Source: Acidobacteriaceae bacterium (GTDB lineage Bacteria; Acidobacteriota; Terriglobia; Terriglobales; Acidobacteriaceae). From it: a DNA stretch of 40,076 bases. The stretch lies in assembly GCA_003140235.1 (NCBI GenBank), contig PLJN01000124.1:9575-49650 (forward strand). The letters are read 5' to 3'. The translations under genes and the position numbers were made by a program. This document shows, piece by piece, positions 1 through 40,076 of the stretch (the first letter of the stretch is position 1; each line of letters begins with the position of its first letter). Under the pieces are notes generated by a model. The model was not told the DNA's origin. It made no database searches and was given only the letters and a program-made list of their open reading frames with translations.

Positions 1-288
1 TTCCCCGAAGAAGAACTGCTCCATCTGCTCTCCCATGATTTTCTGCGAGTTCGCGTCGACGGGGTTCAGACGGTACTCATTCATGATCATCTTCATGTGC
101 TCGAGCCACAGCTTCCAGGCTTCCTTCGAGACATTCTCATAGATCCGCTGGCCTAGTGGATGGCTGTCGAAGGGAACTTCGTCCAGGCCGGGCATTTCCC
201 GCTGAAACTTGACGCAGAATACCTTGTGCCCGGTTTTGTTAGGCTCATCCGCCGAACGGGGATTAATCGCACCGCTGCCGCAACCCAT
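1..288 (-). CDS. yggX: Fe(2+)-trafficking protein YggX family (3' end outside window)
   Basis: The 96 visible residues match the small YggX family, linked to iron handling and protection of Fe-S clusters from oxidation. The family core is recognisable: VFCVKFQRE with the conserved Cys, then [20 protein letters not shown] and a downstream NEYRLNP stretch. The stop codon lies beyond the window start, so the gene is partial. An N-terminal stretch of about 22 residues beginning MGCGSG precedes the core; typical YggX starts almost directly at the Cys-containing strand, and no other good start codon lies nearer. It follows the 99-aa gene on the same strand by 18 bp, so the two are probably co-transcribed. 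The family call is firm; the meaning of the extension is unknown. Confidence 0.85.
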
Positions 289-306
289 AGTGGTTAGGAT
301 AGCAGT

Positions 307-606
307 CTAAGGTGCCGCTGGGGCGGGAGACTGAGCGGCGCGCTTGGCCTTCACGGCATCCATATACTCTGATAATTTCAGTGGCAGTCGAGCCCCCTTC
401 TCCATGTGGCGTTGAACCGCCTTCTGGTACCGGCGCAGGGTCTCCCGTTTGGACGACTCGCGCAAGTTACAGCTCTCGATATCCAGGAGCAATTCAACCT
501 CCCAGGGCCGGAAGGTGTTGCGATGCATGTTGCCGCGAAGCAGTTCCTGAATAAGGCGGTTAAACTGCGCCAAGACTGCGTCGCTATCGGGTAGGGAGTC
601 CTGCAT
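307..606 (-). CDS. Conserved small hypothetical protein (99 aa)
   Basis: A soluble, highly charged and probably helical protein with no signal peptide or membrane segment. The central part (NTFRPWEVELLLDIESCNL, then SSKRETLRRYQKAV) looks like structured coding sequence rather than a chance frame, and the C-terminus is a Lys/Ala/Pro-rich tail. The ATG at 604-606 has no convincing Shine-Dalgarno sequence. It ends 18 bp before yggX on the same strand, which suggests a two-gene transcript. I do not recognise a named domain and assign no function. Confidence 0.6.
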   Translation of the reverse strand: MQDSLPDSDAVLAQFNRLIQELLRGNMHRNTFRPWEVELLLDIESCNLRESSKRETLRRYQKAVQRHMEKGARLPLKLSEYMDAVKAKRAAQSPAPAAP

Positions 607-690
607 ACCGATATTCGTGGGTTCGTACCATTCGATTTGAATGTTAACACGAGTGGATGCCGTAGCGCTTCAATAGCGACCACCACCCCA

Positions 691-724
691 ACTGGCTACT
701 GGCTACTGGCTCCTGGCTACTTCT
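691..724. repeat. Short tandem repeat, CTGGCTA units, between genes
   Basis: The stretch between the 99-aa gene and the transglutaminase-like gene contains four tandem near-copies of a 7-base ACTGGCT unit, the fourth degenerate (TCCTGGCT). Related units on the opposite strand, of the type TAGCCAG, occur at 1930-1937 and 12658-12671, all at gene ends or in gaps. This looks like a dispersed intergenic repeat. No role can be read from it. Confidence 0.55.
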
Positions 725-726
725 TC

Positions 727-1524
727 CTAATTCACCCTCGCCAGCCACTCGTGGATCTTCCCAAGGCTCTTCTGGATATCTTCCCGATCAGCCGCCTCCG
801 GCTCCATCTCCAGATATTTTTCCAGATCCCGCCGAGCCGCCTGGTAACGCTTCAGCTCCAGTAGCAACGCCCCCCGGCTTTTGAACGCCGCGGCTTCGGG
901 AAAGCCGACAATCAGCCAATCCATCGTCGTGACGGCGCGCTCAAAATCGTTGTTGCGCAGATAGACATGGCGCAAATTGTGGAGCATCCGCATCACAATC
1001 TGCTTCTTCGTCACCCGCGCCAGGATCGATGGATCGAAGACCTGCGTCTGTGCCAGAGCGAAACACTCGCGGGCGTTAATAGGGCGTCCACCATACGGAT
1101 CGATATATGTGTTGTAATTCCCGTCGTCATACTGAACCACGAAATGCCTCGGCAGCCCGATGCCGAAAAGAGGCATGTGCAATCGCCGCCCGACTTCCAT
1201 GTAAAGCAGCGACAGCGTAATTGCAATGCCCGTACGCCGCGTCAGCACCTCGTTCAGACAACTATTGAGCGGATCGAAAAATTCAGCGTCATTCCCGCGA
1301 AAACCAAGTTCATCGAACAAAAATTTCTGCGCCGTCTCCACAAAATCCCGGCCATCGTTGAAATTCCGCAGACGATCGCCCAGTTGCGACGCGAGATCGT
1401 TCAGCTGAAGCAGATAAGGCTCGGGATCGAGATCCGGGAAATGAATCGTCGCGAGTTCCAGTGCGGCCCGGTCCAAACGCCCCTTCTCCGGGTCTTCTTC
1501 GAGAATGTACCGGAGATGGTTCAT
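727..1524 (-). CDS. SirB1-type transglutaminase-like protein with TPR-like C-terminus
   Basis: The central region carries the hallmark of the SirB1 / Transglut_core2 family: FFDPLNSCLNEVLTRRTGI, then ITLSLLYMEVGRRL and GIGLPRHFVV. About 100 C-terminal residues are helical and TPR-like (ALLLELKRYQAARRDLEKYL), as in many SirB1 homologues. The upstream in-frame ATG at 1560 would overlap the cupin gene by 40 bp. The ATG at 1524 gives MNHLRYILEE and overlaps the cupin stop in an ATGA tetranucleotide, so I chose 1524 (265 aa). The family's enzymatic activity is not established to my knowledge. Co-transcription with the cupin gene is inferred from the overlap. Confidence 0.8.
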   Translation of the reverse strand: MNHLRYILEEDPEKGRLDRAALELATIHFPDLDPEPYLLQLNDLASQLGDRLRNFNDGRDFVETAQKFLFDELGFRGNDAEFFDPLNSCLNEVLTRRTGIAITLSLLYMEVGRRLHMPLFGIGLPRHFVVQYDDGNYNTYIDPYGGRPINARECFALAQTQVFDPSILARVTKKQIVMRMLHNLRHVYLRNNDFERAVTTMDWLIVGFPEAAAFKSRGALLLELKRYQAARRDLEKYLEMEPEAADREDIQKSLGKIHEWLARVN

Positions 1525-1880
1525 TTTGAGCGAAGATAAGCGTCGTCGCCGCGAATCCAATCTTCCCGTCGCGGCGAAAAGAGATCAAAAACCACGCAAT
1601 CTTCGATCACTTCGACAAAATGCGGCACATTCGGAGGGATGCGCACAGTCTCCCCCGCGCCCACCGTCGCTTCCACGCCACCCAGATTGAACTTGATCCG
1701 CCCCGACTGGACCATCGCGATCTGCTCATTCTCATGGCTGTGTTCCGGCACGTTGCAGCCCTTCTTCAGTTCCAGGCGCGCGATCGTCATCATGTCGCCG
1801 TGAATCACCTGTCGCGTCAGAAAAGGATTCATTTGCTCTTTCTCGACGGAATCCCAGTTATAGGTCGGCATGACTTTCAT
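1521..1880 (-). CDS. Cupin-domain protein
   Basis: A 119-aa single-domain cupin. Motif 1 is visible as PEHSHENEQIAMVQSG, with His, His, Glu and a later His available as metal ligands, and motif 2 as IPPNVPHFVEV. The length is normal for a stand-alone cupin_2 protein. Such proteins are either small metal-dependent enzymes or sensors; the substrate cannot be deduced. The stop codon overlaps the start of the transglutaminase-like gene by 4 bases (ATGA), indicating translational coupling. The upstream 263-bp gap contains a duplicated sequence and hairpins. Confidence 0.82.
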   Translation of the reverse strand: MKVMPTYNWDSVEKEQMNPFLTRQVIHGDMMTIARLELKKGCNVPEHSHENEQIAMVQSGRIKFNLGGVEATVGAGETVRIPPNVPHFVEVIEDCVVFDLFSPRREDWIRGDDAYLRSK

Positions 1881-1949
1881 TTTACGACGGCCAACTGTTA
1901 GCGTTTTCTGGCGCCTGGGGGATCGAAAGTAGCCAGGAGCCCGGAGTCA

Positions 1950-2029
1950 GAAACAGAGGCACACGCGCAAATTGAGTTTTTGTTCAGGACACAACTGGCC
2001 GGATGTCCGCAAACTCGAATCGCAAACAG
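1950..2029. repeat. Direct repeat copy 1 of an 80-bp sequence that includes a gene 3' end
   Basis: This 80-bp stretch matches 2110-2189 exactly 160 bp away, with 6 mismatches by eye. Copy 2 contains the last codons and stop of the ATP-grasp gene. Copy 1 keeps the same reading frame on the minus strand, ICLRFEFADIRPVVS-stop versus ACLRFEFANMLPVVS-stop, but has no gene body in front of it. It is best read as a duplicated gene end left after a local duplication and deletion. Confidence 0.85.
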
Positions 2030-2057
2030 ATGAGTTGCGTCCGGAGTCAGAAGTGGG

Positions 2058-2094
2058 GCGGACCCCTGGTCCGCGCCGGACCCCCCGGTCCGGC
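2058..2094. repeat. Twin perfect hairpins between the direct repeats
   Basis: Two abutting perfect inverted repeats: GCGGACC-CCT-GGTCCGC (2058-2074) and GCCGGACC-CCCC-GGTCCGGC (2075-2094). They share the core GGACC/GGTCC and lie in the 80-bp gap between the two direct repeat copies. No T-run follows on either strand, so a classic terminator is unlikely. A REP/BIME-like palindrome pair is the closest known kind of element. Confidence 0.7.
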
Positions 2095-2109
2095 TCGGCC
2101 ACTACCCGA

Positions 2110-2189
2110 GAAACAGAGGCAAACGCGCAAATTGAGTTTTTGTTCAGGACACTACAGGCAGCATGTTCGCAAACTCGAATCGCAAACAA
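2110..2189. repeat. Direct repeat copy 2, overlapping the ATP-grasp gene 3' end
   Basis: Partner of 1950-2029. It covers the last 14 codons and the stop codon of the ATP-grasp gene plus about 34 bp downstream, so the repeat boundary does not respect the gene boundary. That argues for duplication of a chromosomal segment rather than insertion of a mobile element. Confidence 0.85.
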
Positions 2190-3325
2190 GCGTGGGCGTC
2201 CCGCAGACTCTCGACCGCACGCTCCACAGAATCCGCCCGCGAAAAGATGAAACCGAGGTAGCTAGCGCCTTCCGGAAGTGGCATCATCGCCTGCCCTTCT
2301 TTCGCTGTCACAACAATGTCCACAATGCTGTCCACGCTCCGAGCGTCATCGACGCCGGAAACACCCACGTAGCTACCGGCGCGCGGAATCGGGATCATCA
2401 TCACAGCGTGCGAACCCTCTTCGAGACGAGCGGCGCTCACGTCCTCTCCAACCGCGTGCCTTAGAATCAGTTCCTCCAGCGACTTGCCCTGCCAGCCCGA
2501 GAAACGCAGCACCCGAGAGCACAACCCTCCAATCGGCCGCGCCGCCACTTCCAGCATCCACACGCCTTCATCGTTGACCCGCATTTCGGCGTGAATCGGG
2601 CCGTGCGTCATGCCGAGCGCGGTGACGGCGCGTTGCGTCGTCTCCCTGATCGCGTCCTGCATCGGGACCGTCACATAAATCGTCTCCTCGAAAAATGGAC
2701 CGTCGAGAGGGTCGGGCTTGTCGAACAACGCAAGCACCTGCAATCGCCCGTTCGTGACAATCCCTTCGAGGGCGTACTCGTGGCCGGGAATGAAATCTTC
2801 GACGAGCACGGAAGGCTCGCGGGCGATGTCTTTTATCCGCCCGAACCCCGCGGCGAACTCGGCAGGGTTATTCGCTCGAATCACGCCGCGGCTTCCGGAG
2901 AGCCCGAGAGGTTTCAAAACGCATGGATACCGTCGCGGTCCCGTGGGTTGTTGAACAAGTTCATACCTGGGCGTCAGCAGCCCTGCCGCGCGAAATTTCT
3001 GCCGTGCCAGGAACTTGTTCTTCGCGGCGAGGACCGCCGACGGTGGACTGAACGCGAGGCCCAGCCGTTTTGCGGCCAGCGCGGCCACGTACGCCGGACG
3101 ATCGCCGACGGCTGCAATGCCATCGAAGGGTCCGCGCGCGACAATCGCTTCGATTCCTTCTTCAGGCGCGTCAAAACGCAGCCCGACGGCGTTGTCTCCC
3201 CACGGATCGTCGAGCACGTGGCAGCGGTCCGTGGCAAGCACCAGATCGAGCCCCATCTGCCGAGTTACATCGGAAAAGGCGCGCGTTTGATAACCGGTGG
3301 TGGCGGCTATAAGGAGAACGCGCAT
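2144..3325 (-). CDS. ATP-grasp domain carboxylate-amine ligase-like protein
   Basis: A 393-aa protein of the carbamoyl-phosphate-synthase/biotin-carboxylase-like ATP-grasp group. The N-terminus MRVLLIAATTGYQT begins a Rossmann-like preATP-grasp domain. The nucleotide-binding strand YPCVLKPLGLSGSRGV and the metal-binding strand EVAARPIGGL are both visible. Such enzymes activate a carboxylate with ATP and couple it to an amine; substrates are not predictable here. An upstream in-frame start at 3394 would overlap the preceding gene, whereas 3325 begins 8 bp after that gene's stop and directly at the fold, so I chose 3325. It is last in a minus-strand run behind the radical SAM, RRM and 104-aa genes. 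Confidence 0.82.
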   Translation of the reverse strand: MRVLLIAATTGYQTRAFSDVTRQMGLDLVLATDRCHVLDDPWGDNAVGLRFDAPEEGIEAIVARGPFDGIAAVGDRPAYVAALAAKRLGLAFSPPSAVLAAKNKFLARQKFRAAGLLTPRYELVQQPTGPRRYPCVLKPLGLSGSRGVIRANNPAEFAAGFGRIKDIAREPSVLVEDFIPGHEYALEGIVTNGRLQVLALFDKPDPLDGPFFEETIYVTVPMQDAIRETTQRAVTALGMTHGPIHAEMRVNDEGVWMLEVAARPIGGLCSRVLRFSGWQGKSLEELILRHAVGEDVSAARLEEGSHAVMMIPIPRAGSYVGVSGVDDARSVDSIVDIVVTAKEGQAMMPLPEGASYLGFIFSRADSVERAVESLRDAHACLRFEFANMLPVVS

Positions 3326-3333
3326 GCCTACAT

Positions 3334-3648
3334 TTATCGAGTACTTTTTATCCGCAGGCGAATCTCCACCTGCTGCTCCGCTGACAATCCCCACATCTCG
3401 GTTCCGTGAGCCCGGCCAATCAGGACATTCCCCGCGACTCCTTCGAATGCCGCGTTCTGCTTGAAGTTGCGCTGCGCACCGTCTTCGTTGATTTGGGCCG
3501 TATACCCATCGCCCAGCTTCGGATCGAAAGATTCGAAGTGCCCGCCGACTTCCTGCCGCGATTGCTGAAAACAGATCGGCCCGTTCGACTTCGTAATACC
3601 GCAGGTGCCGTCGGAGGCCACCAGGATGTACTCGTGAACTTTCGCCAT
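3334..3648 (-). CDS. Hypothetical protein (104 aa)
   Basis: A soluble protein without signal peptide or membrane segments. It has two Cys residues near the N-terminus (SDGTCGITKSNGPICF) and a polar body. It lies between the RRM gene and the ATP-grasp gene on the same strand, 8 bp from the latter, which supports co-transcription and a real gene. An 11-bp bulged hairpin lies just upstream of its ATG. I recognise no domain. The position before an ATP-grasp ligase might suggest a peptide substrate, but there is no leader or core-like pattern, so I do not propose that. Confidence 0.55.
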   Translation of the reverse strand: MAKVHEYILVASDGTCGITKSNGPICFQQSRQEVGGHFESFDPKLGDGYTAQINEDGAQRNFKQNAAFEGVAGNVLIGRAHGTEMWGLSAEQQVEIRLRIKSTR

Positions 3649-3656
3649 GGGTTTTT

Positions 3657-3682
3657 GGGAAGGGGACTCAAAGTCCCCTCCC
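3657..3682 (-). promoter_or_regulatory. Bulged hairpin just upstream of the 104-aa gene
   Basis: GGGGACT (3662-3668), loop CAA and AGTCCCC (3672-3678) form a perfect 7-bp stem. GGGA (3657-3660) and TCCC (3679-3682) extend it to 11 bp past a single bulged A. Read in the minus direction it lies between the RRM stop and the next ATG and is followed by A's rather than U's. It is more likely an mRNA processing or leader structure than an intrinsic terminator. Confidence 0.5.
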
Positions 3683-3692
3683 GGCTATCTGA

Positions 3693-4010
3693 CTACCAGC
3701 GCTTATTCTGGCGGGGAGCGCCGTTGCCCCGGCCGCCGCCAAAACCACCGCCGCCGCCGCGATCTTCCTTCGGACGCGCTTCGTTGATCGTCAGATTTCG
3801 GCCGGCCAGATCCTGGCCGTTCAACGAGCTGATGGCCCGCTCTGCTTCCGCATCGCCGGTCATCTCGACAAATCCGAATCCCTTGGCCCGGCCGGTATCA
3901 CGGTCGGTAACGATGCTGACGCGCTCCACTCTTCCGTACTGTTCGAACAGCGAACGGACTGCGTCTTCAGTAACCCCAAAGCTGAGGTTTCCCACAAATA
4001 TATTTTTCAA
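3693..4010 (-). CDS. RRM-type RNA-binding protein
   Basis: A 105-aa protein with one RNA recognition motif. RNP2 is IFVGNLSF at residues 4-11 and RNP1 is KGFGFVEM about 30 residues later. A Gly/Arg-rich tail (RGGGGGFGGGRGNG) follows, as in bacterial and cyanobacterial glycine-rich RNA-binding proteins often induced by cold. It probably binds single-stranded RNA in the cytoplasm; the targets are unknown. The upstream gap to the radical SAM gene is about 170 bp and AT-richer than its surroundings, so it may have its own promoter and a long leader. Confidence 0.92.
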   Translation of the reverse strand: MKNIFVGNLSFGVTEDAVRSLFEQYGRVERVSIVTDRDTGRAKGFGFVEMTGDAEAERAISSLNGQDLAGRNLTINEARPKEDRGGGGGFGGGRGNGAPRQNKRW

Positions 4011-4183
4011 GTGAACTTCCTTCTGATTTACAAACGGTTGATCGGGGCAGGATCGGACAAGGGCGGTTGGACCGGACTATGCGAAAGAGCCGAAAATTTA
4101 CTACGCCTCATTGTCGCACATTTATGGTCGTTTAAGGCATCGCAATCGCGCATTTTTGGTATTTTAACGTTATTTAAGGCCTG

Positions 4184-5479
4184 CTAAAGAAGAGCAACCT
4201 GCTCTTCGGTGGGTTCCGCTCAACAATACCAAGGCTCGTCCAGGTAAGGAACAGCCGCGCGCGGCACCAGATGAAAATTCTCAGGCAGCGGCTCGTCGCT
4301 CGCCTCAGCCCAGATCGCGGCGAACATCTCCGTGCGGTTAAGTCCTTTATTAGCAACAATTCGAAAGATCCGTCCAGCCAAGTCATCCAGTGGCCCCTGC
4401 CACGGATAGACCAGCAGCCTCCGATCAAACGGCCCAATGATCGATCGAATGTCGTCCAACTCCAAAAGCCGCGAACTGGTAGTAATCAAAAGCCTTAATG
4501 CCAACTGAATGCTCGAGACATTTTCAACCAGTTCCAGATCCTTCAAAACCCTCAGCAATTCGCGATAATTCTCGATTGTGGTCCAGGGCGTGAACGCGAT
4601 AAATGTCGGTTGCAGCGCGAGTCCGGTTTTGCGGGCTAAATTCACAACTTCGAAAAAATCGTGACGGGTGTGGTTTTTTTCTAGCTTTGCGAGGATAGCA
4701 TCGTCGAGCGATTCGACTGCGGTGGTGACGAACAGGCATCCGGTGTCGCGCAAAGGAACGAGTAGATCGCGGTGTTTGAGCAGATGCTCGATTTTGATGG
4801 TGGCGTCGTAGGTCACTTGCGGAAATTCGGCGTGCAGCGCTTCTGCGATGCGCATTGCGTGGGTTGGGCCGTTGAAAAAATCGGGATCTCCAAATGTTAC
4901 GTGGCTCGAGCCCTGGGCGATTTGTTGGCGGATATCGTCGAGCACCACGTCGCGCTGGACGACTCGAAATTCGCCTTGATAGACAGGCACGACGGGGCAA
5001 TGGCGGCACACATGTTTGCAGCCTCGGCTGGCTTCGGTATACGCGACGCGCGAAGGAAGAACATCGCTGCGGTCGGGTTTGATAAAGGTTAACTTGTCGA
5101 GCGAGATTTCGCTAAAATTCTCGCCGTTTGCCCACGCGACAAGCGCCGGCTCGAACTCGCCGCCCATAATTGCTTCGACGCCCAGGCCTTCGAGCAACTC
5201 CCGGTTGAGAGGCGCGTAGAGGCCGTAGCAGGCGATTCTTGCGCTGGGGTTCAGGAGTTTGACTCGTTCGATCACGGGAACGGCAAGGCGCGTCGCGGTA
5301 TGCATGGGCAGCGAGAACGCCACTCGATCCGCTTGCCGGATCAGGTCTTCCGGAAGTTTGGTTTTGGCGAGGTCTACCGCCGTTACTTCATGTCCAGCGC
5401 GGACTAGCCACGCTTTGGGCGATGCCAAGCTGAACGGCTGATGGCCCAGTTCGTACGTCGAGACGAGAACAATACGCAA
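4184..5479 (-). CDS. Radical SAM selenoprotein with C-terminal CUAEP tail (UGA at 4220-4222 read as Sec)
   Basis: A 431-aa protein if the in-frame UGA is translated. Residues 1-120 form a B12-binding-like Rossmann domain. The radical SAM cluster motif SRGCKHVCRHC (Cys 154, 158 and 161, CX3CX2C) follows, then a TIM-barrel-like part. The frame meets UGA directly after PWYC; reading on gives CUAEPTEEQVALL and a TAG stop at 4184-4186. I know a radical SAM family named for exactly this CUAEP/CCAEP tail, in which Sec and Cys versions alternate. Twelve nt after the UGA is an 8-bp hairpin whose apex GCAGGTTGC resembles the E. coli fdhF SECIS apex GCAGGTCTGC. Conventional annotation would stop at 4220 and lose 12 residues. 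Start: TTG at 5479, with no Shine-Dalgarno but a TATAGA hexamer 4 nt upstream. The substrate is unknown. Confidence 0.88.
4189..4207 (-). promoter_or_regulatory. SECIS-like hairpin directing selenocysteine insertion
   Basis: On the minus-strand mRNA an 8-bp perfect stem GAAGAGCA/TGCTCTTC closes a GGT loop, starting 12 nt after the UGA. Bacterial SECIS elements recognised by SelB lie immediately downstream of the Sec codon inside the coding region and show GGU in the apical loop, as here. The separate bulged U of the fdhF SECIS is not evident. The following bases are TTTAG, so a weak terminator role is the alternative. The CUAEP continuation across the UGA favours SECIS. Confidence 0.8.
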
Positions 5480-5483
5480 CGTG

Positions 5484-5491
5484 TCTATAGT
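5484..5491. promoter_or_regulatory. Shared symmetrical -10 element between divergent genes
   Basis: Only 17 bp separate the divergent starts at 5479 (minus) and 5497 (plus). The palindrome CTATAG at 5485-5490 supplies TATAGT on the plus strand, 5 nt before ATG, and TATAGA on the minus strand, 4 nt before TTG. Neither gene has room for a Shine-Dalgarno sequence. Both would be leaderless if this is the -10. Inferred from spacing alone. Confidence 0.5.
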
Positions 5492-5496
5492 GTAAT

Positions 5497-6330
5497 ATGC
5501 CGGGAATTATTAGAGCGCTGCGCCCCACCTTCCGCTACTGGATGCAGACCGAGGTGCACGTCTACGCATTCTCGGTTGCGGCGAACGTGCTGTTGTCGTT
5601 TTATCCTTTTCTGATCGTGAGCGTCGCGGTCGCATCGAAATTCTTCAATCGGCAAACGGCACTCTCGGCGATCGACCTGGCGCTGAGCGACTTTTTCCCG
5701 GATGCGCTGGGAAATTTTCTCCATAACAATCCTCCTCCACAGGGGAAGATCGAGATTATTTCGTTGTTCCTGCTGCTATTCACGGCGAACGGGATTTTCG
5801 AACCGTTGGAAGTCGGGTTGAACAACGTTTGGGGGATTCACAAAAATCGCAGTTTCTTTCGAAATCAACTGGTCAGCCTGGCGTTAATTTTCATTTGCGG
5901 CGGATTGGCACTGGGCTCGCTGCTAATGACGGCGTTCAGCCAGGAATCGTTCCGCAAACTCATGGGAACTGACCCTTCCTGGGTGCCGGCTTCGTTCTTC
6001 ACCTGGGTTCCGATTCTGACCTTCAAGATGGCGGCAGTTCCGATTACGGTCTTCGTGCTGTTTCTGATCTATCGATACTTGCCGAACGGAAAGCCTCCGA
6101 TCGAGCGCGTGATTCCGGCGGCCATCGTGGTAGGTGTGCTGCTCGAAGTGCTGAAACAGATCAATAAGTGGGTGTGGCCGGGGTTCTATCAAAAGCTCGG
6201 CCGCGAATATAACGTGTTTAAGAACTCGGTCACTCTGATTTTGATCGGGTTCCTGGTATCGATGCTGGTGCTGGCCGGGGCGGAGTGGTCCGCTCGCGGT
6301 CACAGAATGGATGAAAAAGCAGATGGCTGA
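5497..6330 (+). CDS. YihY/BrkB family inner-membrane protein
   Basis: A 277-aa protein with about six hydrophobic segments and the family pattern FSVAANVLLSFYPFLIV near the N-terminus, GIFEPLEVGLNNVWGI in the middle and YRYLPN before the last helices. Members are polytopic membrane proteins of unclear molecular function; older names such as ribonuclease BN or BrkB are not reliable for function. The last residues (ARGHRMDEKADG) come from sequence repeated again before the SDR start, so the C-terminus overlaps a duplicated region. The ATG at 5497 has a TATAGT hexamer 5 nt upstream, consistent with a leaderless mRNA. Confidence 0.88.
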   Translation: MPGIIRALRPTFRYWMQTEVHVYAFSVAANVLLSFYPFLIVSVAVASKFFNRQTALSAIDLALSDFFPDALGNFLHNNPPPQGKIEIISLFLLLFTANGIFEPLEVGLNNVWGIHKNRSFFRNQLVSLALIFICGGLALGSLLMTAFSQESFRKLMGTDPSWVPASFFTWVPILTFKMAAVPITVFVLFLIYRYLPNGKPPIERVIPAAIVVGVLLEVLKQINKWVWPGFYQKLGREYNVFKNSVTLILIGFLVSMLVLAGAEWSARGHRMDEKADG

Positions 6331-6345
6331 GAGAAAATTGGCGGT
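6287..6345 (+). repeat. Direct repeat copy A (yihY end plus SDR start)
   Basis: This 59-bp sequence recurs at 6446-6504, 159 bp downstream, with 2 mismatches by eye. It contains the yihY stop codon and the first 11-12 codons of the SDR gene. In copy A the SDR start is not followed by an SDR body. Confidence 0.9.
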
Positions 6346-6433
6346 AGGGGCGCAGAGGTATGGGAAGCAGAAGCGAGAATTTTTCTCGTCTGTCCGCTCC
6401 CTGACGGTCGCGGTTCAGTGTCGGAATTTGTGA
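6311..6433 (+). pseudogene. Collapsed SDR gene copy: first 12 codons fused in frame to the last codons
   Basis: Reading from ATG 6311 gives MKKQMAERKLAV, identical to the SDR N-terminus, then directly GAQRYGKQKR, matching the SDR C-terminus GAERYRKQKV, then unrelated residues to a TGA at 6431-6433 (40 aa). About 250 codons of the SDR are missing, yet the frame is kept. This is the scar of a tandem duplication followed by internal deletion of the first copy. It overlaps the yihY 3' end. A functional micro-peptide is possible but unlikely. Confidence 0.8.
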
Positions 6434-6442
6434 TGGTCCCGG
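6385..6442 (+). repeat. Dispersed element, copy 1 (CCGCTCCCTGACGGTCGCGG core)
   Basis: A roughly 58-bp sequence recurs at 8420-8477 with few differences, and shortened relatives sit at 7289-7310. The core can fold on the opposite strand as CCGC-GA-CC-loop GTCA-GG-GA-GCGG: 4 + 2 base pairs around tandem G-A mismatches, a small-hairpin architecture like REP elements. I remember near-identical cores scattered through acidobacterial genomes, but this was not checked. Confidence 0.7.
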
Positions 6443-6445
6443 ATA

Positions 6446-6504
6446 GGTCTGCTCGCGGTCACAGAATGGATGAAAAAGCAGATGGCTGAGAGAAAACTGG
6501 CGGT
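6446..6504 (+). repeat. Direct repeat copy B at the SDR start
   Basis: Partner of 6287-6345. It carries the authentic SDR start and a stranded copy of the last yihY codons, confirming that the duplicated unit spanned the yihY-SDR junction. Confidence 0.9.
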
Positions 6505-7282
6505 GGTCACGGGTGCGTCGAGCGGTATCGGTGCGATGTTCGCTAGGAAGCTGGCTGCGCGCGGATATGACTTGCTTCTCGTAGCGCGACGGGAAGACCG
6601 TTTGCGATCGCTGGCGGTGGAATTGTCGGAGATGTATCATGTCGACAGCGACGTTATGGTCGCCGATCTTGCCGCGGATGCGGATCGGGAGCGAGTGGCG
6701 GAACGGATTCGCTCCGCGTCGAATTTGGGATTGTTGGTGAACAACGCCGGATTCGGGACGCTGGGATTTTTCGCCGACAGCGATCTGGAGAGCCAGTTGC
6801 AGATGCATCGATTGCACGTGCTCGCGGCGATGCATCTGACTCATGCGGCGCTCACGAATTTGATTCCTCGCGGAGAGGGCGGCGTGATCAACGTATCGTC
6901 GGTCGCGGCATTCGGACAGTCGGCGGGAAGCGTCAGCTATTGCGCGACCAAAGGCTGGATGAACGATTTCACATCGGCTTTACATGCGGAACTGGAGGTG
7001 CAGAAATCGCCCGTCAAGGTGCAGGCGCTGTGCCCGGGATTTACGCTATCGGAATTTCACGACACGGCGGCAATCGACCGGAGTCCGATTCCCCAGAGCT
7101 TATGGATGACCGCGGACTTCGTCGTTAGCGAGTCGCTGCGCGGGTTCGACGAAGGGAAGTTGATCGTGATTCCGGGGTGGCGGTACAAGCTGATTGTGAT
7201 GTTCATGAAGGCGCTGCCGGGGTGGGCGTTGCGAAAGATGTCGGCGAAGGGGGCGGAGAGGTATCGGAAGCAGAAGGTGTGA
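6470..7282 (+). CDS. Short-chain dehydrogenase/reductase (SDR)
   Basis: A classical SDR of 270 aa. The nucleotide-binding motif TGASSGIG is at residues 14-21, NNAG at 91-94, the catalytic Ser at 143-144, and Tyr157 and Lys161 in YCATK. It reduces or oxidises a carbonyl/alcohol with NAD(P)H; the substrate is not predictable (the DltE-like subgroup is the nearest I can name). Two starts compete: ATG 6470 (MKKQMAERK) and ATG 6482 (MAERKLAVV). I keep 6470 because the same ATG is preserved in the duplicated remnant, but 6482 is plausible. A truncated copy of both its ends lies just upstream. Confidence 0.88.
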   Translation: MKKQMAERKLAVVTGASSGIGAMFARKLAARGYDLLLVARREDRLRSLAVELSEMYHVDSDVMVADLAADADRERVAERIRSASNLGLLVNNAGFGTLGFFADSDLESQLQMHRLHVLAAMHLTHAALTNLIPRGEGGVINVSSVAAFGQSAGSVSYCATKGWMNDFTSALHAELEVQKSPVKVQALCPGFTLSEFHDTAAIDRSPIPQSLWMTADFVVSESLRGFDEGKLIVIPGWRYKLIVMFMKALPGWALRKMSAKGAERYRKQKV

Positions 7283-7513
7283 ATTGGCCTTGTCTGTCCG
7301 CTCGCGGTTCGGCGACATTCTCGAAAACCTCGGGTTTGATCGCTCCTGCCGGTCGCGGTTCTACAACCTCCGGGCTGCTCCCGGATGGACCGATTGCCAA
7401 TCGGTCCGGAGGGCCGACGGGTGGATAACGAATGGGAATGAAAACGCAGTCGGAAGAGCCGCCTCAAGGCGGCTGCAGCCAGGATTGGCCGCCCTACAAG
7501 ACGCGATTACCGA
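7283..7513. repeat. Convergent intergenic region packed with palindromes
   Basis: Between the SDR and TIGR03435 stops lie a shortened version of the dispersed element (7289-7310), a perfect 9-bp hairpin GGACCGATT-GCC-AATCGGTCC at 7387-7407, and a perfect 8-bp hairpin AGCCGCCT-CA-AGGCGGCT at 7457-7474 followed by GCAGCCAGGATTGGCC. The last resembles a repeat I remember from acidobacterial genomes. They probably act as bidirectional 3'-end structures for two convergent genes. No coding sequence is credible here. Confidence 0.65.
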
Positions 7514-8362
7514 TCAGTTGGCGGTGGGGGTCTTTTCTGCCTTATCGATTACCAGTAGGTCGAGTTTCGCCTTGTTGGCCACCAGTCTCAAGCCGAGCTG
7601 ACGCTCCAGTGCGTCGACTAGCGTTGGACTTGGTTCGCTAGCGTTATCCGTTGGGGGTGGGAGCTGTCCCGGCGGAAGGTTGGGGGCGAACTCGATGCTG
7701 AAATCGTATTTGCCGGTCAGCCCTGTTTTGTCCAGCACGGGACGATCGAGCTGGCTCCCCAAGAGCACTGTCAATTTGGAGAGCGGCTGCGCTTTCGCAA
7801 CGGTGTGGGCAGTCGGCCTGTTCGAGCCCATCGTGATCGTCGTCACGAATCCGGGGCCGTTCAGCGCCATGTTCTTGTCCAACTTAGGAGGACCTTCGGC
7901 GTTGGGATCATCCACGGCTGTGTCCTTCAACTTGGAGCCGCCCTTGGCGACCACCAATTCCTCTACTTGGAACTCTTTGGATTCGTGGTGCAGAACCACG
8001 CCGAACCGCTCCGCTAGCAGACTCTGCCACATCACAATGACCTGATCCTTCGTCGCTCCCTCCGGGACCTTCGCGATGACGTGGTATCTTTCGGTCGACA
8101 TCCAAACGGGACCCCGCACCTGGTAGGACTTCACGTCATAAGCGGTCATGAGCATATCTATCAACCTCGCGTATTCCCACTTGATTTGTCCGGGGTCGGA
8201 CGATCCGGGACCGCCGCGAGCTGGTCCAAAGTAGACTCCTTCGCGTGGGGGAGGGGACGGCTTGACCGACGCCACTTCAAACGTCAGGGCGCGGGTGGGC
8301 TGCCCGAAGGCGAGCGCACACACGAGAATCGCCAGACCTACGCTGAACGGCACTAATCGCAT
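7514..8362 (-). CDS. Secreted TIGR03435-family soil-associated protein
   Basis: A 282-aa exported protein with the signature of the TIGR03435 family, abundant in Acidobacteriota and of unknown function: FEVASVKPSPPP after the signal, YHVIAKVPEGAT in the middle, LAERFGVVLHHE, and RPVLDKTGLTGKYDFSIEF near the end. The signal peptide is RLVPFSVGLAILVCALAFG. An upstream in-frame ATG at 8401 adds 13 charged residues before the signal. The ATG at 8362 gives a normal signal peptide and has a TATTTT hexamer 6 nt upstream, so I chose it. It is probably monocistronic. Confidence 0.9.
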   Translation of the reverse strand: MRLVPFSVGLAILVCALAFGQPTRALTFEVASVKPSPPPREGVYFGPARGGPGSSDPGQIKWEYARLIDMLMTAYDVKSYQVRGPVWMSTERYHVIAKVPEGATKDQVIVMWQSLLAERFGVVLHHESKEFQVEELVVAKGGSKLKDTAVDDPNAEGPPKLDKNMALNGPGFVTTITMGSNRPTAHTVAKAQPLSKLTVLLGSQLDRPVLDKTGLTGKYDFSIEFAPNLPPGQLPPPTDNASEPSPTLVDALERQLGLRLVANKAKLDLLVIDKAEKTPTAN

Positions 8363-8368
8363 ATTGGT

Positions 8369-8374
8369 AAAATA
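8369..8374 (-). promoter_or_regulatory. Candidate -10 hexamer (TATTTT) for a leaderless mRNA
   Basis: On the minus strand TATTTT is followed by ACCAAT and then the chosen ATG at 8362. The 6-nt spacing places the transcription start at or next to the start codon. No Shine-Dalgarno sequence is present. Confidence 0.45.
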
Positions 8375-8419
8375 GACGGAGTGGTTTTTAAAGCGTTTCA
8401 TTTTTTGTGGTGGAACCGC

Positions 8420-8477
8420 CTCGTCTGTTCGTTCCCTGACGGTCGCGGTTCAGTGTCGGAATTGCGATGGTCTCGGG
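8420..8477 (+). repeat. Dispersed element, copy 2
   Basis: Matches 6385-6442 in the same orientation, including the CCCTGACGGTCGCGGTTCAG core. The changes in the left arm (CCGC to TCGT) weaken the hairpin, so copy 2 may be an older, decaying copy. It lies between the divergent TIGR03435 and antitoxin genes. Confidence 0.7.
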
Positions 8478-8518
8478 CAGCGCTTCTTTTCGGTCTGCTA
8501 TCCTTAGCGGCAAGAGCG

Positions 8519-8537
8519 CGGAAATTCCGGATTTCCG
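8519..8537 (+). promoter_or_regulatory. Palindrome upstream of the antitoxin start (candidate operator)
   Basis: CGGAAAT-TCCGG-ATTTCCG is a perfect 7-bp inverted repeat ending 12 bp before the AbrB-type ATG at 8550. AbrB/MazE-type antitoxins usually repress their own promoter by binding such palindromes. Assignment rests on position only. Confidence 0.45.
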
Positions 8538-8549
8538 AACTAAGGCACT

Positions 8550-8885
8550 ATGAGCACCCTCGTCAAAGTTCAATCCAAGGGCCAAATGACCATCCCCCGC
8601 CGCGTGCGTTCCGCCGTCGGCTTGGTTGATGGCGACCTTGTCGAGGTGAAGGCGGTCGGCAAGAAAATCGTCATTACGCCGCAACTCGTGATCGATCGGT
8701 CTAAATTCCCAACCGCTGACGACGAATATACGCCGGCGCAGCGCCGCGTCATTGACGCGCGCCTCGCAAAATCCGATGACGACATCCGGCGCGGCCGGGT
8801 TTATGGTCCGTTTGACACTCACAAAGAATTCATCGCCTCGCTACGCCGGGAAGGCGCAAAGCTTCGTTCAAAGAACCAATCCTAA
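8550..8885 (+). CDS. AbrB/SpoVT-type DNA-binding antitoxin
   Basis: A 111-aa protein. Residues 1-45 form a swapped-hairpin AbrB domain: LVKVQSKGQMTIPRRVRSAVGLVDGDLVEVKAVGKKIVI. The C-terminal half (EYTPAQRRVIDARLAKSDDDIRRGRVYGPFDTHKEF) is a helical antitoxin tail of the type that wraps around RelE/ParE toxins. The start of a toxin gene follows 14 bp after the stop, so this is the first gene of a toxin-antitoxin pair, probably autoregulated through the upstream palindrome. The toxin frame is broken, leaving this as an orphan antitoxin if the sequence is right. Confidence 0.88.
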   Translation: MSTLVKVQSKGQMTIPRRVRSAVGLVDGDLVEVKAVGKKIVITPQLVIDRSKFPTADDEYTPAQRRVIDARLAKSDDDIRRGRVYGPFDTHKEFIASLRREGAKLRSKNQS

Positions 8886-8899
8886 GCGCGTGCAGGCCC

Positions 8900-9144
8900 A
8901 TGAGGCTCCTCTTCACCGCTCATTTCAATCGCGCCTTCAACGACGCTCCGAAACGAGTTCAGCGGGCGTTTGAGAAGCAGTCGCTGCTCTTGCTTCAGAA
9001 CCCGCGTCACCTTCCCTGCGCGCAAAAAAGTACAGCAGCGCTGAGGACAAGTGGCAGGCTCGCGTCAATCAAGACTGGCGCTTCTACTTCCGGATCGCGG
9101 GTGAGGCCTATATCATGACCCACATTACGTCTCACCCAAAATGA
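8900..9144 (+). pseudogene. RelE/ParE-type toxin gene with a frameshift
   Basis: The first half reads RLLFTAHFNRAFNDAPKRVQ and the second half, in another frame, KWQARVNQDWRFYFR then AYIMTHITSHPK and a TGA at 9142-9144. Together they make a normal RelE/ParE-fold toxin of about 81 residues. The switch falls near 9009-9020, where CACCTTCCCTGCGC would read through as HPSLRAKKY with one extra base. The total length of 245 nt is one base short of a whole number of codons. Either a decayed toxin or a one-base assembly error. No slippery heptamer for programmed shifting is seen. Confidence 0.8.
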
Positions 9145-9210
9145 GCGATTCATGCCGCCGTCGCTCTCTCAGTGATAAACTCATCCTTTCAAGGAGCATC
9201 CTCGATCACA

Positions 9211-10587
9211 ATGAACTCAAATCCTTCCCGCCGCGATGTCGTGAAGATGGCTGGCGCTGCGTCCGCCGCTGTTGGACCGTTTATTCAGAAAGTCAGAGCC
9301 GCGAACGATCAGGTGCAGTACGGGTTCATCGGCACTGGCAGCCGGGGCACTTATTTGCTCGGCCATCTTGCCAAGATCGATAGCGGACGATGCGTCGCCG
9401 TGTGCGACCTCGATCCGGCGCATGCCGACAAGGCGGCCGGCGTTATCGGGACGAATCCGCAGAAATTTAAAGATCATCGCGAGCTGCTGGCGGCTAAGAA
9501 TATCGACGCGGTGTTGATTGCCGTGCCCTTGTACGAGCACTTCCGCGTTACCAAAGACGCGCTCGAAGCTGGCAAACACGTGTTCTGCGAGAAGAGCCTG
9601 GTGTTCAAGCCGGAAGAAGTTCACGCATTGCGCGCGCTGGTGACCGCGCGTCCTAAGCAGGTGATGCAGGTGGGCTTGCAGCGGCGCTACAGCAAGTTTT
9701 ATCAGGCTGTGAACGACATGGTTACCAAAGGCGTGTTGGGCGATGTGAAACACGTCTACGCGCAGTGGCATCGCAACGATGTGTTTCGGCGGACATCCTC
9801 ATGGACGATGAAACCGGGCGGTAGAACCAATCCGGGGAATTGGCGATTGTTCCGCGAGTTTTCAGGGGGCCCCGCGGCTGAGCTTGCTTCGCACCAGATC
9901 GACATCGCCGATTGGATGCTCGGCAGTACGCCGGATTTTGTGGTGGGCGTGGGCGATACCAGCACCATTCACGACGGGCGCGATATTTTCGACAACCTCG
10001 AGCTGATCTTCAAATATCCGGGCGGCAGGAAAACGATCTGGAGCGGTGTGTGCACTTCCTCGCATCTGCCGCTGCTCAATTGCACGCGGACGGAGATGGG
10101 CGAGTTGATTATGGGCACCGAGGGATCGGTCCACATTACTGTCGGCGACGATACGCATCCGGCGACGGCGATGTGGTTTCCGGAGCCGCCGAAGCCGCAA
10201 ACATCGACCTCGACCGAGAAAGAGAAGGAGCATAAGGCGGGAGCGACCATGGTGTCGGTGGCCGCGGGCAAGTCGCTGCCGATTCTTCTATCGAAGGACG
10301 AGATCACGAGCAACGACGGCTTTGTCAATAAAGAGCTGAAGTTCGCGCGGCGCTGGCTGTACAACAAGGGCGTGATGGTGCCCGAGGAAGACAAGAATCC
10401 GGTGGATAACGAGCTCGAGGGATTTTTGCAATGCTGCCGCGACGGGAAGCGGCCGCTGGCCGACGTCGAGGTGGGGCTGCACGATTCGATCGCGGTGATG
10501 TTCTCTAATATGTGCGCCGATCAGGAACGGCGCGTGAACTTTAACGAGATCGACAAGCTGGGGCTCGCGGGCGCGAAGAAAGCGTAG
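9211..10587 (+). CDS. Tat-exported Gfo/Idh/MocA family oxidoreductase
   Basis: A 458-aa protein. The N-terminus SRRDVVKMAGAASAA is a twin-arginine signal. A Rossmann fold follows with QYGFIGTGSRGTYLLGHLAK, then DAVLIAVP and HVFCEKSLVFKPEEV; the usual EKP motif is EKS here. The C-terminal domain has the family's EFSGGPAAELASHQIDIADWML. The family oxidises or epimerises sugars and cyclitols with NAD(P). The Tat signal implies folded export with bound cofactor, and exported members are common in Acidobacteriota and Planctomycetes. An upstream in-frame start at 9172 would bury the Tat signal inside the protein, so ATG 9211 is preferred. Confidence 0.9.
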   Translation: MNSNPSRRDVVKMAGAASAAVGPFIQKVRAANDQVQYGFIGTGSRGTYLLGHLAKIDSGRCVAVCDLDPAHADKAAGVIGTNPQKFKDHRELLAAKNIDAVLIAVPLYEHFRVTKDALEAGKHVFCEKSLVFKPEEVHALRALVTARPKQVMQVGLQRRYSKFYQAVNDMVTKGVLGDVKHVYAQWHRNDVFRRTSSWTMKPGGRTNPGNWRLFREFSGGPAAELASHQIDIADWMLGSTPDFVVGVGDTSTIHDGRDIFDNLELIFKYPGGRKTIWSGVCTSSHLPLLNCTRTEMGELIMGTEGSVHITVGDDTHPATAMWFPEPPKPQTSTSTEKEKEHKAGATMVSVAAGKSLPILLSKDEITSNDGFVNKELKFARRWLYNKGVMVPEEDKNPVDNELEGFLQCCRDGKRPLADVEVGLHDSIAVMFSNMCADQERRVNFNEIDKLGLAGAKKA

Positions 10588-10589
10588 AA

Positions 10590-10704
10590 ATGGGGATCGT
10601 GGGGCGAAAGCCGGGACAGACCGCTCTGTCCACGCGGCGTCGACGGAGTGTGGTGCTTTCGCGAGAGACAGTGCGCGCCTTGGGACAGAGAGGTCAGTCC
10701 CCAT
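10590..10704 (+). promoter_or_regulatory. Structured leader candidate upstream of the VWFA operon
   Basis: Three nested inverted repeats fill the gap. ATGGGGA (10590-10596) pairs with TCCCCAT (10698-10704), which includes the AT of the VWFA start codon. GCGAAAGC (10604-10611) pairs with GCTTTCGC (10655-10662). Inside it, GGACAGA-CCGC-TCTGTCC (10614-10631) is a perfect hairpin. No known riboswitch class fits. It could be a repeat element or a leader that masks the start codon. Confidence 0.45.
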
Positions 10705-11599
10705 GTTTTCGCGGACTGTCGCGTTGGTTCTGCTCTTGGCGATGACGCTGGCGGCGCAATCGACGTTTACGGTGCATGTGAAGCTGGTGCGGCTGCTGGT
10801 CAGCGTGAAGAATCAGGCGGGGGATTTAGTCGGCTCGCTCGAGCGCAACGAATTTAACGTTTACGATTGCGGCGTGAAGCAGGAGGTCGCGGTGTTTGAG
10901 CATCAGACTACGATGCCGCTGTCTGTTGCCGTGCTGGTGGACGCCAGCGGGTCCACGCTGAAGGACATTCGCTACGAGACTACTTCCATCGGGAAGTTTT
11001 TCAAGGCGCTTCTTAGAGAAGGCAACGCCGGCGACATGGCTGCGCTGTACTCGTTCAACTACGATGTAACCCGAATGCGCGTTTTCACGCGAAGCCTGAA
11101 TCAGCTTGTGGATCAGCTGGGGAGGATTAAGCCAACGGCGGGCACGTCGCTTTACGACGCGGTGCATTTCGCGGGGCATGATTTGCAGGGACGTGAGGGG
11201 CGGCACGTGATGGTGATCGTGAGCGATGGAGGCGACACCACCAGCCATTACAAATATCACGACGCTCTGGAGGCCGCGCAGAAGGCTGACGCTGTGATCT
11301 ATCCGATTATCGTGGTGCCCATCGAAAGCGATGCGGGCCGCAATATCGGCGGCGAGCATACTCTGATGCAATTCGCGTCCAACACTGGAGGGCGCGTGTT
11401 TTATCCGTCGGATGCCGCCGGGCTGGACAAGGCGTTTGGCGAAATTCTGCTGGACCTGCGCACGCAGTACATGATCGGTTACTATCCGAAGGATCAGCCG
11501 AAGGACGCGCCGCGATTTCATCCGGTGAAAGTGGAGCTGAAGCGCGGGGATTTGCGGGCCTCGACGCGCAGCGGCTATTATGGAGATGTAGTTCCCTAA
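10703..11599 (+). CDS. Secreted VWFA-related acidobacterial-type protein
   Basis: A 298-aa protein with a Sec signal peptide (residues 1-19), a short beta domain and a von Willebrand factor A domain whose MIDAS motif DASGS is at residues 80-84. A TAGTSLYDAV strand and VSDGGDTT complete the metal site. The C-terminal LRTQYMIGYYPKDQ is typical of the VWFA-related Acidobacterial domain (TIGR03436) proteins. The likely role is metal-dependent protein binding outside the cytoplasmic membrane; the partner is unknown. It heads a three-gene operon: 11 bp to the Hfq-like gene, which abuts suhB. Confidence 0.92.
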   Translation: MFSRTVALVLLLAMTLAAQSTFTVHVKLVRLLVSVKNQAGDLVGSLERNEFNVYDCGVKQEVAVFEHQTTMPLSVAVLVDASGSTLKDIRYETTSIGKFFKALLREGNAGDMAALYSFNYDVTRMRVFTRSLNQLVDQLGRIKPTAGTSLYDAVHFAGHDLQGREGRHVMVIVSDGGDTTSHYKYHDALEAAQKADAVIYPIIVVPIESDAGRNIGGEHTLMQFASNTGGRVFYPSDAAGLDKAFGEILLDLRTQYMIGYYPKDQPKDAPRFHPVKVELKRGDLRASTRSGYYGDVVP

Positions 11600-11610
11600 G
11601 TCTTCATCCC

Positions 11611-11844
11611 GTGCCCGGAAAAATCAGCCAAGCAAAAGCTCCCGATCAGACATTTGAAGAAGTGAAATATCTTCGTCATCTGATCGACGATCGCGTTCCC
11701 GTGCGGGTCCGGTTGAGCGACAACCAGGAAGTGGATGGCATAGTGGAGTTTTACGACGCCACGTTTATTCGCATCACCCGCAACGGGGAACCAAATCTTT
11801 TCCTGTTCAAGCACGACATCAAATACTTGTACGAATTGAGCTAA
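11611..11844 (+). CDS. Hfq-like Sm-fold RNA-binding protein
   Basis: A 77-aa protein laid out as Hfq: a Gln-containing N-terminal helix (DQTFEEVKYLRHLIDD), an Sm1-like region PVRVRLSDNQEVDGIVEFYDATFIRI and an Sm2-like FKHDIKYLYE that matches the Hfq YKHAISTI motif. Hfq hexamers bind small RNAs and mRNAs; here the proximal-face motif is FKHD rather than YKHA, and the Sm1 loop lacks the usual NGI. It starts at GTG 11611, 11 bp after the VWFA stop, and its TAA touches the suhB ATG. The position outside the common miaA-hfq-hflX setting is unusual. Confident of the fold, less so of canonical Hfq function. Confidence 0.75.
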   Translation: MPGKISQAKAPDQTFEEVKYLRHLIDDRVPVRVRLSDNQEVDGIVEFYDATFIRITRNGEPNLFLFKHDIKYLYELS

Positions 11845-12660
11845 ATGGCCGAATTTCTGGAAACCGCCGCCGAAATTGCGCGCGAGGCGGGCGCACTGAT
11901 CGCAAGCTACCATGCGCGGGGCATCGGGTTCGAATTGAAGGCAGATTACGATTTGGTCACTGAGGCGGATCGCGCTAGCGAGCGGCTAATCGTCGAGAGA
12001 CTGCGGAGTCATTTCCCGACGCATTCGGTGGAGGCCGAAGAGGGCGGAGGGCAGGAAGGGTCGTCGGAATACAGGTGGTACGTGGATCCGCTCGATGGGA
12101 CCACGAACTTCGCGCATGGTTTTCCGATGTTCAACGTGACGCTGGCGCTGGAGCGCGCGGGCGAACTGATTGCGGGCGTGGTCTACCATCCGATCCACGA
12201 CGAGATGTTCGCAGCCGAGGCGGGCGGCGGCGCGTATCTGAACAACCGGCGGATTCACGTATCAAAAGTTGCGCGAGTAGAAGACGCATTAGTGGCCACC
12301 GGGTTTCCTTCGCGCAAACGGCATGAGAATGTGAACGTGCATTTTTACTATCAGCTCGCGATGATGTCGCATGGAGTGCGGCGGGCGGGCGCGGCGGCGT
12401 TGGACCTGGCGTATGTGGCGTGCGGGCGGCTCGACGCATTTTGGGAGTTCGGTTTGAACCCGTGGGATATGGCGGCAGGCGCGCTGCTGGTGCGCGAGGC
12501 GGGCGGCAAGTGCGGCGATATGCATGGGGGTCCGTTCCATTTGCGAGGTCCGCACATGCTGGCGGATAATTCGCTGTTGAATGCTCCGATGGTCGAAGTG
12601 TTCGCGGAGATTTTTGCGGGGCAATACCGGTATCAGATGCCGGAGATGGGGAAGAGGTAG
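11845..12660 (+). CDS. suhB: Inositol monophosphatase family protein (SuhB-like)
   Basis: A 271-aa member of the Li-sensitive, Mg-dependent phosphomonoesterase family. Visible metal-binding motifs are EAEEGG (63-68), DPLDGTTNFAHGFP from residue 81, and the C-terminal NPWDMAAGALLVREAGG. It hydrolyses inositol-1-phosphate or related substrates; in E. coli SuhB also acts in rRNA transcription complexes. The ATG directly abuts the stop of the Hfq-like gene (TAAATG), implying coupled translation. The paralogues CysQ and fructose-1,6-bisphosphatase are less likely from the motif spacing. Confidence 0.93.
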   Translation: MAEFLETAAEIAREAGALIASYHARGIGFELKADYDLVTEADRASERLIVERLRSHFPTHSVEAEEGGGQEGSSEYRWYVDPLDGTTNFAHGFPMFNVTLALERAGELIAGVVYHPIHDEMFAAEAGGGAYLNNRRIHVSKVARVEDALVATGFPSRKRHENVNVHFYYQLAMMSHGVRRAGAAALDLAYVACGRLDAFWEFGLNPWDMAAGALLVREAGGKCGDMHGGPFHLRGPHMLADNSLLNAPMVEVFAEIFAGQYRYQMPEMGKR

Positions 12661-12674
12661 CCAGTAGCCAGAAT
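12658..12674. repeat. TAGCCAG tandem repeat at the convergent suhB/gph gap
   Basis: TAGCCAGTAGCCAG starts at the suhB stop codon and ends just before the opposing phosphatase gene. It is the same unit as at 691-724 on the other strand, suggesting a dispersed short repeat placed at gene ends. Confidence 0.5.
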
Positions 12675-13321
12675 CAGGGCGCGGTAACCATGCCGACCAG
12701 CTCGCTCAGATCGTCGATGACGAAATCGGGCGGCGCTTCGGCGAATGTTTCGGGCTGAAATCCCCAGCTGACGCCGCAGGCGCGCACTTGGGCGTTGCGA
12801 GCCGTCATCACATCCACAGCGCTATCGCCAACCATGATGGTTCGGTCGCGCCCGATGCCCGATTCCTCCATTAGTAATTCAATGCCTTTCGGATGAGGCT
12901 TCTTCTCCTCGAAACTGTTGCCGCCGTATATGCGGAAAAAATGGCCGTCGAGACCGAGGCCCTTGATCAAGTGCTCACTGAAGCGCACGGGCTTGTTGGT
13001 CAGCACCGCCATTTTCACATCCGCCGCGAGCAATTCGTCGAGCGCTTCGCGAACGCCTGGATACAGCGTGGTCGCATCCAGCATGTGGTCGCGATAGTAC
13101 TCGAGAAAAAATTTAAGTCCACGCTCGATCTCCTCTTCATCGCGGCCCGGAAGGGCTCGCCGCACCAGCACGGGCGCACCGTTGCCGACGTAGGAGTAGA
13201 CGGTTTCGTCGGCCAGCAGCGGCTCGCCCAAATGCGTGCGCATGGCATTCACGGAATCGGCGAGGTCGCGCTTGGAATCGATCAGCGTGCCGTCGAGGTC
13301 GAAAATTAAAAGTTCGTTCAA
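12674..13321 (-). CDS. gph: HAD-family phosphoglycolate phosphatase-like hydrolase
   Basis: A 215-aa HAD hydrolase. Motif I is FDLDGTLIDS (residues 7-16), with the nucleophile Asp and acid/base Asp; motif II is VLTNKP; motif III is the KKPHPKG lysine; motif IV is VGDSAVD. A helical cap lies between motifs I and II, as in phosphoglycolate phosphatases that clear 2-phosphoglycolate. Family members with other substrates (pyrophosphatase PpaX, beta-phosphoglucomutase) cannot be excluded. The start is TTG at 13321, overlapping the cvpA stop as TTGA. It lies in the purC-cvpA-gph run. Confidence 0.85.
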   Translation of the reverse strand: MNELLIFDLDGTLIDSKRDLADSVNAMRTHLGEPLLADETVYSYVGNGAPVLVRRALPGRDEEEIERGLKFFLEYYRDHMLDATTLYPGVREALDELLAADVKMAVLTNKPVRFSEHLIKGLGLDGHFFRIYGGNSFEEKKPHPKGIELLMEESGIGRDRTIMVGDSAVDVMTARNAQVRACGVSWGFQPETFAEAPPDFVIDDLSELVGMVTAP

Positions 13322-13899
13322 CTATCGACCTTCTTGAGTTTTTCCTGTTGCTTCTTCTGTTTCTTGCGCAACTCTTCTTCCCACAGCTTGCGGATTTCGA
13401 ACATGCTGTCTCGAAACGCTTCCTTCACCGCGTTGGGCGCAAGCTTGGAACAGAGGTTCGATGCATCGAGGACATACGGCAGGACCTCCGATCCAATCAT
13501 CCACGTGGGCAGAGGCTTTGGCGTGAACGCCATGAGCACGGCGACACAAATTACGGCCATCAGCGTTCCTCGTATGAGTCCGAACATGCCGCCGAGCAAG
13601 CGATCGAGCCAGCCGAGTCCGGTCCACTTGAAGAGCTACGCGAGCAGTTTGCCGATCATGGCGCCCGCGCTCAAGAACATGAAAAACACGACGAAGAAGC
13701 CCAGCATGTTGGACGCATCGACGGACATGGTCCAGTGTTCGCGGAGCCAGACGGCGGGTACATTGTAATACCAGAATCCAAAAAGTAGGCCGGAGATCGC
13801 CGCGATGAGCCCGACGCCGACTCGCGCGAAGCCCGCCATAAATCCGGTTGCGACGGAAATTCCGATGATCACGGCAAGCAACAGATCGAGCAGGTTCAT
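13318..13899 (-). pseudogene. cvpA: CvpA family membrane protein gene interrupted by an in-frame amber codon
   Basis: A continuous frame of 193 sense-plus-stop codons. Residues 1-87 (MNLLDLLLAVIIGISVATGF through GAMIGKLLA) hold the first CvpA membrane helices. A TAG at 13636-13638 follows, then LFKWTGLGWLDRLLGGMFGL, the conserved CvpA core, and a Lys/Gln-rich coiled tail ending at 13318. Both halves are needed for a normal CvpA, a colicin-V-production/envelope stress protein. Only one base pattern breaks the frame and both flanking genes are intact and overlap it by 4 bases, so a sequencing error, a recent nonsense mutation or suppression are all possible. Re-initiation at ATG 13599 would give only the C-terminal half. 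Confidence 0.85.
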
Positions 13900-14780
13900 A
13901 GCGATTTTCCAGACAGAGTGCGGTAGGCGTCCTTATATTTTTCGGCGGTGCGCTTCGCTACGTCTTCCGGCAATGCGGGTGCGGGAGGCTGCTTGTTCCA
14001 GTGAATCGATTCCAGATAGTCGCGCACGAATTGCTTGTCGTAGGAAGGCTGCGCGCCGCCGGGTGAATAAGTTTCGGCGGGCCAGAAGCGGGAAGAATCG
14101 GGTGTTAGAACTTCGTCGGCGAGAAGGATGTTGCCGTCGACGACGCCGAACTCGAATTTCGTGTCGGCGATGATGATGCCGCGCGAACGAGCATAATCCG
14201 AGGCCTTGTTGTAAATCGTCAAGGTCAGGTCGCGGAGGCGCGCGGCTGTGTCCGCGCCAATCATGTTGACAACGGTTTCGTAGGAAATGTTTTCGTCATG
14301 GCCGCTCTGCGCCTTGGTCGCCGGAGTGAAGATCGGCTCTGGCAGCTTGTCGCTTTCGCGCAGGCCCGCGGTCAACGGGATGCCGCACAGAGCTCCGGTG
14401 CGCAGGTAATCTTTCCATCCGGAACCCGATAAATAGCCGCGCGCGACGCATTCGACGTCGAACATTTGCGCCTTCTTTACCCACATGGACCGGCCTTCGA
14501 ATTCCGGCGGCAGCGCGCTGACGTCCGTGCTCAACAAATGATTCGGAACTACGCCGCGGAGAAAATCGAGCCAGTAGAGAGTCATCTGCGTCAGCACGCG
14601 GCCCTTGTCCGGAATGCCCGTGGCGAGAATATAGTCGAAAGCCGAAATGCGGTCGGTGGCCACGAACAGCAGGAGATCGTTGAGGCTATATAAGTCGCGG
14701 ACCTTGCCGCGAGCGTGTAGGGTGAGTTCCGTAAAATCAGTTTGAAGAAGGACGCGATTTGCGATGGAGGAAGTTGCCAT
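13896..14780 (-). CDS. purC: Phosphoribosylaminoimidazole-succinocarboxamide synthase (SAICAR synthetase)
   Basis: A 294-aa ATP-dependent ligase joining CAIR and aspartate in de novo purine synthesis. Family features: GKVRDLYSLNDLLLFVATDRISAFD at the N-terminus, VECVARGYLSGSGWKDY, then GIIIADTKFEFG and LLADEVLTPDSSRFW. The length matches the eukaryote-like/long bacterial form. The ATG at 14780 lies about 30 nt after a predicted transcription start from a near-consensus sigma-70 promoter. The stop overlaps the cvpA start (ATGA), a frequent bacterial pairing of cvpA with purine genes. Confidence 0.96.
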   Translation of the reverse strand: MATSSIANRVLLQTDFTELTLHARGKVRDLYSLNDLLLFVATDRISAFDYILATGIPDKGRVLTQMTLYWLDFLRGVVPNHLLSTDVSALPPEFEGRSMWVKKAQMFDVECVARGYLSGSGWKDYLRTGALCGIPLTAGLRESDKLPEPIFTPATKAQSGHDENISYETVVNMIGADTAARLRDLTLTIYNKASDYARSRGIIIADTKFEFGVVDGNILLADEVLTPDSSRFWPAETYSPGGAQPSYDKQFVRDYLESIHWNKQPPAPALPEDVAKRTAEKYKDAYRTLSGKSL

Positions 14781-14814
14781 GATCGAAAGCCCGCTATATG
14801 GAGGGCAGACGCGT

Positions 14815-14842
14815 ATTCTATCGTCTCAAGTATTTTTGTCAA
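14815..14842 (-). promoter_or_regulatory. Sigma-70 promoter of purC
   Basis: On the minus strand the -35 TTGACA (14837-14842) is a perfect consensus and the -10 TAGAAT (14815-14820) is one mismatch off, with a 16-bp spacer. The predicted start near 14808 leaves a leader of roughly 28 nt. No purine riboswitch or PurR-like palindrome is obvious in this short leader. Confidence 0.75.
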
Positions 14843-15023
14843 CCGGGTGAACAACAAGTTAACTTAATTTTTGACTTGCTTTTTTGCCGGACGACGGTGG
14901 AAAAGTTGTTGCACCGCAAAACTCACGGAGAACGCGGGTCTGGCGGCGTTGATTTTCAATTGAGTTTGTAGTACCCGTTGCTGAAGGAGTAACGGAAAAA
15001 AATGGCCCGAGCCTTCTAACTTT

Positions 15024-18000
15024 TTACGCGGAGGCTGCGCGCGGTCCGGCTTCCTCTTGCCCAAATCTGACCGAGACCACCTTGGACACGCCCGGCTCCT
15101 GCATGGTGACTCCGTACATCACCGGCGCCACGCCCATGGTTTTCTTGCTGTGCGTGATGATGATGAACTGCGTTTGCACGGCCATGTCCTTGATCAGTTC
15201 GGTGAAGCGGCCAATGTTGGCCTCATCGAGCGGCGCGTCCACTTCGTCCAGAATGCAGAACGGGCTTGGCTGGTACTGGAAGATGCCTACCAGCAATGAC
15301 AGCGCCGTGAGTGCTTTTTCTCCTCCGGAGAGCAGCAGCACGTTTTGCAATTTCTTGCCCGGAGGTGACGCGACTACGTCAATACCGCTTTCTGCCGTGT
15401 TCACTTCGTCGGTGAGACGCATGAACGCCTGACCACCGGCAAACAATTTGCGGAAGGTGAATTGGAAGTTCTCATTGATGCGTTCAAAAGCTTCCTGGAA
15501 CTTCTGCCGCGAGAACTCGTCGATCTCCTTGATGGTGGCTTGCGTGTTGTCAATCGAATCCTGCAAATCTTTGCGTTGCGTTTCCAGGAATTCATGCCGC
15601 TGCGCCGTCTCTTTGTATTCTTCGAGGGCCATCATGTTTACCGGACCCATGTTGTCGAGCCGCGTACGCATCTCGCGATACATGCCTTCTTCAACTACAA
15701 GCTGCTCGCCTTCGACCAGACCAATTTCCGGGTTCGCGCGCAGCTCGTCCGCGCTGATGCTCAGTTCGTTGAGGCACAGCTCGCCCATGTGTGCGGTGTC
15801 CGATTGCAGCTTGGCCAGTTGCTGGCCAAGCTCGGCTTTGCGGTCGCGGGCGCTGTCCAGTTCTAGGCGCGCCGCTTTCAGCTCCTGCTCGATCTCGGCA
15901 ATCCGTGCACGGACTTGCGTTGATTCCTGCTGCAGCTGCGCGCCGGTAGCTTCGACTGTCGTCTTGTCAGCTGCCAACGCAATAAGACGCTCGGCAATTT
16001 GGACGTTCTCCGACTCTCTCTGCTGCTTCTCGGCTATCGCCGACTGGATTTGCGTATGCAGCGACTCCACGCGCTGCGCCGCTTCGATGGAAAGTGATTC
16101 GATCCGCTCCAGCGCAGCCGCAGCCGATCTGCGGCGTTCTTCCAGCCCGGCGAGTTTCGCGGCGGCATCGGATACGGTTTGTCCAGCAGCGTCACGAGCG
16201 GCCTTCAGCAGAGTCAGACGTTCAGGAGCAGACGCGATTTCAGTTTCCAGCACCTGACGTTTTTCTTCGAGCGCTGCTGCTTGCTCGCGTTTGTCGGCGA
16301 CTGCGGATTCCCTTTCGTTCTTTTCCGAGCGGTTGCGGTCAAGCTCCAGTTGATAAGTGTTGAGCCGCTGCGCGGTACGCGCCAGTTCGGTCTCCATCTG
16401 CTTGAGCGCGTGGCCGGACGTCAGCGCGACCTTTTCCGCTTCGCGGTGTTCTTCTTCGAGCTTCTGCAGCACCTTGGCCGATTCGGCGATCTCGTGGGCC
16501 AGCGCCTGGACTTTAGATTGTTCGTTGATGATCGCTGCTTCCAGTTCCGCGGCCTGTTTGGCGACCTCCCGCAGCTCGCGCTTGAGCGAGAGCGGACCCT
16601 CGGTACGCTGCTTGCCTCCGGTCACAGTTACGTTGTGGAAGCACTCGCCCGCGGGCGAGAGAAAATAAGCATCAGGATTTTCGAGCGCCAGCGTGCGCGC
16701 AACGGCCGAGTCCGGAGTAATGTAGCCATCGCGCAACTTAGGTAACACGACTTCGAGTGACCGGCCGAATCCGTTCAGCACGCGTATGCAATTCTTCAGC
16801 GAGATCAGCTCCTCCGGCCGCTGCGTGGACGGAGGCGGAGCATCATTCCCAGCAAACGAGAATTTCGCCTGCGCGTCTTCCGGATGGACCAGGAACGTGG
16901 CCCGGCCGTCAACGTCGGTTTGCAACAGCCGCATGCCTTCATTGGCCGAGTCCCACGACTTGACGACAACGTAGTTCAACTCGTCGCGCAGGAATTCTTC
17001 GACCACACCTTCGTAGCGCGTTTCAACTTCGAGAAAATCCGCGAGCACTCCAGCGGGCGTGAAGCCATGGCCGATCACGTTTGACTGGAAAAGCCTCTTG
17101 ACCGATTCAGTGGAATAGCCATGCTCGTTGATGACCGACTCGAGCGAACCCTTCTTGCCCAGCGCGGTGGCGTACTCGGAACGCAGGCTGTCCAGGTTGC
17201 GCTTCGCGGTGTCTTCTTCGGCGCGCTTGGCTTCGACCTGACTACGCAAGCCTTGAATGCGGCTGCCCAGTGCGGTAACCGTCTGGGTAATGGACTCAAA
17301 CTCAAAGGCGATCTGCCCGCGCGTTCCGCCGAAGCTCTCGATGTCCACACGCGCCGTGGCGATCTCGCGGTCCAAACGGTGCGCCTCGCGGTCGAGCGCG
17401 GCCATGTTCTCTTCCGCTTGGATGATCTGGTTGCGTACCAGCGACGTTGCCGAAATGATCTCCAGGGCTTCTTTACGGCGCATCTCTTGTTGCTGTTCCG
17501 CGATTGCCAGCGCCACATCTGCCGATTGTGCTTCCTGCTGACGGGCCTGCCAGTCATGCTGCGCCGCTGCAACTTCGCTGGCGGCGGACTCGGCGAACCG
17601 CCGGTCCTCGAGCAGTTCCGCTTCGAGCGAAAGCAGCGTCTCCTGCGCACGTTCCAATTCAACGTGGGCCGCGGCGGAACGCGCATCGAGTTCAGCGCAG
17701 CGTTCTTCGTTGGTGGCGCGGCGGGAAACGGCGCGCTCAGTTTCCAGCGCGAGCGCGTTGACGGCCTGACGGTTCACGGCAATTTCACTCTCAATGGCGT
17801 AGCCGCGCTGCGTGCGCTCCGACTGCTCGCCTTCTTTGGTGTTGACGGATTCAGACCGTACGCGAATTTCTTCCGCAACGTTTTCGAGCGATCCATGCAG
17901 CCCGGTTTCTTCCGCGGCCATCTGGGCAAACTTGCTGGCCAGCACCATGCGCAGCTTATCGCGCATTTCGTCGCGCAGCTTGGCATAGCGTTCGGCCTTC

Positions 18001-19001
18001 GAAGCCTGCCGCTTGAGCGAATTCATTTGCCGCGTAACTTCGTCAAAAATGTCGTTGATGCGGGCCAGGTTCAGGCGCGACTGCTCGAGCCGCGCTTCGG
18101 CCAGGCGTTTGCGCGTCTTGAACTTGGTGATACCCGCGGCTTCTTCGATGATGGCCCGGCGGTCATACGGCTTGCTGCTCAGGATTTGCCCGATGCGTCC
18201 CTGCTCGATAATGGCGTACGACTCCGGCCCCAGGCCCGTGCCCATGAAGATGTCCTGGATGTCGCGCAGGCGACACAGCTTGCCATTCAGCAGATATTCG
18301 CTTTCACCCGTGCGGAACAAGCGCCGGGTCACCACCATTTCGCCTTTGGCGAAGGTCATGGGCTTGAACTTGCGGCGACGGATCTTGAGCACGACTGAAT
18401 TGCCATCAATCGGAATTGGACCGGAGGCTTCTGCATTTTCTGGCGTCTCGGGCGTGCCCGAGGCTTCGTCGGCTTCGGCAACTACATCAGCCGCGTTCGA
18501 CGTAACGGCGTCTACGTCGGTCGCTGCGGTAACGCCGGTCTCGCTGCTTGCCGCGGCATCAATTTCGCCCGGCAGGCCGTCCAGCGGGCCGGGCTGCACC
18601 TCAGCGATGGCTGCCTCGGTCGCTTCGGCTGCTGTCGTCCGCACGGATGCCTCGTCCCAATCGTCTTCAGGAATCGGCATGTCATCTTTGATCTCGATTT
18701 CCGGTATGCCGCTGACCCGGCCTTCATACACTTGCGGATCAACCAGCGTAAGTGACACCTCAGCCATACCCGTGGCCTTGCGCTCGCGCGTGCCGGCAAA
18801 GATCACGTCTTCCATCCGGACACCGCGCAGGCTCTTGGCCGACTGCTCGCCCAGCACCCAGGAAATGGCGTCCGCGATATTAGATTTTCCGCACCCGTTG
18901 GGCCCCACGACCGCGGCAATGCCTTCACCCGGAAACCTGAGTTCCGTGCGGTCGCAAAACGACTTAAATCCGAGGATTTGCAGTTTCTTCAGTTTGAGCA
19001 A
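15024..19001 (-). CDS. smc: Chromosome segregation ATPase SMC
   Basis: A 1325-aa SMC protein. The N-terminal head carries Walker A GPNGCGKS (33-40). Long coiled coils flank a hinge near residues 540-700. The C-terminal head has signature LLSGGEKALTALSLL (about 1223-1237) and Walker B FCILDEVD (about 1248-1255). With ScpA/ScpB it condenses and segregates the chromosome. Residues about 90-215, within the head after AEVSLTLVDPQ, contain a roughly 110-residue acidic Ala/Glu/Thr-rich insertion ending in a basic KIRRRKFKP patch before VVTRRLFRTGESEYLLNG; most bacterial SMCs have only a short loop there. The start is TTG with AAGGAG 7 nt upstream. Confidence 0.96.
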   Translation of the reverse strand: MLKLKKLQILGFKSFCDRTELRFPGEGIAAVVGPNGCGKSNIADAISWVLGEQSAKSLRGVRMEDVIFAGTRERKATGMAEVSLTLVDPQVYEGRVSGIPEIEIKDDMPIPEDDWDEASVRTTAAEATEAAIAEVQPGPLDGLPGEIDAAASSETGVTAATDVDAVTSNAADVVAEADEASGTPETPENAEASGPIPIDGNSVVLKIRRRKFKPMTFAKGEMVVTRRLFRTGESEYLLNGKLCRLRDIQDIFMGTGLGPESYAIIEQGRIGQILSSKPYDRRAIIEEAAGITKFKTRKRLAEARLEQSRLNLARINDIFDEVTRQMNSLKRQASKAERYAKLRDEMRDKLRMVLASKFAQMAAEETGLHGSLENVAEEIRVRSESVNTKEGEQSERTQRGYAIESEIAVNRQAVNALALETERAVSRRATNEERCAELDARSAAAHVELERAQETLLSLEAELLEDRRFAESAASEVAAAQHDWQARQQEAQSADVALAIAEQQQEMRRKEALEIISATSLVRNQIIQAEENMAALDREAHRLDREIATARVDIESFGGTRGQIAFEFESITQTVTALGSRIQGLRSQVEAKRAEEDTAKRNLDSLRSEYATALGKKGSLESVINEHGYSTESVKRLFQSNVIGHGFTPAGVLADFLEVETRYEGVVEEFLRDELNYVVVKSWDSANEGMRLLQTDVDGRATFLVHPEDAQAKFSFAGNDAPPPSTQRPEELISLKNCIRVLNGFGRSLEVVLPKLRDGYITPDSAVARTLALENPDAYFLSPAGECFHNVTVTGGKQRTEGPLSLKRELREVAKQAAELEAAIINEQSKVQALAHEIAESAKVLQKLEEEHREAEKVALTSGHALKQMETELARTAQRLNTYQLELDRNRSEKNERESAVADKREQAAALEEKRQVLETEIASAPERLTLLKAARDAAGQTVSDAAAKLAGLEERRRSAAAALERIESLSIEAAQRVESLHTQIQSAIAEKQQRESENVQIAERLIALAADKTTVEATGAQLQQESTQVRARIAEIEQELKAARLELDSARDRKAELGQQLAKLQSDTAHMGELCLNELSISADELRANPEIGLVEGEQLVVEEGMYREMRTRLDNMGPVNMMALEEYKETAQRHEFLETQRKDLQDSIDNTQATIKEIDEFSRQKFQEAFERINENFQFTFRKLFAGGQAFMRLTDEVNTAESGIDVVASPPGKKLQNVLLLSGGEKALTALSLLVGIFQYQPSPFCILDEVDAPLDEANIGRFTELIKDMAVQTQFIIITHSKKTMGVAPVMYGVTMQEPGVSKVVSVRFGQEEAGPRAASA

Positions 19002-19104
19002 CTTGCTACTCCTTCAGAGTGGCCAACGGTCTGTCCGGCGCGGGCCGGCCATGGTGATTTGATGCGGGTCATCGAGCTGGAAGAGAATGACCTGCTTCTC
19101 AGCT

Positions 19105-19133
19105 AATGTACCGAGAGAGTAACTGGGGGTCAA
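19105..19133 (-). promoter_or_regulatory. Sigma-70 promoter of smc
   Basis: On the minus strand -35 TTGACC (19128-19133), a 17-bp spacer and -10 TACATT (19105-19110). The predicted start near 19098 gives a leader of about 97 nt ending in a good Shine-Dalgarno (AAGGAG) before the TTG start. Confidence 0.6.
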
Positions 19134-19409
19134 GCGAAAAGCCCACAATATGTTGTGGATAAGTCGTCTGGCACCCCGCATATAGCACCATGTTTGCAGC
19201 AATTGACCAAAATATTCTTGTCTGGGAGATCGGAAGGACGGGAGAGACGCGCAGAGCTGATTAAACTGTAGCGCGAAACGGGCACGGAAGCAAGGTGAAG
19301 CGAAGCGAAACGAAACTTGGCACACCGCGTTCTGAGGACCAGATGGACGAGCTTTGCTATACTTGCGGGGCACCCCGCCTTGGCCCACGACATATCTTTG
19401 GGGGACTCT
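19134..19409. other. Intergenic region between smc and the secreted-protein pair
   Basis: Most of the 408-bp gap between the divergent starts at 19001 and 19410 holds no credible gene. Besides the smc promoter, the plus strand carries an extended -10 (TGCTATACT, 19355-19363), then a small hairpin GCGGGG-CA-CCCCGC at 19365-19378 around the expected start, and a GGGGG ribosome-binding stretch at 19400-19404. The -35 position is poor, as expected for an extended -10 promoter. The stretch 19270-19320 is rich in GCGAAGCGAAACGAAAC-like repeats of unknown meaning. Confidence 0.5.
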
Positions 19410-19700
19410 GTGAAACGCTTCCTTGGATCCCTACTGGTGCTTGCACTGTCCGCGCCAATCCTGGCAAATAGTGTGCAAGATCCTACACAACCCAGCAGCG
19501 CAACAATTCTTTCGGTTTTCGCTTCAGTCCAAGAAAACCAGGGCAATCCTGATGTTAAGGTCTGGGTCAACACCAGTACTAACGTCTACCACTGCCCAGC
19601 AACACAATGGTACGGCAATACGAAACATGGGACGTACATGACCCAAGCGGAGGCCCAGAAGAAGGGCTACCGGCCTGCGTACGGTAAGGTGTGTCGATGA
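19410..19700 (+). CDS. Small secreted protein with a Y-H-C...Y-G-T-K...E-A...G-Y-R-P motif
   Basis: A 96-aa protein starting at GTG 19410 with GGGGG 5 nt upstream; a longer frame from 19317 would place the signal peptide internally. The signal is KRFLGSLLVLALSAPILA. The mature part ends VWVNTSTNVYHCPATQWYG, then KHGTYMTQAEAQKKGYRPAYG and a final Cys. This pattern is shared with small sunset/Ada-like domains often attached to nucleases, in which two Cys and a His could bind metal or form a disulfide. The function is unknown. The stop overlaps the next gene by an ATGA, implying a secreted pair. Confidence 0.7.
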   Translation: MKRFLGSLLVLALSAPILANSVQDPTQPSSATILSVFASVQENQGNPDVKVWVNTSTNVYHCPATQWYGNTKHGTYMTQAEAQKKGYRPAYGKVCR

Positions 19701-20245
19701 ACTGGGCGGTTGTGAACGTAGCCGCATTCTCTTTTGCGCTTTTTATTGGGACTGCCTCTTTGGTGCAGGGGCAAGCGGGCAAAGCTCCTGATGCTAGGCC
19801 GACAGTCTCGCTCACAAAACCTATCGATTGCGGGACCTTCACTACCCGACTTTTCAGTGATTCCAATAAAGTAATATTTCAACTCTCCACGTCATGGATT
19901 CCGGGTGAAAAACATAAGGGCTTGATGCGGTACAAGTTGAAGGCTTTTCCCGAAGTTACGGGAAGTCAGACGTCCGCTACAGACCGGCAAGAAAGCACAT
20001 TAGATGAGGTGCTCTTAAAGCGCGTCCATGCGTGTGATATTTTCCTGCACCTCTACGACTCAGACGGTTTCATGCTGCGAAGCATAAATGTTTCCTTTAC
20101 GTTTGGCGTAGACGACCAAGCTAGGGTGCGAGATTTGTTCACAAATTCATCGGTACAAATGGACGCTCAGGAGTACCGCCAGTTCGTCGGGAATGTTAAT
20201 GCTCCTGGTTCTTGGAATGTGTCGTGGGCTTGCGCACCTGATTAA
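19697..20245 (+). CDS. Secreted hypothetical protein
   Basis: A 182-aa protein with a clear Sec signal (MNWAVVNVAAFSFALFIGTASLVQG). The mature part has cysteines in DCGTF, HACDIF and the C-terminal WACAPD, suggesting disulfides outside the cytoplasm, and a beta-rich body (YDSDGFMLRSINVSFTFGV). I do not recognise a family. The ATG overlaps the stop of the preceding small secreted protein (ATGA), so the two are translated together and may act together. GTG 19691 is an alternative start two codons upstream. Confidence 0.65.
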   Translation: MNWAVVNVAAFSFALFIGTASLVQGQAGKAPDARPTVSLTKPIDCGTFTTRLFSDSNKVIFQLSTSWIPGEKHKGLMRYKLKAFPEVTGSQTSATDRQESTLDEVLLKRVHACDIFLHLYDSDGFMLRSINVSFTFGVDDQARVRDLFTNSSVQMDAQEYRQFVGNVNAPGSWNVSWACAPD

Positions 20246-20309
20246 TGCTGGGAGTTTAAGATTTTCTGCGCCAACGCGGCTCGTGACACATCCAAGGCGT
20301 TTGCACTCG

Positions 20310-21677
20310 TCACAAGCTCTTTCTCCACAGGGATCGCGCCGTCTCAAGTGATTCTTCGAGCCACACACGGAAACGGCGCTCCGTACTTTCATAGGGCTCA
20401 CTGTAATTTACTTGAAAGATGCTCTTTGAAGCCTTTTCAAGCCCCTTGGAACCGCCGATGCCATTGCAGAATACAACTACAATCCCGATCAGTCCCGCAG
20501 ATGTGGATCCAATGGCGTGGGCATTGACTTCAATATATTTTGTATATGGACGCGTTAGTGCTTGGATGGCCAACCTTCTTGCCTTCTCATATGCAATGAC
20601 ATTCGGTTTGTAGGGCAACAATTCATATATTTCAGCCAAGGAATCACTGCTCACAGTGTCGAATTTGTCGTCAGTGTAACTCTGTCTCAGGGATTCAGCG
20701 GTGATGCCCAATCGCTCTCCCGCGATCTCCATCAAGAGGTTTGCATATTCGAATGCCTGCACCCATCTATTTAATGGTCGGGGTTGCATCGAGGCCCTCC
20801 CCACCGTCTCAGCTATTGGCTGTATGGCCTGGAATAAAGCCGTCTTTTGCACGTCTACTAAATACGAGACCAGAGATCGCAGATCGCCCTGATCCGCTTG
20901 TTCCAGCGCGTCTATGTAGCGCAGGCGGTCGTCACGCGAGACCACCACTGGGAACCAACCCGCCTTGATAAAAATCAAACTCGCAAGCGCGCGTGCCACC
21001 CGGCCGTTGCCATCTTGATAAGGATGTATACGGGTGAAGCGATGGTGCAACCACGCAGCGTCCACCTCTACCGGAACTCCTTTCTTTACATGTTCCGTGT
21101 GCATCGCCAGCAATCTTTCCATCTCCGAGTCCACTTGTTCCGGAGGGCAATACTGATGCATGCTGCCGTCGGGCTTTTTGGGATTGTTGGCCCGTTCCTT
21201 GTACTTGCCTTTGAGCAGCTTGGATTCGAACAGATTCCCAAACTGGTCTCGCACAAGAGTTGTGTCCTGATGCCGCATTAGTGCGGCATGCAACTCATGG
21301 ATGTAGCTTTTCGAGATGGGACGGTCGCCTTTGACAAACTGAAAAAGGCCTTCCAGTACGGCAGCGTGGTCCTGAATAATAGCTGCGATCAACTCCGGCA
21401 ATTTCTGGCCGGGCTGGAACGGAATGAGGTCGGCGCTAATGCCTCTCTCGATTAGGGTTTGCGTGATGCCTTTGTCTATGTCGTAGATGCCCTCAATCTG
21501 CCCGGTCTCGATGGACCATTCCCGAGTAAGACGCTCCGTGAAGGCGGCCAGTACATTGTTCTGTTGCAAAACTGCCCGCTGATCGTTCCAGAGTCGGAGG
21601 AGAGGGACGAGTTCTCCGTCACTGAGAGAACTCCAGCCCTGCGGCAGATCGCTGATTGCCTCCCAAACTAGGACCAT
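20310..21677 (-). CDS. Fic-domain protein, class II, probable AMP transferase
   Basis: A 455-aa protein. The catalytic motif HPYQDGNGRVAR (residues 218-229) matches HxFx(D/E)GNGRxxR with Tyr for Phe. The inhibitory helix TGQIEG (about 58-63) fits (S/T)xxxE(G/N) and lies N-terminal to the Fic core, defining class II, in which the Glu blocks ATP until relieved. Fic enzymes attach AMP to hydroxyl side chains of target proteins. The C-terminal 180 residues are helical, without a recognised domain. ATG 21677 has GGAGAG 6 nt upstream; a longer frame to 21773 is less likely. It is last in a run with an M20 peptidase and a membrane protein. Confidence 0.9.
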   Translation of the reverse strand: MVLVWEAISDLPQGWSSLSDGELVPLLRLWNDQRAVLQQNNVLAAFTERLTREWSIETGQIEGIYDIDKGITQTLIERGISADLIPFQPGQKLPELIAAIIQDHAAVLEGLFQFVKGDRPISKSYIHELHAALMRHQDTTLVRDQFGNLFESKLLKGKYKERANNPKKPDGSMHQYCPPEQVDSEMERLLAMHTEHVKKGVPVEVDAAWLHHRFTRIHPYQDGNGRVARALASLIFIKAGWFPVVVSRDDRLRYIDALEQADQGDLRSLVSYLVDVQKTALFQAIQPIAETVGRASMQPRPLNRWVQAFEYANLLMEIAGERLGITAESLRQSYTDDKFDTVSSDSLAEIYELLPYKPNVIAYEKARRLAIQALTRPYTKYIEVNAHAIGSTSAGLIGIVVVFCNGIGGSKGLEKASKSIFQVNYSEPYESTERRFRVWLEESLETARSLWRKSL

Positions 21678-21787
21678 TGCGTTCTCTCCATCAAATCTTA
21701 GCGGCTGAAAGCCACGAATCTCTGCGTGCGGAAACGACACCACCGGAAATCGTACTCTGATACGAAACCGCACCGAGAAAAATCTCT

Positions 21788-22525
21788 TTATTGTAACCTC
21801 GGAACTGCTGGGCGATGGCCAACCAACCCGGTCTCAATCACAACATTGTCAAACTTCGCCACATGAATCTTGCCTTGGGTATCGGTGAGCGTCAGAACCA
21901 GGGTCACGGGGCGATCAGCCCAGTCACCAATGCGCAAATCACACACGAAGTTGAGCCAGCCTTCTTGACGCTCCAGCTGTCGCAAGTGAAGGCCGTCAAG
22001 CCTTGCCGAGAGCGGGGCAATTACGACGGTCTCTAGCTCTAATGCCATAGTTTCCGCGGCTGGGTTTCTCTGAAGACAGAATTGGGCCTCAGCCGGCACC
22101 AAAGTCGCCCGCGATTCCCGGTGCCGTACAAAGATCTGAAGACCATAACTGCAGATAACAACGTCCTGTAACTGTTGGTTCACAAGCGCAATATGCAACG
22201 AGATATAGGAAAAGTCCAGAAAGATCGTTTTCCCAGCCGGTCTCTTCACTTCGGACACAACCTGTCCGGAGGCCTCCAGGAGCTCGATTTTGATTGCGGG
22301 CGGTTCGGCCTTCTGTCTGCCTTGCTCGTTCACGGAGCGCGACGCAGACCAGGTACGATATGCTGCGTAACCAAAAAACACAGCGCCCGTCGCCATCACG
22401 TAGGCGCTCGCCGCGTATCCGTGATTCACCAACAAGCCAGCAAGGCCAACGAGCAATATGCCGCTGGCCCAGACGAGGGACCCGTCTTTCCACGCGGCGG
22501 AGAGAAACGATTTCAGCTCACTCAC
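21788..22525 (-). CDS. Hypothetical membrane-anchored protein
   Basis: A 245-aa protein. Two adjacent hydrophobic helices near the N-terminus (WASGILLVGLAGLLVNHGY and AYVMATGAVFFGYAAY) anchor a C-terminal domain of about 170 residues predicted to be beta-rich (LDFSYISLHIALVNQQLQD, PVTLVLTLTDTQGKIHVAKF). No family recognised. The start is GTG overlapping the M20 peptidase stop (GTGA), so it is translationally coupled; the Fic gene follows 110 bp later. It could be a membrane partner or target of Fic, but this is speculation from position. Confidence 0.65.
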   Translation of the reverse strand: MSELKSFLSAAWKDGSLVWASGILLVGLAGLLVNHGYAASAYVMATGAVFFGYAAYRTWSASRSVNEQGRQKAEPPAIKIELLEASGQVVSEVKRPAGKTIFLDFSYISLHIALVNQQLQDVVICSYGLQIFVRHRESRATLVPAEAQFCLQRNPAAETMALELETVVIAPLSARLDGLHLRQLERQEGWLNFVCDLRIGDWADRPVTLVLTLTDTQGKIHVAKFDNVVIETGLVGHRPAVPRLQ

Positions 22526-23895
22526 TCTCCCAATTTCTCAAAGAACTGGATGATCGACTCGATCCCGCGATAGAAATTTGGAATGTGGAACTTCTCATTC
22601 GGAGCATGGAGGTTGTCGTCAGGCAGGCCAAAACCCATCATCACGCTGGGAATTTTGAGCACGTCCTGGAAATCGGTGACGATGGGAATCGAGCCGCCGG
22701 AGCGAATGAACACCGTGTCTTTCTTGAAGACTTCATGCATGGCCTCAGTGGCGGCCTTGATGAAGCGATTGTTCGTCGCGACCACGCAGGCTGGGCCTTT
22801 GCTGTAGACCTTGATTTTGGTTTCAATGCCTTTGGGCGTCAGCTTCGCAACATACTTGGTGTATTTTTTTAGAATGTCGTCCGGGTCCTGGTTCGGGACC
22901 ATGCGCATGGAAACTTTGGCGGCGGCTTTGGCGGGAATCACAGTCTTGGCGCCGGCAGCGGTGAAGCCGCCGGGCATGCCATGGACTTCCAACGTTGGAC
23001 GCGCCCATGTGCGGTAGAGAACCGAGTATCCCGGCTCGCCGGTCAGCACTTTGGACCCGACTTCGGTCTTGCGGTAGTGCTCTTCATTGAATGGCAGCCG
23101 CTTCCAGGCTTTCAGTTCGTCTTTGCTGGGAGCTTTCAGACCTTTGTAGAAGCCGGGGATCAGGACGTGTCCTTTCGAATCTTTCAGCTTGCTGATGATC
23201 TCAATCAGCGCGAAGAAAGGATTCGGCGCTGCACCGCCGTACATTCCGGAGTGGAGATCGGTCTTCGCGCCGTAGGCTTCAATCTCGGTGTAGACCAGGC
23301 CGCGGAGTCCGACACACAACGTCGGCAAGTTCGGCGCAAAGAGTTCCGTATCGCAGACCAGAGCAAAGTCCGCTTTCAATTTGGCCTTTTCTTTACGCAC
23401 ATACGCGGCGATGGACTCGCCGCCAACTTCTTCTTCGCCTTCCAGAATGATCTTCACGTTGAGCGGCAGCTTGCCGCCGTGGCCTTTCATCAGCGACTCA
23501 AGGGCCTTGAGTTCCATCCAGAGCTGGCCTTTGTCGTCCACGGCGCCGCGGGCGTAGATGTTGTTGTTGCGTTCTGTCGGCTCAAACGGCGGAGACAGCC
23601 ATTCGTTCAGCGGGTCGGGCGGCTGGACGTCGTAATGCGCGTAGCACAGAACGGTCGGCTTGCCAGCCGCATGGAGCCAGTCGGCATAGATCAGCGGATG
23701 GCCCTTGGTGGGAATGATCTCAACATTCTCCATGCCGATGGCGCGCAAATTGGCGGCACAAAACTCAGCCGCGCGACGAACGTCGTCTTTATGCTCCGGC
23801 GCTGTACTGATACTGGGAATGCGAAGCAGATCTTTGAGTTCACCTAAAAACCTTTGCTGATTTTCTTTCGCGTAATTGACTGCGGATGAAGCCAT
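22522..23895 (-). CDS. M20-family metallopeptidase (dipeptidase)
   Basis: A 457-aa zinc exopeptidase. Metal and catalytic motifs: LCYAHYDVQPPDP (His, Asp), YARGAVDDKGQL (bridging Asp), EGEEEVGG (catalytic Glu-Glu) and the final LHAPNEKFHIPNFYRG His. A dimerisation/lid domain lies between residues 200 and 350. The sequence resembles the CNDP/DapE-like dipeptidases that cleave dipeptides with broad specificity. GGAGG lies 6 nt upstream of the ATG. No signal peptide, so cytoplasmic. First gene of the M20-membrane protein-Fic run. Confidence 0.93.
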   Translation of the reverse strand: MASSAVNYAKENQQRFLGELKDLLRIPSISTAPEHKDDVRRAAEFCAANLRAIGMENVEIIPTKGHPLIYADWLHAAGKPTVLCYAHYDVQPPDPLNEWLSPPFEPTERNNNIYARGAVDDKGQLWMELKALESLMKGHGGKLPLNVKIILEGEEEVGGESIAAYVRKEKAKLKADFALVCDTELFAPNLPTLCVGLRGLVYTEIEAYGAKTDLHSGMYGGAAPNPFFALIEIISKLKDSKGHVLIPGFYKGLKAPSKDELKAWKRLPFNEEHYRKTEVGSKVLTGEPGYSVLYRTWARPTLEVHGMPGGFTAAGAKTVIPAKAAAKVSMRMVPNQDPDDILKKYTKYVAKLTPKGIETKIKVYSKGPACVVATNNRFIKAATEAMHEVFKKDTVFIRSGGSIPIVTDFQDVLKIPSVMMGFGLPDDNLHAPNEKFHIPNFYRGIESIIQFFEKLGE

Positions 23896-23970
23896 GCGGA
23901 TCCTCCAAGGACACTAGATCGAACCCTAGAGTATATCTTGGGGAGGATTGGTTGTGTTTGACCGGCGGCC

Positions 23971-24222
23971 TTAGTCGGATGTGCGTTGTTGGTCGACCCG
24001 CTCCTGGAGTCGTTTTTCCAACCACTCCGGTGTTGGGGCAGGAAGAAACGCCTGGCGGATGATCTCATTCACGACTGCGAGTTCGGACCATTCTGGATGC
24101 TCGCGACGAAGTTTTTGTTTACGCACATCACGATCGAATTCGCTGATCTCCAGAGCAAGCAAGAGACATTGCTCGCCACTCAAGAACGACTGGAGGAGTT
24201 CGCCTGGATAATGGGACGCCAT
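23971..24222 (-). CDS. Small hypothetical protein
   Basis: An 83-aa charged, helical protein (ALEISEFDRDVRKQKLRRE, then HPEWSELAVVNEIIRQAFLP). The phrase REHPEWS with following short helices occurs in small proteins described as antitoxin-like, but I cannot make that link firm. ATG 24222 is favoured over the in-frame 24246 start because TAACAT lies 7 nt upstream, as in a leaderless gene, and because 24246 would leave only 14 bp to divergent ribA. No toxin-like gene is adjacent on the same strand. Confidence 0.55.
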   Translation of the reverse strand: MASHYPGELLQSFLSGEQCLLLALEISEFDRDVRKQKLRREHPEWSELAVVNEIIRQAFLPAPTPEWLEKRLQERVDQQRTSD

Positions 24223-24248
24223 GGCAGAGATGTTACCACCGCACACTC

Positions 24249-24254
24249 TATAAT
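24249..24254 (+). promoter_or_regulatory. Perfect -10 TATAAT 6 nt before the ribA GTG
   Basis: TATAAT is followed by GAATAA and then the GTG at 24261. The spacing puts transcription initiation at the start codon, and no Shine-Dalgarno is present. The clearest leaderless-gene candidate in the window. Confidence 0.65.
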
Positions 24255-24260
24255 GAATAA

Positions 24261-24872
24261 GTGAGTTCTCAATCCACAGTCCGCAAGCTAGCCGAAGCCG
24301 ATTTCCCCACGCGTTGGGGACATTTCCGCATCATGGGCTTTGAAGGCCAGTTCGGCAGCAGTGAGAAAGAAGAAGCCGTGGCGCTGGTGATGGGCGATAT
24401 CCATGCTACTCCGCCGCTAGTGCGGATTCACTCGCAGTGTCTTACTGGAGACGTTTTTGATTCACTCCGCTGCGATTGCCGCCAGCAATTGGAAATGGCG
24501 CTCGAAATGATTGCCGAGGCCGGCGCCGGCGTGTTGGTTTACGAGCAGCAGGAAGGCCGCGGCATCGGACTGATGGCCAAGCTGCAGGCGTATGAACTTC
24601 AGGACCAGGGCCGGGACACAGTACAGGCCAACGAAGAACTCGGCTTCAAGGCCGACCATCGGGGATTTCAACTTCCCGCAGAAATTCTGGCACAGCTCGG
24701 ACTGAAGGCCGTCCGGCTGCTTTCCAATAATCCGGAGAAGGTGGCTGCGCTCGAAGCTGCGGGAATCAAAGTCACCGAGCGCGTGCCATGCGAAGTGGAA
24801 CCCAACGCGGAGTCGGAGCGCTACTTGAACACCAAGAAAGAAAAACTTGGGCATTTGTTTAGCAAAAGATGA
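24261..24872 (+). CDS. ribA: GTP cyclohydrolase II
   Basis: A 203-aa stand-alone GTP cyclohydrolase II, first step of riboflavin synthesis: GTP to the 2,5-diamino-6-ribosylamino-pyrimidinone phosphate plus formate and pyrophosphate. Zinc-binding Cys60, Cys71 and Cys73 sit in CLTGDVFDSLRCDC with the C-X10-C-X-C spacing. YEQQEGRGIGLMAKLQAYELQD is the GTP-binding/catalytic helix, and VRLLSNNPEK follows. There is no N-terminal DHBP synthase domain, so RibB must be elsewhere. The start is GTG at 24261 with an optimal TATAAT at leaderless spacing. DUF1684 follows 21 bp downstream. Confidence 0.95.
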   Translation: MSSQSTVRKLAEADFPTRWGHFRIMGFEGQFGSSEKEEAVALVMGDIHATPPLVRIHSQCLTGDVFDSLRCDCRQQLEMALEMIAEAGAGVLVYEQQEGRGIGLMAKLQAYELQDQGRDTVQANEELGFKADHRGFQLPAEILAQLGLKAVRLLSNNPEKVAALEAAGIKVTERVPCEVEPNAESERYLNTKKEKLGHLFSKR

Positions 24873-24893
24873 TTCACCTTCAAGGCACAACTC

Positions 24894-25784
24894 ATGAGCA
24901 TTCCTAATGCGACGTTGAAATCCATCACAGCAGCTCTTGTGTTTGCGATGTTTGCCTGCTTCGTTGCGGCCGATGACTCTTCCTATCAACGATCCGTGGA
25001 AAAGTGGCGCCAGGACTACGAACAAAAATTGACCAGCGATACCGGCTGGCTCACGGTGGCTGGACTTTTCTGGCTCCGTGAAGGCAAGAACAGCTTCGGC
25101 TCTGGTCTGGGGAATGACATGGTGCTGCCTACCAGAGTCCCGGCAACGGCAGGCTATTTTGATTTTCACGCCGGGAAGACCGTGGTGCATGTGAATCCGG
25201 GCGTGTCGATTACGCTGAACGGAAAAGCCGTTGAGACGGCAGAGCTGCTGCCGGACACGCAGAAGCACCGGCTGGTCATTGGAGATCTCATGCTCTACGT
25301 CCACGCCAGCGGCGAGCGCTTTGCCATTCGATTGAAAGACAAGAACAGCAAGCTGCGCCGCGATTTTACCGGGCTGCATTGGTTTCCAGTGAGCGAGACG
25401 TATCGCGTTACCGCTCACTACGTGCCTTTTCCCGCGCCGCGCAAAGTGGAAATTGAAACCGTGATGGGAGATCGCGAACATCTCACTCTGTCTGGGTATG
25501 TCACGTTCCGGCTCAACGAACAGGAATACCGGCTCGATGCCGAACAGGACGACTCGGGTGGCTTGTCCTTCGTTTTCCGTGACCTGACCAGCGCCACGGA
25601 AACATATCAGGCATCGCGGTTTCTGGACACTGATGCGCCCAAAGACGGCACGGTGATCCTTGATTTCAACGAAGCCTACAACCCGCCGTGTGCGTATAAC
25701 CCATACACAACGTGTCCGCTGCCTTCGCCCGGCAACCGGTTGCACGTGGCAATACCGGCGGGCGAAAAACGCTACCACAATTAG
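24894..25784 (+). CDS. DUF1684 family exported protein
   Basis: A 296-aa protein with an N-terminal signal (SITAALVFAMFACFVAADD). Family signatures are TSDTGWLTVAGLFWLREGKNS near the N-terminus and ILDFNEAYNPPCAYNPYTTC, then PLPSPGNRLHVAI at the end. DUF1684 proteins are beta-rich and of unknown function; the three Cys in the terminal motif are conserved in the members I remember. The gap to ribA is 21 bp, so it is likely co-transcribed. It converges on the VOC gene with only 16 bp between stops. Confidence 0.88.
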   Translation: MSIPNATLKSITAALVFAMFACFVAADDSSYQRSVEKWRQDYEQKLTSDTGWLTVAGLFWLREGKNSFGSGLGNDMVLPTRVPATAGYFDFHAGKTVVHVNPGVSITLNGKAVETAELLPDTQKHRLVIGDLMLYVHASGERFAIRLKDKNSKLRRDFTGLHWFPVSETYRVTAHYVPFPAPRKVEIETVMGDREHLTLSGYVTFRLNEQEYRLDAEQDDSGGLSFVFRDLTSATETYQASRFLDTDAPKDGTVILDFNEAYNPPCAYNPYTTCPLPSPGNRLHVAIPAGEKRYHN

Positions 25785-25800
25785 ATCGCGCTTCCGACAA

Positions 25801-26182
25801 TCAGGGGTGCTGGGAAACAGAGAGTGTGTTGCCGTCAGGATCTTTGAACCACGCGACCTTGGCCCCGCCGGGCGCTGCCCAGATTCCCAACTTGTCTTGT
25901 TCCAAAAAGCTGAATCGTTCAAACGTCACGCCTTTTTCCTGAAGACCGGCCACGACTATATCGATACCCGACACTTCCCAGCCGAGAATCGTGAACGGAA
26001 ACGGCGTGAAGTCCTTCACCGTGGCCACGCGCAGCATGGTCCCGTTGGCGTCAAACACCAGGGCAAACTTGTCATCGACGACGAACCGCAGTCCCAATAC
26101 GTTTTCAAAAAATGTCCGTGCCTTCTTTTTCCTTGGTTGGAATAAAACCCATGATCTTCTGGTCACTCAGCGTGGAGCTCAT
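25801..26182 (-). pseudogene. VOC/glyoxalase-superfamily protein gene with a frameshift
   Basis: The start ATG 26182 overlaps the stop of the DUF2520 gene (ATGA) and reads MSSTLSDQKIMGFIPTK. The rest of a typical VOC fold (KARTFFENVLGLRFVVDD, LRVATVKDF, IWAAPGGAKVAWFKDPDGN) continues in another frame to the stop at 25801. The switch lies in an A/G-rich run (GGAAAAAGAAGG, about 26118-26130), and the total of 382 nt is one base too many for whole codons. Fold members bind metal and act on small molecules such as methylglyoxal adducts or antibiotics; function is not predictable. A homopolymer sequencing error is quite possible. Confidence 0.8.
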
Positions 26183-27090
26183 CCCCTGGTTCCTCCCTCC
26201 AGTAGTTGCAGCAGTTGGTTTTTATTCTTTGCCGGCAGATCAAGCAACGCCGATTTGATGAGCGCGGCATAAACCTCGCCCGCGCCCGGTACATGCTGTA
26301 GCTCTTCAAGATGACGACGCACAGTATTAATGTCGCCACGTTTCATGGGACCACCATACGCTTTGGCGGCTCCTTGCGCGAGATAGTTGTTCAGGGTCTG
26401 CCGCAGTATGGGCCCGGTAATCTTTTTGGACTGGCTTGCAGTAAGGCCGGCGGCGCGGCCCACCCGTTCCGCTGTGGCCAGCGCAGCCACCAGCAGTGGC
26501 GACGAAAACGATCCCAGCGCGTGATATAACACCTTGGATTTTTTCTTGATGACGAAGACATTCGACTTCAGCGCCCGGGCGACATCACGAGCAACGCTCA
26601 CGGCTTTGCGGTCACCTTCTACCGCAAAAGTGATGTGCTCCATCCGGGGTGCCGTGCCGTGCACGAACGTCATCATCGGATGGAGGGACGCTACGTAGGC
26701 TCCCGCACGTTGCAGCGGCGCCAGCACATCACTGGTCAAAGCGCCACTGGAATGGAAGACGATTTTGCCCCGCCAGTTGGAGTGCCGCGCCAGCCGCGTC
26801 GCAATGATTGAAAGCGCGTCGTCGGTGCTGCAGAGCCAAACAATATCGGACTGGAATGGGGCATCCGGCAGCGTCACCGCTTTGGCGCCGATTTTTCTTG
26901 CCAGCGCAGCAGCCCGTTGGCGCGATTTTTGCAGCGGACGGCTGACTACCGCGTCCATCCGGTAGCCTGCTGACTTGAGCGCCGGGCCCAGCACGGATGC
27001 CAGATTTCCTGCGCCCACCAGCGTGATGCTCGCGCGGCGATGTTTCCGGGCGACTGCCATATTTTTCACTCTTGATTCTGGGGCGATCAA
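26179..27090 (-). CDS. Rossmann-like / DUF2520 oxidoreductase-like protein
   Basis: A protein of up to 303 aa. The N-terminal Rossmann domain has SITLVGAGNLASVLGPALKSAGY. The C-terminal DUF2520-type helical domain has SSPLLVAALATAERVGRAAG, then GPMKRGDINTVRRHLEEL. The architecture resembles ProC/KPR-like dehydrogenases, but the substrate is unknown. Starts compete: TTG 27090, overlapping the ABC ATPase stop as TTGA, or ATG 27060 giving MAVARKHRRASITLVG. I report the longer form because 4-base overlaps are the rule in this operon, but 27060 fits the fold better. Its own stop overlaps the VOC start. Confidence 0.82.
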   Translation of the reverse strand: MIAPESRVKNMAVARKHRRASITLVGAGNLASVLGPALKSAGYRMDAVVSRPLQKSRQRAAALARKIGAKAVTLPDAPFQSDIVWLCSTDDALSIIATRLARHSNWRGKIVFHSSGALTSDVLAPLQRAGAYVASLHPMMTFVHGTAPRMEHITFAVEGDRKAVSVARDVARALKSNVFVIKKKSKVLYHALGSFSSPLLVAALATAERVGRAAGLTASQSKKITGPILRQTLNNYLAQGAAKAYGGPMKRGDINTVRRHLEELQHVPGAGEVYAALIKSALLDLPAKNKNQLLQLLEGGTRG

Positions 27091-27872
27091 ACTCCAGGCG
27101 CGATGAGTTCATCCAGCTGCAGAAACTGTTGCACGATTTCTTCCTGGCAATTCTCCATCTCTTTCACTGTGCCGAAGAAGATCGCGCGCGCCTCATGGAG
27201 AAAAACAACGCGGTCGCCCAGCTTTTTTGCCAGACGCATGTCATGCGTCACCACCACGCTCGTGAGCTTGAGTTGCAGCTTGAGCTTCTGGATCAGGTCG
27301 CCCAGCAACTGCGCCATCAGCGGGTCCACCATGGTGGTTGGTTCGTCGAACAGAATGCATTCCGGCTGTGCGGACAGCGCGCGGGCAATCGCTACGCTGC
27401 GTTTTAGTCCCGTGGAAAGCGCGGAAGGCAGCAAATCGCGCACGTGCCCGACGCCAACCATCTCCAGCAGGCCGTCCACGATCTGGTAAATCTGGTCTTC
27501 GTCCAGATCGCGCCGCTCGCGCAAAGGAAACGCAACGTTTTCACCGACGGTCAAGGAATCAAACAGCGCTCCGTTCTGGAACACCATGGTGACTTTCTTG
27601 CGGATGCGCTCCAATTCGGTTTCGGTGTAATCGGTGATGTCCTCCGACGCCACGGTGATGCGGCCGGCGTCAGCTTTCAGAAAACCCATGATGTGCTGCA
27701 GAGAAACAGATTTACCAACGCCGCTGCGGCCCAGAATGCAGAGGGTTTCACCAGCCATCACGTGAAAATTCACGTGATCCAGCACAACATGGTCGCCGAA
27801 CGCCTTCGACACATCGTGGAAGGCGATGTACGGGCCGGCATGTTGCGCGTGGCTGTGGACTTCTTCGCTCAT
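27087..27872 (-). CDS. ABC transporter ATP-binding protein, MlaF-like
   Basis: A 261-aa nucleotide-binding domain. Walker A GRSGVGKS (48-55), Q-loop VFQNGALFDSLTVGENVAFPL (diagnostic of the Mkl/MlaF group), signature LSTGLKR (152-158, in place of LSGG), Walker B ILFDEP (173-178) and H-loop VVVTHD. MlaF powers phospholipid movement between outer and inner membrane with MlaE, MlaD and MlaB, none of which is in this window. It starts overlapping mobA (ATGA) and ends overlapping the DUF2520 gene. The altered signature motif is worth attention. Confidence 0.9.
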   Translation of the reverse strand: MSEEVHSHAQHAGPYIAFHDVSKAFGDHVVLDHVNFHVMAGETLCILGRSGVGKSVSLQHIMGFLKADAGRITVASEDITDYTETELERIRKKVTMVFQNGALFDSLTVGENVAFPLRERRDLDEDQIYQIVDGLLEMVGVGHVRDLLPSALSTGLKRSVAIARALSAQPECILFDEPTTMVDPLMAQLLGDLIQKLKLQLKLTSVVVTHDMRLAKKLGDRVVFLHEARAIFFGTVKEMENCQEEIVQQFLQLDELIAPGV

Positions 27873-28474
27873 GATTTGGATTCGGGAAGCGCGCCCCGGG
27901 CCCGCTCCATGTCCTCCGGCGTGTTCAGATTTTCAAACATATCGGGGGTGAACGCAAACTTTTCCAGTTCCGGCTCCGTGATCACCAGCGTATTCTCCTC
28001 GGGAAACAGCGCCGCCAGTTTGTACTTCCCGGCCTCGAGCGCAGCGGCAGCGACAGGCAGGAAGCTACGCGAATAGACAGCGCACAGCGGCTGCACATAT
28101 CCGGCAATGCGCGGCGCAACAATCATGCAAGAAGCGTCCGCAGCCCGTTCCGCCAGGTAGCGCAGCAATTCTGGAGTAAGAAAAGGTGTGTCGACAGCGA
28201 TGATCAGGTTCAGTTCCGTCTCGGAATGCGTGAGCGCTGCGTGCACGCCGCCGAGTGGGCCGCAACCAGGGACGATGTCTTCATATCCAGGACCAAATTC
28301 GCCGTAACGATCGCGCGCACCAATAATAAAGAGCGGCTCACACACCGGACGTATCGCCGCCAGTGCATGCTCCAGCAAGGTGGTGCCGTTCAGGGACAAC
28401 GCGGCCTTGTCTTCTCCCATGCGGGAGCTCTTGCCACCGGCCAGGACAAAGCCGGTAATCTGGTGCGCCGCCAT
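27869..28474 (-). CDS. mobA: Molybdenum cofactor guanylyltransferase-like protein
   Basis: A 201-aa nucleotidyltransferase. The N-terminus FVLAGGKSSRMGEDKAAL is the GTP-binding signature of MobA. GCGPLGGVHAAL and AVDTPFLTPELLRYL follow, with the metal-binding Asp. It adds GMP to molybdopterin to form the bis-MGD cofactor of enzymes such as formate dehydrogenase and nitrate reductase. CTP-transferring MocA is a related alternative, but the motifs fit MobA better. Second gene of the run 28867 to 25801, 30 bp after the 120-aa gene and overlapping the ABC ATPase by 4 bases. Confidence 0.9.
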   Translation of the reverse strand: MAAHQITGFVLAGGKSSRMGEDKAALSLNGTTLLEHALAAIRPVCEPLFIIGARDRYGEFGPGYEDIVPGCGPLGGVHAALTHSETELNLIIAVDTPFLTPELLRYLAERAADASCMIVAPRIAGYVQPLCAVYSRSFLPVAAAALEAGKYKLAALFPEENTLVITEPELEKFAFTPDMFENLNTPEDMERARGALPESKS

Positions 28475-28504
28475 GGTGGCTATTTTAGTCGGAACGGGAA
28501 TGCT

Positions 28505-28867
28505 TTAGTTGATCTCGAGCCCAATGATCCGGCCGGCCCCATCGAGTTCAAGATGGGCTTTGGCGTTGAGCACGGCGTCACCGTTGAGTCCCGGCACGGT
28601 GACAAATACTTTTTCGTCGATCACGCTGGCGGAGTCCGTGGTTTGCAGAAACATAAGCGACTTGGTGTTGCAGCAGGGTTTGGGCAAGCTGAACGCAATG
28701 TCAGCCAGTTCGCCGGTCTCTGTCACTGAAAGCGCCACGTCGACGGGATAGCTGGCTTCAGCGCCACGATCGTCTGCCGTGGGGTCCAGGGCAGGCTTGA
28801 ACGCCACGTAAAAGTGGATGCGTTCCTTCTCCGGGTTGTAAATACCGCGTGCAACTCGAACAGACAT
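28505..28867 (-). CDS. Conserved small hypothetical protein (120 aa)
   Basis: A soluble protein. The N-terminal part (VRVARGIYNPEKERIHFYVAF) and C-terminal part (KAHLELDGAGRIIGLEIN) flank an acidic middle with a CC pair (KPCCNTKSLMFLQ). The C-terminal pattern, an aspartate strand ending in GRIIGLEI, resembles DUF2283-type small proteins, but the match is weak. It precedes mobA by 30 bp on the same strand. No function assigned. Confidence 0.6.
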   Translation of the reverse strand: MSVRVARGIYNPEKERIHFYVAFKPALDPTADDRGAEASYPVDVALSVTETGELADIAFSLPKPCCNTKSLMFLQTTDSASVIDEKVFVTVPGLNGDAVLNAKAHLELDGAGRIIGLEIN

Positions 28868-28972
28868 ATGTTTAAGACAGAGCTTTGTATCACAGTTGAG
28901 GTAGCGGAAGCCACAGAGCCGGACTTACCATCGGCATAGCCCCTCCGCGGACAAATTTCGTTGGCGACGAGT

Positions 28973-28994
28973 TAGACGTGGCATGCCACGTCTA
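28973..28994. repeat. Perfect 22-bp palindrome
   Basis: An uninterrupted self-complementary sequence, TAGACGTGGCA joined to its exact reverse complement, in the gap between the M16 peptidase stop and the 120-aa gene start. With no loop it would form a duplex binding site or cruciform rather than a good RNA hairpin. I recall similar ACGTGGCA palindromes repeated in acidobacterial genomes. Confidence 0.75.
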
Positions 28995-29034
28995 TGTTGG
29001 GTCGTTCTGATCTCCGCCATCCTGGTAAAAGCGC

Positions 29035-29064
29035 TCAGCCCCGGAAAGAATGCTCCGGGGCTGA
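29035..29064 (-). terminator. Hairpin with 11-bp stem downstream of the M16 peptidase gene
   Basis: TCAGCCCCGGA (29035-29045) and TCCGGGGCTGA (29054-29064) enclose an 8-nt loop. Read on the minus strand the stem is followed after four bases by TTTT, so it could terminate transcription of the peptidase gene, whose stop is at 29094. It could equally be another dispersed palindrome of the kind seen elsewhere in the window. Confidence 0.6.
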
Positions 29065-29093
29065 ATGCCGAGTGCTCGTCAATGCGCGGGGTC

Positions 29094-31937
29094 CTACCGG
29101 CGCAGCCGATCGTCTACCACCAGATCATTTCCGTCCGCGTCGATCCTGTGGACTTCACCCAGGTTCAATGAGCGAATACCGGCCTCGACTTTCTTCATAT
29201 CGCCGACGACCACCCAGATGAGATGGTCAGGCAGCACATACTTCCTGGCGGTCTCATTGGCGGTGTCCGGCGTAACGGCCAGCACCCTGGCTGTGTACGT
29301 GTTGAAGTACTCCTCCGGCAAGTCGTACTGAAGAATGCTGGCGTACGCTCCGGAGAGCTGGCCCACCGTTTCAAAGCCTCCCGGCAATCCGAGCGTGGCA
29401 TTGGTCTGCTCTTCCGTCAATTCTTTCTCCGAGATACGCTTTTCCCGGCCAAAGGTGTTGTACTCCTTGACCAGTTCGGCCAAAGATTCCTTCGTCTTGT
29501 CAGTCTGCACCGGTGATTGGCTAATGTAGGGCCGCTGGCCGCGCGCGTTCGGAATAAAGCTGAACACGCCGTACGACCAGTGCTTGTCCTCACGCAGATT
29601 CATGTTAATGCGTGAACTGAATTTCCCGCCGAAGATGCTATTCACCAGCTCGAGAGACAGGCTGTCCGGATCATTGCGCGGCGGAGCCAGTTGCAGACCG
29701 TAGATCACGCTCTGCAACGAATCCGGCCGGTCAATCAGATAGACCACGTTCGTTTGCGGCTGCTCGACGCGAGGCATGTTCTTTGTGGGGACGTCGCCCG
29801 GCTTCCATCCGGCGAACAGTTTTTCGAGCCTGGGTTTGATCTCCGCCAGCGTGGTGTCGCCGACGACCAGCAACGTGGCGTTGTTCGGCTTGAACCAGGT
29901 GTCATGGAACTTGACCAGGTCCGCACGTGTCATCTTGCGAACGGCGGCTTCTGTACCTGTGCCGGTAAACGGCACAGCATAGGGATGTCCTTTGCCGTAC
30001 AGCAACGTTGGCGCCACACGCAGCGCCATGGTGTTGGGATTCACTTTCTCGCGCTGGATTGCGGCCAGACGGTCTTTCTGCAGGCGATCAAATTCTTTTT
30101 GCGGAAACGCGGGATGCAAAATGAGGTCGCCGTAAATGTTGAGCGCCTTGTCCATGTTGACCCGGAGCGCGTTGAGGTTGACGGTGGCAAAATCCAGGCT
30201 AGTACCGGCATTGAAGTTGGCGCTGAGCGATTCCAGCTCTTCGCCAATCTTCAGCGAGTCGCGCGTCGGCGTGCCTTCTTCCAGCATGCGTTGCTCAAAG
30301 CTGGCGGTACCGGACGCGTCGGCCGAGTCAGCCGCGTATCCGCTGTTTACGATCAGCGAGAAGTTCACTACCGGCGCGGTGTGGCGTTCCGCCAGTACGA
30401 CCTTCAGACCGTTGGAAAGCGTGGTCCGCTGCATGGGCGGCAGACTGAGTGACATGGGACCGCCAGCATCTGGCTCGTGAGAGCGGTCGAGTTTAGCGTC
30501 AGTCTTTAAGTTCGTGGGATACGGCTGCACTTCCAGAACATAGTCACCATCGCCCAGCCAGTCGTTGGCGGCTTTCTTCACGGACGCCACCGTGGCGGCC
30601 CGCACGGTTTTCAGATAATCCTTATAGCAGTCAGGGTTGCCGGTGAAAGTCTGGCAGCGGGCCAGCACGTCGCTCTTGCCGCCAAAGCCGCCAATGCGTT
30701 CCACGATGCGGGCATAGTTGCCGAAGATCTGGGTCTTGGCAATCTGCAGTTCGGCCTCCGTGGGGCCGTTCTTTAGGAAGTTCCGCAATTCTTCTTCGGC
30801 TGCCTTTTCCGCTTTGCGCAGGTTGCCGTCCGCTTTCGCCGGGTCCGAGTCCGGCTTCGCCGTAAGGATCATGTAGAAGTTTCCAGCGATCTCGTTATTG
30901 AAATCGAAGGTGTTGGCGTCGGTCGCCGTCTGGTCTTTGTAGACCAGACGTTTATACAAACGGGACGTTTTGCCCTGGCCAAGTATGTGGGCCACCAGAT
31001 CCAGCTGGGCTTCTTCAGGCGTTTCAGCTCCAGGCACGTTCCACACGCGATAAATGCGCGCCTGAGTAACGCGGTCCTGCACTGTCCCGCGATGCGTCCC
31101 CGTGCGCTTGGCTACCCAGGCCTGATGCTTGGCGATCGGCGGTCCCGCGGGGATCTCGCCATAGTACTTCTCAACTTTTTGGCGCGCCACTTCCGGCGTG
31201 ACATCGCCGGCGATGACCACGGTGACGTTGTTCGGTCCGTAGTAGGTCTTAAACCAATCGGTCACGTCGGCCATGGACGCCGTGTCCAGGTCTTTCATGG
31301 CGCCAATAACCGTCCAGGAATACGGATGGCCCATGGGATACACGTTTTCCGTGATGAGCTGCTGGGTCACACCATAGGGCTGGTTTTCGCCCTGGCGCTT
31401 CTCGTTCTGCACCACGCCGCGCTGCAGGTCGAGCTTTTTCTGGTCGAGCACCGCGAGCAGATGGCCCATACGATCGCTCTCCGCGAACAGCGCGTAGTCG
31501 AGCATGGACGTCGGCACGTTCTCAAAATAATTGGTGCGGTCGTTGTTCGTAGTGCCGTTCAGATTGGTGGCCCCAATCTTCTCCATGGCGTTGATGTAGG
31601 TGTAATTGAAATTCTCGCTGCCGCTGAACATCAGGTGCTCGAACAGGTGGGCGAAACCGGTTTTGCCCAGCTTCTCGTTCTTCGAGCCCACGTGGTACCA
31701 GGTGTTGACGGCAACGATCGGAGCTTTGTGGTCCTCATGCACCAGAACGGTCAGGCCGTTTCTAAGAACGAACTTGGTGTAAGGGATGTCCGGAATGGGA
31801 ATAGTGCCTGCAGCGGACGCCGGCGCTTTTTTCGCCGGGGCTGGTTTCGCCTGTGCCACCGCAGAGCTAAAGTTGCAGATCAGCAGCATCATGGCCACAA
31901 GCAGACTTGCAGCCAGGAACGTAAATTTGTTTCTCAA
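29094..31937 (-). CDS. M16-family zinc peptidase, two fused M16 units, exported
   Basis: A 947-aa protein with a Sec signal (LAASLLVAMMLLICNFSSAVAQA). The first M16 unit has the inverted zinc motif HLFEH at residues 97-101 and the distal Glu in VVQNEKRQGENQPYG. The second unit (from about residue 500, with MLEEGTPTRDSL at the equivalent place) lacks HxxEH and is the inactive partner, as in PqqL-like peptidases with both halves on one chain. It is probably periplasmic and degrades unfolded peptides. The start is TTG 31937, with GGAGG 7 nt upstream. A long leader carries an inverted repeat. Confidence 0.93.
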   Translation of the reverse strand: MRNKFTFLAASLLVAMMLLICNFSSAVAQAKPAPAKKAPASAAGTIPIPDIPYTKFVLRNGLTVLVHEDHKAPIVAVNTWYHVGSKNEKLGKTGFAHLFEHLMFSGSENFNYTYINAMEKIGATNLNGTTNNDRTNYFENVPTSMLDYALFAESDRMGHLLAVLDQKKLDLQRGVVQNEKRQGENQPYGVTQQLITENVYPMGHPYSWTVIGAMKDLDTASMADVTDWFKTYYGPNNVTVVIAGDVTPEVARQKVEKYYGEIPAGPPIAKHQAWVAKRTGTHRGTVQDRVTQARIYRVWNVPGAETPEEAQLDLVAHILGQGKTSRLYKRLVYKDQTATDANTFDFNNEIAGNFYMILTAKPDSDPAKADGNLRKAEKAAEEELRNFLKNGPTEAELQIAKTQIFGNYARIVERIGGFGGKSDVLARCQTFTGNPDCYKDYLKTVRAATVASVKKAANDWLGDGDYVLEVQPYPTNLKTDAKLDRSHEPDAGGPMSLSLPPMQRTTLSNGLKVVLAERHTAPVVNFSLIVNSGYAADSADASGTASFEQRMLEEGTPTRDSLKIGEELESLSANFNAGTSLDFATVNLNALRVNMDKALNIYGDLILHPAFPQKEFDRLQKDRLAAIQREKVNPNTMALRVAPTLLYGKGHPYAVPFTGTGTEAAVRKMTRADLVKFHDTWFKPNNATLLVVGDTTLAEIKPRLEKLFAGWKPGDVPTKNMPRVEQPQTNVVYLIDRPDSLQSVIYGLQLAPPRNDPDSLSLELVNSIFGGKFSSRINMNLREDKHWSYGVFSFIPNARGQRPYISQSPVQTDKTKESLAELVKEYNTFGREKRISEKELTEEQTNATLGLPGGFETVGQLSGAYASILQYDLPEEYFNTYTARVLAVTPDTANETARKYVLPDHLIWVVVGDMKKVEAGIRSLNLGEVHRIDADGNDLVVDDRLRR

Positions 31938-31976
31938 AAGATTGCCTCCATGGAAAAGTCAGCACGATTCGAGCTG

Positions 31977-32031
31977 GTTTCAAAACCCCCGATGGGTCTG
32001 CGCTTGTTGTCGGGAATAGGGGCTTTGAAAC
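31977..32031 (-). promoter_or_regulatory. Inverted repeat in the M16 leader
   Basis: GTTTCAAA (31977-31984) pairs with TTTGAAAC (32024-32031). Inside, CCCCCGA (31986-31992) can pair partly with TCGGG and GGGG runs at 32010-32022. The element lies in the predicted 5' leader of the peptidase mRNA, about 40 nt before the start codon. A regulatory hairpin is possible; no known class fits. Confidence 0.45.
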
Positions 32032-32095
32032 AAGTTCCGGCAGCGGTGCGGCGGCTTTCGCTTCAGAGTTGGCGTTTGGTTCAAAATGCGTTGCG

Positions 32096-32124
32096 ATTTT
32101 ATGGGCTTGTCTGGTCAAAGTCAA
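32096..32124 (-). promoter_or_regulatory. Sigma-70 promoter of the M16 peptidase gene
   Basis: On the minus strand -35 TTGACT (32119-32124), a 17-bp spacer and -10 TAAAAT (32096-32101), each close to consensus. The expected start near 32089 gives a leader of about 150 nt. The rest of the 332-bp gap between the divergent genes holds no credible gene. Confidence 0.7.
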
Positions 32125-32256
32125 AAGCCCGCCGTGCCCTGGCCACACCACTGGCTGAGTTAGACGGAGAGACCAATGAATGGTCAACCGGATGGTTGGC
32201 GGTGCTGGCAACTGGCCCATTATCAATTAGTTAAGACATGGCGTTTTCGGTCGATT

Positions 32257-32262
32257 TAGAAT
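32257..32262 (+). promoter_or_regulatory. Candidate -10 TAGAAT 7 nt before a GTG start
   Basis: TAGAAT, then CCAATAC, then the GTG at 32270 of the epimerase-like gene. No Shine-Dalgarno is present, so a leaderless mRNA is likely. The -35 is not clear. Confidence 0.5.
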
Positions 32263-32269
32263 CCAATAC

Positions 32270-33172
32270 GTGAAAGTCTTGCTTACTGGCGCGACAGGAT
32301 TTGTTGGCGGCCATCTTCTTCAAAGATTGCTGGCGGAGGGCCACGCGGTCCGTGCCCTCGTGCGCAACCCGCAAAAGCCAAACCAGTTTCCTGCGGAAAA
32401 CGTCACGCTGATCCAGGGAGATGTGGCCGACGGCGCGGGACTGACTGAAGGTCTGAAAGACTGTGATGCGGTCATTCATCTAGTGGGCATTATTGTTGAA
32501 GATGGCAAGGCCACCTTCGAACGAGTGCACGAAACCGGAACACGCAATGTGGTTGAAGCGGCAAAGCGGAACGACGTTGCTCGTTTTATCCAGATGTCGG
32601 CCATTGGCGCCCGCGCCGATGGCGTCGCGCCGTACCAGACCACAAAATGGAAAGCGGAAGAACTTGTCCGCCAAAGCGGGATTCCGTATTGCATTCTGCG
32701 GCCGTCTCTGATCTTTGGTCCCGGCGACGGTTTCGTCTCGCAAATGCTCGACGTCATGCGCAAGGCGCCGCTGTTTCGTCCCGTGCCGGGTGACGGTATG
32801 CCGCGTTTTCGTCCTGTCTTTATTGATGACGTCACCGCCTGCTTCACCCGGGCGTTGACCGTAGAGGCCGCCACCCATCAAACCATCGAACTGGGCGGAG
32901 CGGACGAATTACCGCTCAACGACGTACTGACAGAAATCGCTCGTCACGCCGGCATCCGCAAGCGGCCCGCACATGTGCCGCTGTCATTCATGTTTCTGGC
33001 AGCAGTCATCGCGCAACGCCTGCCGGGACGCCCACCGGTGACCGTCGACCAGTTGCGCATGTTACGCGAAGGGTCCACTTGCGACATCGGCGCAATGAAG
33101 CAAATTCTGGGAGTGGAGCCCTGTGGTTTTGGCGAAGGATTGAGTACATACTTATTCCCCACGAAGACCTAG
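32270..33172 (+). CDS. Atypical SDR, NAD(P)-binding epimerase-like protein (NDUFA9-like)
   Basis: A 300-aa extended/atypical SDR. The N-terminus KVLLTGATGFVGGHLLQRLL is the TGATGFVG nucleotide-binding motif. DAVIHLVGI, VARFIQMSAIGA and YQTTKWKAEELVRQSG, with Tyr and Lys of YxxxK, follow, and then the LRPSLIFGPGDGF hallmark. It is closest to the complex I NDUFA9-like / NAD-dependent epimerase group, whose bacterial substrates are mostly unknown. GTG 32270 is favoured as the first residue of the Rossmann strand. It is divergent from the M16 gene. Confidence 0.88.
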   Translation: MKVLLTGATGFVGGHLLQRLLAEGHAVRALVRNPQKPNQFPAENVTLIQGDVADGAGLTEGLKDCDAVIHLVGIIVEDGKATFERVHETGTRNVVEAAKRNDVARFIQMSAIGARADGVAPYQTTKWKAEELVRQSGIPYCILRPSLIFGPGDGFVSQMLDVMRKAPLFRPVPGDGMPRFRPVFIDDVTACFTRALTVEAATHQTIELGGADELPLNDVLTEIARHAGIRKRPAHVPLSFMFLAAVIAQRLPGRPPVTVDQLRMLREGSTCDIGAMKQILGVEPCGFGEGLSTYLFPTKT

Positions 33173-33258
33173 CGATTCGCGGATTCAGAGCAGCAAATGA
33201 GGATGGTTTTGCATCAAACGTTGATATACGCCATTGATAATTGATAACAGGAGTTGAT

Positions 33259-34386
33259 ATGACAAATCTCCGCAAATACTTATGGGTGGTGCTGCTGTCC
33301 CTGGCACTTCTGGCGGTTGGCTGCACACATAAGAGCAATCGCCCTGACGCTCAGGTTGCCGCCGACGTTCAGAACAAGATTTATTCTGACGCCAATGTCC
33401 CTGACAAGCAGCTTTCGATCAACGCCAGCAACGGCGTGGTGACTCTCGCCGGAACTGTCAGCAATGCCACCGCCCGCAATGCTGCGGCCAATGACGCGGC
33501 GCAAGTGGAGGGAGTCAGGACGGTAGTCAACAATCTGCAGATCGTACAGATTGCACCGGCGGTTGTTGCCGATCAGCCTGTGCAGGCGCCGCCGGTCAAG
33601 CCATCGGCCGGCACGTACGCCGTAAATTCCGTTCCTGCGAAGCAGGATCGTCCTTCTCCTCGCAGCCGCAACACCTCGCGCGCGGATGATAGTCGCGACA
33701 ACTATGCCGGCGAACCCAACAATGATAATGCCTCAGCGGCCAACGCTCCGGCAGCGCCGGTCCCGTGGACTTCGCCCGACCGGTGGATCCAGTCGGAAGA
33801 AGCGCCGGCACGCACACCGCCTCCGCCACCAGCGCCTGCTCCTCCGCAAGAAATCACCGTTCCTGCCGGCACTCAGTTGAGCATTCGCATGAATGAAGAG
33901 GTGAGTTCGGAGAAGGCGCAAGTTGGGGATGTTTTCCACGGATCGCTGCCCGCGCCAGTGATCGTTAACGGCCAGACGGTCATCCCGACGACCGCGGACG
34001 TGGAAGGCCGCGTAGTGGATGTGAAATCTGCGGGCCGTTTCGCCGGGCAATCCGTGCTTACCGTGGAACTGACGCGGCTGCGTATGAACGGCAGAAGCTA
34101 CAACCTTCAGACGGAACGATGGACCCAGTCCGGCAACGGACGGGGCAAGGCCACCGCAGCCAAGGTTGGCGGCGGCGCAGTGATCGGCGCGGTTATCGGC
34201 GGGATTTTTGGCGGCGGCAAAGGCGCGGCCATCGGAGGCGCCGCAGGAGCGGGCGCCGGGACCGGCGCATCCGCAGCAACCAAGGGCCAACAGATTGTCC
34301 TGAAGCCGGAGGCGGTTATTAACTTCCAGTTGGAACACTCGATCACGGTCACGCCAGGCGCCAGCCGTCAGCCGCTGGGCCAATAG
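33259..34386 (+). CDS. BON-domain lipoprotein with a glycine-zipper region
   Basis: A 375-aa protein. The signal peptide ends in the lipobox LAVGC, predicting lipid attachment. A BON domain (about residues 25-95, VAADVQNKIYSDANVPDKQLSI and GVVTLAGTVSN) likely binds membranes. A Pro/Ala-rich linker follows, then a beta domain (PAGTQLSIRMNEEVSSEKAQ) and a glycine zipper (GGGAVIGAVIGGIFGGGKGA), which inserts into membranes. The likely role is envelope integrity. ATG 33259 has AGGAG 5 nt upstream; an in-frame ATG at 33241 lacks one. A long hairpin follows the stop. Confidence 0.88.
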   Translation: MTNLRKYLWVVLLSLALLAVGCTHKSNRPDAQVAADVQNKIYSDANVPDKQLSINASNGVVTLAGTVSNATARNAAANDAAQVEGVRTVVNNLQIVQIAPAVVADQPVQAPPVKPSAGTYAVNSVPAKQDRPSPRSRNTSRADDSRDNYAGEPNNDNASAANAPAAPVPWTSPDRWIQSEEAPARTPPPPPAPAPPQEITVPAGTQLSIRMNEEVSSEKAQVGDVFHGSLPAPVIVNGQTVIPTTADVEGRVVDVKSAGRFAGQSVLTVELTRLRMNGRSYNLQTERWTQSGNGRGKATAAKVGGGAVIGAVIGGIFGGGKGAAIGGAAGAGAGTGASAATKGQQIVLKPEAVINFQLEHSITVTPGASRQPLGQ

Positions 34387-34416
34387 TGATGGAAGAACGG
34401 CCTGCTCAAGCAATTA

Positions 34417-34534
34417 GCAAAAACCTTACCGCTGATTACGCTGATGACGCTGATAATAATTATTCAAAAAAATCCCATTTCGATTCTCTTACACATCAGC
34501 GCTATCAGCGTCATCAGCGGTAAGGTTTTATTGC
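34417..34534. repeat. Long imperfect hairpin built from ACGCTGAT units
   Basis: The left arm 34417-34454 and right arm 34495-34534 are reverse complements over about 38 bases with 3 mismatches and one bulge, around a 40-nt AT-rich loop. Each arm contains three tandem units of the type ACGCTGAT preceded by AACCTTACC. It lies between the BON lipoprotein and the prepilin peptidase gene and could act as a strong terminator or a dispersed inverted-repeat element. No transposase is nearby. Confidence 0.85.
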
Positions 34535-34624
34535 TCTGAAAAGGCGTTGCTTGCACCACTGGCGTTGTTTACTAACCGGGCTATCGCCGCACAACAGTAA
34601 CTAGGGTCGCCCTGGAAATCTACG

Positions 34625-34630
34625 TATAAT
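34625..34630 (+). promoter_or_regulatory. -10 TATAAT upstream of prepilin peptidase
   Basis: A perfect TATAAT hexamer about 43 bp before the TTG start at 34673. The region 17 bp upstream has no clear -35. It would give a leader of about 36 nt. Confidence 0.5.
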
Positions 34631-34672
34631 CAGGCCATCCCCGAGAAAAATCCAGCGCGGAGCTAGCCTCTG

Positions 34673-35602
34673 TTGGTTTTTTACATTGTCGCGTTTTTCT
34701 TGTTCGGACTGATCTTCGGCAGCTTTTTGAATGTCTGTATTCATCGCATGCCGCTCGGCCTTTCCGTGGTGCGTCCGCGCTCCGGTTGCCCGGTGTGCCA
34801 GGCGCCCATCGCTGCTCATGACAACATTCCGGTGCTGAGTTGGGTGCTGCTGAAAGGCAAATGCCGAAACTGCCAGGCCCGCATCTCGCCGCGATATGCC
34901 GCGGTTGAATTGCTCACGGGGGCCTTCTTTGCTCTGTCTTATTACATGGCGGTCACGCATTACGACCCTAGGCCGGGACCGCTGGCGGCCAAGTATTGCG
35001 TCTTGTGCTTCCTTCTTATAGGCCTCATTTTTACTGACGCCGAAACCAAGCTGCTACCCGACCTGCTGACCAAACCCGGAGTCGTAATCGGACTATTGTT
35101 TAGTCTGCTCGTTGAGGTCGAAGGCCCGGGCGATTTCATTCTGCGAAACTGGATACACCACCCGGCTAACTGGCGGATTGTTTCCTTCATCAACGCGTGT
35201 GCCGGAGCCGCTTTGGGATCGGCGTTTATTCTGGCCGTGGCCCTGATGTACAAAGTATTGCGTCGCGAGGAAGGCATGGGCCAGGGTGACGTAAAACTCA
35301 TGGGCCTGATCGGCGCGTTTCTGGGCGTTAAGATAACGCTGCTGGTGCTGCTCGCAGGCTCGCTGATCGGCAGCATTTTCGGCCTTACGCTGATTTTCTT
35401 TGTCTGGCGAAAGCGGCTGGCGCGCCGACGGTCCAAAATCCCCTCGGAACCGGCGAAAGCCGCGCGCATTCGGTCATGGCATTCGGCTATCTTGATTTAT
35501 CGCAATTTTGAGATACCTTTTGGAGTGTTTCTGGGAATAGCCGCTCTATTGGCGGCTTTTTGCGGAAATGTGATTTTTCGCTGGTATTGGGAACGCATGT
35601 GA
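34673..35602 (+). CDS. pilD: Prepilin peptidase / N-methyltransferase (A24 family)
   Basis: A 309-aa polytopic membrane aspartic protease that cleaves and N-methylates type IV prepilins and type II secretion pseudopilins. The cytoplasmic zinc module has Cys39, Cys42, Cys64 and Cys67 (CPVC...CRNC). The catalytic aspartates are Asp122 in FTDAETKLLPD and Asp206 in GMGQGDVKLMG. FGSFLNVCIHRMP near the N-terminus is the family signature. The start is TTG 34673, the only start giving the full first helix. The stop overlaps the histidine kinase GTG by 4 bases (GTGA), coupling processing and regulation genes. Confidence 0.95.
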   Translation: MVFYIVAFFLFGLIFGSFLNVCIHRMPLGLSVVRPRSGCPVCQAPIAAHDNIPVLSWVLLKGKCRNCQARISPRYAAVELLTGAFFALSYYMAVTHYDPRPGPLAAKYCVLCFLLIGLIFTDAETKLLPDLLTKPGVVIGLLFSLLVEVEGPGDFILRNWIHHPANWRIVSFINACAGAALGSAFILAVALMYKVLRREEGMGQGDVKLMGLIGAFLGVKITLLVLLAGSLIGSIFGLTLIFFVWRKRLARRRSKIPSEPAKAARIRSWHSAILIYRNFEIPFGVFLGIAALLAAFCGNVIFRWYWERM

Positions 35603-36960
35603 TTAAGCTGCAGCAAAACCCGATTGTGTTCAAGATGCTCTTCGCGGTGTTCGCGACCCTTATTGCGCTGCTGGCGGCGATACTCGCGGTCATGATGTTG
35701 CGTGCGGCGCGCAAGAATTTGGGCAAGGCAGAGAAAGAGCGCGTAGCCGCCGAGAACAATCCTCTCTTTTCCCTTGCTGCTTATAACGGCGTGATCCAGC
35801 AGCTTCGCGAACAGGAAAAAGAGCTGCAGAAGCTTCGGCAGCAGGACCGGGAGCGCGCCGCTGCCACGGAGAACATTAGCGAAGCGGTGCTCTCCAACCT
35901 CACCAGTGGAGTTGTTTTCTTCGACCGGCTGGGGCTCGTCCGTCAGGTCAATGGCGCGGCGAAATTGCTTCTCGGATATGCGTCGCCGTTCGGCTTCCAT
36001 ATACGCGACTTGTTTACCGGCATTCGCGAAGTACGCTGGCCCAGCGGGGGCACTTCCGATTCACCAGCTCCGTTTGTGACCGAGATGGAACGGACCATTC
36101 GTGACGGCGCTCCCTTTCAACGCGTAGAGGCCGACTACGTCACGCCGAAGGGCGAGAAACGCGTGCTGGGAATTGGCGCGTCCGCGGTGCGCGGGAAAAA
36201 GGGAGAAATCCTTGGCGTCTCCTGCCTGGTGGCCGACCTCACTCACATTGCCGAGTTGTCGCGGCAGGTGCAACTCAAGGAAAATCTGGCTTCTCTAGGC
36301 GAGATGTCCGCTGGAATCGCACATGAATTCAAGAACTCGCTGGCCACTATTTCCGGATACGCGCAGATGCTGGTGCAGGAATCGGCGACAGAAACGGGAC
36401 GAGGATTTGCCGGCAAGATCGCCGCTGAAACAGAATCGCTCTCGCGCATCGTCACTGAGTTTCTGGAGTTTGCGCGTCCTCACGGAATGGCGCGGCAGAA
36501 AGTCAATCTGAATGCGGTCCTGGAAGATTGCGCGCGGGAAACGGGAGTTGATCTGCAACTGCCAGCGGCCCCGATCATGGAAGTCACAGGCGATGCTGTG
36601 CTGCTGCGACAAGCCCTGTCCAATCTCCTGCGCAATAGCGCCGAGGCCGGACGCAACGGCGCGCGGGTCAAGGTATCTGTCCACGGATCGATTGAAGCGG
36701 ACAAGCTGCAAGTAAGCCTGGCCGACAACGGCCGCGGCATTGCCGCTGAGGACTTGCTCAAAATCTTCATTCCGTTTTTTACGACCAAAGCCAGTGGCAC
36801 GGGCCTGGGGCTGGCCCTGGTACACCGGATCATCAGCGAGCATGGCGGCGCGATCACTGTAGCCAGCAACGCCGAGGGCACAACTTTCACCCTGACTTTG
36901 CCGGCCAACCAGCCGGCCGGGCCCACGGCAACGGAGATTACTGACATTACTAAAGACTAG
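35599..36960 (+). CDS. Membrane histidine kinase, PilS/NtrB-type
   Basis: A 453-aa protein starting at GTG 35599, overlapping the pilD stop. An N-terminal helix (about 11-34) anchors it, a coiled coil leads to a PAS domain (about 93-217), then HisKA with the phospho-accepting His242 in GIAHEFKNSLATISGYAQM, and the HATPase with N box LSNLLRNSAEAG, G1 DNGRGIA and GTGLGLALVHRI. This order is typical of kinases that pair with NtrC-family activators; the sigma-54 activator 0.7 kb downstream is the natural partner. With pilD adjacent, control of pilus genes is likely but inferred from position. Confidence 0.92.
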   Translation: MIKLQQNPIVFKMLFAVFATLIALLAAILAVMMLRAARKNLGKAEKERVAAENNPLFSLAAYNGVIQQLREQEKELQKLRQQDRERAAATENISEAVLSNLTSGVVFFDRLGLVRQVNGAAKLLLGYASPFGFHIRDLFTGIREVRWPSGGTSDSPAPFVTEMERTIRDGAPFQRVEADYVTPKGEKRVLGIGASAVRGKKGEILGVSCLVADLTHIAELSRQVQLKENLASLGEMSAGIAHEFKNSLATISGYAQMLVQESATETGRGFAGKIAAETESLSRIVTEFLEFARPHGMARQKVNLNAVLEDCARETGVDLQLPAAPIMEVTGDAVLLRQALSNLLRNSAEAGRNGARVKVSVHGSIEADKLQVSLADNGRGIAAEDLLKIFIPFFTTKASGTGLGLALVHRIISEHGGAITVASNAEGTTFTLTLPANQPAGPTATEITDITKD

Positions 36961-37039
36961 GGGGATTTCCCTTGTGGGTTCCTGGGGGGCTGAATCGCAA
37001 AGAATCCCGTGGCAAAGCGGAGTAAGATGGAGGTAGTGG

Positions 37040-37642
37040 ATGGTTATTCGTATGAAAACACTTTGTGCATTGATTCTTCTATGTGGTCTGGCGGCGAGCG
37101 CGCAAGATCAGCAACCGCCACCGAAATCGCTGGGTGAGATTGCCCGGGAGAACCGCGCCAACAAGAAGCCGGGAACGCCGGTCCGAGTCATCGACAACGA
37201 CGCGTTCCCCTCCGCCGACACCGCCGCACCGGCCGTTGCGAAAGACACAACTTCCGACGCCAAGAACCCGGACGCAAAGACCACCGACGCGAAGAAGGAC
37301 GACATCAAGAACAACGGCACAGACCAGGCCAAGGTCACGCCGTCTGAACAGCAGAAGTGGGATTCGTGGAAGACGAAGCTGGACGCACAGAAACACGAAG
37401 TGACTCTGTTGCAGCGCGAGGTCGATGTCACAGAACGTGAAGCGCGCGTCCGCGCCGCCAACTATTATGCCGATGCCGGCGCCAACCTAAGGGACCCGGG
37501 CAAGTACGCGGAAGAAACGCGCAAACAACAGGAGGAGCTCCAGGCCAAGACACTGCTGCTGACCGCCGCAAAGCAGAGACTGGCCGACCTTCAGGAGCAG
37601 GCACGCAAGGACGGAGTGCCTTTCAGCGTCATTGACAACTAA
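37040..37642 (+). CDS. Secreted coiled-coil hypothetical protein
   Basis: A 200-aa protein with a signal peptide (KTLCALILLCGLAASAQ), a short conserved-looking motif KSLGEIARENRANKK, a low-complexity Asp/Lys/Ala linker (repeats of DAK and TDAK), then a long coiled coil (DAQKHEVTLLQREVDVTERE and KQQEELQAKTLLLTAAKQRL). ATG 37040 has GGAGG 6-7 nt upstream; ATG 37052 is in frame. Probably periplasmic. It lies between the kinase and its likely regulator and ends in a strong terminator. Function unknown. Confidence 0.78.
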   Translation: MVIRMKTLCALILLCGLAASAQDQQPPPKSLGEIARENRANKKPGTPVRVIDNDAFPSADTAAPAVAKDTTSDAKNPDAKTTDAKKDDIKNNGTDQAKVTPSEQQKWDSWKTKLDAQKHEVTLLQREVDVTEREARVRAANYYADAGANLRDPGKYAEETRKQQEELQAKTLLLTAAKQRLADLQEQARKDGVPFSVIDN

Positions 37643-37659
37643 CCGCGCCCAGCGTCCCG

Positions 37660-37690
37660 ACCCCCAAAGCCTCACACGTTTGGGGGTTTT
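37660..37690 (+). terminator. Intrinsic terminator directly in front of the response regulator
   Basis: ACCCCCAAA and TTTGGGGGT form a 9-bp stem around a 10-nt loop, followed by a T-run (TTTT including the last stem base), then CTAGT and the ATG at 37696. The stem and T-run are classic. Its position 5 nt before the next start codon leaves no room for a separate promoter and ribosome-binding site downstream of it. Confidence 0.8.
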
Positions 37691-37695
37691 CTAGT

Positions 37696-39018
37696 ATGGA
37701 ACCGATTCTTCTCGTGGAAGACAAGCCGGAATTGCGGGAGATGCTGCAGCACGCTCTCACGCGCATGGGCCACCAGGCCGTCCCGGCGGCAAACTTCGCG
37801 GAAGCCGACGCCCTCCTGGCCAAATCCCGATTTTCCGCTGTGCTCACCGACTTGAAACTGCCCCAGGGTTCCGGCATGGATGTGCTTCGTGCCGCCCTGG
37901 ATTTCGATCCCTCTGTGCCGGTCATCATCATGACCGCGTACGGCAGCATAGCCCAGGCCGTGGACGCCATGCGCAAGGGCGCGTATGACTTTATCCAGAA
38001 ACCGATTGATCTTGGACATCTCGAGCACATGCTGGCCCGCGCGCTGGAGCGGCAACAAATCCTGCGCGAGAACCTGGTCCTGAAAGAAGAGTTTTCCAAA
38101 CGTCACGGCTTCCCGCGCATGATTGGAGAGCACCCCAGCATGTTGCAGGCGGGAAACGAAATGCAGCGCGTGGCCGCGACTGAGTCCACTGTTTTGTTGC
38201 TGGGAGAAAGCGGCACCGGCAAGGAACTGTTCGCGCGCGCCGTCCACCAGTTGAGTCCGCGCGCGACCAAGCCGTTTGTGGCCATCAACTGCGCCGCCAT
38301 CCCTGAAACACTGATCGAGAATGAGCTCTTTGGACATGACCGCGGAGCGTTCACCGGAGCGGCGGGCCGTCAGGCAGGAAAATTCGAACTGGCCCATCGC
38401 GGAACGATCTTTCTGGATGAAATCGGCGAGTTGCCGCTTTCGGTGCAGTCCAAACTGCTGCGCGTTCTTGAAGACCACAAAGTCGAGCGCCTGGGCGGCA
38501 CCGCTCCGGTGGTGTGCGACGTGCGCGTGATCGCCGCAACCAACCGCAATCTGGAAGAAGCCATCCAGGCAGGAGAGTTCCGGCGCGACCTCTACTACCG
38601 GCTTGCCGTGGTCCCTATCACCATTCCGCCGCTGCGTGACCGCGGCGATGATGTATTGCTGATTGCGAACCATTTTCTCGAACGCTTCCGCCGTGAGTTC
38701 AAGAAAAACAACCTGCGTCTTGCGGCGGATGCCAGCGCCGCTTTGCAACTGCACACCTGGCCCGGCAACGTACGCGAATTGCAGAATGCCATGGAGCGCG
38801 CCGCCATCCTGAACGACGGAGAAATCACAGCCGCCGATCTGGGACTGGTCCCAGCAACGGCTACTGCAAACAGCGTAGAAAATGGACAGAAACTGGATCG
38901 GGAGAAAATTGAATCGACTCTGCGGGATTGCAAATGGAACAAAGCAGCCGCAGCCGAGCGCCTGGGCATTTCTTACAAGACCCTCTTGACCAGGATCAAA
39001 GCACACGGCCTCGATTAG
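37696..39018 (+). CDS. NtrC-family sigma-54-dependent response regulator
   Basis: A 440-aa protein. The receiver domain has acidic residues VEDK, the phospho-acceptor Asp52 in LTDLKLP, and Lys in IQKP. The AAA+ domain has Walker A GESGTGKE (170-177), the sigma-54 contact loop GAFTGA (217-222) and Walker B IFLDEIGE (238-245). The C-terminal Fis-type helix-turn-helix includes [24 protein letters not shown]. It activates sigma-54 promoters on phosphorylation, probably by the nearby PilS/NtrB-type kinase. The start is fixed by the receiver strand. No Shine-Dalgarno is seen; a terminator hairpin precedes it. Confidence 0.95.
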
Positions 39019-39112
39019 CAATTACTATAGATAAGAGACTTCTCTCGTGGCATCCACAGGTTCGTGCCGGTTTGCTAAAAAAGATAAGGGCCAGAGAGAA
39101 CAAAGAACAACA

Positions 39113-39718
39113 ATGAGAAAAACATATTGCGTTATCGTTTTCATCGCGGCCCTGTTGTTGGGTTGCAGTAGCGAACCGAAGAGTGCTCCGGCGCCCCCGG
39201 CACAGTCCCAGGCTGAGACGGGACGATTTGCCTTTCAGAAGATGATGGTAGCGGCGCGGCTGTGGGCGCGTGACGTGCAGCCCATCCAGCTTGAATCGCA
39301 GCCTCTCAAAGACAGCAACGGTCACGACGGCAAAGCCACTTTCTGGCGCGCCACTTTCGCTTCCGCATCTCAATTGAAGGCGAAACAGTTTTCATGGTCC
39401 GGAAGCACCGACCCGGACGCGCCCAAAGGGCTGACCCACAGCACGGAAGATCCATTTAATCCTGCCAACCGCTCCACGCAGCCGTTCGACCTGAATTTCC
39501 TGAGGACGGATAGCGACCAGGCGTTTGCCGTGGCGCAGGAACATGGCGGCAAAGAGATGATGGCCAAAAAGCCGGCACAGCCAGTGATCTACCTGCTGGA
39601 CTATGACTCGCGCGCGAGCCAACTCAGATGGCACGTGATCTACGGCAACAGCGCTGTCGACGCGCCACTCACCGTGATTGTGGATGCAAGCACGGGGCTC
39701 TTTGTTCACAAAGAATAA
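39113..39718 (+). CDS. Putative lipoprotein of unknown function
   Basis: A 201-aa protein starting at ATG 39113; a longer frame from 39047 would place the signal internally. The signal ends in the lipobox LLLGC (KTYCVIVFIAALLLGCSS), predicting a lipid anchor. The mature part has a FAFQKMMVAARLWARDVQPI helix and a C-terminal beta region (PVIYLLDYDSRASQLRWHVIYGNSAVDAPLTVIVDASTG split over two strands) that resembles PepSY-like folds loosely. No family assigned. The stop is 14 bp from the opposing TPR gene. Confidence 0.72.
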   Translation: MRKTYCVIVFIAALLLGCSSEPKSAPAPPAQSQAETGRFAFQKMMVAARLWARDVQPIQLESQPLKDSNGHDGKATFWRATFASASQLKAKQFSWSGSTDPDAPKGLTHSTEDPFNPANRSTQPFDLNFLRTDSDQAFAVAQEHGGKEMMAKKPAQPVIYLLDYDSRASQLRWHVIYGNSAVDAPLTVIVDASTGLFVHKE

Positions 39719-39731
39719 AGACCAGCGCGAG

Positions 39732-40076
39732 TTACGGCCGCTCTTTGCCCAGCACGAGCGTGATTTGCGCGACTGCCTTCCTGGCTTCTGCTGCGTCGTG
39801 ACCCTGCGGCTGCAACTCCAGATATCTCTTGTAATAGAGCCGTGCTTCATCCAATCGCTGCAGACCTTGCAGGCTTTCGGCCAGTCGGAAGCAGGCCACA
39901 GGATTGCCCGGGGACAATCGCACCGCTTCTTCAAAACGGCCGTACGCGGCCTCGAACTTGTTTTGCGAGAGATACGTCTCTCCCACCTCTAGATCATGCG
40001 CCGCCTGTTTTTCCGGTTCCGTGCTGTTCGCGTTCATGCGCGGCGCGAGTCGCTGCATGGACACCTTCGCGTCCTT
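39732..40076 (-). CDS. TPR-repeat protein (start possibly outside window)
   Basis: At least 110 aa, of which residues 25-95 form two to three TPR-like helical pairs (AHDLEVGETYLSQNKFEAAY, RFEEAVRLSPGNPVACFRLA and LDEARLYYKRYLELQPQ). The frame stays open to the last base of the window, so the true start may lie beyond 40076; GTG 40064 and ATG 40058 are possible internal starts. TPRs mediate protein-protein contacts; partner unknown. Confidence 0.75.
   Translation of the reverse strand, partial: KDAKVSMQRLAPRMNANSTEPEKQAAHDLEVGETYLSQNKFEAAYGRFEEAVRLSPGNPVACFRLAESLQGLQRLDEARLYYKRYLELQPQGHDAAEARKAVAQITLVLGKERP

What the first reader, a model, noticed from the sequence alone, without database searches (positions are those of the whole stretch)
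4184..4230. Selenocysteine-coding UGA in a radical SAM gene, with a SECIS-like hairpin
The gene conventionally ends at a UGA (4220-4222, minus strand) right after PWYC. Reading through gives C-U-A-E-P-T and eight more residues before a TAG. This is the tail by which a radical SAM family (CUAEP/CCAEP-tail) is defined. An 8-bp perfect hairpin begins 12 nt after the UGA, and its apex GCAGGTTGC is close to the fdhF SECIS apex. Adjacent Cys-Sec at the C-terminus suggests a redox or metal-binding tail. Automatic annotation would truncate the protein and call the hairpin a terminator. The family is known; this instance, and the organism's Sec decoding, are what needs notice.
Basis: partly seen in the sequence, partly recalled or inferred. 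Interest (0 to 1): 0.85.

Follow-up and report, generated by a model that had tools for sequence, protein, structure and literature searches.

The report
Selenocysteine-tailed radical SAM enzyme with partner
This soil bacterium almost certainly reads an apparent stop codon as the rare amino acid selenocysteine near the end of a radical SAM enzyme; the enzyme family is already catalogued, but its job is unknown, and we find that it nearly always occurs with one particular amino-acid-ligase-like gene, which hints at a small two-step biosynthetic pathway.

Summary
On the minus strand the radical SAM gene (5479-4184) has an in-frame UGA at 4220-4222, followed by A-E-P-T-E-E-Q-V-A-L-L and TAG, with a hairpin 12 nt after the UGA. 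It belongs to NCBIfam NF040546 (CUAEP/CCAEP-tail radical SAM (seleno)protein; 552 bits, cut-off 500). The genome has selA, selB, selD (itself a selenoprotein) and tRNA-Sec (anticodon UCA).

In 80 homologous loci the position is UGA in 60 and Cys in 20, always followed by AEP. The hairpin covaries, is far commoner than synonymous codons allow (48 observed, 0.85 expected), and is mostly lost in Cys forms. So this is a new member of a known family, on which I found no paper.

New here: in 396 genomes of the phylum the enzyme co-occurs with one unnamed ATP-grasp (L-amino-acid-ligase-like) subfamily in 63 of 64 cases, against 4 of 332 genomes without it. In the window the partner lies at 3328-2144.

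The enzyme is a distant homologue of ArsL (arsinothricin synthase), which also ends in vicinal cysteines. Best guess: it makes an unusual SAM-derived amino acid, its Cys-Sec tail holding a soft atom or supplying electrons, and the ligase couples the product. That function is inferred.

The parts
4184..5479 (-). CUAEP-tail radical SAM selenoprotein gene, TTG start at 5479, 431 residues with Sec420, TAG at 4184-4186
   Evidence: NF040546 552.4 bits read through, 530.3 bits truncated, cut-off 500; only member in the genome, one TGA inside
4220..4222 (-). In-frame UGA read as selenocysteine (Sec420) next to Cys419
   Evidence: UGA in 60 and a Cys codon in 20 of 80 homologous loci at the same place, all followed by AEP
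4187..4219 (-). Read-through tail AEPTEEQVALL; AEP is conserved in the protein, TEEQVALL is probably largely dictated by the hairpin
   Evidence: AEP invariant; the part after AEP diverges in Cys forms, e.g. AEPAPQV, AEPLPV, AEPMQDRVTLV
4189..4207 (-). Bacterial SECIS hairpin inside the coding region, stem GAAGAGC/GCTCTTC, loop AGGTT
   Evidence: Fold, covariation, synonymous-codon test, bSECIS model, fdhF apex
4997..5020 (-). Radical SAM CX3CX2C motif CKHVCRHC (Cys154, Cys158, Cys161)
   Evidence: Invariant cysteines in 41 aligned members; PF04055 41.7 bits, cut-off 29.5
2144..3328 (-). Partner gene: ATP-grasp ligase with LAL_C2 (L-amino acid ligase) domain; likely start at the ATG at 3328 (the GTG at 3394 is upstream of the homology)
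   Evidence: PF13535 91.3 and PF18603 51.7 bits, both over cut-off; co-occurs with the CUAEP rSAM in 63 of 64 genomes; nearest solved structure L-amino acid ligase BL00235, E 3.8e-25
3693..4010 (-). RRM-type RNA-binding protein between the two genes; not conserved there and probably not part of the system
   Evidence: NF058537 112.9 bits; absent between the two genes in relatives

Best explanation
Well supported by comparative sequence evidence: the UGA at 4220-4222 is decoded as selenocysteine by the organism's own SelA/B/C/D system, directed by an in-gene SECIS hairpin at 4207-4189, giving a 431-residue radical SAM protein with a vicinal Cys419-Sec420 near its C-terminus (PWYC-U-AEP). Supported by co-occurrence: the enzyme works together with a dedicated ATP-grasp ligase subfamily, encoded in the window at 3328-2144. 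Inferred: it has the fold of B12-binding-domain radical SAM enzymes and is a distant homologue of ArsL, so it probably uses SAM to build or modify an unusual amino acid (possibly by 3-amino-3-carboxypropyl transfer, as proposed for ArsL). The probably mobile Cys-Sec tail reaches the active site either to hold a soft electrophilic atom or metalloid or to supply electrons. The ATP-grasp enzyme then joins the product to another amino acid or amine. The confidence given is for the recoding and the partnership; I would put the specific chemistry at about 0.3.
For: Recoding: sel genes; SelD of the same genome is itself Sec-containing with a GGU-loop hairpin; 60 UGA / 20 Cys at one column, AEP invariant; covariation; 48 full stems vs 0.85 expected; stem mostly lost in Cys forms; at least 8 changes between Sec and Cys on the tree; selB in 44 of 47 genomes with the UGA form but in 5 of 10 with a full-length Cys form. 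Partnership: ATP-grasp in 63 of 64 genomes with the rSAM and 4 of 332 without, on the same contig in only 44 of the 63. Function: ArsL family 228 bits, sub-threshold; 27-31% identity to plasmid ArsL proteins that end in RCCLKC; ATP-grasp genes also lie beside ArsL; fold of AprD4, MgmA, OxsB, TsrM (Z 25-28).
Against: No protein-level evidence of Sec. No arsenic genes near CUAEP loci beyond three weak methyltransferase hits. The CUAEP-linked ATP-grasp resembles the ArsL-linked one only at superfamily level (22-26% identity). The tail is modelled with low confidence (pLDDT about 45-50), so docking in the active site is not shown. Three genomes with the UGA form lack a detected selB (two of them about 75% complete). 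Co-occurrence counts are not corrected for shared ancestry. The T. roseum member has no ATP-grasp gene nearby.
Confidence: 0.88

Rival explanations
1. The UGA is an ordinary stop; the hairpin is a transcription terminator or chance, and the AEP read-through is meaningless.
For: The truncated protein already passes the family cut-off (530.3 bits); the hairpin of this one sequence is only moderately stable (z -1.58).
Against: AEP follows in 80 of 80 loci; Cys codons replace the UGA in 20; the hairpin covaries and no run of T follows it; sel genes are present.
Confidence: 0.02
2. The Cys-Sec tail is a resolving redox tail (as in thioredoxin reductase, from general knowledge): it reduces a disulfide or a sulfur/selenium intermediate in each turnover and is not a metalloid ligand.
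For: Vicinal Cys-Sec on a low-confidence, probably flexible C-terminus; Sec and Cys are interchangeable over at least 8 changes, as is common for redox Sec.
Against: The homologous ArsL tail (RCCLKC) occurs in an enzyme whose substrate is As(III) (PMC8552651), which favours a ligand role; neither was tested.
Confidence: 0.4
3. The system makes an organoarsenical of the arsinothricin kind: an ArsL-like enzyme adds the SAM-derived aminocarboxypropyl group to As(III) bound by Cys-Sec, and the ATP-grasp ligase makes a dipeptide.
For: Homology to ArsL; ATP-grasp genes beside ArsL in Priestia, Alicyclobacillus, Pantoea and Klebsiella plasmids; vicinal C-terminal Cys in both.
Against: No arsR, arsN, aquaporin, MFS or CobW-like genes near CUAEP loci, and only three weak, scattered methyltransferase hits to ArsM; ArsL cut-off not reached (228 of 450 bits).
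Confidence: 0.15
4. The rSAM and the ATP-grasp ligase merely share a niche or a transferred island and do not act in one pathway.
For: Both are patchy: none of three other genomes of the genus has either; they are adjacent in many genomes.
Against: 63 of 64 against 4 of 332, with 19 of the 63 pairs on different contigs (some may be assembly breaks). The order-level sample shows the same: 14 of 14 against 2 of 136.
Confidence: 0.07

Closest known systems
NCBIfam NF040546, CUAEP/CCAEP-tail radical SAM (seleno)protein
   Same: Full-length match over the curated cut-off, same tail, Sec/Cys interchange
   Different: Nothing essential. The instance is from a Bryobacterales soil MAG; other loci are 70% identical or less. 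The family has no assigned function that I could find.
NCBIfam NF040542, ArsL (RCCLKC-tail, arsinothricin biosynthesis)
   Same: Homologous over most of the length (27-31% identity), CX3CX2C, vicinal Cys at the C-terminus, ATP-grasp gene nearby
   Different: Below the ArsL cut-off (228 of 450 bits); CUAEP instead of RCCLKC; a longer C-terminal region; no ars gene context
E. coli fdhF SECIS / bacterial SECIS consensus
   Same: Short apical loop with G, placed 19 nt after the UGA, apex GCAGGU
   Different: Loop AGGUU with an uninterrupted stem; shorter than the fdhF element
L-amino acid ligases (BL00235, PDB 3vot) - partner gene only
   Same: ATP-grasp plus LAL_C2 domain, E 3.8e-25
   Different: No NCBIfam model reaches its cut-off: an unnamed subfamily
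TIGR04167 and TrsS radical SAM selenoproteins (PMC13188914)
   Same: Radical SAM selenoproteins
   Different: Other families with other Sec motifs; CUAEP/NF040546 is not mentioned in that 2026 review

Membership tests
NF040546 CUAEP/CCAEP-tail radical SAM (seleno)protein | HMM score over curated cut-off 500 | tested here: met
   552.4 bits read through, 530.3 truncated
NF040546 CUAEP/CCAEP-tail radical SAM (seleno)protein | C-terminal C-[U/C]-A-E-P tail | tested here: met
   PWYC-U-AEP; invariant in 41 aligned members
NF040546 CUAEP/CCAEP-tail radical SAM (seleno)protein | Radical SAM CX3CX2C motif and domain | tested here: met
   CKHVCRHC with invariant cysteines; PF04055 41.7 bits
Bacterial selenoprotein with bSECIS | In-frame UGA with Cys homologues at the same column | tested here: met
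   60 UGA and 20 Cys loci
Bacterial selenoprotein with bSECIS | bSECIS model: loop 3-9 nt, stem 4-16 bp, G in first two loop positions, 16-37 nt spacing, MFE <= -7.5 kcal/mol | tested here: met
   Loop 5 nt AGGUU, stem 7 bp, spacing 19 nt, -11.4 kcal/mol
Bacterial selenoprotein with bSECIS | selA, selB, selC, selD in the genome | tested here: met
Bacterial selenoprotein with bSECIS | Sec present in the protein; SelB binds the hairpin | not testable with these tools
   needs 75Se labelling, mass spectrometry or a binding assay
NF040542 ArsL | HMM score over cut-off 450 and RCCLKC tail | tested here: not met
   228 bits; tail is CUAEP
NF040542 ArsL | arsM/ars gene context | tested here: not met
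   No homologues of arsR, arsN1, MFS, CMD, CobW-like or aquaporin genes near 80 loci; only three weak, scattered methyltransferase hits to ArsM
Cobalamin-dependent (class B) radical SAM | N-terminal B12-binding domain | tested here: inconclusive
   Fold matches OxsB, TsrM, MgmA and also AprD4; PF02310 22.1 bits, below its 32.1 cut-off

The most novel reading that the evidence does not exclude
The CUAEP radical SAM selenoenzyme and its ATP-grasp partner form an undescribed two-enzyme pathway, found across Acidobacteriota (the rSAM also in Chloroflexota, Methylomirabilota and Actinomycetota MAGs), that makes a new SAM-derived amino acid or dipeptide, possibly carrying a metalloid held by the Cys-Sec tail.
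Probability: 0.4. Interest if true: 0.78.

Novelty: new member of a known kind. Interest (0 to 1): 0.46.

Why it matters
The selenoprotein call itself adds one member to a catalogued family. What helps the field is that the family, for which I found no function in the literature library, now has a firm genomic partner (63 of 64 genomes), a distant homologue with known chemistry (ArsL), and several independent natural swaps between Sec and Cys. These make its function directly testable. It also shows that annotation of such genes can still be cut at the UGA, removing the conserved tail.

Tried and rejected
Rfam scan of the window and the two selA loci at gathering thresholds: nothing. Terminator reading: no T-run after the hairpin, and the hairpin covaries. 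Arsenic gene neighbourhood: searched for and not found apart from three weak methyltransferase hits. A Sec-containing ATP-grasp (two genomes listed with a TGA inside): alignments showed no TGA within the conserved domain, so rejected. RRM and 104-aa genes as third components: not conserved in that place. Local papers: no hit for CUAEP or NF040546, and no relevant paper joining radical SAM, ATP-grasp and selenocysteine or arsinothricin; the library lacks most subscription papers. Structural matches to AprD4, MgmA, OxsB and TsrM show the fold only, not the function.

Full report
OBSERVATION. Reading the minus strand, the radical SAM frame from the TTG at 5479 runs to a UGA at 4220-4222; reading through gives ...DEPWYC-U-AEPTEEQVALL and TAG at 4184-4186. 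One slip: seven, not eight, residues follow CUAEPT. The hairpin GAAGAGC-AGGTT-GCTCTTC (4207-4189) starts 12 nt after the UGA. Its energy alone is unremarkable (-11.4 kcal/mol, z -1.58), so the case rests on comparison.

FAMILY. With the UGA read through, the protein scores 552.4 bits against NCBIfam NF040546, CUAEP/CCAEP-tail radical SAM (seleno)protein (cut-off 500); cut at the UGA it scores 530.3, so the tail itself adds 22 bits. Pfam sees Radical_SAM over its cut-off and a B12-binding domain below it. It is the only member in the genome.

SEC MACHINERY. The genome (about 4.9 Mb, 89% complete) has selB and one selA on the same contig, a tRNA-Sec with anticodon TCA and a selD that is itself a selenoprotein (...AAGUASKLS). 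A locus 100% identical over the protein is from the Bryobacterales MAG palsa_187. A second selA on a stretch of 63.7% GC and a second selD at 49.6% GC may be contamination of the bin (window 57.2%); the argument does not need them.

HOMOLOGUES. Of 80 loci kept, 60 have UGA and 20 a Cys codon at the same position, and all 80 continue AEP. In Cys forms the sequence after AEP often diverges (AEPAPQV, AEPLPV, AEPMQDRVTLV). In most Sec forms it stays TEEQVALL-like, which is what an RNA constraint predicts.

SECIS. In 48 distinct Sec sequences the six inner pairs hold in 97.6% of cells, with 16 two-sided compensatory changes (shuffles 2.3 +/- 1.4) and a covariation score of 0.236 against 0.090; sliding the partner destroys it. 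Shuffling synonymous codons gives 0.85 full stems expected among 59 Sec loci against 48 observed. Among 15 Cys forms long enough to test, 1 has a full stem. The hairpin meets the published bSECIS constraints (PMC13188914) and its apex resembles fdhF.

EVOLUTION. On a tree of the 80 proteins plus outgroups the Sec/Cys state changes about nine times, at least eight forced by well-supported branches. The outgroup T. roseum has the UGA form, so repeated Sec-to-Cys change is the simpler reading, though the tree does not fix direction. In the phylum sample selB is found in 44 of 47 genomes with the UGA form and in 5 of 10 with a full-length Cys form (Fisher p 0.003).

PARTNER GENE. The gene most often found downstream is an ATP-grasp protein with an L-amino-acid-ligase C-terminal domain (window 3328-2144, minus). 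It is not named by NCBIfam; its nearest solved relative is L-amino acid ligase BL00235. In 150 genomes of the order, all 14 with the rSAM have it, and 2 of the other 136 do. In 396 genomes of the phylum the figures are 63 of 64 and 4 of 332. The pair is on one contig in only 44 of the 63, so linkage alone does not explain it, although some of the other 19 may be assembly breaks. The Fisher p-values (7e-18, 4e-67) ignore shared ancestry and should not be read literally. The genes between the pair in the window (RRM protein, 104-aa protein) are not conserved there.

RELATION TO ArsL. A plasmid search found ArsL-type RCCLKC-tail proteins as the next relatives, 27-31% identical. They also end in vicinal cysteines and sit in operons, several with arsM, that hold an ATP-grasp gene. 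ArsL is proposed to transfer the 3-amino-3-carboxypropyl group of SAM to As(III) (PMC8552651). But no ars genes lie near CUAEP loci apart from three weak methyltransferase hits, and the two ATP-grasp groups are only superfamily relatives. I therefore take 'works like ArsL, with another substrate' as a lead, not a finding.

STRUCTURE. The AlphaFold model is confident for the body (mean pLDDT 89) and poor for the tail (405-417 and 424-431 under 50; 418-423, which holds Cys-Sec-Ala-Glu-Pro, is slightly better). The fold is that of B12-domain radical SAM enzymes (AprD4 Z 28.0, MgmA 27.1, OxsB 26.4, TsrM 25.4). AprD4 does not use cobalamin (general knowledge), so B12 use is open.

VERDICT. Selenocysteine recoding is about as certain as sequence comparison can make it. 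The family is known; this instance is a new member. The partnership with a specific ATP-grasp ligase is the new and useful result; the chemistry is inferred. I found no publication on the family or the pair in the open-access library, which does not exclude subscription papers.

Noticed in passing
L103:6935-8380 (NC_011961.1, Thermomicrobium roseum plasmid): RefSeq CUAEP protein WP_012643191.1 is truncated at ...SWFC; the next codons are TGA GCG GAG CCG (U-A-E-P) followed by a perfect hairpin GGACCCGTCGGGTCC. No ATP-grasp gene lies nearby.
   Followed up: partly
window 2144-3328, and 63 of 64 CUAEP genomes: An unnamed ATP-grasp/LAL_C2 subfamily co-occurs almost perfectly with the CUAEP radical SAM enzyme.
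   Followed up: yes
L107 (NZ_CP028479.1, Klebsiella pneumoniae conjugative plasmid) 4001-9146: An arsinothricin-type cluster (RCCLKC-tail radical SAM, ATP-grasp, MFS, ArsM, CobW-like GTPase, ArsR nearby) on an IncF plasmid.
   Followed up: no
L017:1402-2502 (-), own genome: selD encodes a Sec-containing selenophosphate synthetase (AAGUASKLS) with a GGU-loop hairpin after the UGA.
   Followed up: partly
L001 and L018, own genome: Second copies of selA (63.7% GC, about 50% identical to the first) and selD (49.6% GC) differ in GC from the window (57.2%); possible bin contamination.
   Followed up: partly
L064 and L100 (Methylomirabilota): A HesB/IscA-like Fe-S carrier gene (identified by eye) lies between the ATP-grasp and rSAM genes; in other clades nadA, moaA and yggX-like genes are neighbours.
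   Followed up: no
G165, G202, G352, G398 (genome search): Four genomes have the ATP-grasp partner without a detected CUAEP rSAM, two of them incomplete; G398 has a full-length ligase and could show what it does alone.
   Followed up: partly
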